64,000 bases of DNA, from contig DAHUXH010000008.1 of the NCBI GenBank assembly GCA_027307235.1, positions 1 to 64,000 on the forward strand, given 5' to 3'. Origin of the DNA: Vulcanimicrobiota bacterium (GTDB lineage Bacteria > Vulcanimicrobiota > Vulcanimicrobiia > Vulcanimicrobiales > Vulcanimicrobiaceae). The position numbers were made by a program, and so were the translations under genes. The notes beneath the pieces were generated by a model. The model was not told the origin of the DNA. It made no database searches and saw only the letters and a list, made by a program, of their open reading frames with translations. Shown here piece after piece: positions 1 through 64,000 of the stretch (its first letter is position 1; every line of letters begins with the position of its first letter).

Positions 1-168
1 ATCGATCGCGCCGCGCAGCCCGTCGGATGCCGCCCGCAGCGCCGCCGGACGCAATCCGGCGTAGAACGCATATCCCGCCGCGGCCAGCACCACGAAGATC
101 GCGATCCCGACCATGAGTTCGACCAGCGAGAACCCGGCTTGAGCCCGCGGTCGTTGTTGCAGCACCAT
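1..168 (-). CDS. Prepilin-like (type IV pilin/pseudopilin) protein, 3' part cut off by window edge
   Basis: The reverse strand reads from an ATG at 168 through MVLQQRPRAQAGFSLVELM and on into a hydrophobic helix. G-F-S-L-V-E-L is the class III prepilin peptidase cleavage and N-methylation motif, with the +5 Glu required for assembly. The product should therefore be a type IV pilin or type II secretion pseudopilin, cleaved after the Gly and inserted in the inner membrane. Only about 56 residues are visible, so major pilin, minor pilin and pseudopilin cannot be told apart. It lies 66 bp downstream of ppdK on the same strand. No strong Shine-Dalgarno precedes the ATG, which was chosen because it is the only ATG between the upstream stop and the motif. 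Confidence 0.75.
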   Translation of the reverse strand, partial: MVLQQRPRAQAGFSLVELMVGIAIFVVLAAAGYAFYAGLRPAALRAASDGLRGAID

Positions 169-234
169 CGCAACACGGTAATGCCCACAAGTCCCCGGTA
201 CGAAGACATGCGTTACGCGAAGGCGGCGCGGGGG

Positions 235-2907
<2,673 letters not shown>

Positions 2908-3031
2908 AGGCACGGGAGCTTCATCGCTCCGAGGTCTCACCCCCGTCTGCCGCGAGCGATTGGGACCTTGTGCACGGCAGTCGAAGCGGGTTCACGGCTG
3001 CTTGCGGGCCCTCCAGACCACGCCGCCGTGC

Positions 3032-4405
3032 CTACAAGCGTTCACCGAACATGCGCGCCAGTGCATCCGCGGAGATACGTTCCTGACGCATCGAGTCGCG
3101 TTCGCGCACGGTCACCGTGTTGTCGTCGAGCGATTCGTAGTCAACGGTCACGCAATAGGGCGTGCCGATCTCGTCCTGACGCCGATAGAGCTGACCGATA
3201 TTGCCTTCATCGTATTGTGTGCGATGGCGCACGCGCAGCGCAGCCTCGATACCACGCGCTTTCTCCACCAGGTCCGGCTTGTTGCGCGCCAGCGAAAACA
3301 CCGCCACCTGCACGGGAGCGATGGCAGGATGGAAACGCAAGACGGTGCGTTCCGTTTCCTTGCCATTAGGATCGACGCTCTTCTCGCGCTCGTAGGCGTC
3401 GATCAGGAACGTCAGCGTGGTGCGGTCCATCCCGGCGGAACTCTCGATCAACAGCGGTGTGTAATGCGCCTTGCTCGCTTCGTCGAAAAAGCGCAGGTCT
3501 TTCCCGGAGAGCCGCATGTGTGCATCGAGATCATAGGTGCCGCGGTGCGCAATCGATTCGAGTTCGCCCCATCCCCACGGGAAGTAGTACTCTACGTCGA
3601 TGCCGGCTTTCGCGTAATGCGGCCGTTCCTGCGCGGTGAGTTCGTAGAAGCGCAGGCGTTCGGGCCGCACGCCGTAACTCGCGTACCAGTCCTTGCGCCG
3701 ATCGACCCATTCAGCGAAAGCATCCATGTCGCGGCCGTCGTCCGGAACGAAATACTCCAGTTCGGCCTGTTCGAACTCGCGAATCCGAAACGTGAAGTTG
3801 CCGGGCGTGATCTCGTTGCGAAACGATTTGCCGATCTGCGCAATCCCGAACGGCGGGCGCTTGCGCGCGCTCTGATAGACGTTCTTGAAGTTTACGAAGA
3901 TGCCCTGAGCGGTCTCGGGCCGCAGATAGGCAACCGACGCGGTGTCCTCCGCCGGACCGATCGAGGTGCGCATCATCAAGTTGAAATTGCGCGGCTCGGT
4001 GAGCGAGTCTTTGGTTCCGCAATCCGGGCACTGAGAGGTGTCCGTCAAGTGGTCGTAGCGGAAACGGTGCTTGCAGGTTTTGCAGTCCACCATCCGATCG
4101 TGAAAGGCGTCGATATGTCCCGATGCCTTCCAGGTGAGCGGGTGCATGATGATCGACGAGTCAAACGCCACGACGTCGTCGCGCAGTTCGACGGTGTCAT
4201 GCCACCAAGCGTTCTTCACGTTGCGCTTGAGCACGGCGCCGAGCGGTCCATAATCGTAAAAGCCGTTGATGCCGCCGTAAATCTCGCTCGATTGGAAGAT
4301 AAAACCGCGGCGCTTTGCCAGCGCCGTGATCTCGTCCATTGTCACGTGTTGTTCGGGAGTTGCCGTTTCCATCGAGACCGGCTTTTCCAGGCCGGGCTCC
4401 GGCAC
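3032..4405 (-). CDS. glyS: Glycyl-tRNA synthetase, single-chain alpha2 type
   Basis: This class II synthetase charges tRNA-Gly with glycine and is of the one-polypeptide (archaeal/eukaryotic-like) type rather than the alpha2beta2 GlyQ/GlyS type. Visible are the N-terminal YGPLGAVLKRN segment, a CKTCKHRF...CPDCG zinc-binding insertion, RPETAQGIFVNFKNV, motif 2 around SFRNEITPGNFTFRIREFEQ, and a C-terminal anticodon-binding domain with PYCVTVDYESL. Length is 457 aa. The GTG at 4405 is the longest start; ATGs at 4372 and 4339 lie before the conserved region and are possible. No other translation gene is adjacent, so it is probably transcribed alone or with the small upstream secreted-protein gene. 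Confidence 0.95.
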   Translation of the reverse strand: MPEPGLEKPVSMETATPEQHVTMDEITALAKRRGFIFQSSEIYGGINGFYDYGPLGAVLKRNVKNAWWHDTVELRDDVVAFDSSIIMHPLTWKASGHIDAFHDRMVDCKTCKHRFRYDHLTDTSQCPDCGTKDSLTEPRNFNLMMRTSIGPAEDTASVAYLRPETAQGIFVNFKNVYQSARKRPPFGIAQIGKSFRNEITPGNFTFRIREFEQAELEYFVPDDGRDMDAFAEWVDRRKDWYASYGVRPERLRFYELTAQERPHYAKAGIDVEYYFPWGWGELESIAHRGTYDLDAHMRLSGKDLRFFDEASKAHYTPLLIESSAGMDRTTLTFLIDAYEREKSVDPNGKETERTVLRFHPAIAPVQVAVFSLARNKPDLVEKARGIEAALRVRHRTQYDEGNIGQLYRRQDEIGTPYCVTVDYESLDDNTVTVRERDSMRQERISADALARMFGERL

Positions 4406-4447
4406 CCTCGTTACCGCTTTACATGCCTTGGGTTACGCTCGCGCGCG

Positions 4448-5056
4448 CTAACGGCACGCGGCATTGTAGATCCGCAGCGCACACCAATCGGACGGTGGGA
4501 CGCCATGCTGGCGCATCTCAACGACACCCATCGCTCCGCCTCCATAGGCGACGAGCTTCCAAGCACCGTCGCGCCGCCGATACAGCGATTCTCCTCCGCC
4601 GCCGCCGTACCACGTGCCCATGGCCCAATCCCCGGCAACGACAACCGACGGCACCAGCGGTCCGCGCATCAATCGGCGCACGGCTTCGATCGCCGCCGGA
4701 GGGCCGGCATCTTTGCCTTCCCGGCACGGGCGCTCATCGCGCGGCCGAGGCATGTCTCGCATCAGCATGGTTTCAACGCGAGCGCCCAATGCATGCGAAT
4801 CCAGTCCGCAACGGAAGTTCAGCGCATCCAATGCCTGCCATCCAAATGAGAAATGCTCAACGAGGATCGGAAAAGTGACCGCGGCGCTCTCCATCATTCC
4901 CCCGCTCGTGAGAACGGTCGCGTACGAACCCACGCGATTCACGCGCAGAACCACCGGCGGCTTTTTCAGACCGCGATGAACGGCCGAGATTGCGGCGCCC
5001 TGCGGCGTCGCAGCATAATTGTGAAACGCGACGAGCGCCAAGGATGCCAGCAACAT
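4448..5056 (-). CDS. Secreted protein of unknown function
   Basis: The 202-residue product is not recognised. It starts with a short hydrophobic stretch (MLLASLALVAFHNYAA) that could be a signal peptide or anchor. The body has a Gly-rich WYGGGGGESLYRRRDGAWKL segment and Cys residues at RCGLD, RPCREG, WCAL and AACR, which could form disulfides outside the cytoplasm. A strong Shine-Dalgarno (GGGAGG, 9 nt before the ATG) supports both the start and the reality of the gene. It is the last minus-strand gene before the RNA-like region at 5.1-5.5 kb and lies 42 bp upstream of glyS. A Trp/Gly-rich lysozyme-like or beta-barrel fold is conceivable, but I see no diagnostic motif. Confidence 0.7.
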   Translation of the reverse strand: MLLASLALVAFHNYAATPQGAAISAVHRGLKKPPVVLRVNRVGSYATVLTSGGMMESAAVTFPILVEHFSFGWQALDALNFRCGLDSHALGARVETMLMRDMPRPRDERPCREGKDAGPPAAIEAVRRLMRGPLVPSVVVAGDWAMGTWYGGGGGESLYRRRDGAWKLVAYGGGAMGVVEMRQHGVPPSDWCALRIYNAACR

Positions 5057-5180
5057 GAATCACACCCTCCCGGAGATTTAGCAGTCCTGAGCAACGATCT
5101 ATCTCAGGGCTGCGCTTTTTCCTTGCAGCCTACGAAGCCCTTGATCTCCGTAACGACAAAGCGCGAGGCGCCGCGGCTTT

Positions 5181-5225
5181 ATGCGCTTTGGGCTGCATCT
5201 CTGCTCGTAGCTGTTTGCAAGTCAT
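5181..5225 (-). pseudogene. Detached copy of the rlmN 3' end
   Basis: The reverse strand from an ATG at 5225 encodes MTCKQLRAEMQPKAH, nearly the C-terminus of the RlmN encoded at 5515-6612 (ACGQLRAETQPKAH). The 41 bases 5181-5221 match 5527-5567 at 32 positions. Four of the six differing codons are synonymous, which is how a once-functional C-terminus diverges. The fragment includes the position of the C-terminal catalytic Cys. The frame continues with unrelated residues to a TAG at 5130. It is probably a relic from a duplication or from an element that integrated at the rlmN 3' end. Expression is unlikely. Confidence 0.6.
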
Positions 5226-5287
5226 CGGACAACTCGAAGGGTACATTTCCCTTGCCGAATGCACATCGCGCGTGATGGATCACGGCT

Positions 5288-5359
5288 GGGGCGTCTCGAT
5301 GGTGTCGACTGAAGGCTTGATACACCTCTCAGCACCGGGTTCGATTCCCGGACGCTCCA
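5288..5359 (+). ncRNA. tRNA-like / tmRNA-like element (72 nt)
   Basis: Bases 5288-5294 (GGGGCGT) pair with 5352-5358 (ACGCTCC) as a 7-bp acceptor stem with one G-T pair, followed by discriminator A5359. Bases 5335-5351 (CCGGGTTCGATTCCCGG) form a perfect T arm. After the 5' acceptor strand comes TGGTGTCGAC, very close to the tmRNA D-loop hallmark TGGTTTCGAC. Instead of a tmRNA mRNA-like domain there is only a short stem (5309-5315 with 5325-5332, one bulge) closed by a 9-nt loop. A standard tRNA cloverleaf fits poorly: position 8 is C, the D stem is doubtful and the anticodon stem has mismatches. No encoded CCA follows. Best reading: the tRNA-like domain of a reduced or deleted ssrA, or a degenerate tRNA. 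Confidence 0.45.
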
Positions 5360-5427
5360 GCCGCCGCGGTTCTAGCCGTTGCGAAGTCGTCGCAGATATG
5401 CTATCGTCGGCAATGTATCAAGCCTTC
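5311..5427. repeat. 14-bp perfect inverted repeat spanning the tRNA-like element
   Basis: Bases 5311-5324 (GAAGGCTTGATACA) and 5414-5427 (TGTATCAAGCCTTC) are exact reverse complements. The left arm covers the internal stem and loop of the tRNA-like element. Pairing with the right arm would therefore compete with the tRNA-like fold. Confidence 0.7.
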
Positions 5428-5445
5428 GGTTCACATCGAAACGCA

Positions 5446-5482
5446 CGAGGCGCTGCAGCAATGCAGCGCCTCGTTTTGTTTT
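5446..5482 (+). terminator. Strong rho-independent terminator (plus strand)
   Basis: Bases 5446-5457 (CGAGGCGCTGCA) pair perfectly with 5462-5473 around a GCAA tetraloop, followed by TTTTGTTTT. The T-run is only on the plus-strand side, so it ends a plus-strand transcript. The only plus-strand candidate upstream is the RNA-like element at 5288. It is not placed to serve rlmN, which is on the other strand. Confidence 0.85.
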
Positions 5483-5514
5483 GTCGCGCGAGCGCCTCAT
5501 GCGCCTTTGGTCGT

Positions 5515-6612
5515 TCAGCGCGATGCGTGCGCCTTGGGCTGAGTCTCTGCTCGTAATTGTCCGCAGGCGGCGGCGATGTCGCGGCCCATGTTCTGGCGGA
5601 CGGTCGTCGGAACGCCGGCCTTGTCGAGAATCGCTGCGAACTCCCAGATGCGCGGGTCGGGCGTTCCCGCGAACGGCGCGTCCGGCGTCGAGTTGTACGG
5701 AATTAAGTTGACGTGGTAGAGATGTCCCGCCATGAGCCGCGCAAGCTCGTGCGCGCACGTGTCGCTGTCGTTGACGTCGCGCAGCATCACGTATTCGAAG
5801 AACACCTTGCGGTTGGTCTTGGCCACATAGCGCGCGCACGCGGCCATCAGCTCGGAGACGGGGAACTTGCGGTTCACCGGCATGATCTGCGAGCGCAGAG
5901 TATCGTTCGGAGCATGCAGCGAGATCGCGAGATTGACTTGAACACCCTCGTCAGCGAAGCGGTCGATCTTGTCGACCAGGCCGACCGTCGAGATCGTGAT
6001 GTGGCGAGAACCCAACCCAAAACCCTGACCGTCGTTGAGCAACGCGACTGCGTCCATCACGGCATCGTAGTTGTGAAACGGTTCGCCCATGCCCATGAAA
6101 ACGATATTGGTGATACGCTTACCGCGCACGGCGACGTCGCGCGCGAAGTAGCGGGCTTGGTCAAAGATTTCGGTGGCCGTCAAATTGCGGGTGTAGCCCG
6201 CTTGGCCGGTGGAGCAGAACGCGCAGGCGAAGGCACAGCCGGCCTGCGAGGAGATACACACGGTCGTGCGGTCGCCGTGATGCTCCATCAGCACGGCTTC
6301 GACCTCGCTGCCGTCGCGCAAGCGAAAGAGACCCTTGGTGGTCTGGCGATCGTTCGAATGCTGAACGGCTACCGGCTCGACCGCGTCAAACCCGAAACCC
6401 GCCTCGGCCAGCGACGCGCGCAGTTCTTTGGGGAGGGTGGTCACCGCGTCCACGCTTGCCGCCAGCTCCTTGGTCGCCGCACGGTAGAGCTGCGTCAAGC
6501 GAAACGGCTTCAACTCAAAGCGTTGCGAGAAGCTGTCGATATCGGAAAATCCGGCGCGGCTGATCTTGTCGGTCAGCCAAATGGCGCGCGCATCACGGGT
6601 CACGGCGCGCAT
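5515..6612 (-). CDS. rlmN: Dual-specificity 23S rRNA/tRNA adenine-C2 methyltransferase
   Basis: This radical SAM enzyme methylates C2 of A2503 in 23S rRNA and A37 of some tRNAs through a methyl-Cys intermediate. The 365-residue protein carries the RlmN-type CxxxCxxC cluster (CAFACAFC), the GMGEPFHNYD segment, the ISLHAPND motif and the C-terminal AACGQL with the catalytic Cys. It lies 4 bp downstream of the uracil-DNA glycosylase gene, so the udg/rlmN pair and YbjQ gene probably form one transcript. Its last 14 codons are partly duplicated at 5181-5225. The start at 6612 gives a normal N-terminus. Confidence 0.96.
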   Translation of the reverse strand: MRAVTRDARAIWLTDKISRAGFSDIDSFSQRFELKPFRLTQLYRAATKELAASVDAVTTLPKELRASLAEAGFGFDAVEPVAVQHSNDRQTTKGLFRLRDGSEVEAVLMEHHGDRTTVCISSQAGCAFACAFCSTGQAGYTRNLTATEIFDQARYFARDVAVRGKRITNIVFMGMGEPFHNYDAVMDAVALLNDGQGFGLGSRHITISTVGLVDKIDRFADEGVQVNLAISLHAPNDTLRSQIMPVNRKFPVSELMAACARYVAKTNRKVFFEYVMLRDVNDSDTCAHELARLMAGHLYHVNLIPYNSTPDAPFAGTPDPRIWEFAAILDKAGVPTTVRQNMGRDIAAACGQLRAETQPKAHASR

Positions 6613-6616
6613 TGTA

Positions 6617-7276
6617 TCACATGCCGGTCTGGGCCGGCTCGCCTGCGGCGCGCGTGTGGGCGATCTGGTCGAGGCGGGCGCGGACGGCCTTGAGATCCTC
6701 CCAGACCAGCCGCTTGGTTTGAGTGAGAGCCATCCCGCCTTGGCGCAGCACGTAGGCGGGGTGGAATGTGACCATCATCGGGATGCCGTGCGGCCCGTCG
6801 TACCAACGCCCGCGCATCCTGGTGATCTGGAAGTCTTGACCCAAGAATGACTTCGCGGCCGGTGCTCCGAGCGCCAGGATGACGTCAGGGCGGACGATCT
6901 CGATTTGCTCGTCGAGGAACGGACGGCAATTCGCCATCTCCTGCGGAGTCGGCGGCCGGTTGCGCAAGCGCCCGCCGTCATCGAGCGTCGGCCGGCACTT
7001 GACCGTGTTGCAGATATAGACGTCTTCGCGCGCAAGACCGATCGCAGCGATCATCTTGTCGAGCAACTCGCCGGCGCGGCCGACGAACGGGCGGCCGAGC
7101 CGATCTTCGGTCTCGCCGGGGCCTTCGCCCACGAGCATCAACCGCGCGCACGGATCGCCTTCGCCGTATACGTTGTTGCGCCGCAGCGACCCGATCGCGC
7201 ACAGGCGGCACGCGTCCGCGCGAGCCGCGGCATGCTGCAACAGGCGCTCCCGGCGCGCGCGTTCCTCCAGACTCAC
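6617..7276 (-). CDS. Uracil-DNA glycosylase, family 4 (Fe-S)
   Basis: This base-excision repair enzyme removes uracil from DNA. The 219-aa product has the family 4 motif A (GEGPGETEDRLGRPFVG), the C-terminal HPAYVLR motif, and four Cys placed as [4Fe-4S] ligands (CRLC near the N-terminus, NTVKC, and ANC before the central helix). The arrangement matches the thermophile-type UDGa, which is also common in mesophilic Gram-positive and candidate-phylum bacteria. Its start overlaps the stop of the upstream YbjQ gene by 4 bp (ATGA), indicating translational coupling. Confidence 0.93.
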   Translation of the reverse strand: MSLEERARRERLLQHAAARADACRLCAIGSLRRNNVYGEGDPCARLMLVGEGPGETEDRLGRPFVGRAGELLDKMIAAIGLAREDVYICNTVKCRPTLDDGGRLRNRPPTPQEMANCRPFLDEQIEIVRPDVILALGAPAAKSFLGQDFQITRMRGRWYDGPHGIPMMVTFHPAYVLRQGGMALTQTKRLVWEDLKAVRARLDQIAHTRAAGEPAQTGM

Positions 7277-7617
7277 TGCGCGTGCTCCTCGGGTGCGATG
7301 ATGACCGCTTCACCGAATGCGACGACCACACAATCTCCGTCTGCGCCCTCGGTGACGTGGAACTGCAGATCGATGACGGCGTTTGCGCCGAGTTGGTCGC
7401 CGCGTTCGCGCATCTCGCGCAAGGCGGGTTCGCGCAGACGTTCGGCGTCGGTGACCATCGCGGTCGGTGCGAGCCCAATCAGCATGCCGAGACTGCGAAA
7501 CGTGGCCTGCAAGCGACTTCCCGGCTGCGACGCGCGCCCCGAGACATACCCGAGCGACCTCACGACGCGATAGGCGGTGAGATCGCGAAAGGTGACGACG
7601 TCATTCGTGGCGATCAC
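7273..7617 (-). CDS. YbjQ/UPF0145 family protein
   Basis: The 114-aa protein has the YbjQ family features: an N-terminal LGYVSGRA strand, a central helix with REMRERGDQLGANAVIDLQF, and a C-terminal FGEAVII strand. Family members form small pentameric or decameric barrels of unclear function and have been called putative heavy-metal-binding domains. The gene leads the minus-strand transcript into the uracil-DNA glycosylase (4-bp overlap). It is divergent from the GT9 gene across a 45-bp gap that must hold both promoters. Confidence 0.85.
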   Translation of the reverse strand: MIATNDVVTFRDLTAYRVVRSLGYVSGRASQPGSRLQATFRSLGMLIGLAPTAMVTDAERLREPALREMRERGDQLGANAVIDLQFHVTEGADGDCVVVAFGEAVIIAPEEHAQ

Positions 7618-7662
7618 CGGCAGGCGTCTGCCATCGCGGTGCGGGAACCACGCTCAAGGATC

Positions 7663-8652
7663 ATGTCCGAAAATTCACCGTCGGCGCTCCTCATCCGCCT
7701 CGACGCGATCGGCGATGCTTTGGCGTTGGTGCCGCTGCTCGCCGCGCTGCGCGAACGTTCGATTCCGGTTGACGTCATCTTGCGCGAACACAACCGCGAC
7801 GTGTTCGCTTCGCACGCGGTCCGCTCCGTCGAAGTCGCCCCGTTCCGCCTGCGTGACGAATCGCGCGCGAATCACGCGGCGATCGAGCGATTCGGCGCGC
7901 ACTTGCGCGAACGCGAGTACACGCACGCGCTGATCGCCACCGAGGATCCGAGCGGGTACCGCCTCGCGGCAGCCGCCGGCGCGCCTGAACGCATCGGCTT
8001 CGACAACGGCTGGGGCAAACCGCTCAAGACCCTTTGGATTTCGCGCATGGTCACAACCGCGATCCATCGCAGCGCCGGGCTCGATCCGCGCGCGCCGCAC
8101 GAGTGCGCGGTGCTTTTCGAACTCGGGCGATCGTTGCTGCCGCCCGGCAGCATGCCGTCGACCGACCCCGCGCGTTTGCGTCCGCTCGTGCTCGATGCCG
8201 AACCCGCTCGCGATGCACGCGTCGCCTTTCAAGTCACCGACAAGTGGACGCGGCTGGGTTTTCCCGTCGAGCAGGTCGCGTCGCTGGCGCGCGCGGCGAT
8301 CGACGCAGGCATGAGCATGCGCTTCATCTCGTCGCAGAGCGAGTCGGCATTCGCCGATGAATTTTCGCGGGCGGCTGAGCTACCCGTCGAGCGCTTCGCA
8401 CATCTGTCGGATTGGAAAGCGGCGATCGCCGGCTCGCGCGCGCTCGTGGCGCCGGACTCCGGGGCGCTGCACGTCGCCGGCATGACCGGCGTACCGACTC
8501 TCGCGATCTTCGCTGCGCAGCGCCACGCGCAGCGCCAAACGGCGCGCTGGCGACCGTGGAGCGGCCGCTCCGTACCCATCGCGCTGCGTGCAGCCGAGTG
8601 GAACTCCGCGTCGCTCGTGCGCGCGCTCGCTGATCTGTTACGCTCCAGCTAG
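7663..8652 (+). CDS. Glycosyltransferase family 9 (heptosyltransferase-like)
   Basis: The 329-residue GT-B fold protein opens with LLIRLDAIGDALALVPLLAALR, the N-terminal signature of ADP-heptose:LPS heptosyltransferases. It has the C-terminal donor-site region ALVAPDSGALHVAGMTGVPTL, where family members carry D-S-G-x-x-H. The expected role is transfer of a sugar, often a heptose, onto a cell-surface glycolipid at the inner membrane, which supports a diderm envelope. The start at 7663 follows AAGGA by a few bases and matches the family N-terminus; the frame is open further upstream but without homology. Its 3' end overlaps convergent prfB by 15 bp. The sugar and acceptor are unknown. Confidence 0.88.
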   Translation: MSENSPSALLIRLDAIGDALALVPLLAALRERSIPVDVILREHNRDVFASHAVRSVEVAPFRLRDESRANHAAIERFGAHLREREYTHALIATEDPSGYRLAAAAGAPERIGFDNGWGKPLKTLWISRMVTTAIHRSAGLDPRAPHECAVLFELGRSLLPPGSMPSTDPARLRPLVLDAEPARDARVAFQVTDKWTRLGFPVEQVASLARAAIDAGMSMRFISSQSESAFADEFSRAAELPVERFAHLSDWKAAIAGSRALVAPDSGALHVAGMTGVPTLAIFAAQRHAQRQTARWRPWSGRSVPIALRAAEWNSASLVRALADLLRSS

Positions 8653-9748
8653 ACTGCGTCCGCGCTGCAGATACGGCCAAATGAATTGGTCGATGTCGCC
8701 GTCGAGCACAGCTTCGGTATTGCCGGTCTCGACTTCGGTGCGGTGGTCCTTGACCAGCCGGTACGGTGCGAGCACGTACGAGCGGATTTGCGATCCCCAC
8801 TCGTTGGCTTGCCGCTCGCCTCGCAACTCGCTCAAGCGTTGATCGCGTTCTTCGGCCATGCGCTGCACCAGCCGCGCACGCAAAATGTTCATCGCGACGT
8901 CGCGATTTTGCGCTTGCGAGCGTTCCTGCTGCGATGCGACGATGAGTCCCGACGGAATATGAATGATGCGCACCGCTGACTCGGTCTTGTTGACGTACTG
9001 ACCGCCCGCGCCGCCGGATTTGAACGTCTCGACACGCACGTCTTCCGGTTTGATCACCACGTCGAGATCCTCTCCGGCTTCGATCTCGGGAACGACGTCG
9101 ACGGCCGCGAACGACGTGTGCCGCCGATGCGCCGCATCGAACGGCGACATGCGCACCAGGCGGTGGACGCCGCGCTCGCTCTCCAACATGCCATACGCGT
9201 TGCGCCCGCGCACGAAGAAGGTGATCGACTTCAATCCCGCCTCTTCAGCGGGCGATTCATCGACGATCTGCGTGGAGAAACCCTTGGTTTCGGCCCAGCG
9301 CAGGTACATGCGCGCCAGCATCGCCGTCCAGTCAGCGGCGTCGACGCCGCCTGCACCGGCGAAGATCGACAGGATCGCTCCATGCGAGTCGAACTCGCCG
9401 CTGAAGTTGGCCGCCATCTCCAGCGCCTCGAGATCGCGTTCGGCGGAAGCGATCTGTGCGTCGATCTCGGCGCCGGCCGCCGGATCGTCGGCGAAGAGTT
9501 CGATCATTTCCCGCGCATCGCGCAACGCGCGGTCGATCGCATCGATGCGGCCGGCCTCCTCGCGTAGATCGGCGAGTTGTTTCATGGTCCGCTGCGCGGC
9601 GTCGGGATCGTTCCAGAAACCGTCGGCCTGCGAGCGCGACGAGAGTTCAGCTATCGAGCGGCGCTTCCCGGCATCGTCAAAGACGCTCCTTGACGGCGTT
9701 GAGCCGTTCGGTTAGGCGCGCGATGATCGTGAGTTGCGAATCGCTCAT
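8638..9748 (-). CDS. prfB: Peptide chain release factor 2, with programmed +1 frameshift
   Basis: RF2 releases peptides at UGA and UAA. The main frame has the stop-recognition S-P-F (RMSPFDAAHRRH) and GGQ loop (SGGAGGQYVNKTES). The gene starts upstream in another frame: ATG at 9748 encodes MSDSQLTIIARLTERLNAVK then E-R-L, and stops at TGA (9677-9679) in CTTTGAC, preceded by the SD-like AGGAG. Shifting +1 continues as DDAGKRRSIAELSSRSQADG then FWNDPDAAQRTMKQL. That is the missing RF2 N-terminal domain, giving 369 aa. Annotating from ATG 9585 would lose about 55 residues. The frameshift autoregulates RF2 level because poor UGA termination favours the shift. The start at 9748 has a weak SD. Confidence 0.95.
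9676..9690 (-). promoter_or_regulatory. RF2 autoregulatory +1 frameshift site
   Basis: On the minus strand the order is AGGAGCG, T, CTTTGAC. The internal SD-like AGGAG lies three bases before the CTT slippery codon and the in-frame UGA, followed by the classic C. This is the same layout as the E. coli prfB site. The frames on either side encode the two halves of RF2. Confidence 0.93.
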
Positions 9749-9853
9749 GGTCGCGCTCGCTTCTGCGCGATCGGACCTCGCCCTTTCCGAAAGCCGTGCG
9801 GCGCGTGAACGATCGGCAAATTCTCTTTTGCCCCATCGGAGCGTCACACGACT

Positions 9854-10258
9854 ATGAACGTTCTCACTCAAAACCTAGCCGCGCCCGGCATCGCCGAGCC
9901 GTCGTTCAACCCTGAAGCGGCCTCGGGCATGGGCAGCGCGGCCAACGCCGCCGCTCCCTTCTCTCCCGGACTACGCAGCGACATCATCACGCAGCCGGCA
10001 CCGCCATGGCTCACGCTCGGGCCCGGATCGGGAGAAAACACCGAAACGCCCTTCAATCCGATCGCTGCGATCGTGGGGCTGCTCCAGCAGTTCATGCAGA
10101 TGCTCGGATCATTCTTTGGCGGCGGCTCCTTCGTCAACCCGTACATGCCGCAGCCGATCCCGACGCCGCAGCCCCCGGTCGAGCTCCCTCGGTACCAGGT
10201 CGACAGCGAGTTGGGAGCTGTGTCAAGTTTCGGCAAGAGCGAGAGGATGGAATTCTGA
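9854..10258 (+). CDS. Proline-rich protein of unknown function
   Basis: The 134-residue product is not recognised. It is rich in Pro, Ala and Gly, with one hydrophobic amphipathic segment (PIAAIVGLLQQFMQMLGSFF) followed by a glycine turn and a polyproline stretch (YMPQPIPTPQPPVELP). There is no signal peptide and no catalytic motif. The start follows TCGGAGCG, a plausible ribosome-binding site. It is divergent from prfB (105 bp between starts) and 18 bp ahead of the aspartyl protease gene on the same strand, so the two may be co-transcribed. It might be a scaffold or surface protein, but that is speculation. Confidence 0.6.
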   Translation: MNVLTQNLAAPGIAEPSFNPEAASGMGSAANAAAPFSPGLRSDIITQPAPPWLTLGPGSGENTETPFNPIAAIVGLLQQFMQMLGSFFGGGSFVNPYMPQPIPTPQPPVELPRYQVDSELGAVSSFGKSERMEF

Positions 10259-10276
10259 GGCGGGAAAGCCCCGCTC

Positions 10277-11806
10277 ATGGATGTGAAACGGGTGACTTTG
10301 ACCGTTGCGGCGTTCGTATTGTCGAACGCTGTCTTATGTGCGCGCGCGGATGATCTCGCGCCCCCGAATCTCTCGCTCTCCGACGTGCTGGCCAAGGCTG
10401 CCACCGCATCGGGCTCGCTTGCACCGGGAGCGTATTCAATCCTCACCCGCACCGTTCACGGCGACGGAACGATATCGACGACCACGACCTTTCGCAACGG
10501 CGACGATTTCAAGAGTGTCAGCAAGAGCGGACCGTTTACGACGCTCGCGGGATCCGTTCACGGTCAAGCCTGGCACATGAGCCCGAACAAGGTGGTCACG
10601 CTCGAAACGGGATTCCACGACGCCGACAACGCTGACCGGCAGGCGCTCAAGGATGCCCGCAGCGGATCGAGTGCTGTCAAACTTCTAGGGATGACCGCCG
10701 CCGCTCCCCAGCAGTACGTCATCGACGTCGCCCCGCCGAATGCCGACCGCGAGTTGCTGTACATCGACGCCGGGACGTTCCTGATCTCACGCATCGATAC
10801 GGACGCTCAAGACGGCACGCACAACAGGGTGCTCTACAGCGACTACCGCACGGTCTTCGGACTGAAGCGCCCCTTCAAGGTGGAGTACACCGACGAACGC
10901 GCAGTAGACGACGCCACGTCAACGACGGTCAGCTACGAACGCATGACTTCGCCAGTCGATTTTACCATTCCGGACACGACCGCGGTCTTTGCGTTTCCGA
11001 CAGATGCGCCGGTCAAGATTCCGGCACAGTTCACGGAGGGCGGCATCGCGGTGCGGGTCACGATCGACGGCAAAGGCTACGACCTCGCCCTCGATTCCGG
11101 CGCCAGCGACATCAACGTCGACGCTGCCATGGCACACGGTCTGAATCTGTCGTTGTATGGAAAGACCGTCGAGTTGATCGGCGGCAACTTCGACAACTCC
11201 GAAGCAGTGATTCCCAAGGTGCATGTCGGGGATCTTGAAGCGAACAACCTCGCGGTATCGGTCATTCCCTTCGCGCTACAAACCGGTCAAGACGTGAAGA
11301 CCGTCGGGCTTCTCGGCGCCGACTTCATTTCAAGCGGCGTTCTCGAGATCGACTTCAAGAACAAAGCGGTGACCATGTACCCGTGGGATCAGTTCGATCC
11401 CAAGAAGATCAACGCGAACGGCATTCCGATCGAGAATGACGACGACGTTCCGCGTTTTCCGCTGAGCGTCAACGGGGTGACCGGTCACTTTTTGCTCGAC
11501 CTTGGTGCCTCGCGCACGATTTTTCTCAACAGCTTCGTGCATGGGGTGCCCGACGCGGAGAAGCAAGGTTTTGGCGACACCCTCGGATTCATCGGCGGCG
11601 ACGTCAACACCCATTCCTACCAACTCAGCAACGTCGTCTTCGGCGGAATCCGCTTCCTTCACGCCAACATCTTGGTGCCTGACGACGACGGCAAAGTCAA
11701 CCTGCAAGGCTACGACGGCATCATCGGCCGCGATGTCCTACAGAACTTCGTCATCTACCTAGACTACGTCCACAGCGCCCTCTATCTCAAACCAAACCCG
11801 CAATAA
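10277..11806 (+). CDS. Secreted two-lobed aspartyl protease-like protein
   Basis: This 509-aa protein has an N-terminal signal peptide (LTVAAFVLSNAVLCARA), then about 220 residues of beta-rich sequence resembling an outer-membrane or lipoprotein sorting fold. Two tandem retropepsin-like lobes follow. Lobe 1 has the active-site ALDSGASDINVD (Asp273) and ends in LLGADFI; lobe 2 has LLDLGASRTIF (Asp408) and ends in IIGRDVL. In pepsins and retropepsins two such D-S/T-G motifs from two lobes form one catalytic dyad. Lobe 2 has D-L-G-A-S instead of D-S/T-G-A, so activity is uncertain. Substrate unknown; location probably periplasmic. It is convergent with secA (14 bp gap). Confidence 0.8.
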   Translation: MDVKRVTLTVAAFVLSNAVLCARADDLAPPNLSLSDVLAKAATASGSLAPGAYSILTRTVHGDGTISTTTTFRNGDDFKSVSKSGPFTTLAGSVHGQAWHMSPNKVVTLETGFHDADNADRQALKDARSGSSAVKLLGMTAAAPQQYVIDVAPPNADRELLYIDAGTFLISRIDTDAQDGTHNRVLYSDYRTVFGLKRPFKVEYTDERAVDDATSTTVSYERMTSPVDFTIPDTTAVFAFPTDAPVKIPAQFTEGGIAVRVTIDGKGYDLALDSGASDINVDAAMAHGLNLSLYGKTVELIGGNFDNSEAVIPKVHVGDLEANNLAVSVIPFALQTGQDVKTVGLLGADFISSGVLEIDFKNKAVTMYPWDQFDPKKINANGIPIENDDDVPRFPLSVNGVTGHFLLDLGASRTIFLNSFVHGVPDAEKQGFGDTLGFIGGDVNTHSYQLSNVVFGGIRFLHANILVPDDDGKVNLQGYDGIIGRDVLQNFVIYLDYVHSALYLKPNPQ

Positions 11807-11820
11807 GAGCGGTCTAGCCG

Positions 11821-14448
<2,628 letters not shown>

Positions 14449-14492
14449 ACCGGTTGGTAACGTTCTCCCTGACGTAAGGTTGCGCCCCGCCG

Positions 14493-17018
14493 CTACACGT
14501 TTGCGAGCGGGAGCGTGACGGTGAAGACGGAGCCTTCGTTCTCCTTGGACCGCACCACGATGGTTCCGCGATGCACTTCGACGATCTTCCGCGACACGTA
14601 GAGGCCGACGCCCGACCCGGCGATCCCCTTCTGGCGCGCGTTGCTCGCGCGACCAAACCGCGTGAACAGCGCGTTGATCTCGCTCTCGGGGATGCCGATA
14701 CCCTGATCCTGAACCTCGAACAATGCCTGCTCACCGTCGCACAGAACGCGAACAGCTACCTCTTTTTCCGAATATTTCAGGGCGTTCATCACCAGGTTGT
14801 CGATAACGTGGCGGAAGCGCTGAGGGTCAATCGACACCGATGCGGCCGTGTCCGTTTCCTCGATCCGAACCCGTCCCGTCTCTTTGACAAGTCCGCTGAG
14901 CGCTTCGGTGACGAATCCACCCAGATCGACGACGGTTCGCGCCAGCGAGAACCCCTCGGATTGCGTCTGAGCCAGCACCAACGCGTCGTCGGAGAGCCGC
15001 ACCAGGCGCGTCGCTTGGCTATGGATCATCTCGATTTCGGCCTTCTGCGTCTCGGTCGTCTCGATCAAGAGTTCGCAGTAGCCGAGAATCACCGAGAGCG
15101 GCGACTTGAAATCGTGCGCGAGCATCGCGAGCAGATCGTCTTTGAACTGATTGCTCTCTTGCAACGCGCTGTTGGCTCGATGCGTCGCATCGTAGAGTTC
15201 CAGGTTACGCAGAGCGAGCGCGAGCAGCGCGCCGAGTTCCTGAAGCAAGCGCAGTTCATCGCGGGTGAAACGTGCGGCATTTTCCCGGCCGACGATCATC
15301 AGCGCATCGACCGCACCAGCGCCGGCCGTCGCCGACAGCGGAACGATCGCATAGCCCGGCCCTTCGAACATGCGCGCGACACGGCGCTCGCCTTCTCGCT
15401 CGAACTCGGTGGAAGAGACGATCCGCGAGTTGGGATCGATCAGCGCGATCTTCGCAAGATCGGCGGCGCCTGCGCCCTGCGAACCGACGACTTCGTAACG
15501 GTCGCCGTTCCAGCGTAAGACGCACGCGCTCGGTGACTGGACGAGATTCGCGGCCAACTGCGACATCGAGTCGGCCAGCGTGCGCAAATCGGTGTACGAA
15601 AGAATCGTTCGCGCCGCTTCGGCGAGCGTCGAGCGTTCCTGCGCACGACGCTGTTCGCGTTCGTACGCATGCGCATTCGCAAGCGCGATCTCCAGGTGCG
15701 AACCGAGGGTGCGAAAGAACGACGAGCGCTCCTCGCTGCTCCAATCGAAGGCACCCGATGGAATCGAAAACGCGAGCATGCCGTAGAGCCTGCCCTCGAC
15801 GCGGAGCGGCACCACGATGCCGTCGGACTCGTCAAACAGCGCCGCCCGCAGCGTTCGCGGTAGGATGTCGGCATTGGATGGATCATCGGCCAGCAGGGCC
15901 GCGCTGATCGTCCGCCGATCGATCCGCTCGGCCGGCGTGAAGGCTTCGGGCTCGCGCGTGCGATGCGCTTCGCGCACCAGATCGTTCTCTTCCAGCACGA
16001 ACGCGGCACAATCAACCGGCTGCTCGTGCGAGACGGTCACGACGAAGACCATCAGCACTTCATCGGCGTATTGGGTGTCGCGAAGGATGCGCACGACGCG
16101 TTCGAGGGATTCGGAGCGGGTGCGCCGCGCGCGCTCGCGCTCGTACGACCGCGCACTCGTAAGCGCCAGTCCCAAGTGATGAGCAACCGCACGAACGGCC
16201 AGAACGTCGGCATCGTCAAACGCGTGCGGACGAGCGTAGTGCAATGCCAGCACATATTCAACGTGACCATCGGCGGCGACCGGCACCATGATCGCTCCGC
16301 ACACGCCTAAGCTGCGCAAGTACGCGTCGGCCACGCCTTCGTCGACTTCGTCGACGCGGATGATAGCCCCGGAGAACGCTCGGCGCAGATGCGTGTCGTA
16401 CTCAAATCGAGTCGGCATCTGCGCGTACACCTCCGCGCCGAAGGCGACCGCGACCACGTCGGCCACGTCGTTTTCGCGCGGATCTCGCTCCCATACGATG
16501 CAGCGAGCGGCGCCGAACGTCGCTCGTACGTCTTCCGCGATTCCGTAGAGCACGTCGCGGCGTTCCGATGAACGGCGCAGCCGTTCGTTGATTGATGCGA
16601 GCAGTTGGCTGTTGCGAACCTGCCTCCCCGCCGCAACGACTGCGCGATCGGCTTCGACAATCCGGGCGGCCAGGCGCGCATACGCATCCACCGCAACCAG
16701 TATCCGCTCGTCCGGAGCGCTTGACACCTCGATAACAACCAGACCGATCATGCGGTCGGCCACGGTCAGCGGCACGAACACGGCGTCGCTGCGCGGCAAT
16801 GCCGAGGCGACACCGGAGAGCACACGCTGCTGATCGCGGGGAACGACGTAGAGCTGGCCTCGCGCGAAGCGGCTCAGCGCATGGAGAAGAAGGCGGTGAA
16901 CCTCGGGCGAGTTCTCGCGCAGCGCGAATCCCCCGGCGTTGGGGTCGCCTCCGGTACACACCTCGCCATCGACGAAGAGCAGCGCCGTCGCGGCCGCGCC
17001 TGCACCGACGGCGCGCAT
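14493..17018 (-). CDS. Multi-GAF sensor histidine kinase
   Basis: The 841-aa soluble kinase has no membrane segment. Residues 1-600 hold about four GAF-like sensor modules (for example [39 protein letters not shown]). The kinase core follows: H-box [18 protein letters not shown] with phospho-acceptor His635, N-box [10 protein letters not shown]1 DQGIGIPE and G2 [12 protein letters not shown]. It presumably binds a small molecule or redox signal and passes phosphate to an unlinked response regulator, since none is adjacent. The ATG at 17018 begins inside GAF-like sequence. The same frame continues upstream to about 17130 with the GAF-like helix EALESLSRLADAATPALRAQ but no ATG, GTG or TTG, so a rare start such as ATT is possible. 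Confidence 0.88.
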
Positions 17019-17119
17019 GCCTTCCGCGAGGAGCTGTGCTCGAAGAGCGGGCGTCGCTGCATCGGCCAGACGCGAGAGACTCTCCAGCGCCTCGAACGAT
17101 GCTCGGCCGGTTGAGTCAA

Positions 17120-18217
17120 TTATGGTGACAATCCGATCCCGCCAAGCGCCCCGGTCGCATTGATCGTCGCGGTTGGCGCAACATTGCCGTTCGCGTTGGG
17201 CGGGAACACCAACACCTTACCGGAGCTTCCCGCGCCGATATCGGCGACGTAGATATTTCCGGCAGCGTCGACTTTGACGTCGATCGGCGTGACCAAACCG
17301 GTAGTCGATCCGGAGATGGTGCGCATCGGTGCGATCGCACCGTTCGCGCCGCTTGGATAGACGTAGATCGCGGGCACGCCGACATCCGTCACGTAGATGT
17401 TGCCGGATGCGTCGAGGGTAAGGCCGACGGGCGCAACCAACCCAGTCGCGGCTCCGCTGATCACCGTCAGCGGCGGCGCATTGTTGGCAACCGGCGGCGG
17501 TGTTGCTCCCGACGGCGTCGGCGACGGAGTCGGACTCGGCGTTGCGCCGGCCGGCGTCGGCGTCGCGGTCGGCACTGGCGTCGGAACAGCGAAACTTTCG
17601 ATCGACGCATTGCCGCGATTTGCAACGAACACGTTCCCGTTCGAATCGAAGGCCACGCCGGAGGGAATGTTGAGATTCGTCGCCGCGCCTTCAATGGAAT
17701 TCTTCGGCGCGACCAAACCGCTGGTCACGTCCGCGAAGAACAGGATTTGGCTTGGCGTTTGCAAGCTCGGATTCACGTTGGCAACGGCGATCGTACCGCC
17801 GCCGGTAGACGAGAACGCGATGCCGTTGGGTTGAGAGAGCAGACTCCCCGAACCGCCGACGACTTCGAGCGGAAAGACGTTTCCGGTCGCGAGCGCCTTG
17901 ATCACCACCAGCGACGCGGCGCCGGCTCCCACGTTGCGGTTGATCGTCCAGAGATTAGCGCTGGAGTCGAACGCGAGATACGTCGGACCGGTAAGACCCG
18001 TGTTCGAACCGCCGATCTGAAAGGTCGGCACGGCTCCGGCGGCCGGATTCACGGAATAGATGCTGATGGCGTTTTGCGAACTGTTGGACGCATAGAGCGT
18101 CTGAGAGGCAAAATTGGGGCCGGTGCCCACGGTGTTGACCGGGCCGGTGCCGGTGCTGCAGGCGGCAAATGCCGCCGTCAGGCCCAAGGCAAGCAGCGCG
18201 AAGGGTGGCCGTCGCAA
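17120..18217 (-). CDS. NHL-repeat beta-propeller lipoprotein
   Basis: A TTG at 18217, ten bases after AGGAG, starts a 365-aa lipoprotein: RRPPFALLALGLTAAFAAC ends in a lipobox with the acylated Cys about residue 20. The rest is NHL-type repeats with the recurring pattern GLxxPxGxAxDxxGNxYVxD, each about 45-50 residues and alternating with GNVAP-type loops. A Pro/Thr-rich low-complexity linker (about residues 225-255) splits the propeller. It is likely exported and anchored in a membrane as a surface binding protein; no enzyme motif is seen. A longer frame reaches 18319 but lacks homology or SD. It belongs to the same family as the frameshifted gene at 32025. It ends 101 bp from the kinase start. 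Confidence 0.82.
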   Translation of the reverse strand: MRRPPFALLALGLTAAFAACSTGTGPVNTVGTGPNFASQTLYASNSSQNAISIYSVNPAAGAVPTFQIGGSNTGLTGPTYLAFDSSANLWTINRNVGAGAASLVVIKALATGNVFPLEVVGGSGSLLSQPNGIAFSSTGGGTIAVANVNPSLQTPSQILFFADVTSGLVAPKNSIEGAATNLNIPSGVAFDSNGNVFVANRGNASIESFAVPTPVPTATPTPAGATPSPTPSPTPSGATPPPVANNAPPLTVISGAATGLVAPVGLTLDASGNIYVTDVGVPAIYVYPSGANGAIAPMRTISGSTTGLVTPIDVKVDAAGNIYVADIGAGSSGKVLVFPPNANGNVAPTATINATGALGGIGLSP

Positions 18218-18287
18218 AATTACCGTGTCTCCTCTTAAGCTCTGAGCGCGAAGAATCAGTGAACGTGCAAGTTCCGCGTCGGCGCGG

Positions 18288-18452
18288 CTACATTCCTGGA
18301 ATGGACGGGCGCCAGCCATGCCAGACCAGCAGGCACAGGGCGCCCACGCCGGCCAGGATCAGCACGACGGCGCCGATCTGGATGAGCCGCCGGCGGACGT
18401 AGGCCGGACGGCTTGACTGGGTGTCGATGATCTGTCTGGGCATTCGAGTCAT
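18288..18452 (-). CDS. 54-aa single-pass membrane protein
   Basis: This short frame starts with ATG at 18452, overlapping the stop of the polysaccharide deacetylase by four bases (ATGA). It encodes a polar N-terminus (MTRMPRQIIDTQSSRPAYVR), one strong transmembrane helix (LIQIGAVVLILAGVGALCLL) and a short tail with two Trp. The translational coupling and a clean helix support a real gene. It is the last gene of the rodZ-to-deacetylase operon, so an envelope-associated role or a small partner of the deacetylase or LCP protein is likely. The family is not recognised. Confidence 0.65.
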   Translation of the reverse strand: MTRMPRQIIDTQSSRPAYVRRRLIQIGAVVLILAGVGALCLLVWHGWRPSIPGM

Positions 18453-19273
18453 ACCGGACCATGAAGGGGATGATTGAGGGCATCGGCGCGGACGTCGTCG
18501 AGCAGGCGGCCGACCGTCACGAACTGGTAGCCGGCTGCGCGGAAGCGCGCGATGACGTCGGGAAGAGCCTGGATGGTCGCGAGCTTCCCGGAATGGAGCA
18601 GCACGATCTCCGGCGCCGTCGCGTGCGCGAGAAGGTGGTTGCGCAGTTGCCCGGGTGTCAGGGTGCGCCAGTCGCCGCCGTCGTCGGTCCACAGCACGAC
18701 GTGATACCCCAAGTCCTGAGCGACGCGCAGGGTCGCAAGCGTGTAGCGCCCATGCGGCGGGCGCATCAGCCGCCGCACCGACGGGTCGTGAACGATCTCC
18801 CACAGCGCGTCGCGGCCGCGAAGAATCTCCGAACGCACCTGCGCGGCATCCTCGTGATCGAGATCGGGATGCGAGTAGGTATGATCGGCGATCTCGTTTC
18901 CGTCGGCTTCGATCCGGCGGGTGAGTTCCGGCCACTGCTCGGCGTCGCGCCCGATCAAGAAAAAGGTCGCCGGAACGCCGAGTGCGTGAAGCTCGTCGAG
19001 CAGCAGCGGCGTGTACATCGGGTAGGGACCGTCGTCAAACGTGAGCGCGATCAGCTTCGGACGCGCAAGGTGCGCAGCGGCGATCGCATGCGCATTGATG
19101 ATGCGCTCCACGCGGGCGACCGGACCGGTTCCGACGAGCATCGCGGCGTCGGAGCCCGGCGTCACGATGGCGGGAGCCTCGGCGCTTGCGTGAACGAGCC
19201 ACTTCCAGCCGCCGAATCCGGCCAGGAGCAGCGCGACGAGTAACAATGAGGATCGCACGCGCGCGTTTCTCAA
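18449..19273 (-). CDS. Polysaccharide deacetylase (NodB family), membrane-anchored
   Basis: The 274-aa protein has an N-terminal signal anchor (SSLLLVALLLAGFGGWKWLV) and a NodB homology domain: motif 1 LIALTFDDGP (catalytic base and metal Asp), motif 2 HTYSHPDL (metal His residues), motif 3 RPPHGRY, motif 4 LWTDDGGDW and motif 5 LLHSG. All metal ligands are present. It should remove N- or O-acetyl groups from an extracytoplasmic glycan, such as peptidoglycan or an exopolysaccharide. It overlaps the LCP gene by 4 bp upstream and the 54-aa membrane protein by 4 bp downstream. Confidence 0.93.
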   Translation of the reverse strand: MRNARVRSSLLLVALLLAGFGGWKWLVHASAEAPAIVTPGSDAAMLVGTGPVARVERIINAHAIAAAHLARPKLIALTFDDGPYPMYTPLLLDELHALGVPATFFLIGRDAEQWPELTRRIEADGNEIADHTYSHPDLDHEDAAQVRSEILRGRDALWEIVHDPSVRRLMRPPHGRYTLATLRVAQDLGYHVVLWTDDGGDWRTLTPGQLRNHLLAHATAPEIVLLHSGKLATIQALPDVIARFRAAGYQFVTVGRLLDDVRADALNHPLHGPV

Positions 19274-20649
19274 GGCGCCGGTGTGGGCTTGGGGGCGGTT
19301 ACGGCGTCGGCGACGTCGCGACCGATCACGATCGTCACGTCGCTGCGCGGAGCCGGCGACGGTGCTTTGGTCTCAATGGGAACGGCGCGCGCCACCGGAC
19401 CGAGCGCGGTACGCACCTTCAGCCCGGCGTACAGAATCGGCGTGTGCTCCTCGATTTTGGTGATGTCGCCTGCCGCGCTCTGCGTCGTAGGGTCGGCATT
19501 GCCGACATCGCCGATGGTGAAACCCTTGGCCTTGAGGCTCGCGGCGATCCGGGCGGCGGCGCCGTCCACACCGCTCGCGTTCTCGATGTCGATGCGCACC
19601 TTCGACGGCGCGATCGCCGCCAGCGCGGCGGGGTCGACCGGCGGTTCCGGCGTCGGCGGTGCGATCAGCATGTTTTGCACGAGCTTCGCTCGCTGCGCAA
19701 CGTCGGGAACGATGGCGTCGCCGTCGGCGATCACTTCGTCCCTGGTATAGGGCACCTGCGCCGTGTGCACGTCGGCTGCATCCAAGCCAATGAAATAGGT
19801 GGCAAGCGAGAGCAACTCCGCCTGTCTGAAATTCGTGGTCACATTGCGTTGCAGAACGCCGATGAGGTCGTTGGCGTGCAGGAGCGTGTTGACTTTGTCG
19901 TTCTTCAGCTTGTCGGTCAGTGCCTTAAGCACTTGCTGCTGACGCTTGATCCGGCACGGATCGCCGCACCAGTCCTCGCGAAAGCGCATGTATCCCACCG
20001 CCTGCGGTCCGTTCAAATGCTGGAATCCCGGCTTGAGATGAATGTGGAGATGCCCCCATGAATCATCGTAACTCATCTCGCTCTTCTTATCTGAAGGGTC
20101 GCTATTCATCACATTGACGTCGACGCCGCCGATCGCGTCGATCAAGTCTTTGGCCGCGTTGATCCGCAGTTGCATGTAGCGGTCGAAGCCGCGAATGCCC
20201 AACCACTTGGAGATGACGGCCTGCGCTTCGTTGACGCCGCCGTCGGACTGCGCCTCGTTGATCTTGGCGACGCGGCCGTTGGGCATGGTCGCTTCCATGT
20301 CTCGCGGGATTGAAAGTTCGTAGATGCGCTTGTTGGCAAAATCGAGATTCACCGCCCAGATCACATCGCTGCGCGACGCTGACGAATACTCCTCGTCCTT
20401 CTCATTGTAGTCGTAGTCGAGGCCTTCGACCAACACGACCAGGTGATCTTTGCCGAAGAGTTGCTGCGGCGTCTGCACGAATGGTTCGAGCGCGATCTGC
20501 AGCGGGTTCCGATGCGAGACCGCAGCATAGCCGAGGAATCCTACCAGCAGCGCCAGCACCGCGATCGCGCCGATCGTCGCGATGCGCCGCACACGTGACC
20601 GTGGAGCGCGCGCCTCCGCGGCGTCATCGGGGCCGAGATGCTTACCCAA
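19270..20649 (-). CDS. LytR-CpsA-Psr (LCP) family protein with LytR_C domain
   Basis: LCP enzymes transfer lipid-linked glycans onto peptidoglycan or proteins. This 459-aa member has a cytoplasmic basic N-terminus, one transmembrane helix (IATIGAIAVLALLVGFLGYA), the LCP core with SRSDVIWAVNLDFANKRIYE and ELSIPRDM (conserved Arg/Asp residues that bind the pyrophosphate-lipid) and GYMRFRED. A C-terminal LytR_C domain (about 345-450) follows. It overlaps rimO by 8 bp and the deacetylase by 4 bp. Together with RodZ and the deacetylase it suggests a wall-glycan module. Which glycan is attached is unknown. Confidence 0.92.
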   Translation of the reverse strand: MGKHLGPDDAAEARAPRSRVRRIATIGAIAVLALLVGFLGYAAVSHRNPLQIALEPFVQTPQQLFGKDHLVVLVEGLDYDYNEKDEEYSSASRSDVIWAVNLDFANKRIYELSIPRDMEATMPNGRVAKINEAQSDGGVNEAQAVISKWLGIRGFDRYMQLRINAAKDLIDAIGGVDVNVMNSDPSDKKSEMSYDDSWGHLHIHLKPGFQHLNGPQAVGYMRFREDWCGDPCRIKRQQQVLKALTDKLKNDKVNTLLHANDLIGVLQRNVTTNFRQAELLSLATYFIGLDAADVHTAQVPYTRDEVIADGDAIVPDVAQRAKLVQNMLIAPPTPEPPVDPAALAAIAPSKVRIDIENASGVDGAAARIAASLKAKGFTIGDVGNADPTTQSAAGDITKIEEHTPILYAGLKVRTALGPVARAVPIETKAPSPAPRSDVTIVIGRDVADAVTAPKPTPAP

Positions 20650-22018
20650 CCGGCGCGACCTCCCTGGCGATCGTATGTCCGAAGAAATCGAACGGTCCGT
20701 GCCCGCCGATCGTCACCTCGACAAACTCGCCGATGGCGGCCTCTCCGGCGAAGTAGACGCCGCCGTCGACGCCGGGCGCCTCACCCGGCGAGCGGCCAAA
20801 CCATGCGTGCGCCGCACCGAGACGTTCGCGAAACGGATCGTTCTTGCGTAGCGTGCGGCGTTCTTCAACGAGCACGCGCACTGTCTCTCCGACGCGCCGG
20901 GCCCGCGCTTGCTCGGAAGCAACGCGCTGCGCCTCGCGCAGACGCACCAAGCGGCGGCGCCGTTCGCGCGCATTGACCTGGTTGGGCAGTTCCGCGCCCG
21001 GGGTGTCTTCCTCGGCGCTGTATTCGAAGAACCCCACCCGGTCGAGTTCGGCGCGCGCTATCCATGCCTCCAAGTACGCGACATGTTCCTCGGTTTCGCC
21101 TGGGAATCCGACGATGAAGGTAGAGCGCATGGTGATTCCCGGAATCTTGCGCCGGAAATCGTCGATGATCTCAAGATAGCGCTCGCCGTTGCTCGGGCGC
21201 AGCATCGCGCGCAGCACGTCGGGATGCGCGTGCTGCAACGGCATGTCCATGTACTTGCAGACCTTCGGCAGCCGCGCCATCGCTTCAATCAATTCGCTGT
21301 CGACCGTCGCCGGATACAAGTAGAGCAAGCGAATCCACTCGATGCCGTCGATCTCGTGCAGACGCTCGAGCAGTTGCGCGAGGCCGCCTCGACGATAGCC
21401 ACGATCGCGTCCCCACATCGACGTGTCTTGCGCGATCAAGATGAGTTCCTTGGTGCCCGCGGCGGCGAGCGCGCGCGCTTCCTTGAGAATCGACTCCTCA
21501 CTGCGGCTGCGGAATTTTCCGCGCAGCTTGGGGATGATGCAGAACGTGCACGGATGATCGCAGCCTTCGGCGATCTTCAAGTACGCGGTGGCGCGCGGCG
21601 TCGTGATGAGGCGCGGAAGAAAATCGTGTTCCGGCTCTTCCTCGAACGCCAAGCGCACCGGCTTGTGGCCGGCGCGCACGTCGTCGAGCAACTCGACGAT
21701 ACCCGCATACGCACCCGTGCCGACGACGCCGTCGATCTCGGGGATGAGCGCCTGCAACTGCTCGCCGTACCGTTGTGCAAGACACCCGGCCACCACCAAT
21801 TGCTGATCGCCGCGCTTGGTTTGCGCGAATTCCAGGATGGTCTCGGTCGATTCGGCCTTCGCCGGATCGATGAAGGCGCAGGTGTTAATGATAACGGTGT
21901 CGGCACGCGTCGCGTCGCCTTCGAGTTCATAACCGGCCGCGCCGAGTTTGGCGATCATCACTTCGGAGTCGACGAGGTTCTTCGCGCACCCCAGGCTGAC
22001 GAATGACACGGATGGCAT
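20642..22018 (-). CDS. rimO: Ribosomal protein S12 methylthiotransferase
   Basis: RimO adds a methylthio group to an Asp of ribosomal protein S12. The 458-aa protein has the N-terminal UPF0004 domain with Cys ligands (SLGCAKNLVDSE, INTCAF, VAGCLAQRYG), the radical SAM cluster EGCDHPCTFCIIP, and a C-terminal TRAM domain (about 390-458). The N-terminal SLGCAKNLVDSEVM is RimO-like rather than MiaB-like. The gene sits 7 bp after yajQ and overlaps the LCP gene, so it is inside the envelope operon. Confidence 0.95.
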   Translation of the reverse strand: MPSVSFVSLGCAKNLVDSEVMIAKLGAAGYELEGDATRADTVIINTCAFIDPAKAESTETILEFAQTKRGDQQLVVAGCLAQRYGEQLQALIPEIDGVVGTGAYAGIVELLDDVRAGHKPVRLAFEEEPEHDFLPRLITTPRATAYLKIAEGCDHPCTFCIIPKLRGKFRSRSEESILKEARALAAAGTKELILIAQDTSMWGRDRGYRRGGLAQLLERLHEIDGIEWIRLLYLYPATVDSELIEAMARLPKVCKYMDMPLQHAHPDVLRAMLRPSNGERYLEIIDDFRRKIPGITMRSTFIVGFPGETEEHVAYLEAWIARAELDRVGFFEYSAEEDTPGAELPNQVNARERRRRLVRLREAQRVASEQARARRVGETVRVLVEERRTLRKNDPFRERLGAAHAWFGRSPGEAPGVDGGVYFAGEAAIGEFVEVTIGGHGPFDFFGHTIAREVAPVG

Positions 22019-22025
22019 GCGCGCG

Positions 22026-22517
22026 CTACCGGTAGTTCACGAACTGCAGCGGTAATTCGTACTCCATCGCCTTCAGCGCGGCGATGACTTTTTGCAGATC
22101 GTCGCGACTCTTCCCCGAGATGCGAATCTGCTCGTCTTGATACTGCGCGCTGACTTTGAGTTTGAGTTCCTTCACTTTTTCCATGAGCGGCTTGCTCTTC
22201 TCTTTGGGAATGCCGTTGCGCAGGGTGATCACTTGACGGACGGTCCCCATCGCCGCCGGCTCAACCTTGCCGTATTCAAACGCCTTGATGTCGATGCCGC
22301 GCTTGGTTGCCTTGCTCTGCAGCATGTCGATGACGTTGCGCATCTTCAACTCGTCGTCGGAGACGATCGTGATGGCCTTGTCGTCGTTCTTGATCTCGGT
22401 TTTCGAGTTCTTGAAGTCGAAACGGTTCTCGATCTCTTTGCGAACTTGATTGAGCGCGTTGTCGAGTTCTTGGGCGTCGATGCGCGAAACGACATCGAAC
22501 GAGGGATCACTCGCCAC
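22026..22517 (-). CDS. YajQ family nucleotide-binding protein
   Basis: The 163-aa protein matches the YajQ/UPF0234 family throughout: FDVVSRIDAQELDNALNQVR at the N-terminus, RFDFKNSKTEI, and IRISGKSRDDLQKVIAALK near the end. YajQ proteins have two ferredoxin-like domains, and some bind cyclic di-GMP or nucleotides and act on transcription or phage functions. The start is GTG (22517), placed 9 nt after GGAGA. It lies between rodZ and rimO in the same minus-strand operon. A double PilZ protein elsewhere in the window (38.0 kb) suggests the cell uses cyclic di-GMP, but no direct link is visible. Confidence 0.92.
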   Translation of the reverse strand: MASDPSFDVVSRIDAQELDNALNQVRKEIENRFDFKNSKTEIKNDDKAITIVSDDELKMRNVIDMLQSKATKRGIDIKAFEYGKVEPAAMGTVRQVITLRNGIPKEKSKPLMEKVKELKLKVSAQYQDEQIRISGKSRDDLQKVIAALKAMEYELPLQFVNYR

Positions 22518-22562
22518 GAAGATGTTCTCCAGAGTTTGCGATGATGCGGCGGCCGCGCCGCT

Positions 22563-23333
22563 TTACAAAGCGAGACGACGTTCGATGACGTCGCCGTTTC
22601 CGCCGAGTTTGCCGATGCTCGCTCCGTTCACGAGGACGTCGACACCGCCGGCATTCCCCACGCGAATCGTGGCATTCTTTCCATAGAATCGGCGAACGGT
22701 CCCGGCCGGAAACGTTCCCTCAATACTAACATTCCCGTCAACGACGACCCGCAACCAGGATGGCGCCGAGAAATGCACCTCCAGCGAGTGGCTGAGGAGT
22801 TCCGGCGGCACCGGTGTGGCGCCGGGCGAAGCCGCGGCTGCGGGCGAGGGGCTTTCCGAGGGGACGGCCAGTGCCAGATCGCCGGACGCCGACGGCAGCG
22901 GGGACGCTGATGGCAGGGGGGTCACCGCGACCGTGGGCGCCTGCCGCGACAGCGTGAAGTAGCTGAAGACGACGAAGCCGATCATCACGAGGGCGATCAG
23001 GCCGGCGATCCACAGCAACGGTGACGGCCGGTATCTTCCCGCGCTCGCGTGGATCGCGTCGAGACCGGCCGGCGCGGCCAGGCTCTCGCCTGGCGGGAGT
23101 TCACCGGATTGGGCGTTGAAGGCCGCGACGGCTTCCTCCGGGTCGAGGTTCAAGTATCGAGCGTAGGTTCGGATGAAGCCGCGAACGTAGACCGGCGCCC
23201 CGATCAAGGCCCAGTTCTCATCCTCGATGGCGCCGAGATAGACGGAGCGGATGCGGATGTGCTCCGCAACGTCGGAGACGGTGAGGCCGCGGGCCTCGCG
23301 CGCGGCGCGAAAACGCCCTCCCAGCGTTGGCAT
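22563..23333 (-). CDS. rodZ: RodZ-like helix-turn-helix membrane protein
   Basis: The 256-aa protein has a cytoplasmic Xre-type helix-turn-helix (LGGRFRAAREARGLTVSDVA; about residues 4-70), a basic linker, a transmembrane helix (LLWIAGLIALVMIGFVVFSY), a Pro/Ser/Ala-rich spacer and a C-terminal DUF4115 beta domain (VHFSAPSWLRVVVDG, KNATIRVGNAGGV). This is the RodZ layout: RodZ links MreB to the elongation wall-synthesis complex. It leads the operon rodZ-yajQ-rimO-LCP-deacetylase-54 aa and is divergent from mnmA with only 40 bp between starts. Confidence 0.9.
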   Translation of the reverse strand: MPTLGGRFRAAREARGLTVSDVAEHIRIRSVYLGAIEDENWALIGAPVYVRGFIRTYARYLNLDPEEAVAAFNAQSGELPPGESLAAPAGLDAIHASAGRYRPSPLLWIAGLIALVMIGFVVFSYFTLSRQAPTVAVTPLPSASPLPSASGDLALAVPSESPSPAAAASPGATPVPPELLSHSLEVHFSAPSWLRVVVDGNVSIEGTFPAGTVRRFYGKNATIRVGNAGGVDVLVNGASIGKLGGNGDVIERRLAL

Positions 23334-23373
23334 TAGGGGCTTCTGTTAGCGCCGCCCCCTTGTTATCCTGTCC

Positions 23374-24465
23374 ATGAAAACTATGGAAAAAACACGTGTC
23401 GTTGCCGCGATGAGCGGCGGAGTCGACTCCGCCGTCGCGGCAGGTCTCCTGGTCGAAGCCGGATTTGACGTCGTCGGCGTGACCATGCGCATGTACGCGC
23501 AAACGCGCGCACCGCACGCCAAAAGTTGCTGCGGCATCGACGATTTCGACGATGCGCGCCGCACCGCGTCGGTGCTCGGGATTCCGCATTACGTCCTCGA
23601 TTTCGAAGAGACGTTTCGAAAGAACGTGATTGAACGCTTCGTCGACGACTATGTGTCGGGGCGCACGCCCAACCCGTGCGTCTCGTGCAATAACTTCGTG
23701 AAGCTCGGATCGCTGCGTAAGTACGCCGACGCCGCCGGTGCCGAATTCGTTGCCACCGGACATTACGCGCGCATCGAGCATCGCGACGACGGGCCGCATC
23801 TGTTCCGCAATCCGCATGCCAAAGATCAGGCTTACGCTCTCGCACAGCTCACGCCCGAGCAACTCGCAAAACTCTTGTTGCCGCTCGGCGAACTCGACAA
23901 AGCCGCAACCCGCGAACATGCTCGCCGTCTGAATCTCCCCGTCCATGACAAAACGGAGTCGCAGGACATCTGCTTCGTGGAAGGCGGCGACTACCGCGAC
24001 GTGCTCGCGCGCGCACGCGAAGGCATCGCGCATGAAGGAGCGGTGGTGACGACGGCGGGCAATCGCATCGGCACGCATGGCGGGATCATCAACTACACCG
24101 TCGGCCAGCGCGCGAAACTTCCCTCGACCGGGGACGGGCCGCGTTACGTCACCCGCATCGATGCATCGACCAACACCATCGTGATCGGGCGCGAGGACGA
24201 GCTACTCGCGGACGGTCTGATCGCCGATGAAGTGAACCTCATCCGTCCCGAGAGATGGACAAGCGACACCGACGTGCTTGCGATGGTTCGCTACCGCGCG
24301 ACGCCGGCGCGGGCGAAAGCCGTGCTGCTCGCCGACGGAACGCTCTCGTTGCGCTTCGCGCAACCGCAGCGAGCGATCGCGCCGGGGCAACTCGTCGCGT
24401 TTTTCGACACCAGCGACAATGAGGTGCTCGGCGCCGCAACCATTCGCTCCGCGACCGCTTCTTAG
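23374..24465 (+). CDS. mnmA: tRNA-specific 2-thiouridylase
   Basis: MnmA thiolates U34 of tRNA-Lys, -Glu and -Gln. The 363-aa protein has the PP-loop ([13 protein letters not shown]), a first catalytic Cys in [15 protein letters not shown], a second in [16 protein letters not shown], the GQRAKL segment, and the C-terminal beta-barrel domain. An ATG at 23383 would remove three residues. It is divergent from rodZ. Downstream (53 bp) lies the binding protein/DsrE/cytochrome operon; sulfur relay is a tempting theme but MnmA is cytosolic and housekeeping. Confidence 0.97.
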
Positions 24466-24518
24466 AACCGATCGCCTGTTCGGTTGACTTATCGAGCGAT
24501 GGGTGCCTACGATTGCGC

Positions 24519-25418
24519 ATGGGACGCTCGCTGCTCGCGTTGCTCGCCATTCTTGCGCAGACCGGGGCGCTGCCGCCGCCCCCGGTCAACGTCACGGTTC
24601 CTTGCGTCGATGACGCGATGGATCTCCACGGAAATCCGGACAACGCCGGCCTGGTGATCTTCGCTGCCGGGAATCAGTGGTTCGTCATGCCCGCCCTGCT
24701 CGCGGCCTTCCAGCGTGCGCACCCGGAAGTGCGTTCGATCTTCTACGAGACGTTGCCGCCCGGTGTCCTCGCCCAGCAGATGGAAAGCGGAGCGATTCAA
24801 GTCGGCGGGCTCATCCTGCGCGTTCATCCGGACGTGTATCTTTCCGGGAAGAGCCGCATGGAAACGATGCAGAAGGCCGGACTCGTCGGAACGCCCGTCG
24901 TCTACGCGAGCAATGCGCTCGCGATTATGGTACGTGCCGGAAACCCCAAACATGTCGCATCGCTCGCCGATCTCGGGCGACCCGACGTGCGCGTTGCCAT
25001 GCCGAATCCGAAAACCGAAGGCATCGCGCGCCAAATCGAGCTTGCGTATCGAAAATCCGGCGGCAGCGCGCTCGACACCGCGATCATGCGCATCAAACTA
25101 CAGCGTGGAACGACGCTGTTGACCGCGATTCATCATCGACAGACGCCGATGTGGATTCTCAACGGCAGCGCCGATGCTGGTCCGGTGTGGCTCTCCGAAG
25201 CGCTCTATCAGGAACGCGTGCACAGCGGCGTCGTGATGGTGCGGATACCGGCAGCCCAAAACGTTGAAGCGACCTACCTCGCCGCTGCGGTCACATCGTC
25301 TGCGCACCCGAGGGCGGCGCAGGCATTCGTCGAATTTTCGCGGACGGCGGCGGCGCAATCGGTGTACCGGTCATACGGCTTCACACTCCCGACGTCACAG
25401 GAGGCATCCCATCCATGA
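24519..25418 (+). CDS. Periplasmic substrate-binding protein (ModA/PBP2-like)
   Basis: The 299-aa protein begins with a hydrophobic signal segment (MGRSLLALLAILAQTGALPP). It has the fold pattern of type 2 periplasmic binding proteins of the molybdate/tungstate or extracellular solute-binding group: VIFAAGNQWFVMPALLAAFQ, then YASNALAIMVRAGNPKHV, LGRPDVRVAMPNPKTEGI, and a C-terminal AAAVTSSAHPRAAQAFVEF typical of ModA-like proteins. No ABC permease or ATPase is adjacent. Instead its stop overlaps the DsrE-like gene by 4 bp, so it may act as a binding or carrier component for the cytochrome rather than an importer. A TTG at 24513 is an alternative start. Confidence 0.75.
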   Translation: MGRSLLALLAILAQTGALPPPPVNVTVPCVDDAMDLHGNPDNAGLVIFAAGNQWFVMPALLAAFQRAHPEVRSIFYETLPPGVLAQQMESGAIQVGGLILRVHPDVYLSGKSRMETMQKAGLVGTPVVYASNALAIMVRAGNPKHVASLADLGRPDVRVAMPNPKTEGIARQIELAYRKSGGSALDTAIMRIKLQRGTTLLTAIHHRQTPMWILNGSADAGPVWLSEALYQERVHSGVVMVRIPAAQNVEATYLAAAVTSSAHPRAAQAFVEFSRTAAAQSVYRSYGFTLPTSQEASHP

Positions 25419-26125
25419 ATCGCACGAAATTCTTGACGGCATCGGCGACGCTGGTCGCGGCGGGCGCCGCAGTTCCCGTCTATGCGCAAAATGTTCCGGG
25501 CGGAACAAACCTGGTCGAACGTCGAGCAAACTTCGATGAAGCTGCCTTCGCGAGGCTGCTGGGACGGCCGGCGGACATCCGCCAACTCTTTGAAGCGGTC
25601 TCTTTCAAGCCCGGTATGTTCGCCAACGTGAAGAACTCGCTCAACGGGTTGCACTTCGGATTCGGATACGCGCCGGACCGCATCGCCGTCGCGATCGCGG
25701 GACACGGACCATCGGCCGCGTTCGGCTATAACGACTACATCTGGCAGAAATACAAGATCGGAGAATTCTTCGGCGTGAAGGACGACGCGGGAAACACGGT
25801 CGCGAGCAACACCTGGCTCAAGGCCAAGAGCACATTCGATCCGGCGGCCGATCCCGACGACGACACCGGCATGTATCAAGACACTTCGATTGAAACGCTG
25901 CAAAAGCGCGGCGTCGTGATGCTGACCTGTCACACCGCGGTTGAAGAACAATCGCGCGCGTTGGTCAGGAGGGGGCTGGCTCCCGCCGGAATGACCGGAA
26001 CGGACGTCGCCAGCGACATTCTCAGCCACTTGATCCCCGGTTCGGTCGTTGTGCCGTCGATGGTTGGAACGGTTGCGGTGCTGCAGGCGAAATACGCGTA
26101 CACGTATGTGGCGCTCACGTTTTAG
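25415..26125 (+). CDS. Exported DsrE-like protein
   Basis: The 236-aa protein begins with a signal peptide (MNRTKFLTASATLVAAGAAV...YAQ). The body resembles the DsrE/DsrF/TusD fold: a NVKNSLNGLHFGFG helix, DRIAVAIAGHGPSAAFGYND, and RGVVMLTCHTAVEEQSRAL at the place where cytosolic DsrE proteins carry a sulfur-binding Cys; here the Cys is in L-T-C-H. DsrE-like proteins carry persulfide sulfur. The exported location is unusual and suggests periplasmic handling of sulfur intermediates with the downstream cytochrome. Its start overlaps the binding-protein gene and its 3' end overlaps the cytochrome gene by 20 bp. The family assignment is from pattern only. Confidence 0.6.
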   Translation: MNRTKFLTASATLVAAGAAVPVYAQNVPGGTNLVERRANFDEAAFARLLGRPADIRQLFEAVSFKPGMFANVKNSLNGLHFGFGYAPDRIAVAIAGHGPSAAFGYNDYIWQKYKIGEFFGVKDDAGNTVASNTWLKAKSTFDPAADPDDDTGMYQDTSIETLQKRGVVMLTCHTAVEEQSRALVRRGLAPAGMTGTDVASDILSHLIPGSVVVPSMVGTVAVLQAKYAYTYVALTF

Positions 26126-26921
26126 CCTTGTCGCGCTGATGCTGGCTGCATCCGTCGCCGGATGCAGCACCCCGGGTCGCGCGCCACAAGGGACCGCCAA
26201 CGCAAGCGCCGTCTTCGATCCGCAGGCACTCCCCAGCGGACCGCTCGGCGCCTCCATCGCGCTCGGGCACGACGTGATCGTGAATACGCAACGGCGTCTG
26301 CCGCGCAACGTACGCGCCGACATGTCGTGTGCCGCCTGTCACGTCGCTGCGGGGACCGTTGCGCGCGGCGGTTCGTTCATCGGCACGTACGCGCGTTTTC
26401 CGCAGTGGAACCCGCGCGCAAAACGCGTCATCACGCTGCAAGACCGCTTGGCGGAATGTTTCCTATACAGCATGAACGGCACGCCGCCCGCCTACACGAG
26501 CGCCGAGATGATCGGCATGGTCGCCTATATCGCGTACCTCTCGCGCGGCGTTTCCAGCGGAGCGCCGCAAGCGAAAAGCGACAGCTTCCTGGTGGCGCTG
26601 CCGCCGTCGCCGCCGAACGTCGTTCGCGGCCGAATGCTCTACGCGCAAAAGTGTTCGTTATGCCACCAAGCCACCGGCGGCGGCGTGCACGGATCGTTCC
26701 CGCCGCTGTGGGGTCCGCGTTCGTTCAACACCGGAGCCGGGATGGCGAACATCGCAAAGATGACCGGCTTCGTTCGCTACAACATGCCGCAGAACGCGCC
26801 GGGGACGCTATCGATCCAAGACGCCTACGACATCTCCGGTTGGGTGCTCACGCACAGCCGGCCGGTCTTTCAGAAGCAGCGCTCGATCTCGCAACCGCCC
26901 CAACCGGCCGGATTCTTCTAA
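26106..26921 (+). CDS. TsdA-like dihaem cytochrome c (thiosulfate dehydrogenase family), lipoprotein
   Basis: The 271-aa protein starts with a lipoprotein signal (LMLAASVAGC, Cys20). It has two c-haem sites, CAACH (75-79) and CSLCH (183-187). Several stretches resemble thiosulfate dehydrogenase TsdA: LGHDVIVNTQRRLP, DRLAECFLYSMNG, FPPLWGPRSFNTGAGM and GFVRYNMPQNAPG. In TsdA the haem 1 iron has a Cys axial ligand; Cys118 in DRLAECF lies in the corresponding conserved segment. Met227 could be a haem 2 ligand. TsdA joins two thiosulfates to tetrathionate or runs in reverse. The start at 26106 lies within the upstream gene's end and directly before the signal peptide. Substrate is inferred only; it is convergent with mqnC. 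Confidence 0.82.
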   Translation: MWRSRFSLVALMLAASVAGCSTPGRAPQGTANASAVFDPQALPSGPLGASIALGHDVIVNTQRRLPRNVRADMSCAACHVAAGTVARGGSFIGTYARFPQWNPRAKRVITLQDRLAECFLYSMNGTPPAYTSAEMIGMVAYIAYLSRGVSSGAPQAKSDSFLVALPPSPPNVVRGRMLYAQKCSLCHQATGGGVHGSFPPLWGPRSFNTGAGMANIAKMTGFVRYNMPQNAPGTLSIQDAYDISGWVLTHSRPVFQKQRSISQPPQPAGFF

Positions 26922-26932
26922 AGAACGTTCTC

Positions 26933-28021
26933 CTACGACGCAGTGGCGAGCGCGATGTCGGTGCGCAGGTTCCAGTACGTGTCGCGAATGACCGGGGTGA
27001 ACCCGGCTCTGATGACGAGTTGTTCGAGGTCGCGGCGCGTGGCTTCGTTGGTCGAACCGGCGTCATGCACGACTTGCTCTTCGATGATCGTGCCGCCCAT
27101 GTCGTCGCAGCCGTAGAAGAGCGCCATCTGCCCCATTTTCACGCCCGGCGTCAGCCATGACGCTTGGAGATGCGGGAAGTTGTCCATGTACAAACGCGAC
27201 ACGGCGAGCACGCGCAGATACTCCAGGCCGGTCGCCTCGCGGCCGCGCAGCGGCGTCTTGTACGGCACGTAGTACCACGGAATGAACGCCGTGAAGCCAT
27301 TGGTCTCGTCCTGCAATTCGCGCAAGACATGCATGTGCTCGATGCGCTCTTCGTCGGTTTCGATCGAGCCGAACATCATCGTCGCTGTCGTCGGCATGCC
27401 GAGCAGTTGCGCCTCGCGCATCACGTCGAGCCACTCTTCGGGCTTGACCTTGCGCGCCGAGATGCGCTTGCGCACGCGCTCGACGAGAATCTCCGCGCCG
27501 GCGCCGGGCAGCGATTTCATTCCCGAGGCTTTGAGGCGCGTCAACACGTCGCGCACCGGCAGATTTTCGATTTTCGCAAGTCCGACGACTTCCGAGACCG
27601 ACAGCGAGTGAATGTCCACATTGGGATACTCGCGTCCGACCCGCTCGAAGAGCTTCTCAAACCAGTCGATCCCCAACTCGGGGTTGACGCCGCCTTGAAT
27701 CATGATCTGGGTCGCGCCTTGATCGGCGGCGTACTTCACGCGTTCCAGTACCGCGTCGTGCGACATGGTGTAGCCTTGCGCGTGCTTCTCCGGACGGAAG
27801 AACGCACAGAACGTGCAGTGGACGTTGCAGACGTTGGTGTAGTTGATCGTTGTGTCGATCACATAGGTGACGACGTTGCCCGGATGCAACTGCATGCGGC
27901 GCGCATGCGCCGCCATGCCGAGTTCGTGCAGATCGCCTTCCTTGTAAAGACGAACGCCCTCGTCGAAGGTGAGGCGGCCGCCGGTGGCGGCTTTGTCCAG
28001 CAAACTAGCGAGAGACGACAC
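26933..28021 (-). CDS. mqnC: Cyclic dehypoxanthinyl futalosine synthase
   Basis: MqnC is the radical SAM cyclase of the futalosine menaquinone pathway. The GTG at 28021, six bases after GGAGG, gives 362 aa and is preferred over the longer open frame to 28096, which is only overlap with mqnA. The radical SAM cluster is CNVHCTFC (Cys65, 69, 72), followed by MIQGGVNPELGIDW and ALFYGCDDMGGTIIEE. The start overlaps the mqnA stop by 17 bp. Operon order is mqnE-mqnA-mqnC. The presence of this pathway means menaquinone is the likely quinone for the cytochrome encoded next door. Confidence 0.94.
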   Translation of the reverse strand: MSSLASLLDKAATGGRLTFDEGVRLYKEGDLHELGMAAHARRMQLHPGNVVTYVIDTTINYTNVCNVHCTFCAFFRPEKHAQGYTMSHDAVLERVKYAADQGATQIMIQGGVNPELGIDWFEKLFERVGREYPNVDIHSLSVSEVVGLAKIENLPVRDVLTRLKASGMKSLPGAGAEILVERVRKRISARKVKPEEWLDVMREAQLLGMPTTATMMFGSIETDEERIEHMHVLRELQDETNGFTAFIPWYYVPYKTPLRGREATGLEYLRVLAVSRLYMDNFPHLQASWLTPGVKMGQMALFYGCDDMGGTIIEEQVVHDAGSTNEATRRDLEQLVIRAGFTPVIRDTYWNLRTDIALATAS

Positions 28022-28838
28022 CGATGACCTCCGGAAGCGCGGACGGCAGCGACGTGATCGCACCGATCGCGAGCAGTTCACGGCAGTAGGCGGCAAAACC
28101 GCTCTGCGCCGCCGCGTGAAACGCGAAGTTCAACTTCGCGAAGTAGTTTTCGTAGAATCCCGGGCTGCGCACGGCGACGCGCTGCGCGGCCGCAACGACC
28201 TGGTCGATGTGCGCGCGTCCCCACGTGTAGGCGTCGGTCAGCGCATGCATGCAGGCGCGCACGGCTTCGGGATCGCGTTCGTAGGCATCGCGCCGCGCGA
28301 CCCACACGGCGAAGACCGTCTGCTCGTGTGTCCACTCATGCCAGAGCGATCCCAAATCGTAGACGTTCTCTTCGGGGAGCTGCGCGATCGCGTCGATGGC
28401 CGTGTCGCCGATCAGCAGCGCGGGCAACCCGTGACGCGCGCGTTCGAGCGGCTGCGCGTCCTCCACGTATCGCGGCCGTACGCCGTACCGGCGTTCGAGC
28501 AACACGCGCAGCAGGTTGCGCCCTGTCGCCGATTCACCGGTAACAAAAACGTCCGCTCCGTCGAGCAGCGAGAGCGGCGTCTGCGAGGCGAGCACGACGG
28601 AGATCACCTCACTGCGCGCTCCGATGCACAGATCGGGCAGCAGCACGAGTTGCTCGGCGTTGGCCGCATACGCGAAGGCGCTCATTGGACTGACGTCCAG
28701 CTCGCCCGCGAGCAGCATGTCGTTGAGCCGCGTCGGCACGTCGGCATGCAGCACGCCCGGAAATGTGACCGCGCCGGCGTCGAACGCCGCATAGATCGGC
28801 AGATCGTTGGTGTATCGAATCCGCCCGCAGCGCAGCAT
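28005..28838 (-). CDS. mqnA: Chorismate dehydratase
   Basis: MqnA converts chorismate to 3-enolpyruvylbenzoate, the first step of the futalosine route. The 277-aa protein has the periplasmic-binding-protein-like fold of the family: GRIRYTNDLPIYAAFD at the N-terminus, PTRLNDMLLAGELDVSPMSA, and ALLIGDTAID in the middle. The ATG at 28838 shares one base with the mqnE stop (TGATG), and its stop overlaps the mqnC start. This gives tight translational coupling. Confidence 0.93.
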   Translation of the reverse strand: MLRCGRIRYTNDLPIYAAFDAGAVTFPGVLHADVPTRLNDMLLAGELDVSPMSAFAYAANAEQLVLLPDLCIGARSEVISVVLASQTPLSLLDGADVFVTGESATGRNLLRVLLERRYGVRPRYVEDAQPLERARHGLPALLIGDTAIDAIAQLPEENVYDLGSLWHEWTHEQTVFAVWVARRDAYERDPEAVRACMHALTDAYTWGRAHIDQVVAAAQRVAVRSPGFYENYFAKLNFAFHAAAQSGFAAYCRELLAIGAITSLPSALPEVIGVVSR

Positions 28839-29983
28839 CAGACGGAAACCAGTTCCGGCTGCTGCGACGGCGGCGCCCAGTCGTGCGGAAATTCGTCGTA
28901 CGTTGAGTTACGCCGCACCGGAACGTACCCGGCGTCTTCGATCAAGCGGCGAAATTCGCGATCGTCGACATACTGCCCGGACTGTGTACCCGCCGAATGA
29001 TAGATCATCTCTTCGTCGGTCGAGCCGTGCGTGCCGTCCATGTCGTCGGCTCCGAAGTGCAACGCAACCTGACACACTTTGATACCTTGAATCATCCAGT
29101 ACGCCTTGACGTGATCGAAGTTGTCGAGCATCAGCCGCGCGACCGCGAACGTCCGCAAATCATCCAGGCCGGACGTCCATCCGCAGTCGTTGAGTTCATT
29201 GCCGTCGGGATGGAACGCAAGCGGGATGAAGGCATTGAATCCCGGCGAGCGCTGCTGCGACTCGCGCAGCCGAAGCATGTGGTCGACGCGGTCTTCTAGC
29301 GATTCGATGTGCCCGTAGAGCATCGTCGCGTTGCTCGCGACGCCTTGACGGTGCAGCTCTTCGTGAATCGAAAGCCAGTTGGCGGCGTTGACCTTGTTCG
29401 GACAGATCTTCTTGCGGGTCTCTTCCGCGAAAATCTCCGCGCCGCCGCCGTTGACGTTGTCCAAACCAGCGCTCTTCAGTTCGCGCACGATCTGCTCGAA
29501 CGACATGCGATGGCGTTTGGCCATGTACTCGATCTCGGCTGCGGTGAACAGCGAGAGTTGCACGTGCGGCAAGCGCTCCTTGAAGCGGCGCATGAGCGGC
29601 AGCCAGTAGTCCAGCGAGAGCTGTCGCGGATCGTGGCCGCCCACGATGTGGATTTGGTTGAAGTTCGCGCCCGTTTCAAGCGCCTTCGCGAACACCTGAT
29701 CCGCGGTCATGCGAAAGACGTTGCCGGCTTCCTTGAACTCATCGACCGCGAACGAGCAAAATTTGCAGTGCGCATAGCAGACGTTGGTCGAGTTGATGTA
29801 GCGGTTGAGAACGTAGAAGACCTTCTTGCCGCTCTTGCGCTCTTTCTGCTTGCGCGCCATCCGGCCGAGGTTGTGGATGTCGGGCGTGCGGTACAGGGTC
29901 AAGCCGTCGTCGAGTGACAGCGGTATGCCCTCGTCGACTTTGTGTTCGATGGCGCGCAGCGCCGGGTCCATCGTGTACAACAC
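28838..29983 (-). CDS. mqnE: Aminofutalosine synthase
   Basis: MqnE is a radical SAM enzyme that joins 3-enolpyruvylbenzoate to SAM-derived adenosine to give 6-amino-6-deoxyfutalosine. The 381-aa protein has the CYAHCKFC cluster (Cys69, 73, 76), QIHIVGGHDPRQLSLDYW, GGGAEIFAEETRKKI and QVALHFGADDMDGTHG, which distinguish MqnE from MqnC. The GTG at 29983 follows AGGAAT; an ATG at 29971 would remove four residues. It is first in mqnE-mqnA-mqnC. Confidence 0.95.
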   Translation of the reverse strand: MLYTMDPALRAIEHKVDEGIPLSLDDGLTLYRTPDIHNLGRMARKQKERKSGKKVFYVLNRYINSTNVCYAHCKFCSFAVDEFKEAGNVFRMTADQVFAKALETGANFNQIHIVGGHDPRQLSLDYWLPLMRRFKERLPHVQLSLFTAAEIEYMAKRHRMSFEQIVRELKSAGLDNVNGGGAEIFAEETRKKICPNKVNAANWLSIHEELHRQGVASNATMLYGHIESLEDRVDHMLRLRESQQRSPGFNAFIPLAFHPDGNELNDCGWTSGLDDLRTFAVARLMLDNFDHVKAYWMIQGIKVCQVALHFGADDMDGTHGSTDEEMIYHSAGTQSGQYVDDREFRRLIEDAGYVPVRRNSTYDEFPHDWAPPSQQPELVSV

Positions 29984-30025
29984 GCTTCCATTCCTATCCG
30001 AGAGTCAGCTTGGAGCCAAGGACGT

Positions 30026-30655
30026 TTATCGGCGGACGAGCGTCGTTCCCGCAGCCGCCACGGCCGTTCCCAGGAGGATGCCTCCCAGGACGTCGGTCGC
30101 ATAGTGCGCCCCGAGCGCGAGGCGCGACCAGCAGATGCCGGCGGCGATCCCGGCGCACAGCCAACCGAGCGCGCGAGCGGCGCGGGAGCGCTCATGCGCG
30201 AGCAGCAGGTACGCGATCAAGCCGTAGAAACCGGCCGCGATCGCCGCGTGCGAGCTCGGGTACGAAAACGAGGTCTCATGCTTGATGATCCAGTCCAGCC
30301 GTCGCGGGCGCGCGAACAGCCGCTGCAGCCAATCGGCGACGCGCCACGAGATGAGGAGCGACGCGATCGCCACCGCGCCGCGCACGCGCCAGCGCGGTAC
30401 GACGACGGCGACGACGATGACCAGGAGGCATGCGGGAACGAGCACGTAGGGGTAACCGAGATTGGTGAACCACCACGCAAGCGTCGCGCCATGCCCAACC
30501 AGCGCCCGATCGAGCTGCCAAAACAGCGCCGGTTCGTTCATCGCACCGACGGCATACCCGAGCAGGACGACGAGCAACCCGCACGCGACCGCCGCGATCA
30601 GCGGTCGAATCGCCGACCGCGAGAGAATCGGACGGCGTTCGCCGAAGACTTGCAT
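30026..30655 (-). CDS. PAP2-family membrane phosphatase, first motif altered
   Basis: The 209-aa integral membrane protein has about six hydrophobic helices and a PAP2 core: motif 2 SYPSSHAAIA (P-S-S-H for PSGH) and motif 3 SRLALGAHYATD (SRxxxxxHxxxD, intact). Motif 1 (KxxxxxxRP) reads QRLFARPRR, so the Lys is Gln and the final RP is R-R; catalysis may be weakened or altered. Members dephosphorylate lipid phosphates such as undecaprenyl pyrophosphate or phosphatidic acid. The ATG at 30655 is preceded by AAGGGA at good spacing and directly abuts the start codon of the divergent M28 gene (CATATG). The longer open frame to 31459 is antisense to that gene. Confidence 0.85.
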   Translation of the reverse strand: MQVFGERRPILSRSAIRPLIAAVACGLLVVLLGYAVGAMNEPALFWQLDRALVGHGATLAWWFTNLGYPYVLVPACLLVIVVAVVVPRWRVRGAVAIASLLISWRVADWLQRLFARPRRLDWIIKHETSFSYPSSHAAIAAGFYGLIAYLLLAHERSRAARALGWLCAGIAAGICWSRLALGAHYATDVLGGILLGTAVAAAGTTLVRR

Positions 30656-31984
30656 ATGATCGTTCCCTTCTTGATGCTTGTCGCGCTCGCCTCGGGTTGG
30701 CAGCCGGCACCCCAAGCCCCCGCCGATCCGCGCATCGTGAGCATGGTCAGCGCGGTCTCCGCCTCCGATCTGCGTGCATTCGATACGCGGCTGGTCGGGT
30801 TCGGCACGCGCAATGATTTCTCCGAACAAGTGCATTCGCAAACGCGCGGCATCTTCGCGGCCCGCGATTGGATTCGCGCGCAGTTCGAGACCATCGCCAA
30901 GACGAGCGGCGGCCGCTTGAGCGTCACGCTCGACACCTACGAGCAGCCGAAGACGGCGCGAACGCCGCGCGCGGTGACCGAATCGAGCGTCATCGCCATG
31001 CTGCGCGGTGACGATCCGAACGGGCCGACGTACGTGCTTTCCAGCCACTATGACGACTGCGACGGCGATTGCACCGATGGTGCCGGCAACGCGCCGGGCG
31101 CCGATGACAACGGTTCGGGGGTGGTCGCCGTCATCGAAGCCGCGAAGGTCATGGCCGCGACGTCCTTCCACGGCACGATCATCTTCGCGTGCTTCGACGG
31201 CGAAGAACTCGGGCTGTGGGGTTCGGATCACTTCGCGCGGGTACTCAAAGCGCAAGGCGTTCACGTGGTCGCCGATCTGAACAACGACATCATCGGCGCG
31301 TCGCTCGGACCTGACGGCACCGCTGCTCCCAACGACGTGCGCGTCTTCAGCGAAGCGCTGCCGGTCGAAACGAAACCCGGGTTCGTCAATGCGCTCGGTT
31401 CGGAAAACGATTCGCCGTCGCGTGAACTCGCGCGCTTCGTCGAAGAGACCAGCGACCAATATGCGGCGCCGATGAAGGTGCGGCTCATCTACCGCGCGGA
31501 CCGGTTCTTACGCGGCGGCGACCAAGAATCGTTCGCGGCGCAAGGCTTCCCGGCGATCCGCTTCGTCGAGGCGCACGAGAATTTCACGCACCAGCATCAA
31601 AATGTGCGCGTGGAAAACGGCGTGCAGCACGGCGATCTGCTGTCGTTTCTCGATTTCGACTACTTGGCTCGCGTGACGCAAGCCAACGTCGCAACATTGG
31701 CAGCGCTCGCGCTCGGACCGGAACCGCCGGAGAACGCGCAGTTGGTCACCAATCGCCTCGGCTACACCTCGACGCTTCGCTGGAAGCCCACCGCCCGCGC
31801 AAGTTCCTATGAGATCGTATGGCGCTCGACCACCGCACCTCAGTGGCAGTACGCGCAAGACGTCGGCAGCGTCACCGAAGCGACCGTCGACGTCAGCAAA
31901 GACGACTACATCCTCGGTGTCCGCGCCGTCGACGCCGAAGGCCACCGCAGCCCGGTTTCATACCCAACACCCGTGCGCGGCTGA
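30656..31984 (+). CDS. Secreted M28-family metallopeptidase
   Basis: This 442-aa protein has a signal peptide (MIVPFLMLVALASGWQPAPQ). The M28 di-zinc domain shows SSHYDDCDGD (His ligand), APGADDNGSGV (bridging Asp), CFDGEELGLWGS (catalytic Glu-Glu), ADLNNDIIG (Asp) and AHENFTHQHQ (last His). A C-terminal fibronectin III-like domain (about 360-442) follows. It probably acts as an aminopeptidase on peptides outside the cytoplasm. The start abuts that of the PAP2 gene and lacks a clear SD; ATG 30674 is an alternative. Part of this gene (31517-31660) occurs again as a decayed copy at 33839. Confidence 0.9.
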   Translation: MIVPFLMLVALASGWQPAPQAPADPRIVSMVSAVSASDLRAFDTRLVGFGTRNDFSEQVHSQTRGIFAARDWIRAQFETIAKTSGGRLSVTLDTYEQPKTARTPRAVTESSVIAMLRGDDPNGPTYVLSSHYDDCDGDCTDGAGNAPGADDNGSGVVAVIEAAKVMAATSFHGTIIFACFDGEELGLWGSDHFARVLKAQGVHVVADLNNDIIGASLGPDGTAAPNDVRVFSEALPVETKPGFVNALGSENDSPSRELARFVEETSDQYAAPMKVRLIYRADRFLRGGDQESFAAQGFPAIRFVEAHENFTHQHQNVRVENGVQHGDLLSFLDFDYLARVTQANVATLAALALGPEPPENAQLVTNRLGYTSTLRWKPTARASSYEIVWRSTTAPQWQYAQDVGSVTEATVDVSKDDYILGVRAVDAEGHRSPVSYPTPVRG

Positions 31985-32024
31985 GTCGAGTTTCAGTGCT
32001 GGCCACGGCACTCCGGACGCCTTC

Positions 32025-33837
32025 ATGACCCCACTTGCGTGCTTGAGAATGTACGCACCCGCGCTTCTTGCGATTACGCTTTCAGCGTGTGGTGGTGGAA
32101 CACACTGGGTTTGTCCGAACCCCGGCCTCGCGTCCGATGGGCATGGCACAGTCCTGCTTGCCGGCGATGAAGGCTTCTTGAGCGTAACGCAAAACGGCGT
32201 TCAGACGCTACAACTGAAGAGACCCTCCGCCACCGTATATGGGTCTGAAGGCACAAGGTTCGGATTTGCGCCGAACGGGAATATTTACGTAGCACTCAGC
32301 GACAATGAACACCCAAATCTTGTTAGGATCGTTAATTTACGGTCCGGCGCCACGGCGCTTTTGGGAAATAATGATGAAGTCGCGGAATACGTAAACGCCA
32401 CGGCTGATAAACACAACCTCTACACAGTACAACAGCTTGCTCCCGAGATACGAAGCATGCCATTAGACAGCCGCGGGTCAGGTGCGCGTGTCTTCATCGG
32501 CGGCAGCAACACAAAGTTGAAGGACCCGGGACACATAGCATTTGACCCGAGTGGTGAATTGTGTGTTACCGATCACGATACGCCGGAGATCGCGTGCTTT
32601 AAGACCTCCCAGCGGGGGAATGTACACCCCACGCGTTTTCTCAACCTTGCGCCTCATGTGACGACAATAGACGCGCTCGCCTTCGACAGTCAAGGCAACT
32701 ACGTCGTAACCGGAACCATAAACGGACATGACGGAATCGCGGCGTTCGATGCAAAAGCGAGCGACGGGACCAATCCCCTGTGGACGATCGGCGGAGACAG
32801 ATCAGGACTTACGACGCCGTACATACGTAGCAGTAGATTCGCAAAACAGGACTTACGTGCTCAATGATGAGACCGGGAGACGTTCGCTCTACGTCTTCGC
32901 CGCAGGGCAGCGCGGAAATGTGGCGCCGATGGTCCTGCTTCACGAAGCGAGTTTGCCGGTGAGTCACCCACGGGACATTGCGTACGATCGTGAATCGGAT
33001 ACGCTGGTAATTCTCGGAAGCAAGTCAGCCGCGCTCATCCCGCACGGCATCGCGTCACGCTCTCTTCCCAAGGCGCAGACGCTTGCAATCTATGGCGACA
33101 CAATCTCGCCGGGGGCTGAAGGCCAGATGTCCGTCAGCAGCGGTGGAAATTCGTTCGTAGCCTTTGCTCTCAGGAACGGAAAGGTCACACAAAGTACACA
33201 GCTGGCATTACGTAACGCCCAGCTAGACAACCCTGACTTCGTGAGCGTCGCACGTGACGGCAGCGTGTATTTTGCATCGGTTGTCGGGAGCGTTGAGCGA
33301 TTCGCTGCGGGGGCTCGTGGCGATTTTAGACCGATGAGTTCACAGCATGTGGACCAGTTACTCAATGGCGGGATGTCACTTGTCAATGGATTTACCGGCG
33401 ATACCGCCGGTAAGCTATATTTCTCGCGAGCGGACCGAAACGCCATCGAAATTATCGAACCGAGCGGGCGCAGTCGGATGCTCGAAGGTCCTCGGACCGG
33501 CTTGGCCGGCCCCCAAGGTATGACCGTCGATTCAAGAGGGGCGCTTTACGTAACGAACGTGCGGAACAACTCGGTAACCGTCTATAGCGCCGGCACCTCG
33601 GGCAATGCACCACCGATAAGAACCCTTTCCGGAAATGCAACGGGGTTGAAGGCGCCGCAGGCAATCGCTACTGACGCGGATGGCACTCTCTATGTCTTCT
33701 ACGGCCCGCAGGAACTCGATTCGCCGTCTTATCCTGAGCAGTTTGTAGCAGTTTTCGCGGCAGGTGCCTACGGGAACGCACGACCGCGCGTCCGCTACCC
33801 GGTGAAGGCGGGATGTTTCACTAACGATTATCTTTAG
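32025..33837 (+). pseudogene. NHL-repeat lipoprotein with a single-base frameshift
   Basis: The first frame starts at ATG 32025 with a lipoprotein signal (MYAPALLAITLSACGGG) and NHL-type repeats, and runs to IGGDRSGLTTPY before going out of frame at about 32821. The repeat continues in the third frame as YVAVDSQNRTYVLNDETGRR and on to a TAG at 33837. Removing the A at 32823 would give the continuous GLTTPYYVAVDSQNR. Intact length would be about 600 aa: a surface beta-propeller like the lipoprotein at 17120. Either the gene is freshly broken or the assembly has an error. Base composition is visibly more AT-rich than the surroundings. No clear SD precedes the start. Confidence 0.8.
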
Positions 33838-33838
33838 A

Positions 33839-33969
33839 GGCGACCAAGAGTCGGCGGAGCAAGGCTTCGTCATTTCGCTTTAGCGGACGCGCACGAAACG
33901 TTCACGCATCAGCATCAAGGCGTGCGCGTGGAAAACAGCAAGGCGATCTCCTGTTGGTTCTCGATTTCT
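33839..33969 (+). pseudogene. Decayed fragment of an M28 peptidase gene
   Basis: These bases align with 31517-31660 of the intact M28 gene with small gaps; the shared blocks include GCAAGGCTTC and GTGCGCGTGGAAAAC. Translated in two frames it gives GDQESAEQGF and then ADAHETFTHQHQGVRVEN, against GDQESFAAQGF and VEAHENFTHQHQNVRVEN in the parent. A TAG and a frame change interrupt it. It begins one base after the stop codon of the NHL gene. A second M28 copy, or a partial duplication, was present here and has decayed. Confidence 0.85.
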
Positions 33970-34001
33970 AAAATAAGCTCACGATGAGCGTCATCGTGAG
34001 C
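33968..34001 (-). terminator. Rho-independent terminator (minus strand)
   Basis: On the minus strand GCTCACGATGA (34001-33991) pairs with TCATCGTGAGC (33987-33977) around a three-base loop and is followed by TTATTTTAG. It lies 95 bp downstream of the lipoprotein gene that ends at 34097. The rest of 33970-34096 shows no gene. Confidence 0.7.
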
Positions 34002-34096
34002 CGCCTGCGCGAATTTGGACCATGTTGCATCACCAGGTCAACATCGGACACAATCGCCATCCATCGGCATCGTAAAATCTAACGTGAATAAATCGG

Positions 34097-34591
34097 TCAA
34101 CTCGTGACAGTAAAAATCCAATGTCCGTCCTTCGCAGCCTGATCGTCAAATTCAATTTTCTTACTTTTATTAAGAATGGATTCCCTCATGCATTTTGGAG
34201 ATTCACTATGTATTAGTTCATATGAGCCACTTAAAGGCCGCGAGTCTAATATTTTCCATCGCCCACATGCCAATTCTTTGACTTCGCGCTCGTAGATGCC
34301 CTGGATAGTATCTGCAAAAATAACGCTTCTCGTTCTGGGCGGAGCCGGAAGGTCAGCGATATTCCCACCCGCAAGACCCCTTGCTTCCCTACCGGCTTCG
34401 TACTTCACGTCTTTAAGTACATGTTTATCCCTAAGAAGCAACAGGTGCCGACCGCCGTCACTATATAAAATCCACGTAACGTTTTTAGTCGGCATTGTCG
34501 TAGTTGTCCGCTCGATCACCTCACCGCGTGATCTTCCGATGCAAGCAAGAAGCGCACTTGCCAGGGCGACTACGACCAAGGCCTTAATCAT
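34097..34591 (-). CDS. Orphan lipoprotein of unknown function
   Basis: The 164-aa product starts with a lipobox signal (MIKALVVVALASALLAC, Cys17). The mature part has no recognisable domain; it contains WILYSDGGRHLLLLRDKHVL, which reads as beta strands, and Cys residues at ELACGRW and SPKCMRES that could pair. Codons are much richer in A/T than in ftsK or the M28 gene, which suggests recent acquisition or weak selection. The ATG at 34591 has no strong SD. It lies 15 bp downstream of ftsK on the same strand, so it could be read through from it, and a hairpin terminator follows. Confidence 0.6.
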   Translation of the reverse strand: MIKALVVVALASALLACIGRSRGEVIERTTTTMPTKNVTWILYSDGGRHLLLLRDKHVLKDVKYEAGREARGLAGGNIADLPAPPRTRSVIFADTIQGIYEREVKELACGRWKILDSRPLSGSYELIHSESPKCMRESILNKSKKIEFDDQAAKDGHWIFTVTS

Positions 34592-34606
34592 CTATGCTCT
34601 ACCCGA

Positions 34607-36886
34607 CTACGGAAGTTCGGAGAAGAGCGGCGGTTGGGAATCGCTTTTTCCTAGGCGGGACGCGATGTGTTCTAGTTCGCCGAGGCCGATCAAGATGCGG
34701 CGAGGTTTCGTGCCCTCGTGTTGGCCGACCACTTTGAACTCTTCGAGTTGTTTCATCAGGCGCACGGCACGTGGGTGGCCGATCGAGAACTGTGCTTGCA
34801 ATTGCGCGGTTGACGCAAAGTTTGATTCGATGATGAAGCGCGCCGCGTCGTAGCACAGGGGATCGATGTCGCGCTTGCCGTTGCCGTCATCATCACTCAC
34901 CGGAACGACCTCAACGTCGAGCAGGTTCGCAGGCCGTGCTTGCTTGGCCCAAAATTCGACTAGGCGATTCACCTCACCGCCCGTGATCAGCGCGCCTTGC
35001 GCGCGCACAGGCTTAGGTGCGTCGATCGGCAGGTACAGCATGTCGCCGCGCCCGAGCAGCCGTTCCGCTCCTGCCTGGTCGAGAATCGTTCGCGAATCCA
35101 CTTGCGAGCTAACCGCGAAGGCGATGCGCGAGGGGATGTTGGCCTTGATCAAACCCGTGATCACGTCAACCGACGGCCGTTGCGTCGCAACGATCAGGTG
35201 AATTCCGGTCGCGCGCGCGAGTTGCGCCAGGCGCATGATCGTCGTCTCCACCTTCGCCGGTGCGACCAGCATGAGGTCGGCGAGTTCGTCGATCACGATG
35301 ACGACGTACGGCAACTTCTCGTCGGGAAACTTTGCGTTGTATTCCTCGATCTTCCGAACGCCGGCTTTCGCGAAGCGCTCGTAGCGCACGTCCATCTCTT
35401 TGGTCATCTCGAAGAGCGCACCGGCGGCCATGCGCGCATCGGTGATCACATCCTTGATGAGGTGCGGAATGCCGTTGTAGACGGTTAGTTCGACACGCTT
35501 GGGATCGATCATCAGCATTTGCACTTGATCGGGCGTCGCGCTAACGAGAAGCGATGCGATGATCGTGTTCAAGCACACCGACTTACCCGAACCGGTCGCG
35601 CCGGCCACCAGCAAATGCGGCATCTTTCCGAGATCGCCGAAGACGGGGCGCCCGGTGATGTCCTTGCCGAGCGCCATCCACAGCGGCGGCACGGTACCGC
35701 GATTGGGCAATGCGTCGAATATCTCGCGAATTGCGACGATGGAAACCGTCGCGTTGGGCACTTCGATGCCGACTGCGGACTTGCCGGGAATCGGTGCTTC
35801 GATGCGCACGCTCGTAGCCGCCAGCGCGAGCGCGATGTCGTCGGCCAGCGAGGAAATCTTCGATATCTTGACGCCGCGTTCGGGTTTGAGTTCGTAGCGC
35901 GTGATCGACGGTCCGCGTTCGATGTGCGTCACCTTCGCGCCGACGCCGAAGGACGCGAGCGTGTCTTCGAGTGTGTGCGCGCGATTGGTCTCGTCGACGA
36001 CCTGCTTCTGCGGCGGATCGAACAGCGAGAGGTCGGGCAAGCGGTACACGCGCGCCGGCGTCGCGCTGCTCGCCGGCTCGTAGTCGCCGGCGACCGAATC
36101 GTCTTCGGCATCGTCCTCGAAGAACACCGGCTCTTCTTCATCCTCTTCGAACTCGGGCTCAGGTTCTTCGACGATGTCGATGAACGCCGGGCGCGCAGGC
36201 ACGAACGCACCGACCGGAACGATCGCCGCGCTCGCGGCTTCTTCGTTATAGATGCGTTTGCTCGCCGCCGGTTTTTCGGCCGCGTCGGGCAGCGCGAAGG
36301 CTTCGCGCAGATTCTTCGGACCAGCGGGCAGGTTCACGCGAAGTTTCGGGACGGGAACACGCACGCGAGAGAAGGCGACGATCAGCAGGCCGATGATCTT
36401 CTTCACACTCGCGTCGCTCATCCAAACGACGAGCGCCAGCGTGATGATGCCGAGGACGATCCAGGCGCCGACCGGGCCGACCAGCGCACGAAGGGCCGCC
36501 CAGATGTTCGCGCCGACCAGGCCACCCCTCCCGACGCCGCGCGAGCCGAAGGCCGCATCGAGAATCAGGAAGAGGCCGAGGGCGCTTGCGCCGAGGGTGG
36601 CGATCATGCGCGGGACGTTGATCTCGAGGAAGATGACCGCACCGAAGATGGCGACCAGCACCGGGAAAAACGGCGCACCATCTCCAAAGAACCGGCGCAG
36701 CGCCATCTCCGCATGCGTGCCGAGAAACCCGGCATGCGACGGCAACAGGACGGCGATGCCCAGAAGCACAGCCAATCCGATGGCGGCGATGCCGATGAGT
36801 TCGAGATTGAGTCGATTCTTCGATGTCGCCTTTCGGCGCACGCGTGCCATGGATGCGCTCATTTCTTCGCGATACGGGGAGTTCAT
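34607..36886 (-). CDS. ftsK: DNA translocase FtsK/SpoIIIE
   Basis: FtsK pumps DNA at the septum and helps chromosome resolution. This 759-aa version has a short N-terminus, about four transmembrane helices (GIAAIGLAVLLGIAVLL and others up to about 160), an acidic Pro-poor linker (EEPEPEFEEDEEEPVFFEDD), the motor with Walker A VAGATGSGKSVCLNTII and Walker B YVVIVIDELADLML, and a C-terminal gamma winged helix (ARFIIESNFASTAQLQAQFS) for KOPS reading. I give ATG 36886, which abuts the divergent TTG at 36887. ATGs at 36862 and 36850 are equally possible and would leave room for a promoter. The long antisense frame (35519 onward) is a shadow. Confidence 0.95.
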   Translation of the reverse strand: MNSPYREEMSASMARVRRKATSKNRLNLELIGIAAIGLAVLLGIAVLLPSHAGFLGTHAEMALRRFFGDGAPFFPVLVAIFGAVIFLEINVPRMIATLGASALGLFLILDAAFGSRGVGRGGLVGANIWAALRALVGPVGAWIVLGIITLALVVWMSDASVKKIIGLLIVAFSRVRVPVPKLRVNLPAGPKNLREAFALPDAAEKPAASKRIYNEEAASAAIVPVGAFVPARPAFIDIVEEPEPEFEEDEEEPVFFEDDAEDDSVAGDYEPASSATPARVYRLPDLSLFDPPQKQVVDETNRAHTLEDTLASFGVGAKVTHIERGPSITRYELKPERGVKISKISSLADDIALALAATSVRIEAPIPGKSAVGIEVPNATVSIVAIREIFDALPNRGTVPPLWMALGKDITGRPVFGDLGKMPHLLVAGATGSGKSVCLNTIIASLLVSATPDQVQMLMIDPKRVELTVYNGIPHLIKDVITDARMAAGALFEMTKEMDVRYERFAKAGVRKIEEYNAKFPDEKLPYVVIVIDELADLMLVAPAKVETTIMRLAQLARATGIHLIVATQRPSVDVITGLIKANIPSRIAFAVSSQVDSRTILDQAGAERLLGRGDMLYLPIDAPKPVRAQGALITGGEVNRLVEFWAKQARPANLLDVEVVPVSDDDGNGKRDIDPLCYDAARFIIESNFASTAQLQAQFSIGHPRAVRLMKQLEEFKVVGQHEGTKPRRILIGLGELEHIASRLGKSDSQPPLFSELP

Positions 36887-37963
36887 TTGACCACGCCGAC
36901 CATCGTCGTCCTCGAAGGCGACCAAACCGGACAAGAGCTGCTGCTCGAAGCGCTGCGAGTGCTCGACGCGAGCGTCATCGGGATCGAACTCGCTTTCGAG
37001 AAGCACGATCTCACGCTCGACCAACGGCGCAAGACACAGAACCAGTGCGTCCTCGACGCGGCCGCCGCGATGAAGAAGCATCGCCTGGGACTCAAGGCCG
37101 CGACGATCACGCCGGAGACCAAGGGCGACGTCGGCTCACCCAACGCGATCTTGCGGCGCGAGATCGACGGCAAGGTCATCGTGCGCACCGGCCGCCGCCT
37201 GCCCGGCGTTCGCCCGATCGGCGGCATCCACGCGCCGATCTCGGTCGTGCGCATGGCAGTCGGCGACGCGTACGGCGCCAAGGAATGGCGCGAAGGGGAA
37301 GGCGCCGCCGAGGTCGCCTACCGCACCGAAACGATTGAACGCAGCGTTTGCAGCGTCGTCTCCGAATATGCGTTCCAGCACGCCGAGAAGTCGGGCGGGG
37401 TCGTCTTCGGCGGTCCCAAATACACCGTCAGCCCGATCTACGAAGGCATGCTCAAAGAAGAGATGGACGCAGCCGCGAAGCGGCACCCGAACGTGCCCTA
37501 CGAGCCGCAGCTCATCGACGCGACCTATGCCCTGCTCCTGGCCAATCCGCACGACGAGCCGATGGTGATTCCGTCGCTCAACCGGGACGGCGACTGCCTC
37601 TCCGATCTCGTCATGCAGCTTTTCGGCTCGATCGCCGGCGCCGAGTCGATCCTGCTCTCCTTCGACGCCGCGCTCAAGCCGTCGGTGATCATGGCGGAAG
37701 CGCCGCACGGCACCGCACCGCGCCTGCAAGGCAAGAACGTCGCCAACCCGCTCGCCATGATCCTCGCCGCAGGCGCGCTGCTCTCCTATATCGACGACAA
37801 GCGCGCCGCCAATGCGTCGCGTGCCGTCTACGAATCGGCGCTCGAAGCGATTCGTGAAGGTATCGCGACCAGCGACCTCGGCGGCAACGCATCGACGACC
37901 GAGTTCACCGGCGACGTCATCGAGCGCATCAAACGGAAACTTGATGTCTGGTCGTCGCTCTGA
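36887..37963 (+). CDS. Isocitrate/isopropylmalate dehydrogenase family protein
   Basis: The 358-aa protein is a divergent beta-decarboxylating dehydrogenase. TTG at 36887 follows GGGGAG by 5-6 bases and precedes TTPTIVVLEGDQTGQELLLE, equivalent to the family's GDGIGPE segment. The metal-binding D-x-x-S-D is present in NRDGDCLSDLVMQLFG, and the cofactor region in EAPHGTAPRLQGKNVANPLA. The substrate loop (RTGRRLPGVRPIGGIH) does not look like typical IDH or IPMDH, and the catalytic Lys region reads GGPKYTVSPIYEGM. Substrate could be isocitrate, 3-isopropylmalate, homoisocitrate or tartrate. It is divergent from ftsK and upstream of the PilZ gene. Confidence 0.82.
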   Translation: MTTPTIVVLEGDQTGQELLLEALRVLDASVIGIELAFEKHDLTLDQRRKTQNQCVLDAAAAMKKHRLGLKAATITPETKGDVGSPNAILRREIDGKVIVRTGRRLPGVRPIGGIHAPISVVRMAVGDAYGAKEWREGEGAAEVAYRTETIERSVCSVVSEYAFQHAEKSGGVVFGGPKYTVSPIYEGMLKEEMDAAAKRHPNVPYEPQLIDATYALLLANPHDEPMVIPSLNRDGDCLSDLVMQLFGSIAGAESILLSFDAALKPSVIMAEAPHGTAPRLQGKNVANPLAMILAAGALLSYIDDKRAANASRAVYESALEAIREGIATSDLGGNASTTEFTGDVIERIKRKLDVWSSL

Positions 37964-38028
37964 GGCAGCCGCCAGAGGCTGACGGGTTAAGGACCGCGAG
38001 CCAAGCGCCGAACTCCTAAGGAAGAACT

Positions 38029-38895
38029 ATGGCTTGGCTTTCACCTCCCGCCGAGCGCGGAAATTCGCGTCGTTTCTTCCGGCAATCGGTTGAATTACCG
38101 ATTGTCGTCAACGTTCGCAATCTTCCGGCGCCGGTGTACGGAACGCTGCTCGACATCTCGGGGTCGGGCTGCCGTTTTCGTTCGCTCGTACTCGTCGAAA
38201 AAGATCGGGTCGTGGAATTCGAATGGAAGCGTCCCACCCGCCCCGGCATCCGCCTGCGCGGTCGCATCGTCATGCGCCGCACGCCGGCGCGCGGCGGCGC
38301 ATACGAGTACGGCGTCGCGTTCGATGCGCTGCCGAAGACCACCATCGACGAGTTGGAGAAAGACATCTTCGAGTTGCAGCGACGCACGGCGGTCGCACGC
38401 ACCGAGGAACGTGACGAAAAAGAACAAGCCGTGGCGCAGTCGCGCGTCCAACGGCGCCGCACGTTTCGCGCGCTGGCCGCGTTCGCGATTTCCTATCGAC
38501 GCGAGAGCGCGCTGTGGACGCCGGCGTTCGCCAATGACATCGGACCGGGCGGTTTGCGCTTAGCCTGTACCGAGTTACTGCCGATCGGCATCGAGCTGGA
38601 TCTGAAGTTCACACTTCCTAAGGACGTGCTCGACGTCTACCCTCCGGCCGGAGACAAAGTGGAAATCACGCCGTTCGGCCCGCGCAAAGTGAAGATTCCC
38701 GACATGCGCCGCGCATTCGAAGAGATGACGCTGCGCGGTCGCGTCGTTTCGAGTTTCCCGCCCTCGCGCGGCCGCGACGTCTACGGCATGCAGTTCTTGG
38801 AAGTCGACGGCTTCACACGCGAAGAGATCGCGCGCTTCACCCACGCCGCGCAACTCGCCCGCCTGCGCACCACCGACGACGACCGCAAACCATAA
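38029..38895 (+). CDS. Tandem PilZ-domain protein (cyclic di-GMP receptor candidate)
   Basis: The 288-aa protein has two PilZ-like domains. Domain 1 (about 10-105) has RRFFRQSVELP (RxxxR) and LLDISGSGCRF (D-x-S-x-x-G). Domain 2 (about 140-280) has RRRTFRALAAFAI and ANDIGPGGLRLAC. A charged helix (EERDEKEQAVAQSRVQRRRT) joins them. Both have the Arg pair and the (D/N)xSxxG-like motif that bind cyclic di-GMP, though domain 2 reads DIGPGG. It may be a YcgR-like regulator of motility, pili or surface glycan. A good SD (AAGGAAG) precedes ATG 38029. No flagellar or pilus gene is adjacent. Confidence 0.85.
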   Translation: MAWLSPPAERGNSRRFFRQSVELPIVVNVRNLPAPVYGTLLDISGSGCRFRSLVLVEKDRVVEFEWKRPTRPGIRLRGRIVMRRTPARGGAYEYGVAFDALPKTTIDELEKDIFELQRRTAVARTEERDEKEQAVAQSRVQRRRTFRALAAFAISYRRESALWTPAFANDIGPGGLRLACTELLPIGIELDLKFTLPKDVLDVYPPAGDKVEITPFGPRKVKIPDMRRAFEEMTLRGRVVSSFPPSRGRDVYGMQFLEVDGFTREEIARFTHAAQLARLRTTDDDRKP

Positions 38896-38972
38896 CCGCC
38901 CCATCGGCTCACAACAAGCAGGGGTTCAATCCAGGCTAGACAGGCCAGAATAATTATGTCAGACTTTCATGC

Positions 38973-39206
38973 ATGAAGAGCGTCGGGATTTTTGAAGCCA
39001 AGAATCGCTTCTCTGAGCTTGTCGCCGAGGTCGAACGTGGCGAAACCGTGCTGCTGACGCGCAACGGGCGACCGGTCGCTGAACTCATTCCTGCTGCAAT
39101 CGATGGCACGAAGGCGGCGAGTGCGATGGAATGGATCCTGTCACGCCGGTGGGACCTGAGGGGTCTTTCCACGCGCGAACTCATCGACCAAGGCAGGCGC
39201 TTCTGA
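38973..39206 (+). CDS. Phd/YefM-family antitoxin
   Basis: The 77-aa protein has the Phd/YefM N-terminus (MKSVGIFEAKNRFSELVAEV) with GETVLLTRNGRPVAELIP, which dimerises and binds DNA. The C-terminal tail (LRGLSTRELIDQGRRF) would wrap the toxin. It lies directly upstream of the PIN toxin gene; the toxin frame begins within its stop codon region. A low-GC stretch with TAATTATG just upstream could be the autoregulated promoter. Confidence 0.9.
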   Translation: MKSVGIFEAKNRFSELVAEVERGETVLLTRNGRPVAELIPAAIDGTKAASAMEWILSRRWDLRGLSTRELIDQGRRF

Positions 39207-39634
39207 TCGTTCTTGACGCCTCTGTTGCCCTGTCGTGGTTCTTCAAGGACGAGCTTGACGACTTCGCTACACGGTCTGCCGACCGCCTCTTGCAAGAAAG
39301 CGCACTCGTTCCTCCGATCTTTCCCGCAGAAGTGGCCAACGCGTTTCTCTTTGCAAGCCGAAAGCAGCGGCTCAGCGAAAGCGAGATGCGAACCGCGTTC
39401 GAACGAATGGCGGAGCTGCCGATCCGCGTTGATTCTTGCGAGTTTGCCCTCCGAGACGAGATCGAACTCGCCAAGCGTTACAACCTCACCATCTACGACT
39501 CAATGTATCTGGCGCTGGCGCGTCGCCGCCGCATGCCGCTTCTCACGCGCGACGCGGCTTTACGACGAGCGGCGATTGCCGAGAAACTAGCGGACGACGA
39601 AGACGCTGACTACTACAACGCACAACCAGATTGA
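39203..39634 (+). CDS. VapC-like PIN-domain toxin
   Basis: PIN toxins are Mg-dependent RNases that usually cut tRNA or rRNA. The 143-aa product begins at LIVLDASVALSWFF with the first acidic residue, then EVANAFLF (Glu), and the C-terminal IYDSMYLALARR (Asp) and LLTRDAALRRA (Asp): the four PIN acidic residues are present. There is no ATG, GTG or TTG at the expected start. The codon before IVLD is CTG (39203), overlapping the antitoxin TGA, so a CTG start coupled to antitoxin translation is likely. A GTG at 39149 would add an unlikely N-terminus inside the antitoxin frame. Confidence 0.85.
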   Translation: MIVLDASVALSWFFKDELDDFATRSADRLLQESALVPPIFPAEVANAFLFASRKQRLSESEMRTAFERMAELPIRVDSCEFALRDEIELAKRYNLTIYDSMYLALARRRRMPLLTRDAALRRAAIAEKLADDEDADYYNAQPD

Positions 39635-39737
39635 AGTTCAATCTCGGGATCAAAAGGTTGTTCTGCGAATACATTCGTTCGACCAAATACTACCACGGAC
39701 CCAGACCTCGGCGACGCTGAAAATTGACTCGTAACTG

Positions 39738-41261
39738 TCACAGACGCATGAGCATTTTTAGCAGGGCGAATTCGTCGGAGACGCCGAGGGTGCGGAAGAT
39801 ATTGCCCTTGTGAACACGTACGGTGTTCGCGCTGATGCCTAAGCGGTCTGCAATTTCCTTCGTCTTTAAGCCGCATTTGACGAGTTCGGCGATCTCTTGT
39901 TCCCGGTTGGTGAGCTTCTCGATCGGCAACACGCCGCGCGAACGAATGCGTTCCAGTTCGGCGGCAAGAAAGCTGCGCGGATAGATGGCGGCGACGCGCT
40001 CCACGCACTCCAGCCAATCCTGCCGTTCAGTCAAGCGATAGAGAAAGAGCGCCGCGTTTGCGGCGCGCCACTCGTAGCCAACCTCCGAAAAGACGGTGAA
40101 CGCCCGCTCCGCGCGATGGCGCGCAACGCGACGGTCTCCTCGAGCAAGCCGCACATGCGCCTCCGCGAAATCGAAGAAGCCTTGCACGCGACTATCGCGT
40201 CCCAACTGGAGCCACGGCGACAGCTTTTCACGAGCCGTCTGAGCAAGGGCCAATAACTCGAATGCTCTGGTTTCATTGATAGGGGCATACAATTCCGCTG
40301 CGAGCATTAATGCCCCGGCCTCTTCGTCAACCACAGTCTCCCATTGAACCTGCGCCGCGCATGCGTCCGCTTCGGCCAACTCCGCTCGTAAATGCAGTGG
40401 TTCCTTTGAAAGCTGCGCAATCCACGCGTGATCCAAATGCGAGAGCATCTTGCCTTGCGGGCTGGGCGCAACCACCTTGGCTTCGTTCAGCCGTCGTATG
40501 CTCAGAATATACTCGCCAGACATAGCGCTCGACCATGCCAAAGCGCGAAGTACTTGGAAGTGCTCCAGCGAGAGATCGTCCGTCCAGGAAATAGTGCTTT
40601 CGGTTCGGGCAATGACCGGTACGACGTGCGGGCAGACCAAGTCGCGGGCCAGCATGGAGAGGCTGCGCAGAACCATTGCCATCGCGCCGACGTCGGGCGC
40701 GGCCTCCTCTTCAAAGAGGTGGATCGCCCGAAGATTACACGCTACCTGTTCGGCAAAACGCCCATGCGCACCGTGCACCCAGCCACGCATGAATTCAAAA
40801 CGAGCCTGTAGATTCGGGCTCGTACTCACGTCGGTCGCGTCGAGAATCGAAAGCGCCTGGTTATAGTCGCGCAAGAGCCAAGCACAGAGGGCCGTATAGT
40901 ACGCGATCTCGCCGGCGATGAGTGCATTGAATGGCGGTGGCAGCAATATTGAACGAAGGGTCTTCGACGCTTCAGCGACGCGGCCGCTCGATGCTAGTGC
41001 CGCTGCCTCAATCGCGAGAGACATCGTGCGATGGTGGGCCGTGACGAACGCAGACTTCTGTCTTCCGGCGTCAAGCCATTGAAGCGCCTCGGCATACTGA
41101 CGCATGCGGAACGCGATATGCGCTCCGAAAAGAAACCGCTCCGGCTGCGCCGGCGATTCCATGACAATATCAAGAGCGACGCCGTATTGGCCGCGCAAGA
41201 AAGCGCGAACTGCGCCCTGGAGTGACAGGGACCCGCTTACGTCTGCCACCGATGCCCACAT
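39738..41261 (-). CDS. TPR-containing LuxR-family transcriptional regulator
   Basis: The 507-aa protein has an all-helical N-terminal part of TPR-like repeats (for example YAEALQWLDAGRQK, YNQALSILDATDV) and a C-terminal GerE/LuxR helix-turn-helix (LTNREQEIAELVKCGLKTKE, then ISANTVRVHKGNI). There is no receiver domain and no ATPase motif, so it resembles the C-terminal half of a MalT/LAL regulator without the NTPase. The ligand is unknown. The paired inverted repeats at 41527-41614 are candidate binding sites because they lie just upstream, between the small secreted protein and the HD-like gene. Confidence 0.88.
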   Translation of the reverse strand: MWASVADVSGSLSLQGAVRAFLRGQYGVALDIVMESPAQPERFLFGAHIAFRMRQYAEALQWLDAGRQKSAFVTAHHRTMSLAIEAAALASSGRVAEASKTLRSILLPPPFNALIAGEIAYYTALCAWLLRDYNQALSILDATDVSTSPNLQARFEFMRGWVHGAHGRFAEQVACNLRAIHLFEEEAAPDVGAMAMVLRSLSMLARDLVCPHVVPVIARTESTISWTDDLSLEHFQVLRALAWSSAMSGEYILSIRRLNEAKVVAPSPQGKMLSHLDHAWIAQLSKEPLHLRAELAEADACAAQVQWETVVDEEAGALMLAAELYAPINETRAFELLALAQTAREKLSPWLQLGRDSRVQGFFDFAEAHVRLARGDRRVARHRAERAFTVFSEVGYEWRAANAALFLYRLTERQDWLECVERVAAIYPRSFLAAELERIRSRGVLPIEKLTNREQEIAELVKCGLKTKEIADRLGISANTVRVHKGNIFRTLGVSDEFALLKMLMRL

Positions 41262-41316
41262 GAGTTGCGGCGGGCCATTCGCGGCGCGAAAGCGAGCCCC
41301 TCGTCAGCTTCGCTTC

Positions 41317-41484
41317 TTAGCCGGGCCCGCCACCTACGGAATCACCGGCTGGCGGCGGCGTCGGCGCGACGGCGGCAAGCCCCGCGTGCGCGCCGGTAGA
41401 CGTGGGCGGCGGTGTGTTGGGTTGCGCAGCCTGACTTCCGGCAAGTGCGATCAAGGCAGATAAGACCAAACCCACAAGAGACAT
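41317..41484 (-). CDS. 55-aa secreted peptide
   Basis: ATG 41484, ten bases after AAGGAG, starts a 55-residue peptide: a signal sequence (MSLVGLVLSALIALAGSQAA) followed by a Pro/Thr/Gly/Ala-rich disordered tail (AQPNTPPPTSTGAHAGLAAV). There is no Cys. The strong SD and clean signal peptide support a gene. It could be a surface peptide or signalling peptide precursor. The gene reads toward the LuxR gene (55 bp gap), so both may be co-expressed. Confidence 0.6.
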   Translation of the reverse strand: MSLVGLVLSALIALAGSQAAQPNTPPPTSTGAHAGLAAVAPTPPPAGDSVGGGPG

Positions 41485-41526
41485 TCTTGAATTGCTCCTT
41501 CGTGAAGGCAGTGATTTGGGCAGAAA

Positions 41527-41614
41527 GTAGTCGCCAACGACTACCCTCCTCAAGAATACTCCACAACCACCGGCGACGCACTAGGAACTTTCCAGGTTAG
41601 TCGCAAGCGCCTAC
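41527..41614. promoter_or_regulatory. Two related inverted repeats, candidate operator pair
   Basis: GTAGTCGCCAACGACTAC (41527-41544) is a perfect 7-bp inverted repeat with a CCAA spacer. TTAGTCGCAAGCGCCTAC (41597-41614) matches it at 14 of 18 positions. They are 70 bp apart, centre to centre, in the only sizeable gap here (178 bp), between the divergent secreted-peptide gene and the HD-like gene. The pattern fits a dimeric regulator such as LuxR type. Confidence 0.5.
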
Positions 41615-41662
41615 TATAAATTCAGTCTTTCCGGCGTTTCCGGATCGTGCGACGATACATCG

Positions 41663-42262
41663 GTGTGGACACGAACGGATGAACTGACGCGACGCCGCGA
41701 AATCGAGCGCAGGCGCGCCAAGGCCTTTCCCGGCCAGGTGGACTCGCAGGTTGAAGCGCTGACCGACGCGTTCATCGGCGAGGCTTCCGATCAGGACCCG
41801 CGCGTCGGAACGCTCGCGATTCTCATCGGTCACTTCGCGGCACGCATCACGCGTGCGCTGTCGCACGACCTCGATCCGGCCTTCATGCTGTGCGCAGGCA
41901 TGCTCTCGTTCGTCGAGCCGGAGCGCCTTCGTGGAACCTCGCTGGAGCGTTATGCGCGAACGATCGCCGCTTTTCAGCAGGCGCGCAACGGCATCGGCGT
42001 CGATGACGCGAACGTGCGGCTAGGCGCGGAGATTCTCATCGCAGCCGACTACTTCAGCTCGTCGGTCTACCCCGCGACACGCGATGCGAGCCGATCTCCG
42101 CTCGACGTGCTTGACGAGATGCGGGACGACCCGAAGCGCTATAATCGGCAGATTGTCCTCGCACTTGCTCGCGACCTGACCACTCGAACGGAGGAGGTTC
42201 GCCTGCGCTTCCTGCGTGTCCGCGCCGTCCATCATCGTCGCCGGCGCAAGAACGCGCGGTGA
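41663..42262 (+). CDS. Degenerate HD-GYP-like protein
   Basis: The 199-aa protein has no recognised catalytic motif. Its second half resembles the C-terminal helices of HD-GYP phosphodiesterases: LGAEILIAADYFSSSVYP corresponds to the ADxFDAMT region and RSPLDVLDEMRDDPKRYNRQ to the SPEEALEEL...FDP region. The metal-binding HD, HH and GYP residues are not seen. It may be a non-catalytic regulatory HD protein. The start is GTG 41663. It lies next to the candidate operators and 8 bp from the convergent GT39 gene. Confidence 0.55.
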   Translation: MWTRTDELTRRREIERRRAKAFPGQVDSQVEALTDAFIGEASDQDPRVGTLAILIGHFAARITRALSHDLDPAFMLCAGMLSFVEPERLRGTSLERYARTIAAFQQARNGIGVDDANVRLGAEILIAADYFSSSVYPATRDASRSPLDVLDEMRDDPKRYNRQIVLALARDLTTRTEEVRLRFLRVRAVHHRRRRKNAR

Positions 42263-42270
42263 TCGGCGAG

Positions 42271-43779
42271 TCACTCGTAGAAACGAATGGCCGGCCATAC
42301 GGCGTTCAATGGGCGTCGCGGATGGCGGCACAGGTACACGATGCCATCGCCCTCGCCTGGTCGCGCGTATGGACTCGATAACGTGGCTGCGGGCGTGACG
42401 TCGTCGTAGGTCTGCTTGAGGTCGGCAGCGCTCCAGCCGACTGCAATCAGCACGTCGCCGCTAAAGCCGCGCGATCCCCACAGATAGTATTGATTGTGTC
42501 CGCTCAGCGCCGCCGGCAATCCGTACGCGGTTCCGAAGAAATCGATCGCCGCGGCCTCGCCGTAGTTGCGTGCAACGATGGCCGCGCGCGCCCGCTCGTT
42601 TGAAGGAAGCGCAGCGTAGACGCGCGCAACCGTCGCGGCCATCTCGGGCCAGCCGTGCATGTCAGCCCAATTCTGCCATGGCATGACCCCGACGCGCGCG
42701 TGTTCAGACGCCGCGGCACGAGCAAACCCGACTGCGTCGTCATAACGAATGAACGCTCGCTCGGGAAGGATCGGCAGCGCGTATGGAACGATGATCGCGC
42801 TCGTCGCCAACGCGAGCGACGCGATGCCAGTGCGAAGCGCCTGACGCTTTATCGTCAACGATTCAATTGCTATGCTTCCCGCCGCGAACAGATACGGATA
42901 GACGTCAGCCGGGTAGTAGTGCTTTCCGTGCGCGACGATCATCATAACGATCAAGGTGACATACGCATACCCGAGCCACCGGAACGGCGGACGCGCGAGC
43001 ATCCACACGAGACCGAAGATCCACACCACCCAGAGCAGCGGCCCGGTGATCAGCAACTCGGAGAGCAGATATGCCGGCGGGCTCAGGACGATGTTCTTGT
43101 CGAGTTGGCCGTTGCGCAACAACTCCAACATCGGAAACCCGTAGTGCGCCTGCCACAGGAAATTTGGCAAGATCATCGCTGCCGCGAGCGCCATTCCGGC
43201 AGCAAACCAAGGTGTGACCAGAATGCGGCGTTGCGGCGTGAGCACGAGACCGATCAAAAGGGCAACCCCGAAGAACAGTACGCTGTACTTCGTGAGCGCC
43301 GAGCATCCAAGAGCCGCTCCGATCGCAAGCCACCAGCGCGCGTCCGCGCCCTTGGAGATGCGCAGTAACCACAACGCGATCAGCGGCCACAGCCAAAGAT
43401 TCATGGCGTCGGTGGTGAGCATCGTGCCGAAGGTCAACAACACCGGGCATACCGCTACCGCGATCGACGTCAGCACCTGAGCAAAGACTCCGCCACCGAG
43501 TTCGACAACCAAAAGACATGACACGTACACGGAGGCGGCCGCGCACAGCGCGGGCACGAGCCGCAATAGAAAGAGCGAGTGCCCGAATATCTGAGTGAAG
43601 GCGGCGATGAGCGGGATGACCGGGGGCTGGTCGACGTAGCCGAACGCCGGGTGTCGCCCGCAGATAATGAAGTACAGTTCGTCGCGAAAGAATCCGTAGT
43701 GCGGGTTGGCGATCGCATGAACGATCAGCGTTACCGTTGCCGCAAGTAAGGGAAGACGCCGGTGCGCGAGCATGTTCAT
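42271..43779 (-). CDS. GT39-like membrane glycosyltransferase (ArnT/PMT superfamily)
   Basis: The roughly 502-aa protein has about ten to twelve transmembrane helices. The first periplasmic loop has YGFFRDELYFIICGRHPAFG, the D-E and Tyr-rich region typical of lipid-linked-sugar transferases, followed by VDQPPVIPL. A C-terminal soluble part (about 340-500) completes the family form. Such enzymes move sugars from polyprenyl phosphate donors to lipids, glycans or proteins outside the inner membrane. The start may be ATG 43779 or GTG 43791. Donor and acceptor are unknown. Confidence 0.85.
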   Translation of the reverse strand: MNMLAHRRLPLLAATVTLIVHAIANPHYGFFRDELYFIICGRHPAFGYVDQPPVIPLIAAFTQIFGHSLFLLRLVPALCAAASVYVSCLLVVELGGGVFAQVLTSIAVAVCPVLLTFGTMLTTDAMNLWLWPLIALWLLRISKGADARWWLAIGAALGCSALTKYSVLFFGVALLIGLVLTPQRRILVTPWFAAGMALAAAMILPNFLWQAHYGFPMLELLRNGQLDKNIVLSPPAYLLSELLITGPLLWVVWIFGLVWMLARPPFRWLGYAYVTLIVMMIVAHGKHYYPADVYPYLFAAGSIAIESLTIKRQALRTGIASLALATSAIIVPYALPILPERAFIRYDDAVGFARAAASEHARVGVMPWQNWADMHGWPEMAATVARVYAALPSNERARAAIVARNYGEAAAIDFFGTAYGLPAALSGHNQYYLWGSRGFSGDVLIAVGWSAADLKQTYDDVTPAATLSSPYARPGEGDGIVYLCRHPRRPLNAVWPAIRFYE

Positions 43780-43859
43780 CGTAGTACGCACCGTATACGA
43801 GCGTCGCGGTTACCGCAACGATTGCGTGACGAGCGGGACTGCCGGACGACGAGCGGCGC

Positions 43860-44699
43860 TCAGCTCGGCCAGGCGATCAGAAGCACGCCGGCGAGCGCAC
43901 ACACGACCCCGGCGAACTGCACGCGCGTCAGCCGTTCGCGCAAGACGAGAAACGCGAGCAGCACTGTCGCCGCCGGATACAGGCTTGCCAACACCGCCGC
44001 AACCGCGAGTGAGCCCATATCCGCGGCGACCACATACAGCCCATTGCCGATCATGTCAAGCATGCCGCCGAGAGCGGCCGTGGGCAGAACGTTTCGCGGC
44101 AAGCGCATGTCACCGCGCATGACGAGCGTGACGATCACAAGACACGTGATCGACGTGAAGCGCGCCGCGAGCAACGGCTTCAAGCCCGCGTCGGGTCCGC
44201 GCATCGCCAAGAAGAACAAGAATCCGCCTAAGATGAGACCTGAAAGAATCGCTTCGCGGACGCCTTCGGTCGCGATCTCGCGCTTCCCGGACTCTTCGAA
44301 CGACGCCGAGATCAGCACGACCGCCGCGAGCGCGAGCGCCAAGCCGAAACCGTGTGTGAGCGTCGGACGGTTGCCGCGCGCCAGATCCATGACGACCGGC
44401 ACGCCGGCCGCCAACACCGCGGTGATCGGTGAGACAACGCCCATGCGCCCGATCGAGAGCGCGTGGTAGAGCAACAACAAGCCGGCGCCGCCGCAGATTC
44501 CGGCAAGCCCGCCGTACAAGTAATCACGTAACGTCGCGTGACCGGGCAAGAACTTGAACACGAGCGCGAGGAGCAGCAAGCCGATGCCTTGCGAAACGAT
44601 CGACACCGAGTAGGCCGACGCGCGGCGGCTCGCTAGACCACCGAAGAAGTCGGCCGACCCGAAGAAGGCGGCGGAGAGTAAGCCCGCGAGGACGTTCAT
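43860..44699 (-). CDS. EamA/DMT-superfamily transporter
   Basis: The 279-aa protein has ten predicted helices in two EamA repeats (MNVLAGLLSAAFFGSADFFG at the start; LASLYPAATVLLAFLVLRER at the end with the typical LYPaxT/LlarlxlxE motif). DMT exporters move small metabolites such as amino acids across the inner membrane; the substrate cannot be told. It stands alone between the GT39 gene and the amidase, all on the minus strand. Confidence 0.88.
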   Translation of the reverse strand: MNVLAGLLSAAFFGSADFFGGLASRRASAYSVSIVSQGIGLLLLALVFKFLPGHATLRDYLYGGLAGICGGAGLLLLYHALSIGRMGVVSPITAVLAAGVPVVMDLARGNRPTLTHGFGLALALAAVVLISASFEESGKREIATEGVREAILSGLILGGFLFFLAMRGPDAGLKPLLAARFTSITCLVIVTLVMRGDMRLPRNVLPTAALGGMLDMIGNGLYVVAADMGSLAVAAVLASLYPAATVLLAFLVLRERLTRVQFAGVVCALAGVLLIAWPS

Positions 44700-44797
44700 G
44701 ACGGCGCGCTCGCCCGATCCGCAGCGAACAGTGCGGTGAGGCGCCCGTCGTGATCGACGAGCGCCTCAGATTCCTGCGCGAGGGGCATCACCGCAAT

Positions 44798-46201
44798 CTA
44801 TTTCGCGACGGTGACCAGCTTCGGATGCCGCTTGTGGAAGTCGGTGCGCCGTTGCAGCGACTGCGCGAGTTGCGCGATCTGCGCTTCGCCCCACGCCTTG
44901 CCGATGAACGCGATCGCCGTCGGCAAGCCATTTTGGCCAAAGCCGTTGGGCACGCTGATGGCGGGGATGCCGGCCATGTTAGCGGGCGTCGTCGGGTCGA
45001 TCTCGCCCGGTGTGTCGTTGTACGACTCGCTGAACGGCACGGCGATGGGATTGGCGACCGTCGCGGTCGTCGGAAACACGAGCGCGTCGTACTCGCTCAT
45101 CAGCTTGTACATCGCGTCGTTGACCTTGCTGCGCACGCGCATCGCATCCACGAAGTCAACGGCGAGCGTGCCGTAGGTCACGTATCCGCCGGTCTTGTCG
45201 TCGACGCTCTGCAGTTCACCCGACCGTCCGCTCTCGATCAAGTCGCGAAACGCAGCCGAGCACTCACCGTTGATCAACGCGCCGAATGCCGCGCCGTACG
45301 GAAAATCCGGAAGCGACACGTTTTCGACGAGGTCGGCGACGCCGCGCAGCACGTCGAGGGAAGCGTCGAAGTTGGCAACCACCTCGCGTTGCGATTTCGC
45401 GCGCGCGCCCTTGAGCACACCGATGCGCGCCTTGCCGTTGAGCGTCGAGAACGGCTTGGTCTGCGAGGTGGGATCGTTGGCATCCTTACCCGCGATGATC
45501 CGCAGGATGGCGATCGCGTCGCGCGCCGAGCGCGCGATCGGACCGAGTTTATCCGATGTCCACATCAAAGCCATCGCGCCGTGGCGGCTCACTCGTCCAT
45601 ACGTGGGACGCAAACCGCTCACACCGCAGAACGAGGACGGCACCATGATCGAGCCGTCGGTCTCAGAACCGATCGAGAATCCGACCAAACCTGCGGCCGT
45701 CGCGGCACCAGGTCCGCTCGAACTTCCGCCGCTCCAGAAATCGCGATTCCACGGCGTCCGCCCAGGGCCGGTGAACGACGCGTCGGCGGTGTTGTATCCG
45801 AATCCGCCGGCAAGTTCGACCATCGCCAGTTTCGCGATGAGCACCGCTCCGGCGGCATGCAGCCTCTGCACGACCGTTCCGTCGAAATTGAAGTGCTGGT
45901 TCTTGTACGGCGCGGCTCCCCACGTCGTCGGCGCGCCGACTGCGGCGAGCAAATCCTTGACGCCGTAGGGGACGCCGTGTATCGGACTGCGACGCTTGCC
46001 GGCAGCGAGTTCGCTATCGGCTTGTGCCGCTTCGCGCAACCCGCGCTCGCGCATGATGGTCACGACCGCACCGTAGGTCGAGCCGTATTGTTCCAGCCGG
46101 TCGAGATAGAGCTTGGTGAGTTCAACCGACGATATCTTGCGCGCGGCAAGCATCTCGCCGAGATCAAGGGCTTCGGAAAATGCGATGTCGTCGTGCGTCA
46201 T
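44798..46201 (-). CDS. Amidase-signature enzyme
   Basis: The 467-aa protein has the Ser-cisSer-Lys triad of the amidase signature family: GVPYGVKDLL (Lys), WSGGSSSGPGAATAAGL (cis-Ser) and GSETDGSIMVPSSFCG (nucleophile Ser). It is related to GatA but stands without gatB/gatC, so it is probably an amide hydrolase rather than a tRNA amidotransferase. It has no signal peptide of its own. The ATG at 46201 overlaps the stop of the small exported-protein gene and has GAGGTGA upstream, so the two are co-translated. Confidence 0.9.
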   Translation of the reverse strand: MTHDDIAFSEALDLGEMLAARKISSVELTKLYLDRLEQYGSTYGAVVTIMRERGLREAAQADSELAAGKRRSPIHGVPYGVKDLLAAVGAPTTWGAAPYKNQHFNFDGTVVQRLHAAGAVLIAKLAMVELAGGFGYNTADASFTGPGRTPWNRDFWSGGSSSGPGAATAAGLVGFSIGSETDGSIMVPSSFCGVSGLRPTYGRVSRHGAMALMWTSDKLGPIARSARDAIAILRIIAGKDANDPTSQTKPFSTLNGKARIGVLKGARAKSQREVVANFDASLDVLRGVADLVENVSLPDFPYGAAFGALINGECSAAFRDLIESGRSGELQSVDDKTGGYVTYGTLAVDFVDAMRVRSKVNDAMYKLMSEYDALVFPTTATVANPIAVPFSESYNDTPGEIDPTTPANMAGIPAISVPNGFGQNGLPTAIAFIGKAWGEAQIAQLAQSLQRRTDFHKRHPKLVTVAK

Positions 46202-46509
46202 GCCGTCACCTCGAAGTACGCCGTCGGCTCGTCGGAATTTTTCAGCTTCGTGCCGTTGGGATTGAGCGCCATGCCGAGCCCAAGATTGCCTTCGATACCA
46301 TCGGCGATCGTCTCGATCTGATCGTCGGTCAGCGACGGATCGAACGCGCGCATCCGTTCGGCGAGCGCTCGCGCGAGGGCCGAGGGCGGCTTCGGACTGG
46401 ATACGGGCTTCGGCGGTACCGGCAGCGTGCTCTGCGCTCCGGCCTTCGCGACGACGGTTGCCGCGCCGGCTACCGCCACACCGGCAATGAATGACTTACG
46501 TGTTGCCAT
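46198..46509 (-). CDS. Small exported protein paired with the amidase
   Basis: The 103-aa protein begins with a signal-like segment (MATRKSFIAGVAVAGAATVV) resembling a Tat leader with one Arg (T-R-K-S-F). After a Pro-rich spacer follows a small helical domain (FDPSLTDDQIETIADGIEGN). Four bases overlap the amidase start. It may localise or activate the amidase, like the small Tat-carrying subunits of some dehydrogenases, but this is inference. It lies 4 bp downstream of RNase J. Confidence 0.65.
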   Translation of the reverse strand: MATRKSFIAGVAVAGAATVVAKAGAQSTLPVPPKPVSSPKPPSALARALAERMRAFDPSLTDDQIETIADGIEGNLGLGMALNPNGTKLKNSDEPTAYFEVTA

Positions 46510-46513
46510 ACAC

Positions 46514-48208
46514 CTACACTTCCATTACGACAGGAATCACGACGGGCCGCCGCTTCGTCCGTGAATAGATTGCTTTGGAGAGACCGCTGCGGATGTGCTC
46601 TTTGACGCTGTTGACGTCACGCATCGCTTCGACCGAGATGTTGGCGACGATCGCGCCAAGCTCGGTCTTCAACTCGTCGAGGACGCCGTTGGCTTCGGGC
46701 AAATAGAACACACCGCGTGAGATGATATCGGGGGAACCGATGAGCCGCGCCTCCTCCGCGTCGATCGCTACGACGACCATCACGATGCCGTCGTTGGAGA
46801 GCGCTTTGCGGTCGCGCAGGACCGCTTCACCGACTTCGCCGACCCCAGTGCCATCGACCAAAACGTGTCCCCCGTACGTCTTGCCGATCTTGTCGCCGTA
46901 TTCGCCGGTGAATTCCAAGACGTCTCCGTTTTCGACAACGAAGACGTTCTCCGGCTCGACGCCGGTCTGTACCGCGAGCTTGCCGTGCTGGACGAGCATG
47001 CGGTACTCGCCGTGCACCGGAATGAAGAACTCCGGACGCACGAGATTGAGCATGAGCAGCAGTTCTTCTTGCGACGCATGACCGGAGACGTGCGAACGTC
47101 CGTCGGTCCCGTGAATCACGGTGGCGCCGATGCGGTAGAGATTGTTGATCGTCCGGTACACGCTCTTTTCATTACCGGGAATCGGCGTCGCGCTGATCAC
47201 GACGGTGTCACCGGGAGCGATCCGAAACTTCTTGTGATCGCGTACCGACATGCGCGCAAGGCCGCTCATCGGCTCACCCTGCGAACCGGTCGTCAACACC
47301 ACGATCTGTTCGGGCGGATAGGAATCGACGTCCTCAATGCGGATCGAGGTCTCCGGCGGAATCCGCAGATGACCGAGTTCGGTTGCGAAATGAACGACGT
47401 TCTGCATCGAGCGGCCGAGAAACGCGACCTTCCGATTAAAGCGCACCGCATGGTCGACGACCTGCTGGATGCGCGGCACGTTCGAGGCGAACGAGGCAAC
47501 GACGATGCGTCCCTTCGCGCGCGAGAAGATGCCGGTGAACGCTTCACCGACAATGCGCTCCGAGAGCGTGTGGCCGGGACGCTCCGCGTTGGTAGAATCG
47601 GAGAGCATGCACAGCACGCCGGCGTCGCCGATGCGTGCGATCGCGGCAAAATCCGCCGGCTTTCCGTCGATCGGCGTCTGGTCGAACTTGAAGTCGCCGG
47701 TGTGAAAGATCGTGCCGACCGGCGTGCGGATGGCTAGCGAGCAGGCGCCGGCCACCGAATGATTGATATGAACGAACTCCGTTTCGATCGCACCGTATTG
47801 CACGCGATCGCCCGGTTGCACCGCGACGAATTCGACCGTACCGAGCTTGTGCTCGCGCGACTTCGCCTTAATCAGCGCGATCGTCAGCGGCGTGCCGACG
47901 ATGGGCACCTGCGGAAACTCGCGCAACAGATACGGAAGGCCGCCGATGTGGTCTTCGTGTCCATGCGTGACCAGCACCGCCCGGAGTTTGTGCGCGCGCT
48001 CGCGTACGTAGGTGAAATCGTTGATGACCACGTCGACGCCGAACATTTCTTCGTCGGGGAACATCAGGCCGCAGTCGACCGCGATCAGATCGTCGTTGGT
48101 CTCGATCAGCGTCATGTTGCGGCCGATCTCGCCGCACCCGCCCAACGGAATGATGCGAACGTACGCCTCGCTCGGAGGCTGCGGCACGGTAAGCGTGTCG
48201 GTGCTCAA
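46514..48208 (-). CDS. rnj: Ribonuclease J
   Basis: RNase J is a 5'-3' exonuclease and endonuclease of mRNA decay and rRNA maturation. The 564-aa protein begins at TTG 48208, four bases after AAGGA, and has the beta-lactamase motif VLVTHGHEDHIGGLPYLL, CMLSDSTNAERPGHT, the beta-CASP region (VVLTTGSQGEPMSGLARM) and the C-terminal HVSGHASQEELLLMLNLVRP. A longer frame to 48418 is antisense to another gene and lacks a start signal. The downstream amidase pair is 4 bp away. The divergent 48265 gene has its own SD. Confidence 0.93.
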   Translation of the reverse strand: MSTDTLTVPQPPSEAYVRIIPLGGCGEIGRNMTLIETNDDLIAVDCGLMFPDEEMFGVDVVINDFTYVRERAHKLRAVLVTHGHEDHIGGLPYLLREFPQVPIVGTPLTIALIKAKSREHKLGTVEFVAVQPGDRVQYGAIETEFVHINHSVAGACSLAIRTPVGTIFHTGDFKFDQTPIDGKPADFAAIARIGDAGVLCMLSDSTNAERPGHTLSERIVGEAFTGIFSRAKGRIVVASFASNVPRIQQVVDHAVRFNRKVAFLGRSMQNVVHFATELGHLRIPPETSIRIEDVDSYPPEQIVVLTTGSQGEPMSGLARMSVRDHKKFRIAPGDTVVISATPIPGNEKSVYRTINNLYRIGATVIHGTDGRSHVSGHASQEELLLMLNLVRPEFFIPVHGEYRMLVQHGKLAVQTGVEPENVFVVENGDVLEFTGEYGDKIGKTYGGHVLVDGTGVGEVGEAVLRDRKALSNDGIVMVVVAIDAEEARLIGSPDIISRGVFYLPEANGVLDELKTELGAIVANISVEAMRDVNSVKEHIRSGLSKAIYSRTKRRPVVIPVVMEV

Positions 48209-48264
48209 TGGGTCCTTTACGGGGTCTGGACTATGCGTGATGGAGCGTCCCGGAGGAAACTTCC

Positions 48265-48552
48265 ATGCACCCATACCGCGTCGCGTTGCTCGTGACCTCG
48301 CTCGCGCTCGTCTGTCTTCCCACCGCAGCCCGCGCGCCGCGTCACCACCCCGCCAAAAAGCCGACTTTTGTCGCCAAGGTGCGACCGGCCAGCCATGCGG
48401 ACCAGCTCTACTCCTCACGCGCGCTGCGGCGCGCCCGCACGATCCTGCAGTTGCGGCTGCTCGAACTGCGCAAGCAGCACCTGGACCGGGTGCGCCAGAT
48501 CATCGAGCGCAGGCTCCCCGTGGACACGCTCTTCGACGACCCACCGCAGTAG
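48265..48552 (+). CDS. Small secreted basic protein
   Basis: The 95-aa protein has a signal peptide (YRVALLVTSLALVCLPTAARA) and a basic helical tail (ALRRARTILQLRLLELRKQH, then RVRQIIERRLPVDTLF). A strong SD (GGAGGAA, six bases before ATG 48265) supports it. The family is not recognised; the helix-rich basic tail could bind nucleic acid or the envelope. It is divergent from RNase J and 78 bp ahead of the Yip1/exporter operon. Confidence 0.65.
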   Translation: MHPYRVALLVTSLALVCLPTAARAPRHHPAKKPTFVAKVRPASHADQLYSSRALRRARTILQLRLLELRKQHLDRVRQIIERRLPVDTLFDDPPQ

Positions 48553-48630
48553 CGCTCAGGGTAATTCCGCCTCGGTCTGCGAAACATCCGCTTGCTTCGC
48601 TACGTATTTCAGCCTGAAAGGATCGAATAG

Positions 48631-49335
48631 ATGACCGAGGCTCCCTCGAAGTACAATCCGTTTTCGACCATCGTCGACATCATCGTCGCTCCGAAAGCCG
48701 CTTTCGAATGCCTTCGCGAGCAGCCGATGTGGCTGATCGCGTTTCTTCTGGTCCTCGTCGTGACCGCCGTCTGCGCATTTCTGTCGACGCCGGCGTTCGT
48801 TCATGCGGCCCAGACCCAATTCGCCAACTCGCCGCAAGCGGCGCAGATGTCACCCGCGCAGCTAGCAAGTGCGCAGGCCATCTCAGCGAGCATCAGCCGG
48901 TTCGCGTGGCTCTTCGTCCTCATCGCCGTACCGTTCGGGCTTCTGATTCAAACGCTGATCATGCTCATCTTTAATGCGCTCGGCCGCGGGTCAGCCACGT
49001 TTGCAAGCCTGTGGGCTTCGGCCGTCAACATCGCCGTGCCGGCGGCGGCTCTGGGATCGATCGTTCAGACGATCATCGTCCTCTCGCGCGGGGCCGAATC
49101 GTTCGCAAGCACGCAGTCCATCCAACTAGCAATACCGTCGCTCGCGATGCTCGCGCCGGGCGGTTCTCCGAAGCTCATCGCTTTGCTCGCACTCGCCACG
49201 CCGTTCACGCTGTGGGGCGCCGGCCTGACGATCGCAGCCATGCTCACCGTCGCGCGCGTACCGCGCCTGCAAGCCTGGCTGACCGGCATCGTGGTGCTGC
49301 TCTTGCCTGCCGTGTTGGTTCCTTTTGTCAGATAG
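48631..49335 (+). CDS. Yip1-family membrane protein
   Basis: The 234-aa protein matches the bacterial Yip1 domain: a soluble start (KYNPFSTIVDIIVAPKAAFE) followed by five hydrophobic helices. It leads the operon Yip1-tolC-adaptor-permease-permease-ATPase, 7 bp before tolC, with SD AAAGGA. Yip1-like proteins often accompany export or envelope genes; the molecular role is unknown. Confidence 0.8.
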   Translation: MTEAPSKYNPFSTIVDIIVAPKAAFECLREQPMWLIAFLLVLVVTAVCAFLSTPAFVHAAQTQFANSPQAAQMSPAQLASAQAISASISRFAWLFVLIAVPFGLLIQTLIMLIFNALGRGSATFASLWASAVNIAVPAAALGSIVQTIIVLSRGAESFASTQSIQLAIPSLAMLAPGGSPKLIALLALATPFTLWGAGLTIAAMLTVARVPRLQAWLTGIVVLLLPAVLVPFVR

Positions 49336-49342
49336 GTAGTCC

Positions 49343-50785
49343 ATGAAGAAAACCCTCGCCGGAGCGGTGCTGTGCGCCGCTCTCTTCCCAGCCTGCGCCG
49401 GAGCGGCGTTCGCCCAGACGTCGATGTCACTTGCGGACGCCGTGAACTATGCGCTCGCTCACGACCCGACGGTCGCCGCCGACCGCTCTTCATTCGCTCA
49501 GGCGCAAGAAGCCTACGCCAAGCAGCGGATGATCTCGCTGCCGACCGTCAACGGCCAACTGCAGAACTTCTTGCAGAAGAGTTCCAACTTCGGCGGTTCT
49601 TTCGCGGTCATCGGCGCGCAGCAACAGAACGTCACCTCGCAAAACACCGCGCAGATCGGCACGAGCTACAACCTGACGACCGGCGGGCTTGCGTTCATTC
49701 AGATGGACGAGGCCAAAGCACAACTCGAATCCGCCACGCAGACACTCAAGCGCGCGCAGGCACAAGTCGCAAGCAACGTGACGCAAGCCTTCTACGCCAT
49801 CGCGCAAAAGGACGGCGTGGTCGGGCTCGATCAAAGCAACTATGCGTATCAAACCGTGCTCGTGCGCAACGCGCAGGCGAAGGAACGAGCCGGCGTCGCG
49901 GCCGGTGTTGACGTGTTGCGCGCCGAGGTCGCCCAGAAGCAGAGTCAATCGGCGCTCGTCGCCGCGCAGGCCGACGCGCAAAACGCGCGCGACGCGCTGT
50001 CCCAACTGATCGGCGCGCCGTTCGGTACCGCATTTGCGATTCCGGCTGAGATCGCGCAGCCACCGTTGCCCGCGCCCTCGGTCGACAAGCTGGTCGCGAT
50101 CGCCCAGGACACCCGCCCCGACGTCCGCGCGGCGCGGCAGTCGCTCCATGTCGCGCAGCTCGTGCGCCGCGGCTTCAACGTCGAGCTGTATCCGCAGATC
50201 GGGCTCTCCGCGGCGTTCGGCAACCAGTTCTCTCCGACCACGGCCGTGCTGCAGCAGCAAGCCATCGACCAGCAATTCTTCCAGAACAACGCGGCCCTGG
50301 TCGGGCAAGGATTGCCGCCGCTCCCGCTGTCGGACAAGCCCGTGCTGCCGCGTGGCGTTCCCGGCTTTTGGCAACTGCAAGCGAGCAGCACGTTCACGCT
50401 GCCGCTCGGCGACTACGGCGCACGCCATTTCGAAAAGATGCAAGACGACGCAGCGGTCTCTTCCGCCCAAGCGGCGTATGACAACACCGCCTCGCGGGTG
50501 GCGCTCGAAGTCCGGCAGAATTACCGCGCCGCGCAGACCGCGCAGGCGCAACTCGCCTATGCCGTGGACGAGTCCCAATTGGGCAGAGAGTCCGCGCGCG
50601 TCGCGCAACTGCAATATCAAAACGGCGTCATCTCACTCACCGACGTGCTCAACGCGCAGCAAACCGCAGTGCAAGCGCAAACCGATCTCATCAACGCTCG
50701 CGTCTCGTACGTCGAAGCAATCGTCAATCTCCGCGTCGCTTTGGGCACCTATGATGCCGCGAGCGCCGTCGCCGACCTGAGGTAA
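49343..50785 (+). CDS. tolC: TolC-like outer-membrane efflux channel
   Basis: The 480-aa protein has a signal peptide (LAGAVLCAALFPACAGAAFA) and two OEP repeats of long coiled helices (TLKRAQAQVASNVTQAFYAI; RVALEVRQNYRAAQTAQAQL) with the closing ENG-like QLQYQNGVISLTDVLNAQQ. It forms the outer-membrane tunnel for the adaptor and MacB-type pump encoded next. Its presence is the strongest sign that this organism has an outer membrane. Confidence 0.93.
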   Translation: MKKTLAGAVLCAALFPACAGAAFAQTSMSLADAVNYALAHDPTVAADRSSFAQAQEAYAKQRMISLPTVNGQLQNFLQKSSNFGGSFAVIGAQQQNVTSQNTAQIGTSYNLTTGGLAFIQMDEAKAQLESATQTLKRAQAQVASNVTQAFYAIAQKDGVVGLDQSNYAYQTVLVRNAQAKERAGVAAGVDVLRAEVAQKQSQSALVAAQADAQNARDALSQLIGAPFGTAFAIPAEIAQPPLPAPSVDKLVAIAQDTRPDVRAARQSLHVAQLVRRGFNVELYPQIGLSAAFGNQFSPTTAVLQQQAIDQQFFQNNAALVGQGLPPLPLSDKPVLPRGVPGFWQLQASSTFTLPLGDYGARHFEKMQDDAAVSSAQAAYDNTASRVALEVRQNYRAAQTAQAQLAYAVDESQLGRESARVAQLQYQNGVISLTDVLNAQQTAVQAQTDLINARVSYVEAIVNLRVALGTYDAASAVADLR

Positions 50786-50788
50786 TCG

Positions 50789-52078
50789 ATGAAACGCACC
50801 CTCCTCCTCGTCCTCGTTCTTCTCGCTCTGGGAGCCCTCGTCGCGCTCGCGGCCTTCGCTTCGCGCGGCAGCAAGTCGGGCATTCCGGTCGCCGTTGCCA
50901 CCGTCAAACCTCAGGAGTTCGTCACCAAGCTCCCGGAGAACGGGACGATCCTCCGGCCGCGCACGCAGACGATCCCGGCGCTGGTCTCCGGCAACATCAA
51001 GCAGCTCTACGTCAAAGCCGGCCAGACGGTCAGCGCCGGTCAACTGCTTGCCACCATCTCCAATCCGACGCTCGAATTTCAAGCCGCCGGTTCGCAAGCC
51101 GACTACGACACCGCGGTTGCGAATGTGGGCACCGCGCGCATCAACGAGCAGAACGCAAAAGCGCAATATCAAGGCCAGGTGGAGACGACCAAGTCGAATC
51201 TGGATCTCGCGCAGCGCATCTACGACGCGGACGTCGCGCTCTACAAGAACAAGGCCATCCCGCGCCAGACGATGGACAGCGACCGGGCGAAGCTCGATCA
51301 GGCGCGCGTGACCTACCAGCAGGCGGTGGAACAGCTCAAACTCGGCGCGGTCTCGGGCTTCGGGCAAGACAGCGTGCAAGCGGCCAAAGCAGCGTTGCAA
51401 AAATCGCAGATCCTCAACCAGCAAAGCCAGCAGCAGGTGTCGTTCACGCGCATCACCGCGCCGTTTGACGGAATCATTCAGACGGTAGCCGTCAATCCCA
51501 ACGATCCCTTGCGTCCGGTGCAGACCGGAGACGCCGTCACCGCCGGGCAGACGCTCTTCACGATCGCCCAGACCGGCGGGTACATTGTGCGTGCGGAAGT
51601 CGACGAGCAGGACATCATCGGCGTTGCACTCGGTCAGCGCGCGAACGTCAGCGGCGAGGATTTCCCCGGACACGTGATCGCGGGGCACGTCTCAGACATC
51701 GCACCGGTCGCGGTCAAATCGACCGACGCCACCAGCACGGCGAAGAAAGTGCTGACCACCATCTCACTGGACTCATCACCGAGTTTCTTGCGCGACGGCA
51801 TGTCGGCCGACGTCGACATTCTCACCGACGACATCAAGAACGCGCTCCTGATCCCCAACAGCGCGATCGTCAAAGAGAAGGGCGCATCGTACGCTTATGT
51901 CGTCGTGAAGGGTATCGCGCACAAACGCCTCGTCCGCACCGGTAAGACCAATGACACGCAAACGCAAATCGTGAGCGGCTTGAATACCGGTGACACGATC
52001 GTCGCGGAAAAGGCTGGCGATCTGAAGGACGGCGTGTCCGTGAAACCGCACGCGGCGGTCGCTTCGCCGGCGCCGTGA
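50789..52078 (+). CDS. Periplasmic adaptor (MacA/HlyD-like)
   Basis: The 429-aa protein has an N-terminal signal anchor (LLLVLVLLALGALVALAAF), a lipoyl half-motif (IPALVSGNIKQLYVKAGQTV), a coiled-coil hairpin (about 120-220), the second lipoyl half (SFTRITAPFDGIIQTVAVN) and a beta-barrel domain. It joins the TolC channel to the ABC permeases. Stop and next start overlap (GTGA), typical of one operon. Confidence 0.92.
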   Translation: MKRTLLLVLVLLALGALVALAAFASRGSKSGIPVAVATVKPQEFVTKLPENGTILRPRTQTIPALVSGNIKQLYVKAGQTVSAGQLLATISNPTLEFQAAGSQADYDTAVANVGTARINEQNAKAQYQGQVETTKSNLDLAQRIYDADVALYKNKAIPRQTMDSDRAKLDQARVTYQQAVEQLKLGAVSGFGQDSVQAAKAALQKSQILNQQSQQQVSFTRITAPFDGIIQTVAVNPNDPLRPVQTGDAVTAGQTLFTIAQTGGYIVRAEVDEQDIIGVALGQRANVSGEDFPGHVIAGHVSDIAPVAVKSTDATSTAKKVLTTISLDSSPSFLRDGMSADVDILTDDIKNALLIPNSAIVKEKGASYAYVVVKGIAHKRLVRTGKTNDTQTQIVSGLNTGDTIVAEKAGDLKDGVSVKPHAAVASPAP

Positions 52079-53268
52079 CGCGCATCATCGCGTATCTGAG
52101 CGAGGCGGCGGCCTCGCTCTGGCGCAATCGCTTTCGTTCGATCCTCACGATGCTCGGCATGATCATCGGCAGCGCGTCGATCATCACGGTGTTCGGCATC
52201 AGCCAAGCCGCCACCAGCGGCATAGCTAGTACGTTCACGTCGTTCGGCGAGCTTCCGGTTCAAGTCGACGTCGACAACTCGCAAGATAACCCGCAGCAGG
52301 CGCAATTCGATTATCGCGATGTCGGCTCGATCGCGGCAGAATTGGGCGATCGCGTCCATGAGATTCAGCCGTCTTGGCAGCGGACCTATCCGATCGTCTT
52401 CGGCACGGTGCGCGACAACGTGAGTGTCATCTCCGACGGTCGCTACCACAACGATTCGCTGGCGATGGTCGCGGGGCGCGAATTGAACGGTGACGACCTC
52501 GACTCCGGGGCTCGCGTTTGTGTGATCACGAGCGACGTCGCTCACAAGTTCTTCGGCGACCGTCCCGCCCTCGGCAACTACTTGCGCATCAACGGGACCC
52601 GCTTCCAGGTGATCGGCGTCTATGCCGACATCCAAGGCTCGTTGTTCGCAACCGGCGGCGGATCGACGTTCATCTTGATTCCGTACACGGCTTTTCACGC
52701 GATGAGCCCCGGAGTTCCGGATTCCATCTACGCCTTTCCGTCGGATCGGAACGATGCTGACGCGGTCGGGAAAGCGGTCGTCACCGAACTTCAGCACATC
52801 CACGGCGTCAAAGCGCGCTATCGGATCACCGACCAGTCGGCCCAAGTCGGCACCTTCGAAACCGTGCTCAACGCCGTCGGCCTCGGGCTATCGGTGATCG
52901 GCGGGGTGGCACTCGTGGTCGCCGGCATCGGCATCATGAACATCATGCTGGTGTCGGTGACCGAACGCACGCGCGAGATCGGTATTCGCAAGTCGATCGG
53001 CGCCAGCCGCCGCGACATCACGCTGCAGTTTCTGATGGAGTCGGTGTTGCTCGCGATGGCCGGCGGCGGGACCGGAATGGTCATCGGCGTCTTGGCAACC
53101 GTCGGTGCGGTCGCGCTGCTGACCAAGACACTCGGCGTCATGATCGTTCCGTACCTCGTCATCGTGATGATGGCACTGGCATTTTCCATCCTGACCGGAG
53201 TCGTCTTCGGCACGTATCCGGCATTGCGCGCCGCGCGGATGGACCCGATCGAGGCGCTGCGCTCATGA
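52075..53268 (+). CDS. MacB-like ABC permease 1
   Basis: The 397-aa protein has the MacB-PCD/FtsX form: one N-terminal helix (LTMLGMIIGSASIITVFGI), a large periplasmic domain (about 45-275) and three C-terminal helices with the coupling loop VTERTREIGIRKSIGASRRD. MacB normally carries the ATPase in the same chain; here it is separate. GTG 52075 overlaps the adaptor stop. It likely pairs with the second permease. The exported substrate (drug, peptide, lipid or siderophore) is unknown. Confidence 0.9.
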   Translation: MTRIIAYLSEAAASLWRNRFRSILTMLGMIIGSASIITVFGISQAATSGIASTFTSFGELPVQVDVDNSQDNPQQAQFDYRDVGSIAAELGDRVHEIQPSWQRTYPIVFGTVRDNVSVISDGRYHNDSLAMVAGRELNGDDLDSGARVCVITSDVAHKFFGDRPALGNYLRINGTRFQVIGVYADIQGSLFATGGGSTFILIPYTAFHAMSPGVPDSIYAFPSDRNDADAVGKAVVTELQHIHGVKARYRITDQSAQVGTFETVLNAVGLGLSVIGGVALVVAGIGIMNIMLVSVTERTREIGIRKSIGASRRDITLQFLMESVLLAMAGGGTGMVIGVLATVGAVALLTKTLGVMIVPYLVIVMMALAFSILTGVVFGTYPALRAARMDPIEALRS

Positions 53269-54467
53269 TGTACTTCGAGGAAGCCGTCCGGGTGCTGTTC
53301 GCCAACACGGCTCGATCGGTGCTCACCATGCTCGGTCTGATCATCGGCGTCGGCGCGGTCATCGCGATTCAGGTGCTCGGCAGCAGCATGGCCACGGGCG
53401 TCAACGGCGCTCTGGGTAATCTCTCCGACAGTTCGTTCATTCTCTTCCCCACGGCGCAGCAGCGCGACGTCGCGAAGGCGGCGATCAAGCTCTCCTACCT
53501 GTCGCGGATTCGCGAGTCGATCCCGGGCATCGTGGATGCGGTTCCACTCGGCTTCTCGGCCGAGGTGGTTCGTCACGAACACGCATCCGGGCGGCTTCCC
53601 ATCTCGCCGGATAGCGCGACGCCGTTCAACAATGCGCCGATCGCGTATGGACGCAAGCTCAGCGCCGACGACGTGGCTTCCGCCGCGAACGTGTGCGTCA
53701 TTACCGATCACGCGTATCAAAAGCTGTTTCCCGATGGCGGCGATCCGATCGGTCAGAGCATCTATGCGGGCAGCAGCCGCTACATCGTCGTCGGCGTGTT
53801 GGCACCGCCTCGCCAAGGCTTGATCAACGCGCAGTTCGGCGGCGACATCACCATCCCGTGGACGACGTACGTGCGCCGGTACATGGGCGGCCGCGATACC
53901 GTCTTTGCCGCACGCTTTCTCACCGACGGCAAGATTCCGGTCGATCAAGCCGAGAACGCGGTGATGGCGAAGCTCAAACAACTGCACGGCGGCGTGACGA
54001 GCGCCGAGTATACCGCCTTCGACAAGGCGAAGTTCACGAACGGCGTCAACGGCGTCTTCGTTGCCGTGACGCTCGTCGTCAGCTTGATCGGCGCGGTCTC
54101 GCTCCTCGTAGCCGGCATCGGCGTCATGAACATCATGCTCGTCTCGGTCGCCGAGCGCACGCGAGAAATCGGCGTCCGCAAGGCGATCGGCGCGCACTCA
54201 GGCCAGATACTGTGGCAATTCTTCATCGAGGCGCTGATCTTGTGCGGCGTGGGGTGCGGCATCGGTCTGACCCTCGGACTCCTGATCGGCGCCCTCGTCA
54301 ACGAACTTGCGATCGTCAAGCTCAGCGGCATCGTCCCTCCCATCCCGTTGCTGCAATCGATCGGCATCGCTGCCGCATTTGCGATCGTCGCAACGCTCGC
54401 GTTCGGATTGTACCCCGCGTATCGCGCATCCAAGCTCGACCCTATTGAGGCATTACGGTATGAATAA
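53265..54467 (+). CDS. MacB-like ABC permease 2
   Basis: The 400-aa protein has the same layout as permease 1: [20 protein letters not shown], periplasmic domain, and C-terminal helices with [20 protein letters not shown]. The two differ clearly in the periplasmic part, so they probably form a heterodimer with two ATPases. ATG 53265 overlaps permease 1 (ATGA) and the ATPase gene overlaps its end by 8 bp. Confidence 0.9.
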
Positions 54468-55161
54468 CGGCAAGACCGGCGTCGCAATCGCGATGCGCGA
54501 CGTCATGAAAGTGTACAAAATGGGCGACGTCGAGGTTCCCGCGCTGCGCGGCGTGAGCTTCGACGTCATGCACGGCGACTACGTAGCGCTGATGGGTCCG
54601 TCGGGCTCGGGGAAATCGACGATGATGAACCTGATCGGCTGCCTGGACCGGCCGACGTCGGGAACCTACGCGCTCGACGGCACCGACGTTTCGCGACTCG
54701 GCGACAACGAACTGGCCGAGATCCGCCTCAAGAAGCTGGGATTCATCTTTCAAGGTTTCAATCTCTTGCCGCGCACCGACGCGATGAAGAACGTCGCGCT
54801 TCCGCTTTTCTACGCCGGCGTGGGTGGTCGCGAGCGCAAGCAGCGCGCCGAGGCCGCGCTCGCGGCCGTCGGTCTGTCGGAACGCATGCGCCATACGCCC
54901 AACGAGCTTTCCGGCGGCCAGCAGCAGCGCGTCGCGATCGCACGCGCGCTGATCAACGACCCCGCCGTGCTGCTCGCAGACGAGCCCACCGGCAACCTGG
55001 ACTCCTCGACAAGCGAGGAGGTGATGGCGATTTTCGCTCGCCTGCACGCCGGCGGCCGCACGATCGTCATGGTCACCCACGACGAGCATGTCGCGGGCCA
55101 CGCGCGGCGGATCGTCCGCCTGCGCGACGGCCTGATCGTCGCGGACGAGCAGGCCGCCTAG
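54460..55161 (+). CDS. MacB/LolD-type ABC ATPase
   Basis: The 233-aa nucleotide-binding protein has Walker [11 protein letters not shown]-loop [10 protein letters not shown], signature LSGGQQQR, Walker [14 protein letters not shown] and the H-loop MVTHDEH. The [10 protein letters not shown] wording is typical of the LolD/MacB/FtsE group. It powers the two permeases just upstream. The order (ATPase last) differs from the usual macA-macB. Confidence 0.94.
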
Positions 55162-55249
55162 CCTCCGGCTCCGGGCGGCCGGACGGCACTTTTCCGGGCA
55201 TTCGCGCGTTTTGGCAATGTAGAACACCCCACTGCTTGAGTAATAAGGT

Positions 55250-56458
55250 ATGAGTAGTCGAATTCTCCCGACCGCCATCGTCGCGCTCGTCGGCGCGGTG
55301 ATCGGCAGCTTTGTCATGATGCTCTACGCGAGCACCCATTTCACCAACGTTGCCGGGCCGAACAACACGCCGCCGGCCGTCATCGCCGCGCCACTCACCG
55401 GCGTGAGCGATCAAGACCGCATCGTGAGCGCGGTCAAGCGCACGAAATCCTCGGTCGTCGCCATCCAGTTGGAAGTGAACGGGCAGCAGTTCGTGCCGGT
55501 CGATCCATTCTTCCAGCAGATCTTCGGAAACGGCGGACCCGGCGTGGTGCAGCCCTATCGCGCGCGGGCGTCCGGCTCGGGTTTCGTCTACGACAGCAAG
55601 GGCGACATCGTGACCAACGCGCACGTCGTCACTCCGCCGGCCGGCGGCCGCATCACGAAACTCACCGTCGTCTTTTCGAACGGCGACCACGTCTCGGGGC
55701 ACGTCGTCTCGTCGAGCATCGGCTCCGACCTCGCGGTCGTGAAGGTCGACAACTACGCGAAACTTCCCCCGGCGCTCGCACTCGCGGATTCCGACAAGCT
55801 CGAACAGGGCCAATGGGCCATCGCCATCGGCGAACCGCTCGAACTGCAGCAGACCGTCACGGTCGGCGTCGTTTCGGCGGTCGACCGCGACGAGCCGATC
55901 AGCAACGACAACGGACAGGTCATCAACTTCAAGGGCTTGATCCAGACCTCGGCGCCGATCAACTTCGGAAACTCCGGCGGCCCGTTGATCGACATGGACG
56001 GTCAGGTCATCGGCGTCAATCAGTCGACGGCCCGCGCGCAGGAAGCGCAGGGCATCGGCTTCGCGATCCCATCCAACACCGTCAGAAAAGTCGTGGCCGA
56101 CCTCATGAAGAACCCCGGCGTCCATCAGGGGACCGACCAGGGCTTCATCGGGGTGGTCCTGGCTAACCTGACGCCGGGCCTGCGGAATCAAATCGGCTAT
56201 ACCGGCCAGGGCGGCGTCGCGGTCTACCAGGTGGTCGACGGCTCGCCGGCGTCGACGATGGGGTTGCAATCGGGCGACATCATCCTGCAAGCCGACGGAA
56301 AGGCCTATAACGACTTCACGGCCTTGCACGACTACATCGGCTCGAAGAAGCCGGGCGACTCTATTCGTCTCAAGGTGTGGTCGCAGGGCATCGTCAAGGA
56401 CGTCACCGTTCGCCTTAGCGAGCGTCCCGCCGGTCAGCCTGCCCCGCAGGGTCCTTAA
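55250..56458 (+). CDS. HtrA/DegP-like serine protease, membrane-anchored
   Basis: The 402-aa protein has an N-terminal anchor (IVALVGAVIGSFVMMLYA), a trypsin-like domain with His125 (VTNAHVV), Asp160 (SDLAVVKV) and Ser242 (NFGNSGGPLI), and one PDZ domain (about 295-385; GVAVYQVVDGSPASTMGLQS). It should degrade or refold damaged periplasmic proteins. AATAAGG precedes the ATG. It is followed by a hairpin terminator and then dnaK, giving a protein-quality neighbourhood. Hairpin-like sequence at 55165-55190 between the ATPase and htrA is too weak to call a terminator. Confidence 0.94.
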   Translation: MSSRILPTAIVALVGAVIGSFVMMLYASTHFTNVAGPNNTPPAVIAAPLTGVSDQDRIVSAVKRTKSSVVAIQLEVNGQQFVPVDPFFQQIFGNGGPGVVQPYRARASGSGFVYDSKGDIVTNAHVVTPPAGGRITKLTVVFSNGDHVSGHVVSSSIGSDLAVVKVDNYAKLPPALALADSDKLEQGQWAIAIGEPLELQQTVTVGVVSAVDRDEPISNDNGQVINFKGLIQTSAPINFGNSGGPLIDMDGQVIGVNQSTARAQEAQGIGFAIPSNTVRKVVADLMKNPGVHQGTDQGFIGVVLANLTPGLRNQIGYTGQGGVAVYQVVDGSPASTMGLQSGDIILQADGKAYNDFTALHDYIGSKKPGDSIRLKVWSQGIVKDVTVRLSERPAGQPAPQGP

Positions 56459-56489
56459 ACGCGCTGGGCGGCGCCCGACTCGACAAAGC

Positions 56490-56520
56490 AAGGGGCCCCG
56501 GAACCGCCGGGGCCCCTCTT
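56490..56520 (+). terminator. Hairpin terminator after htrA
   Basis: AGGGGCCCCGG (56490-56500) pairs with CCGGGGCCCCT (56506-56516) around AACCG. The following CTTCGTGTT is a poor U-tract, so termination may be partial. It separates htrA from the dnaK promoter region. Confidence 0.65.
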
Positions 56521-56559
56521 CGTGTTATAAGTCGTGCAACATCCAGGCGGCCGATGACG

Positions 56560-56565
56560 TATAAT
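56560..56565 (+). promoter_or_regulatory. Candidate -10 box of the dnaK promoter
   Basis: A perfect TATAAT lies at 56560-56565, 187 bp upstream of dnaK, within an otherwise gene-free 294-bp gap. No good -35 is spaced 17 bp away (CAACAT). No CIRCE inverted repeat was found, so HrcA control is not supported. The long leader to 56752 shows no clear structure. Confidence 0.4.
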
Positions 56566-56752
56566 CGGCTAGCAAAGCAACTTGGGGTAGCTCGTAAGCG
56601 GCAAGGCGCCGCCGGACGGTTACCGCGTCGCCGACTCGTCGCGGCGGAGAGCACTCACCTCGGTGCCCCGCACTTCGGCTCGAACGCGAAACCGCTCCGG
56701 CCAAGCTGGTCCAGAGCCACCGCGAGAATCTGAACTGAGGTAACAATTCAAC

Positions 56753-58615
<1,863 letters not shown>

Positions 58616-58625
58616 CGCCTGATCG

Positions 58626-58654
58626 GCGGATGGCGCGTTTGGCGCGCCATCCGC
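58626..58654 (+). other. Intercistronic hairpin between dnaK and grpE
   Basis: GCGGATGGCGCG (58626-58637) pairs with CGCGCCATCCGC (58643-58654) around TTTGG, a 12-bp perfect stem. No U-tract follows, so it is not a standard terminator. It may stabilise the dnaK mRNA or mark a processing point, which would raise DnaK over GrpE and DnaJ. Confidence 0.65.
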
Positions 58655-58679
58655 TGACCGCGCGTTACCGCACAACCAT

Positions 58680-59216
58680 ATGATTGACGATCAGATGAAT
58701 CCGATTGGAGAGACCGTCTTGTTCGACGATGCTGCAGTGAGCGAAGCGACTATCGATCCCGCGCAGGAACAACTCGCCGCCGAGCGAGCGCGCGCCGACG
58801 ACAACCACAACAAGTTCTTGCTCGCGATGGCGGATTTTGAGAACTACAAAAAGCGCATGCAACGCGACATCGAGTCGATCGTCACGTCGCACCGGCGCTC
58901 GCTGCTCGAAAAATTCTTGCCGGTGCTGGACAACCTGGAACGCGCCTTGAGTTACGGAGGACCGTCCGACTCGCTGCGCAGCGGCGTTGAACAAACACTC
59001 AAAGGCTTCGAGGTGATTCTCTCGCAAGAGGGAGTTCGCGAACTCGAGGTCAAGGGCAAGCCGTTTGATCCGCGTATCGCCGAAGCGATCGGCACCCTTC
59101 CCGCTCAGGACAACGTTGAAGACGACACCGTCCTCGAAGTCGCGCAAAAGGGTTACACGATCGGCGACGAGTTGTTACGCCCGGCGAAGGTGCTCGTCGC
59201 TAAGAAAACCGCATGA
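58680..59216 (+). CDS. grpE: Nucleotide exchange factor GrpE
   Basis: The 178-aa protein has the long N-terminal coiled coil ([20 protein letters not shown]), [16 protein letters not shown], and the C-terminal beta domain with [21 protein letters not shown]. It releases ADP from DnaK. The start could be ATG 58680 or 58695. Its stop overlaps the dnaJ start by 4 bp (ATGA). Confidence 0.95.
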
Positions 59217-60214
59217 ACTACAAGGACTACTACGCCCTTCTCGGTGTTCCGAAGAACGCACCGGAGAAGGACGTCAAGTCGGCATATCGCCGGCTTGCGC
59301 GTAAGTGGCACCCGGACGCGAACCCGGACAACCCGAAGCAGGCTGAGGAGAAGTTCAAGGAGATTTCCGAGGCATACGAAGTGCTCGGCGACCCGGAGAA
59401 ACGCAAGAAATACGACGCGCTCGGGATGAATTGGCAACAGGCGGCGCATCAGGCCGAACAGCAGCGCCGCTATCGGACGCAGCAGCATGACACGTTCAAC
59501 TTTGACTTCGGAGGAGCCGCTCCGAGCGGTTTCTCTGATTTCTTCGACATCTTCTTCAGCGGCGTCGGCCGGCGGCAAGCCGCTGCGCACCCTCCCTTCG
59601 CAAAGCGCGGGCAAGACTTGGAAACGACGATCGAACTAACGCTGCGCGACGTGTACGACGGCGGCAAGAAGTCGGTCTCGCTGCAACTCGAAGACGTCTG
59701 CCCCAAGTGCAGTGGAACCGGAACCGACGGCGGCCGGCTGTGCGCGGTCTGCAAGGGCACCGGGCATCAACTCGTCACCAAGAAGTTCGAGGTCTCGATT
59801 CCCAAAGGCATCGGCGAAGGGCAACGCATTCGCCTGGCCGGCCAAGGCGGATCGGGCACGGGCGGCGGCACCAACGGCGACCTGTTTCTCATCGTCAAGC
59901 TGGTCGATGACGAAACGTACAAGCGTAAAGGCGACGACCTCTACGTCGATCTCCCGGTGAGTCTTTTCGACCTGGTGCTCGGCGGAGAAGTCAAAGTACC
60001 GACGATGGCCGGGCAAGTCGCGATGACGATTCCCGAGGGCACGCAGAACAATCGGCTGTTGCGGCTCACCGGCAAGGGTATGCCGAAGGTCAAGGGCGGT
60101 GGAAACGGCGATCAATACGTGCGCCTGATCGGTCAGCTTCCGACCAGCCTCAACGAGAAAGAAAAGAAACTCTTTCGCGAACTCGCCAGTCTGAGAAACG
60201 GCAAGCGCTCATAA
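59213..60214 (+). CDS. dnaJ: DnaJ co-chaperone with a half-size zinc domain
   Basis: The 333-aa protein has a J domain with HPD at 33-35, a Phe/Gly-rich linker ([20 protein letters not shown]), then a short zinc region ([20 protein letters not shown]; Cys163, 166, 177, 180) and two C-terminal beta domains. Canonical DnaJ has four CxxCxGxG repeats and two zinc sites; this protein has two repeats and can bind only one zinc. It is thus between type I DnaJ and CbpA. It stimulates DnaK ATPase and delivers clients. Stop/start overlap with grpE. Confidence 0.95.
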
Positions 60215-60233
60215 CAGAATAGGAGACGACCTC

Positions 60234-60602
60234 ATGCTCAAAGACATCGCATTCGTCGCTTATCCGGCCAAGAACGTCGCACAACTGCGCGAGTGGTATC
60301 AGCAGACGCTCGGCGTACCCTTCGACAAGCCCTTTCTGTACGACGGCGTCGAGCAGTTGAACGAAGCCAACGTCGGCAGCGGTTATTTCGTCGTGATGTT
60401 GCATGAATGGCTGGATCGTGCGCCCGGGACCGGAGCCGGCGTGGCGTTCGAGGTCGACGACATCGAGAAGACCATTGCGGACTTGCGCGCTAAAGGCGTC
60501 ACGGTCGAGGATGTCTTCACTACGGCGGTGTGCAAGCTCACGTCGTTCCAAGACCCCGAAGGCAACAAGGTCACCTTGCATCAGATCACGGTCCCGCATT
60601 AA
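60234..60602 (+). CDS. VOC (glyoxalase/bleomycin-resistance) superfamily protein
   Basis: The 122-aa single-domain VOC protein has DIAFVAYPAKNVAQLREWYQ, GVAFEVDDIEKTIADLRAKG and TSFQDPEGNKVTLHQ, the beta-alpha-beta-beta-beta pattern. Metal ligands (His/Glu) are partly present but the substrate is unknown. A good SD (AGGAGA) precedes ATG 60234. It lies between dnaJ (19 bp) and the ABC exporter. Confidence 0.85.
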   Translation: MLKDIAFVAYPAKNVAQLREWYQQTLGVPFDKPFLYDGVEQLNEANVGSGYFVVMLHEWLDRAPGTGAGVAFEVDDIEKTIADLRAKGVTVEDVFTTAVCKLTSFQDPEGNKVTLHQITVPH

Positions 60603-60609
60603 CACTTAG

Positions 60610-62424
60610 GTGCTTGGCGGTTCAGGTCCTCATGGATTGATGTGGTCGGGGGCGTACGGTCCCGAAAAACCGCACGTTCGAAAGCGCGTCGAATGGAAAC
60701 GCATCGGCGCGCTTTTTGCTTCGTATTGGAAAGAGCAAACCTTCGTTCTCGTGTGCATCGTCGTCAGTTCGGTGATCGGTCTGATTCCGCCGTTCGTGAC
60801 GGCGCGCATCATCGACGTCGCGATCCCCCGCAAAGACTTCCACGATCTGGCGATCGACGTCGGCGTCATCCTCACAACCGCCTTGATTTCGATTGCGCTG
60901 GGCGTCACGCAGGGCTACTTCAACTCCCTCGTCGGCGAAGGCATTATGCGCGACATCCGCACGCGCCTGGTTTCACATCTGCATCGCATGCCGCTCTCAT
61001 TCTTTACCGGAACCAAGACCGGCGAGATCATGAACCGTGTCTCGAACGACGTGGACAACATCGACAACGTCGTGACCGGCACGCTGACCACGATCCTCAC
61101 CAATGTGGTCGTGATCGTTACGACCATCGCGTGGATGTTCATTTGGGACTGGCGCTTGGCGCTGATCTCGGTCGCGGTCGTTCCGTTCATGGTGCTGCCG
61201 CTCGGTCCGGTCGGCCGGCGTATGTACGACATTCGCAAGAAGACGCGCGAGAAGCGTGACGAGATCGAGTCGATCACGCAGGAGACGCTCTCGATCTCCG
61301 GCATGTCGCTGATCAAGTCGTTCGCGCGCGAGCAGTTCGAACGCAATCGTTTCTACGACGTCGGCACCAAGCTCATGCGCCTGGAGATCAGGCTGGCGAT
61401 GGTCGGCCGCTGGTTCATGGCCTCGATCGGCGCGATGGTCACGATCGGTCCCGCGCTGGTGTGGCTTGGCGGCGGCGAACTCGCGATCGCTGGCCTCTTT
61501 CAGGTCGGCGTCATCGTTGCATTTGTCAGCTACATTCAAGGCCGGCTCTACGGACCGGCGGCGGCACTGGTCGGCGTGCAGGTGCAGATCGTGAGCGCGC
61601 TTGCCGTTTTTGAACGCATCTTCGATTATCTCGACATGCCGACCGAGGCATACGAGCCCGAGGGCGCCACCGTGTTACCGCACGTGCGTGGAGAGATTCG
61701 ATTCGAGAACGTCATCTTCTCGTACTCGCCGGACCGCACCATCCTCGACGGCGTTTCGTTCGAAGTGAAAGCCGGGCAGGTGGCGGCGTTCGTCGGCCCA
61801 TCGGGCGCGGGCAAGACGACGATCATGCAACTGGTTCCGCGCTTTTACGACCCGCAATCGGGCACGATCTCGATCGACGGGCACGACGTCCGCACGGTCA
61901 CGCTCGAATCGCTACGGCGCGACATCGGCATCGTGACGCAAGAAACCTATCTTTTCCACGACACGATCGCAAGCAATCTGCGCTATGCGAAGCCCGACGC
62001 GAACGACGAGGAGTTGCGCGCGGCCGCGCGCTTGGCCAACATCGACGACTTCATCATCTCGCTGCCCGACGGCTACGCGACGGTGGTCGGCGAGCGCGGT
62101 CACAAACTCTCCGGCGGCGAGCGTCAGCGCCTAGCGATCGCCCGAGTCTTGCTGAAGGATCCGCGCATCCTCATTCTCGACGAAGCGACGAGCGCGCTCG
62201 ACTCGCAAAATGAAGCCGCGATTCAGAGCGCGCTCGAGGTTGCGATGCGCGGGCGCACCACGCTCGCCATCGCGCACCGCCTTTCCACCATCGTCTCGGC
62301 CGACGTCATCTTCGTCGTCGACGCCGGCCGCGTTATCGAGAGCGGGACGCACGCTGTGCTGCTCGCGCGCAACGGCCCGTACGCTCGCCTCTACCGGACT
62401 CAGTACAGAGAAGCGGTGTCGTGA
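60610..62424 (+). CDS. MsbA-like ABC exporter (membrane and ATPase domains fused)
   Basis: The 604-aa half-transporter has six transmembrane helices (about 40-325; FVLVCIVVSSVIGLIPPFVT first), the intracellular loop RLVSHLHRMPLSFFTGTKTG, and an ATPase domain with GPSGAGKTTIMQL, LSGGERQRLAIAR and ILILDEATSALD. It forms a homodimer or heterodimer and exports lipids, peptides or drugs. GTG 60610 is the longest start; ATG 60640 is possible. No partner half-transporter is adjacent, so a homodimer is likely. Confidence 0.93.
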   Translation: MLGGSGPHGLMWSGAYGPEKPHVRKRVEWKRIGALFASYWKEQTFVLVCIVVSSVIGLIPPFVTARIIDVAIPRKDFHDLAIDVGVILTTALISIALGVTQGYFNSLVGEGIMRDIRTRLVSHLHRMPLSFFTGTKTGEIMNRVSNDVDNIDNVVTGTLTTILTNVVVIVTTIAWMFIWDWRLALISVAVVPFMVLPLGPVGRRMYDIRKKTREKRDEIESITQETLSISGMSLIKSFAREQFERNRFYDVGTKLMRLEIRLAMVGRWFMASIGAMVTIGPALVWLGGGELAIAGLFQVGVIVAFVSYIQGRLYGPAAALVGVQVQIVSALAVFERIFDYLDMPTEAYEPEGATVLPHVRGEIRFENVIFSYSPDRTILDGVSFEVKAGQVAAFVGPSGAGKTTIMQLVPRFYDPQSGTISIDGHDVRTVTLESLRRDIGIVTQETYLFHDTIASNLRYAKPDANDEELRAAARLANIDDFIISLPDGYATVVGERGHKLSGGERQRLAIARVLLKDPRILILDEATSALDSQNEAAIQSALEVAMRGRTTLAIAHRLSTIVSADVIFVVDAGRVIESGTHAVLLARNGPYARLYRTQYREAVS

Positions 62425-62432
62425 CCGAACGC

Positions 62433-62684
62433 TTATCGGGCGCCGGCCTGGATGCCGAGATTGACCTGCTCGATGGCTTCATTGGCGAGGTTGATCGCAT
62501 TGACGCGGTGTCCGTCTTTGTCGGGGACCGCCATGTTCAACTGATTGACCGCTGACTGGAGTTGATTGTGCGCGGTCCACATGTGGCCCTGATAGGCGAA
62601 GGCGACGCCGGTGAACGTCGAACCGAGAAGCAGGCCGAGGACGAAGAGAACGGGCGCAATCGCGCGGGAAGACAACTGACGCAT
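62433..62684 (-). CDS. Small secreted helical protein
   Basis: ATG 62684, five bases after AAGGAG, starts an 83-aa protein: signal peptide (IAPVLFVLGLLLGSTFTGVAFA) and a short helical domain (MWTAHNQLQSAVNQLNMAVP; NAINLANEAIEQVNLGIQAG) with heptad-like spacing. The family is not recognised, but periplasmic small helical proteins of this kind can be chaperone- or metal-related. It is convergent with the ABC exporter gene (8 bp) and divergent from the next ABC ATPase across a 132-bp gap. Confidence 0.7.
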   Translation of the reverse strand: MRQLSSRAIAPVLFVLGLLLGSTFTGVAFAYQGHMWTAHNQLQSAVNQLNMAVPDKDGHRVNAINLANEAIEQVNLGIQAGAR

Positions 62685-62816
62685 GGAAGCTCCTTTCGAT
62701 AACATGAGTGCGTGTCATGACTCTACCTCGGCCCTGCGCACGGTGCAATGAAAACGCGATGAGATCGGCGCTCGCCGCGGACAGGCGCCGCCCGGGGCCG
62801 CGTAGTAGAGACGGAA

Positions 62817-63517
<701 letters not shown>

Positions 63518-63521
<4 letters not shown>

Positions 63522-64000
63522 GCGATCTCGCCGCACTCGCCTACCTCGAATCACGCCGTTTTGTCAACGCCATGCGCGGCGTGCGGCGTTCGCCTTCCCG
63601 GTTGATTCTGTGGCTGCTCTTTGCGGTTTGGATATCGTTCACCATATTCGGACGTCTCCGCAATGTCACCAAGCTGGGAGTTTCGCTTCAAGATCCGGCG
63701 GGGTCGATCGTCGGGCTTGGCGCGATCGTGCTGCTCGCGGCCTCCGCGATCAACGGTGCGCGCGGAAGCATCGGCACGTTCAACGGCGCTGCCGACGCGC
63801 ATTTTCTCAACATGTCACGTCTGTCCGAGCGAACGGTCGTGCTGTGGCTGCAGGTGCGTTCGTCAGTCATGCTGCTGCTGCGCATCGGCATCGTTATTGT
63901 TTTTTATGCAGCGCTGTATACCAGGAGCAATGCCCCGGGCGCCGCGATCGCGATGATCCTCGTGGGCGCGCTCGCCATGCTTCTGCCGCTGCCGAGTTTT
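63518..64000 (+). CDS. ABC-2-type exporter permease, 3' end cut off
   Basis: The frame from ATG 63518 runs open to the window edge (161 residues). It begins with a cytoplasmic helix (LAALAYLESRRFVNAMRGVR) and then transmembrane helices (LILWLLFAVWISFTIFG; AGSIVGLGAIVLLAASAING; MLLLRIGIVIVFYAALY). Start/stop overlap with the ATPase gene makes it the membrane partner. Substrate unknown. Confidence 0.85.

Follow-up and report, generated by a model that had tools for sequence, protein, structure and literature searches.

A TSD-related protein encoded with a TsdA-family cytochrome and a binding protein: a putative periplasmic thiosulfate-oxidising module

In Acidithiobacillus, the genes for a thiosulfate dehydrogenase (TSD) and a solute-binding protein (SBP) form an sbp–tsd pair, which has already been published in the company of doxDA (PMC6335251; PMC2754497). 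The tsd–sbp–doxDA clusters of Acidithiobacillus ferrooxidans are AFE_0042–0044 and AFE_0049–0050 (Kikumoto 2013, as reviewed in PMC6335251). According to the same review, the AFE_0042 enzyme makes tetrathionate, with no cofactor requirement reported there, and neither ubiquinone nor horse cytochrome c serves as electron acceptor for the purified A. ferrooxidans TSD (PMC6335251). A dedicated acceptor for TSD, such as TsdA or DoxDA, is therefore plausible.

Here we describe a bacterial locus in which an sbp–tsd pair is followed by a gene for a TsdA-family cytochrome. The window, which is the whole 64,000-nucleotide stretch analysed (contig DAHUXH010000008.1 of an uncultured Vulcanimicrobiota bacterium, here placed among the Eremiobacterota), had been predicted to hold three overlapping plus-strand genes at 24519–26921, and an ORF check confirmed them exactly. 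sbp (24519–25418) encodes a periplasmic solute-binding protein with the sulfate/molybdate-binding fold, tsd (25415–26125) an exported protein of DsrE-like character, a relative of the non-haem thiosulfate dehydrogenase AFE_0042, and tsdA (26106–26921) a dihaem c-type cytochrome of the TsdA family, predicted to be a lipoprotein. The overlaps are 4 bp between sbp and tsd and 20 bp between tsd and tsdA; the tsdA start is the ATG at 26106, and the longer TTG-initiated frame from 26049 is unnecessary. The GC content of the trio (0.60–0.65) matches that of the window (0.62). Upstream, mnmA (23374–24465, same strand) ends 53 bp before the trio, and read-through from it is possible; a single promoter-like site at 24484–24513, upstream of sbp, is at chance level. 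Downstream, convergent menaquinone genes of the CofH/MqnC and MqnA/D types (26933–29983) begin 11 bp past tsdA.

The middle protein matched no Pfam family even at an E-value of 1, PF02635 (DsrE/DsrF-like) included. It did match the NCBIfam family NF052225, 'thiosulfate dehydrogenase', with an E-value of 1.1e-32 and 113.4 bits over profile positions 65–256 of 259. Since this score lies well below the equivalog cut-off of 300 bits, the window TSD is a relative of the family rather than a confirmed member. NF052225 is matched by all 49 aligned TSD homologues, and the plasmid-borne TSDs of Bosea, Bradyrhizobium, Methylobacterium and Gluconobacter, which are about 30% identical to the window TSD, exceed the cut-off. 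We took NF052225 to represent AFE_0042 of A. ferrooxidans on the grounds of the family name and the common sbp/doxDA context, without a direct alignment; on that footing, the window TSD is probably a distant relative of AFE_0042, a thiosulfate dehydrogenase that has no cofactor and belongs to a different family from TsdA. The only cysteine of the window TSD, Cys172, is invariant in 109 of 109 sequences. The signal peptide (MNRTKFL) lacks a twin arginine and so departs from the Tat signal that characterizes AFE_0042-type TSDs. Twin-arginine signals occur in 34 of 37 TSDs of the acidobacterial group (L100–L136), as against 2 of 43 from Eremiobacterota (L057–L098), and a change of export route within the TSD family is probable from these signal sequences. 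Eremiobacterota also encode several paralogous TSD-like families (L029–L034, L040, L043–L046, L049–L056), about 25–46% identical and with the conserved cysteine, that have no adjoining sbp or tsdA.

The original prediction had called this protein DsrE-like, and this holds at the level of remote homology. A profile comparison by hhalign with short periplasmic DsrE proteins (PF02635) gave a probability of 95% and an E-value of 2.9e-8 with the catalytic cysteines aligned, whereas the SBP, used as a control against the same profile, gave 0.9%. In a fold search with the AlphaFold model of TSD (pLDDT 90), the top PDB match was the DsrE protein 3pnx, a weak one (E 0.12, probability 0.57, TM 0.36/0.48), further matches had probabilities of at most 0.15, and sequence searches of the PDB with the protein or its profile returned no match. 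Alignment rows from the plasmid collection were left out of the structure predictions. Given the weakness of the fold match, the assignment of TSD as a remote DsrE homologue is supported mainly by the profile comparison. As a description, however, DsrE is incomplete, and 'relative of AFE_0042-type TSD' describes the protein better.

By its sequence the cytochrome is a true homologue of TsdA: it matches the Pfam family SoxA-TsdA_cyt-c (6.9e-17) and the solved Allochromatium TsdA (AvTsdA; PDB 4wqc, 3.1e-50). Its haem-binding motifs, CAACH (C75-C78-H79) and CSLCH (C183-C186-H187), lie in a SoxA-TsdA and a cytochrome c domain, and both are invariant across 73 homologues. The cysteine ligation predicted for haem 1 is borne out by Cys118, the cysteine of an AECF motif, which aligns with the ligand cysteine of AvTsdA and is kept in 72 of 72 homologues; the haem 2 ligand, Met227, is kept in 70 of 70. 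The position of AvTsdA Lys208 is occupied by Asn226, with Asn in 59 of 70 homologues, as it is in the Campylobacter jejuni enzyme, a reduction-biased tetrathionate reductase. The lipobox of the window protein (VAGC, residues 17–20) lies at 26154–26165 on the plus strand, and a lipobox-like motif is found in 28 of 38 TsdA proteins from Eremiobacterota.

The first protein had been described as a ModA-like binding protein lacking an ABC transporter. In agreement with this, it matches SBP_bac_11 (1.1e-45), its AF2 model (pLDDT 90) resembles Lmo1041, the sulfate-binding protein SubI and ModA, and no ABC transporter genes were seen beside sbp. Its score against the ModA family TIGR01256 (43.2 bits) is under the 62.5-bit cut-off. 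This score, together with the lack of listed transporter genes next to sbp on the annotated plasmids, led us to reject a plain ModA serving molybdate transport. The plasmid-borne relatives split into a group with 42–51% identity, which mostly adjoins tsd or DsrE genes where plasmid loci were inspected, and ModA proteins with less than 30%. The window SBP thus appears to belong to a TSD-linked clade, which was drawn without the Acidithiobacillus SBP in the comparison.

Co-occurrence in relatives had been set beforehand as the test of the trio, and the tsd–tsdA part of it came through clearly. Among 149 genomes of the phylum, tsdA lies within 1.5 kb of 46 of 51 close tsd genes; 45 of these 46 pairs share a strand, their intergenic distances ranging from –17 to 82 bp, and in three of the five exceptions tsdA sits on another contig. 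At the genome level, co-occurrence of tsd and tsdA is 47/49 as against 18/100 (149 genomes, uncorrected for phylogeny). The association is beyond chance. The evolutionary distances of TSD and TsdA are correlated (r 0.87), in part through shared phylogeny. The binding protein did not hold to the same extent: sbp lies within 1.5 kb of 20 of the 51 tsd genes in the 149 genomes and is present in 19 of 43 Eremiobacterota loci. Being absent from over half of these, it is inessential to the tsd–tsdA pair.

The named loci of the relatives belong to Candidatus Eremiobacterota, where the fullest arrangement is a divergent lysR followed by sbp–tsd–tsdA–yeiH, yeiH encoding a putative sulfate exporter; some clades have neither sbp, lysR nor yeiH. 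The host genome keeps the trio alone and contains no yeiH. Since the trio of the relatives has other neighbours, it has probably been relocated in the host lineage. Members of the same class show the row MBL-rhodanese (persulfide dioxygenase-like), tsd, TauE, rhodanese and tsdA. In the Acidobacteriota group, the order tsd–sbp–tsdA is found in 28 of 37 loci, several others being cut by contig ends, and the cultured Acidipila rosea (DSM 103428) carries it. A Bosea plasmid has tsdBA–tsd–sbp with a canonical TSD and a full TsdBA fusion (E 4e-127 against 5lo9), plus a blh dioxygenase and an FAD oxidoreductase. In Gluconobacter and Acetobacter the order is tsd–sbp–doxD(A), with DoxDA in the place of TsdA.

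In Hymenobacter and Spirosoma, genes for a TsdA-type cytochrome, a DsrE protein and an SBP are consecutive, with a sulfate exporter gene nearby. In the set of loci L141 (3162–5789), L142 (3195–5764), L143 and L144, the Bacteroidota have a short periplasmic DsrE and an SBP of the same clade downstream of the TsdA-type cytochrome; in Paraburkholderia and Komagataeibacter, a DsrE–SBP pair lies near genes for c-type cytochromes and oxidases. TSD appears to have been replaced by DsrE in these loci. Putative sulfate exporters of the YeiH type (PF03601) recur beside the modules in three phyla (L018:9751–10725 and homologues; L141:1945–3057; L145:2012–3127), which suggests a role in sulfur-anion transport.

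The proposal that electrons pass to menaquinone had to be abandoned. The menaquinone genes beside the trio are particular to the host genome, while the trio of the relatives lies between lysR and yeiH or among other genes. Menaquinone, moreover, has a potential of about –75 mV. The thiosulfate/tetrathionate couple lies far above this, at +198 mV according to the abstract of PMC9562282, so that oxidation of thiosulfate by menaquinone would be uphill and the electrons would reach cytochrome c instead. The host genome encodes three COX1-type (haem-copper) oxidases as well as cytochrome c assembly functions and additional c-type cytochromes. A search of this genome for DoxD gave a weak match that fits DoxX as well and is unlinked to the trio, and no SoxB was found above the cut-off.

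The predicted sulfur role, in thiosulfate or tetrathionate metabolism, is supported, and none of the three outcomes that the original prediction had named as refuting it was observed. With moderate confidence, we propose that the three genes encode a thiosulfate-oxidising module for electron transfer in the periplasm, in which TsdA takes the place of DoxDA as the redox partner of sbp–tsd, best read as a tetrathionate-forming system that would feed c-type cytochromes and oxidases. Homology, conserved residues and gene linkage are established; the substrates, the direction and the protein contacts are our inference. The SBP would capture thiosulfate, and TSD would react with it through Cys172, which probably holds a Cys-S-thiosulfonate, by analogy with DsrE3A; alternatively, TSD may pair two thiosulfates into tetrathionate. 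TsdA, with haem 1 ligated by Cys118 and haem 2 by Met227 according to the alignment, would take up two electrons, as expected from known TsdA enzymes, and pass them through soluble or bound c-type cytochromes to a haem-copper oxidase. The neighbouring redox protein of the sbp–tsd unit is DoxDA elsewhere, and TsdA here and in many other bacteria. The production of tetrathionate by AFE_0042 in organisms encoding no TsdA counts against this reading (PMC6335251). So do the low NF052225 score of the window TSD and its identity of about 30% to canonical TSDs, the frequent lack of sbp in Eremiobacterota, and Asn226. More tentatively, and at somewhat less than even odds, sbp–tsd may be a widespread substrate-handling unit with an exchangeable partner, either the quinone reductase DoxDA or the cytochrome TsdA or TsdBA, in which a short periplasmic DsrE replaces TSD in Bacteroidota; TSD would then be a cysteine-based thiosulfate carrier or activator and no stand-alone dehydrogenase.

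The direction of the reaction bears on an unlikely alternative, a tetrathionate reductase, in which TsdA would run in reverse on quinol-pool electrons delivered via cytochromes while SBP and TSD serve to collect or split tetrathionate. Asn226 points this way, as do the reactivity of DsrE3A proteins with tetrathionate and not thiosulfate (PMC4175335) and the nearby menaquinone genes, since menaquinol could power the reduction. However, the Asn/Lys exchange does not by itself set the direction, the menaquinone linkage is unconserved, the host has several haem-copper oxidases, and related loci hold oxidative sulfur and respiration genes (PDO, SQR-like, cbb3 oxidase). It is likewise improbable that TSD and TsdA are two independent thiosulfate dehydrogenases with different pH or substrate ranges and no hand-over: each family is reported to form tetrathionate alone (PMC6335251), but complementary roles are suggested by the tight co-inheritance, by the distance correlation, itself partly shared phylogeny, and by the way DoxDA and TsdA alternate in one position. 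We give little credence to a SoxYZ-like carrier, in which TsdA would attach thiosulfate to TSD at Cys172, much as SoxAX loads SoxYZ, and what is bound there would be processed further without release of tetrathionate, because, despite the membership of TsdA in the SoxA family, the capacity of DsrE proteins to carry Cys-S-thiosulfonate (PMC4175335) and the missing SoxB, the A. ferrooxidans TSD releases tetrathionate (PMC6335251) and no SoxB-like hydrolase was seen linked to the trio in the phylum.

In the loci described here, the TSD and TsdA kinds of enzyme are linked in one operon in at least three phyla. This linkage points to a candidate electron partner, open to experiment, for TSD, an acid-tolerant and long-puzzling thiosulfate enzyme, and offers a role for the previously unexplained SBP. 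Eremiobacterota and Acidobacteriota would also join the likely thiosulfate oxidisers, which Sox-based surveys would overlook.

The original prediction knew of no named system of this composition. This does not stand for the sbp–tsd pair, published with doxDA, but the TsdA-partnered form, with an electron partner alternating between DoxDA and TsdA, seems to be undescribed in the literature searched; no paper naming a TSD–TsdA operon was found there, although an earlier mention is possible because key TsdA and TSD papers fell outside the search. Like SoxAX–SoxYZ, the module combines a SoxA-family cysteine-ligated haem with a cysteine carrier protein, if TSD acts as the carrier we propose, but TSD is DsrE-like rather than a SoxYZ protein, and the host genome has no SoxB above the cut-off. 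With DsrE3A of Metallosphaera cuprina, TSD shares the DsrE-type cysteine, which in DsrE3A can carry thiosulfonate, but DsrE3A, a smaller protein (17.6 kDa) that stays unexported, works with TusA (PMC4175335). The cytochrome resembles the TsdA and TsdBA proteins of Allochromatium vinosum and C. jejuni and structure 5lo9 in being a dihaem c-type protein with a Cys-ligated haem 1 and a Met at haem 2, and resembles C. jejuni TsdA in its Asn at the Lys208 position. Unlike known TsdA, alone or with TsdB, it is a predicted lipoprotein linked genetically to TSD and SBP. The A. ferrooxidans cluster shares with the window a periplasmic TSD-family protein adjoining an SBP of the sulfate/molybdate-binding type, in a thiosulfate context. 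There, however, the partners are the thiosulfate:quinone oxidoreductase DoxDA and a rhodanese in genomes with no TsdA, whereas here a distant TSD is joined to TsdA.
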